Assembly (NCBI GenBank): GCA_028276365.1 | Contig: JAPYWL010000072.1 | Location: 1-5,365 of the forward strand | Source: Deltaproteobacteria bacterium | GTDB taxonomy: Bacteria; DRYD01 | Reading direction: 5' to 3' | Length of the DNA: 5,365 bases | Shown here: in pieces, positions 1 to 5,365 of the stretch | Layout of the letters: every line of letters starts with the position of its first letter | Numbering within the stretch: the stretch's first letter is position 1 | The notes under the pieces: generated by a model | Databases searched by the model: none | What the model saw: only the letters and a program-made list of their open reading frames with translations | What the model was told of the DNA's origin: nothing | Position numbers and translations under genes: made by a program

Positions 1-573
1 AAATTAAAGAAAACTGAAATCGGAGAAATTCCCCAAAATTGGGAAGTGGTGAGGCTGGGGGAGGTAGCTAAAATTAAAACAGGAAAAAGCAATGTAGAAG
101 ATGCTGCAGATGAAGGTAAATACCTATTTTTCGATCGATCAGGTGAAGTTAAAAAAAGCAATAAGTATTTATTCGATAAAGAAGCTGTCATTGTACCAGG
201 AGAAGGAAAAGAATTTTTACCAAAATATTATTGTGGAAAATTCGATCTTCATCAAAGAGCATACGCCATATTTGATTTTTCAAAACAATTAAATGGTAAT
301 TATTTGTTTTATACTATTCATTACTTCAATAAAATTTTGTGCAAATTAGCGGTTGGAACTACAGTAAAATCTTTAAGGCTTCCTATGTTTCAAAACTTTT
401 TAATCCCCCTTCCCTCTCTTCCCGAACAGGAAGAGATTGCAAAGATTTTGCAAATTATTGACCAAAAAATTGAGATTGAGAAAAAGAAAAAAGAGCTTTA
501 TGAAGAGCTTTTTAAAACAATGCTTCATAAAATTATGAGTCAAGAAATTGATATTAATTTATTAGATTATTAG
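1..573 (+). CDS. hsdS: Type I restriction-modification specificity subunit HsdS, 5'-truncated
   Basis: The frame is open from base 1, so the gene starts outside the window; the GTG at 46 is internal and not a start. The 190 visible residues hold one target-recognition domain (TRD) and its following helices. The TRD begins with the family signature TEIGEIPQNWEVVRLGEV (visible codons 5-22). It ends with LPSLPEQEEIAKIL (LPEQ at codons 140-143), followed by a Lys/Glu-rich coiled-coil helix (DQKIEIEKKKKELYEELFK). Such helices normally set the distance between the two TRDs and contact HsdM. The preceding KLKK makes this most likely the second TRD of a two-TRD HsdS, but a single-TRD protein missing only its first residues cannot be excluded. 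HsdS gives sequence specificity to the M2S methyltransferase and R2M2S nuclease complexes. The recognition sequence cannot be read from the protein. hsdM is not in the window and is inferred to lie upstream. The TAG stop abuts a GC-rich hairpin. Confidence 0.93.
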   Translation, partial: KLKKTEIGEIPQNWEVVRLGEVAKIKTGKSNVEDAADEGKYLFFDRSGEVKKSNKYLFDKEAVIVPGEGKEFLPKYYCGKFDLHQRAYAIFDFSKQLNGNYLFYTIHYFNKILCKLAVGTTVKSLRLPMFQNFLIPLPSLPEQEEIAKILQIIDQKIEIEKKKKELYEELFKTMLHKIMSQEIDINLLDY

Positions 574-628
574 CGGGTTGGCGAGTTGGCGGGTTAAAAA
601 ATAATGAACTCGCTAAACTCGTTAACTC
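573..628 (+). repeat. GC-rich octamer-repeat hairpin after hsdS
   Basis: The 5' arm (573-595) is about three tandem octamers of the form GCGRGTTG, 16 of 23 bases G/C in an otherwise very AT-rich window. The 3' arm (607-628) is built from octamers of the form AACTCGYT. In RNA, 575-595 pairs with 607-628: 21 pairs (16 Watson-Crick, 5 G-U), one bulged A at 615 and an 11-nt loop (596-606). No U-tract follows, so it is not a canonical intrinsic terminator. It could stabilise or process the mRNA, or be a relic of insertion of the downstream gene. The 5' arm can also pair with the array at 1027-1049. Confidence 0.8.
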
Positions 629-630
629 AG

Positions 631-662
631 AATAAAATAATAATAAATAAAAATAAATAAAA
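631..662 (+). other. A/T-only leader upstream of the four-helix bundle gene
   Basis: These 32 bases contain no G or C and are made of reiterated AATAAATAA-like units, reaching up to the ATG at 663. There is no Shine-Dalgarno sequence. An unstructured A-rich leader of this kind can support SD-independent initiation. In-frame TAA at 654-656 rules out any start further upstream. Whether a promoter lies here cannot be decided, since almost any hexamer in it resembles a -10 box. Confidence 0.5.
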
Positions 663-1070
663 ATGAAAATAACAAAATTTGAAGATTTGAAAATTTGGCA
701 GATAGCTTTGAGGATAACAAAGGAAATTTATAATATTACAAGTAAGAAAGAATTTTCTAAGGATTTTTCGTTAAGGGATCAAATAAGAAGAGCGATTATT
801 TCAGTTAGTTCTAATATTGTGGAAGGTTTTGAGAAAAATAACAATAATGAGTTTATTAGATTTTTAAAGATTGCTAAGGGTTCTATCGGAGAAGTAAGAA
901 ATCAACTATATATTGCATTAGCAGTAAACTATATAAACCAAGAAGAATTTGAAAAGTTAAATAATAAATTAATCGAATTAGCAAACCAAGTCGGCAAATT
1001 TATAAGTTATTTAGAAACAAATAGAAAACTCGTTAACTCGTCAACTCGTAATAAACTAATAAAAAAATGA
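663..1070 (+). CDS. Four-helix bundle protein, 23S rRNA intervening-sequence (S23/IVP, TIGR02436-like) family
   Basis: A 135-aa protein with the family hallmarks: FEDLKIWQIALRITKEIY at residues 6-23, then LRDQIRRAIISVSSNIVEGF (37-56), then EFIRFLKIAKGSIGEVRNQL, and a last helix ending in FISYLE. These form a four-helix bundle. Relatives are encoded inside 23S rRNA intervening sequences of some bacteria, and Avd proteins of diversity-generating retroelements share the fold; the biochemical role of most members, probably nucleic-acid binding, is unknown. There is no catalytic motif. The tail KLVNSSTRN (residues 122-130) is translated from the three AACTCGTN octamers at 1027-1050, so the C-terminus looks added by a repeat. 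It starts at ATG 663, the first start after in-frame TAA 654-656, without a Shine-Dalgarno. It sits between hsdS and hsdR, and its TGA overlaps the hsdR ATG. It is not a known subunit of type I enzymes, so I infer a passenger or mobile cassette. Confidence 0.88.
   Translation: MKITKFEDLKIWQIALRITKEIYNITSKKEFSKDFSLRDQIRRAIISVSSNIVEGFEKNNNNEFIRFLKIAKGSIGEVRNQLYIALAVNYINQEEFEKLNNKLIELANQVGKFISYLETNRKLVNSSTRNKLIKK
1027..1050 (+). repeat. Three tandem AACTCGTN octamers inside the 3' end of the four-helix gene
   Basis: The units are AACTCGTT (1027-1034), AACTCGTC (1035-1042) and AACTCGTA (1043-1050). The 14 bases at 1026-1039 are identical to 615-628, giving a direct repeat 411 bp apart that brackets nearly the whole four-helix gene. 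The array is also the reverse complement, allowing G-U pairs, of the arm at 573-595. It ends 16 nt before the hsdR start. It is translated as LVNSSTR in the four-helix frame. Confidence 0.85.
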
Positions 1071-4000
1071 TGCAATTAGAAAAAAAATTAGTTGAAGACT
1101 GGATAATAGAGGAATTAAAAAAAAGAGGATGGAATTATATTCAATTCAAAGACTTAAAAATATTAGATTCTAATAATCCTTTGCTTACTCAAGATTTAAA
1201 AAGAAAGATTTTAGAGATTAATAAAGATATTGAACTTATTGAAGATGATTTAAATGAAGTAATTAATGAACTTAGTCAAGCTCCAACCGATCAAAATGGA
1301 CATAAAAAAATTTTAAGATATTTAAAGTATGGAGTACCTATTAAAACCCAAAAACAAAAAATTATAAAATATATTCAACTCTTTGATTATAAAAATTTAG
1401 ATAATAATGATTTTGTTATAACTAATCAATTTAAGTTTTCAGGTAAAGAAAATATTAGATTAGATATTCTTTTAATTGTAAATGGAATTCCTTTAGTAAA
1501 TATTGAATGTAAAAATCCTTATACGGACAAAGTTAATTATTTGGATGCGTATAAACAAATAAAAAGATACGAAAAAATAGCACCAGAACTTTATAAATAC
1601 ATTCAAATAGGAATAGGATTTGCTGAAGTGGTTAAATACTTCCCAATTGTTCCTTGGCTTGAAGATGTAAAGCAAGAAATTTGGAGATGGGAAGGATATA
1701 AGGATGAAGAAGCAATATTTGAAACGTTAAAACCTGAGACATTGCTTGATGTTATAAGAAATTTCATTTTTATTAGAGAATTCCGTGGAGAAATAACAAA
1801 AGTAGTAGCAAGATATATGCAATATAGGGCTGCAAATAAAATTTATCAAAGAGTAATTAATAATTTAGAAGGGAAAACACATAAAAATAAAGGATTAATT
1901 TGGCATTGGCAGGGCTCTGGCAAAACATTAACAATGATTTTTACAGCTCATAAGCTTTATTTTGAACCTACCAAACCTCAAACCCTTGGAAAACCCACAA
2001 TATTTTTTATTGTTGATAGAAGAGATTTAGAAAAACAATTTAATGAAGAATTAAGTAGCTTGGATTTAAACTTTAGCTTTGAAAGGATAGAAAATATAAA
2101 TGCTTTAAAAGAGATTTTTAGTTATGATGATTACCGAGGAAAAAGAGGAGTGTTTTTAACTTTAATTCATAAATTTAATTTAGATCAAGAATTTTTATTA
2201 AGTGAGCTTGAGGAAAATGGGAAAATAAAGGAAAGGAAAGATATTATTTGCTTTTTAGATGAAGTTCATAGAAATCAATATGGAAAGTTAGCTCTGAAAA
2301 TGAAAAGTGCTTTACAGAGTGCTTTTTTCTTTGGTTTTACAGGTACCCCTATTTCATATGCCGACAAAGACACTTATAAACAGTTTGGATATATTAGCGA
2401 TGAAGATAAAGAATTGTATTTAGATAAGTATTTTATAGATGAAGCAGAAAAAGATGGTTTTATAGTACCTATAATTTATGAATTAAGGAAAGAGAAAATC
2501 AAATTGAAAGATGAAGATATAGAATGGTATTTGGATCAAGTTGATCTTGAAGATATTAGTGATGAATTTGAATTAACAAAAATTAAATATGAAGTAAGTA
2601 AAAGACTTAATGAAATTAGACTATTTTTAGAAAATCCGAATGAAATTTCAGAGATTGTAAAAGATTTAGCAGAGCATTTTAAGGAAAATTTTGCTGGAAA
2701 GTTTAAAGGTTTAATCGTTACTGGAAGTAGAAAAGCTTGCATAAAATATAAAGAATTTTTAGATAATTATTTACCCTCAGAATATACTGAAGTAGTTATG
2801 ACTTTTAATCAAAACGATGAAAAAGAAATACAAGAGTACAAAAATCAATTAATTCAAAGGTTTAAAATTAATGATACTACTGAAATCATTTCCCAAATAA
2901 TAGAGAAATTCAGAAAGGACGAATATCCAAGACTTTTAATCGTTACTGATATGCTAATTACAGGATTTGATGAACCAAAATTAGGAGTTCTATATTTACA
3001 TAAACTTTTAAAAAATCATAGATTACTTCAGACAATTGCAAGAGTTAATAGACCTTATTTTGAAAAAGTAGCTGGTTTAATAGTTGATTATATTGGGATT
3101 TTTAAGTTTATTGAGAAAGCTTTTAAATTTTATTTAGAAAAAGATGAAAAAGCTATAAATATTAAAGAAAAGATTAGAAATAGAATAGAAGTATTTGAGG
3201 AATTTTTAAGGAGATTAGAAGAAGTTAAATCAATTTTTGATGGACTAGTTGGTTATTTTACAAAAGATACACTTGAAAAAGCTTTAGAATTGATACTAAA
3301 AAGGGAAGAAATTGAAAATAAATTTATTGTAATTTACAAAGAACTTCGAAAATGGTATGAAATATTAGTATCTGATGAAAGAATGATTAAGTATTTAACT
3401 GATTATAAATGGCTTACAGCACTTTATGAAAGATATAAGAAAATAAAGTTAAAAACATATGATGAAGAAAAAATAGAGAAATTATTTAATAAAACAATTA
3501 AAATAATTCATGAGTTAATTGAAGTAGAAAAAATTATTCCAAAAATTAAGCCAACTGTTATTGATTTAAATTATATTCGATATTTAATTAATTCAGATTT
3601 AACTGAAAAAGAAAAAACAATAGCAACTCTTTATGCTTTAAAACATATTTGTGTTATTAATTCAAAAAATCCTATATATAAAAGTATCGCTAAAAGAGTA
3701 AAAGAATTAATACAAAGATGGCAAAATGATGAGATAGATTATAACAATTTGGGGATTGAAGTAAATAATATTTTAGATGAAATTGAGAAAAAAGAAAATG
3801 AAAAAAAACAAACAAAATTAAATAATATAGAATTTGGTATTAAGGTAATATTAGAAAGTTTTATAAAAATTCCAACCCAGGAATTACAAAATATATCCAA
3901 GGAGATATATAAGAACATAGAGCCATTAATTTTTACAGGATGGAATAAAAATCCAGCAATTTCAAGAGAGATTTCACTAAAGATAAGAGAATATTTATCA

Positions 4001-4090
4001 AAAATAAAAAGTAAATATAATTTAAATTACGAAAAATTTAAGGATTTACATAAGGAAATCTTTGAATTTGTTCATACTCAAGAAATTTAA
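1067..4090 (+). CDS. hsdR: Type I restriction enzyme endonuclease/translocase subunit HsdR
   Basis: A 1007-aa protein, the normal HsdR length. In the R2M2S complex it pumps DNA with ATP and cuts it away from the recognition site. The N-terminal nuclease domain has a PD-(D/E)xK site: D133, E147-C-K149 and the QxxxY motif Q164-Y168. The SF2 helicase motifs are intact: Walker A GSGKT (283-287), motif II DEVH (398-401, then RNQ), motif III TGTP (425-428), motif V TDMLITGFDEP (627-637) and motif VI QTIARVNRP (655-663). From about residue 690 it is a Lys/Glu-rich helical domain, the region that in this family docks on HsdM. No frameshift or missing key residue is seen, so it is probably active. The start is ATG 1067, overlapping the upstream TGA by 4 bp (ATGA); a second ATG at 1070 would give a 1-bp overlap. 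There is no Shine-Dalgarno, so translational coupling to the four-helix gene is likely. Confidence 0.96.
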   Translation: MMQLEKKLVEDWIIEELKKRGWNYIQFKDLKILDSNNPLLTQDLKRKILEINKDIELIEDDLNEVINELSQAPTDQNGHKKILRYLKYGVPIKTQKQKIIKYIQLFDYKNLDNNDFVITNQFKFSGKENIRLDILLIVNGIPLVNIECKNPYTDKVNYLDAYKQIKRYEKIAPELYKYIQIGIGFAEVVKYFPIVPWLEDVKQEIWRWEGYKDEEAIFETLKPETLLDVIRNFIFIREFRGEITKVVARYMQYRAANKIYQRVINNLEGKTHKNKGLIWHWQGSGKTLTMIFTAHKLYFEPTKPQTLGKPTIFFIVDRRDLEKQFNEELSSLDLNFSFERIENINALKEIFSYDDYRGKRGVFLTLIHKFNLDQEFLLSELEENGKIKERKDIICFLDEVHRNQYGKLALKMKSALQSAFFFGFTGTPISYADKDTYKQFGYISDEDKELYLDKYFIDEAEKDGFIVPIIYELRKEKIKLKDEDIEWYLDQVDLEDISDEFELTKIKYEVSKRLNEIRLFLENPNEISEIVKDLAEHFKENFAGKFKGLIVTGSRKACIKYKEFLDNYLPSEYTEVVMTFNQNDEKEIQEYKNQLIQRFKINDTTEIISQIIEKFRKDEYPRLLIVTDMLITGFDEPKLGVLYLHKLLKNHRLLQTIARVNRPYFEKVAGLIVDYIGIFKFIEKAFKFYLEKDEKAINIKEKIRNRIEVFEEFLRRLEEVKSIFDGLVGYFTKDTLEKALELILKREEIENKFIVIYKELRKWYEILVSDERMIKYLTDYKWLTALYERYKKIKLKTYDEEKIEKLFNKTIKIIHELIEVEKIIPKIKPTVIDLNYIRYLINSDLTEKEKTIATLYALKHICVINSKNPIYKSIAKRVKELIQRWQNDEIDYNNLGIEVNNILDEIEKKENEKKQTKLNNIEFGIKVILESFIKIPTQELQNISKEIYKNIEPLIFTGWNKNPAISREISLKIREYLSKIKSKYNLNYEKFKDLHKEIFEFVHTQEI

Positions 4091-4104
4091 ATTTCTTTAT
4101 ACCT

Positions 4105-4650
4105 ATGAAAATAGAAGAAAATAGAGTTTTTATTCTTAAAAGAAAAATTAAAAACTTAAGATTAGAAGTAGATCCCGAAGGTATTAAAATAATTGTTCCT
4201 GAGGATTTTGAAATTAATAAAAATCAAATATTAACTAAATATAAAATATGGATAGAAAACAAAATTAAGCAGTTAGAAGAAATAAAAGAAATTAAGAATA
4301 ATCTACAAATTTATAAACAAAATAATTTATATAGCTTAATAGAAAATTTAGTTAGTAAAGTAAGTGAATTTTTAAGAATTAAACCAAAAAAAATTTTGTT
4401 CAGAAAAATGAAGAAAAGGTGGGGAAGTTGTAATTATAAAGAAAAAATTTTGATTTTTAATAAAAATTTGGAATATCTCCCCAAAGAATTAATAGAGCAC
4501 GTGGTTATTCACGAAATGTGTCATTTAGTTATTAAAGACCATAGTAAGCAATTTTGGTTACTTGTTAGTAAATTAGACCCCAACTTTAAAAAAAATATAA
4601 AACTGTTAAGTGGTTATCTATTGATTTTAGAATCACAAAATAATCTTTAA
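4105..4650 (+). CDS. YgjP-type zinc metallopeptidase (COG1451/DUF45, SprT-like fold)
   Basis: A 181-aa soluble protein with the zinc-protease signature HEMCH (H136, E137, H140) and the third ligand H146 in the family-typical DHSKQFW. It is preceded by KRWGSC (W106-C109), a hallmark of YgjP/DUF45 proteins. The N-terminus (NRVFILKRKIKNLRLEVDPEGIKIIVP) is the usual beta-rich start and is complete. No signal peptide or membrane segment is seen, so it is cytoplasmic. It starts 14 bp after the hsdR stop in the same direction, so it is probably in the same operon. Genes of this family are repeatedly found beside type I restriction loci, but the substrate is not established. Turnover of HsdR, or action on DNA-bound proteins by analogy with SprT/Spartan, would be inference. 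There is no Shine-Dalgarno before ATG 4105. Confidence 0.88.
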   Translation: MKIEENRVFILKRKIKNLRLEVDPEGIKIIVPEDFEINKNQILTKYKIWIENKIKQLEEIKEIKNNLQIYKQNNLYSLIENLVSKVSEFLRIKPKKILFRKMKKRWGSCNYKEKILIFNKNLEYLPKELIEHVVIHEMCHLVIKDHSKQFWLLVSKLDPNFKKNIKLLSGYLLILESQNNL

Positions 4651-4681
4651 TTGAAAATTTTGATGGTGTTTTTAGTAAAAT
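4651..4681 (+). promoter_or_regulatory. Possible sigma70-type promoter for the rhomboid gene
   Basis: TTGAAA (4651-4656, 5/6 to TTGACA) and TAAAAT (4676-4681, 5/6 to TATAAT) are separated by 19 bp, longer than the ideal 17. Position between the restriction operon and the rhomboid fits a new transcription unit. In AT-rich DNA such matches are common, so this is weak evidence. Confidence 0.3.
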
Positions 4682-4687
4682 ACTAAA
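4671..4687. promoter_or_regulatory. 17-bp palindrome TTTAGTA-AAA-TACTAAA
   Basis: A perfect 7-bp inverted repeat around a 3-bp centre, overlapping the possible -10 box and ending 20 bp before the rhomboid start. The size and position suit a dimeric repressor site. It is purely A/T-rich apart from one G and one C, so chance is a serious alternative. It is too weak to be a terminator and has no following U-tract. Confidence 0.3.
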
Positions 4688-4707
4688 TAATGAAATATAA
4701 ATAAATA

Positions 4708-5365
4708 ATGCTTCCATTAAAAGATATTAATCCTACAAGATCTTTTCCCGTTATTACTTTTATTCTTATTTTAATTAATATTATTGTATTTTTTATAGAA
4801 GTTTTTTATAATAAGGAGTTAATTGTTCAGAATTATGGGATAAGTTTTAATAAACTATTTTATTTAAAAGATTACAAAACTTTAATAACCCATATGTTTT
4901 TACATGCTAATTTTACCCATTTATTTTTTAATATGTTTTATTTATGGATCTTTGGGAATAATATTGAGGATGAGTTAGGTGCTTTTAAGTTTTTGTTATT
5001 TTACATACTTGGTGGGATAGTAGCAGCAATATTACAGCTTTTATTTATTGGTGCTGTTAATATTAATTTAATAGGAGCAAGTGGAGCAGTTAGTGCTATA
5101 TTGGGGGCTTATTTAAAACTATATCCTACTGCTCCTATCTTAACTTTATACTTTTTCTTTATATTCATAGGATTAACGTATGTTCCTGCTTTTGTTTTCA
5201 TCATATTTTGGTTTATTTTTAACTTATTAAATTTATTTTTTAATTTTTATTCTAATGTAGCATATTTAGCCCACATAGCTGGTTTTATTTTTGGATTCCT
5301 ATTTATTGATATTTTTAAAAACCTATTTTCTTTTAGAACTAAGAAACGTAGAAAATACTTTTATT
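4708..5365 (+). CDS. Rhomboid family intramembrane serine protease, 3' end open
   Basis: 219 residues are visible and no stop is reached before the window ends. The catalytic dyad is present: S125 in GASGA and H189 in AHIAG. The oxyanion-side HxxxN motif is H71 and N75 in HANFTHLFFNM. Six hydrophobic segments (about 14-32, 59-83, 92-115, 121-139, 144-180, 184-205) give the six-helix rhomboid core in the cytoplasmic membrane. The N-terminus MLPLKDINPTRSFPVIT is typical of a bacterial rhomboid subfamily. In-frame TAA at 4702-4704, two codons before ATG 4708, fixes the start; there is no Shine-Dalgarno. The visible end (RTKKRRKYFY) is a basic cytosolic tail, so little of the protein is probably missing unless an extra domain follows. 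It cleaves within or near transmembrane segments of unknown substrates. It lies 57 bp after the metallopeptidase and is most likely unrelated to the restriction system. Confidence 0.92.
   Translation, partial: MLPLKDINPTRSFPVITFILILINIIVFFIEVFYNKELIVQNYGISFNKLFYLKDYKTLITHMFLHANFTHLFFNMFYLWIFGNNIEDELGAFKFLLFYILGGIVAAILQLLFIGAVNINLIGASGAVSAILGAYLKLYPTAPILTLYFFFIFIGLTYVPAFVFIIFWFIFNLLNLFFNFYSNVAYLAHIAGFIFGFLFIDIFKNLFSFRTKKRRKYFY

Follow-up and report, generated by a model that had tools for sequence, protein, structure and literature searches.

An S23/IVP gene at an hsdS-hsdR junction is bounded by paired tandem-octamer arms that are probably the ends of a small mobile element

The window analysed here, a stretch of DNA of 5,365 nucleotides, is one complete contig of a 1.59 Mb genome that is available in 124 contigs. 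All of its genes lie on the + strand, in the order hsdS, S23/IVP, hsdR, YgjP-like metallopeptidase and rhomboid protease. The upstream host gene, hsdS (1-573), has lost its 5' end at the contig edge and encodes a type I specificity subunit (PF01420, E 1.4e-25), while the downstream host gene is hsdR (1067-4090; TIGR00348, E 6.4e-188, as well as PF04313 and PF18766). Directly 3' of hsdR follow the genes for the metallopeptidase (4105-4650) and the rhomboid protease (4708-5364), both on the same strand. Between hsdS and hsdR lies a gene (663-1070) for a four-helix-bundle protein of 135 amino acids from the S23 or 23S rRNA IVP family (PF05635, E 5.6e-35; TIGR02436, E 1.2e-32), which also matches the PDB entry 2gsc (E 4.9e-13) and, weakly, the NCBIfam family DivGenRetAVD (0.00016, with a score of 21.9, far under the cut-off of 80). 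The TGA stop codon of the S23 gene (1068-1070) overlaps the ATG of hsdR (1067), and because of this ATGA overlap at 1067-1070 translational coupling from S23 to hsdR is possible.

The S23 gene is enclosed by a stem, as an earlier note on this DNA had stated: nucleotides 573-595 pair with 1027-1049 at all 23 positions (i+j=1622), with 17 Watson-Crick pairs, six G-U pairs and 0 mismatches, and the stem opens at 573, where the third base of the hsdS stop codon (TAG, 571-573) serves as the first base of the left arm, and closes 17 nt before the hsdR ATG. The left arm (A, 573-595, + strand) is a three-copy tandem octamer array, CGGGTTGG/CGAGTTGG/CGGGTT, whose reverse complement fits the array pattern AACYCGYY with no mismatch. 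The right arm (C, 1027-1049, + strand), which pairs with A over 23 nt, is a three-copy tandem octamer array as well, AACTCGTT/AACTCGTC/AACTCG, and the S23 reading frame continues through it, the C-terminal tail of the protein being arm-encoded. An extra array (B, 606-628, + strand, GAACTCGCTAAACTCGTTAACTC) is inverted with respect to A, with which it forms a local hairpin (573-628), and repeats the right arm in direct orientation ahead of the S23 gene, matching 1026-1039 at 14 of 14 positions.

The sequence from 560 to 1075 folds with -97.3 kcal/mol, compared with a mean of -74.35 (sd 4.73) for dinucleotide-shuffled controls, of which 0 of 100 were as low (z -4.85). The antisense strand of the same segment reaches only -62.2, a sense-over-antisense excess that agrees with the inference of the earlier note but is peculiar to the window locus. 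On the other hand, the longest ungapped helix of Watson-Crick and G-U pairs in 20 Markov controls measured 16-21 nt and once 27, and the length of the stem alone is thus only moderately unusual for such an AT-rich window; what is distinctive is its G+C content and its position.

Similar stems were sought around other S23 genes by comparing the 250 nt upstream with the 250 nt downstream of the gene, with G-U and A-C scored equally and a score of 36 or more taken as a strong stem. The sample was drawn from species genomes and is enriched for Bacteroidota and Patescibacteria; most loci were chosen by family alone and a few came from an octamer scan. In a first set, strong stems were found at 57/94 S23 genes and at 0/115 non-S23 ORFs in these loci, and in the enlarged set at 119 of 232 S23/IVP (PF05635) genes (51%), compared with 4/464 (0.9%) GC-matched mismatched flanks. 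The stem-bounded design is therefore general, extending to about half of the sample, and similar cassettes occur in protein-coding operons of many bacterial groups. The other genes, about half, fall under the stem threshold and may represent decayed cassettes, domesticated copies or different biology.

The arms share a manner of construction while their unit varies between loci (e.g. ATTGAAC, AGAAGAC, TCGGATG, GAGTTGAC). The repeat period is 7 in 85/119 and 8 in 26/119 of the cassettes, together 111/119, and the self-match of the arms at lag 7 is 0.58, against about 0.25 in the outer flanks. An extra partner array like B was found in 13/119 cassettes and an ATGA-type overlap at the S23 stop in 17/119. 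All eight named plasmid loci carry arms (seven cyanobacterial, L418 and L420-L425, and one from Riemerella), so that the arm-S23-arm pattern does not stem from errors in draft assemblies of metagenomes. No S23 gene was found in the phage collection, and none of the S23 relatives sought by peptide pattern in viral contigs was confirmed. An unusual arrangement was seen in one genome (G014), which carries about 19 PF05635 fragments, mostly in close, oppositely oriented pairs such as C7:104028-104225 (-) and 104402-104554 (+).

A scan of species genomes for the octamer pattern yielded at least 119 array stretches. Among the matches listed, two, in an Omnitrophota and a Bacteroidaceae genome, contain an S23 gene within the same arms and in the same polarity. 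PF05635 genes were present in 15/15 chosen array-bearing genomes and in 15/40 of those from a search among relatives, a difference that is only a hint, since the two sets differ in taxonomy. Octamer hairpins that lack S23 are nonetheless common, with a partner within 100 nt at 25 of the 119 array loci among the matches listed, and the arms are therefore not exclusive to S23. This abundance speaks for the view that S23 is flanked by chance and that its arms are dispersed hairpins of an ordinary kind, similar to terminators or REP sequences. However, chance flanking would have to account for the contrast between S23 genes and both kinds of control given above, and the arms are co-inherited with the S23 clade: arm similarity follows S23 relatedness (Mantel r 0.163, p 0.0005; outer flanks 0.087), and the 4-mer cosine of the arms is 0.68 for pairs of S23 proteins at least 65% identical and 0.12 for pairs below 25%. 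Moreover, the genome of the window has a single S23 gene and a single array pair, that of the 573-595/1027-1049 cassette, and no other such array. We consider a chance association very improbable.

Some of the S23-less hairpins may be deletion products and others may be unrelated. Hairpins or solo arrays of octamers or heptamers of this kind were seen at L293 2474-2573, at L099 1526-1587 and, at sdhA-sdhB junctions, in L235, L247 and L248; the one at L293 shares heptamers with the S23 cassettes of the same genome and resembles a MITE beside its parent. Inspection by eye of the loops of long inverted octamer pairs revealed no recurring second gene as other cargo. Long pure tandem arrays of octamers, with up to tens of copies of units such as GAGTTGGC, were also observed (L048 4769-5422, from Pseudoalteromonas; L127 6002-6071; L155 1-102).

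The earlier note had likened the layout of the locus to the S23-bearing rRNA intervening sequences (IVSs), and the likeness, an S23 ORF together with a terminal stem, holds for the window and is found again at roughly every second S23 gene in the sample. The IVS of Coxiella burnetii comprises an S23 ORF and a 28-bp terminal stem with tandem heptamers, GACAGAT, in the 5' arm, and is cut by RNase III at the first heptamer (PMC4990558). The Coxiella 23S rRNA IVS and the window cassette have in common a sense-strand S23/IVP ORF, a size of about 430-480 nt and a long terminal stem, and the heptamers in the Coxiella 5' arm correspond to the tandem arrays of the window, which are octamers. Both the Coxiella IVS and the S23 cassettes are sporadic in distribution, which suggests horizontal transfer. 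However, the host of the IVS is an rRNA gene, whereas that of the window cassette is a protein-coding operon, hsdS-hsdR; and an rRNA IVS is excised by RNase III without ligation, such cutting being putative for the window cassette. The window shows two features of an IVS, namely S23/IVP in sense orientation and terminal inverted repeats that form a long stem (23 bp), and lies outside any rRNA gene, Rfam having returned sub-threshold matches only and no rRNA in the window. It is thus by definition no rRNA IVS, and the likeness is anatomical. Rfam detected tRNAs and no rRNA in 20 S23 loci, which precluded a direct comparison with an rRNA-located S23 gene. To judge from its anatomy, the window cassette appears to correspond, within a protein-coding operon, to the IVSs with S23 that reside in 23S rRNA genes.

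Tandem heptamers are also present in other structured RNAs. Cyanobacterial STRR heptamers occur in the P6b stem of the tRNA-Leu intron. The title of Vioque 1997, cited in PMC2858038, places STRR heptanucleotide repeats in the cyanobacterial RNase P RNA gene. STRRs resemble the S23 arms in being tandem heptamers in genes of structured RNAs; however, no link of STRRs to S23 genes was found in the literature searched, whereas the heptamers of S23 cassettes, as in the cyanobacterial plasmids L418 and L420-L425, are element ends. IVP-encoding insertions have been described in 16S and 23S rRNA of CPR bacteria (PMC11270868); they belong to the same protein family as the S23 protein of the window, but that study concerns rRNA genes only, and a text search of it did not find the word "repeat". 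Among the open-licence papers searched, none was seen to describe S23 cassettes that lie outside rRNA and have arms of tandem repeats. As regards other classes of elements, the Avd protein of diversity-generating retroelements is a homologous four-helix-bundle protein (PMC10053308), but the window has neither a reverse transcriptase gene nor the template and variable repeats of such elements. The ORF list and a Pfam profile search revealed no transposase, recombinase or reverse transcriptase gene in the cassette, and target-site duplications were no more frequent among the tested cassettes than among shuffled pairs; the cassette thus lacks the hallmarks of an insertion sequence or MITE. What it does possess are the inverted tandem 7/8-mer arms bounding an S23 gene that characterize the arm-S23-arm group.

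Comparison of copies indicates that arm, S23 gene and arm form a mobile unit to which the arms belong. Two loci of one genome, L293 and L359, are 91% identical over 1445-1871, with arms at 1447-1870, and their flanks are unrelated; in two other same-genome pairs, L200/L201 and L371/L375, similarity is likewise confined to the arms and the gene. At the sdhA-sdhB junction of 30 Bacteroidales genomes, the gap is 39 nt or less in 22 and an S23 cassette is present in three, the remainder being four genomes whose spacers (54-121 nt) lack S23 and in some cases hold repeat or hairpin sequence, and one unreadable case. The three cassettes have three different arm sequences, and their S23 proteins are 51-56% identical, whereas two of the three hosts share 91% identity in SdhB (54 residues compared), so that these look like separate insertions. 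Two further loci, L420 (Pseudanabaena galeata pPg_01) and L425 (Anabaena sp. 90 pANA02), have S23 genes with nearby heptamer arms at cas6-cas4 junctions, and the arms suggest that, at these two loci at any rate, the S23 genes between cas6 and cas4 are insertions. 23S_rRNA_IVP genes are listed among the functions associated with cas loci in an earlier study (PMC3936711); these published "cas-associated" genes may be cassette insertions of the arm-S23-arm kind. For the window itself, the nearest S23 protein in the sample is that of L169 (68% amino acid identity), where AACTCG arms occur as well. No exact empty site was found for the hsdS-hsdR junction, where just distant HsdR relatives (26-28%) have hsdS directly abutting hsdR. 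Neither an S23 gene nor an array pair was found in same-genus and same-family genomes, and the single copy in the genome of the window together with its absence from these relatives points to recent acquisition of the cassette. By reference to the same-genome copies elsewhere and to the empty sdhA-sdhB sites, we place the boundaries of the putative mobile unit at 573-1049 (+ strand), running from the left arm through the hairpin and the S23 gene to the right arm.

A different role for the stem was proposed in the earlier note, according to which it could set the level of HsdR. In this scenario the cassette is an RNA regulatory device of the host, in which cutting by RNase III, or switching between A:B and A:C, adjusts HsdR relative to hsdS. 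The left arm does have two mutually exclusive pairings, the A:B duplex with -29.8 and the A:C duplex with -35.7 kcal/mol, the overlap of the S23 stop with the hsdR start would allow coupling, and an RNase III gene is encoded in the genome. All six non-Watson-Crick pairs of the window stem are indeed G-U on the sense strand, but the inference drawn from them, that the transcript has been selected for pairing, is not supported: the 118 other stems contain 238 G-U and 211 A-C pairs (p=0.22) and show no difference between sense and antisense duplex energies (p=0.35), and on these grounds we rejected the view that a G-U bias between strands is a general mark of RNA function. Nor is maintained covariation between the arms of related cassettes supported. 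In nine comparisons, of which three share loci and one pair could not be aligned in the arms, and with repeat alignment being error-prone, 52 changed pairs comprised 3 compensated, 10 G-U, 33 broken and 6 other double changes, and compensatory change was rejected because it is too rare (3/52). The lack of a G-U excess and the mostly breaking arm changes argue against a host regulatory role, control of HsdR included. The same cassette is moreover found in unrelated operons (sdhA-sdhB, cas6-cas4, plasmid genes), and the sdhA-sdhB sites are usually empty. Nothing that we found indicates that the stem sets the HsdR level; regulation of HsdR by the cassette is doubtful, and we judge the regulatory device as a whole to be unlikely. 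It seems that pairing counts at the origin or movement of the cassette and is not maintained by selection on the resident transcript.

We therefore return to the insertion of an element, the reading we regard as probable with good confidence: the stem consists of the paired ends of a small mobile S23/IVP element with inverted tandem octamer arms, inserted in the sense direction at the hsdS-hsdR junction. The placement of cassettes in general is consistent with such a history. With neighbour genes called as the longest open frames, so that single cases may be wrong, 87 cassettes are co-directional with both neighbours and 6 run against both (p 1.7e-19); the median distance is 0 nt from the upstream stop codon to the left arm and 7.5 nt from the right arm to the following start codon. 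Evidently, host transcription in the sense direction matters for the cassettes, which can mean that S23 depends on the promoter of the host, that copies in antisense orientation are harmful to it, or that RNA takes part in the mobility cycle. The last option leads to a version of the element reading with a specific route, in which the excised S23 RNA hairpin would be copied back by a reverse transcriptase, with S23 acting in an Avd-like manner. The strong sense orientation in transcribed operons, the precise stop-to-start placement and the S23-Avd homology favour this route; however, the cassette has no reverse transcriptase gene, the sense strand lacks a G-U bias, and selection explains the orientation bias too. 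We would give such RNA-mediated mobility a low, though appreciable, likelihood.

In the mobile-element reading that we prefer, the S23 protein and the paired arms would be the parts needed for the spread of the element, presumably with help from the host or from an enzyme acting in trans, given that the cassette has no recombinase gene. A sense-strand site at a gene junction would be tolerated, as host transcription would express S23 and harm would be least there. By analogy with the Coxiella IVS it is plausible that RNase III cuts the stem in the mRNA, which would separate the hsdS and hsdR messages as a by-product; the arms would decay after insertion. It is tempting to go further and to consider S23 cassettes as a widespread class of mobile elements that are autonomous and lack a recombinase gene, their mobility being carried by an Avd-related four-helix-bundle protein and a fast-changing 7/8-mer stem, possibly via excised RNA, and the rRNA IVSs being the rRNA-resident minority of the class; we offer this broader proposal tentatively, as a possibility with the balance still against it.

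For three decades the S23/IVP proteins have posed a puzzle, having been seen in rRNA intervening sequences and being abundant as orphan "four helix bundle" genes. To our knowledge, they have no agreed function. The interpretation presented here would tie the orphan S23 genes to the rRNA elements by one common design, the inverted tandem 7/8-mer arms, and would give each S23 copy testable ends. It would explain the presence of S23 genes in restriction, CRISPR and metabolic operons, and it also calls for caution, in that S23 genes found in such operons should not be taken as functional parts of them. The question of whether IVSs are mobile, and how, would thereby become directly testable.
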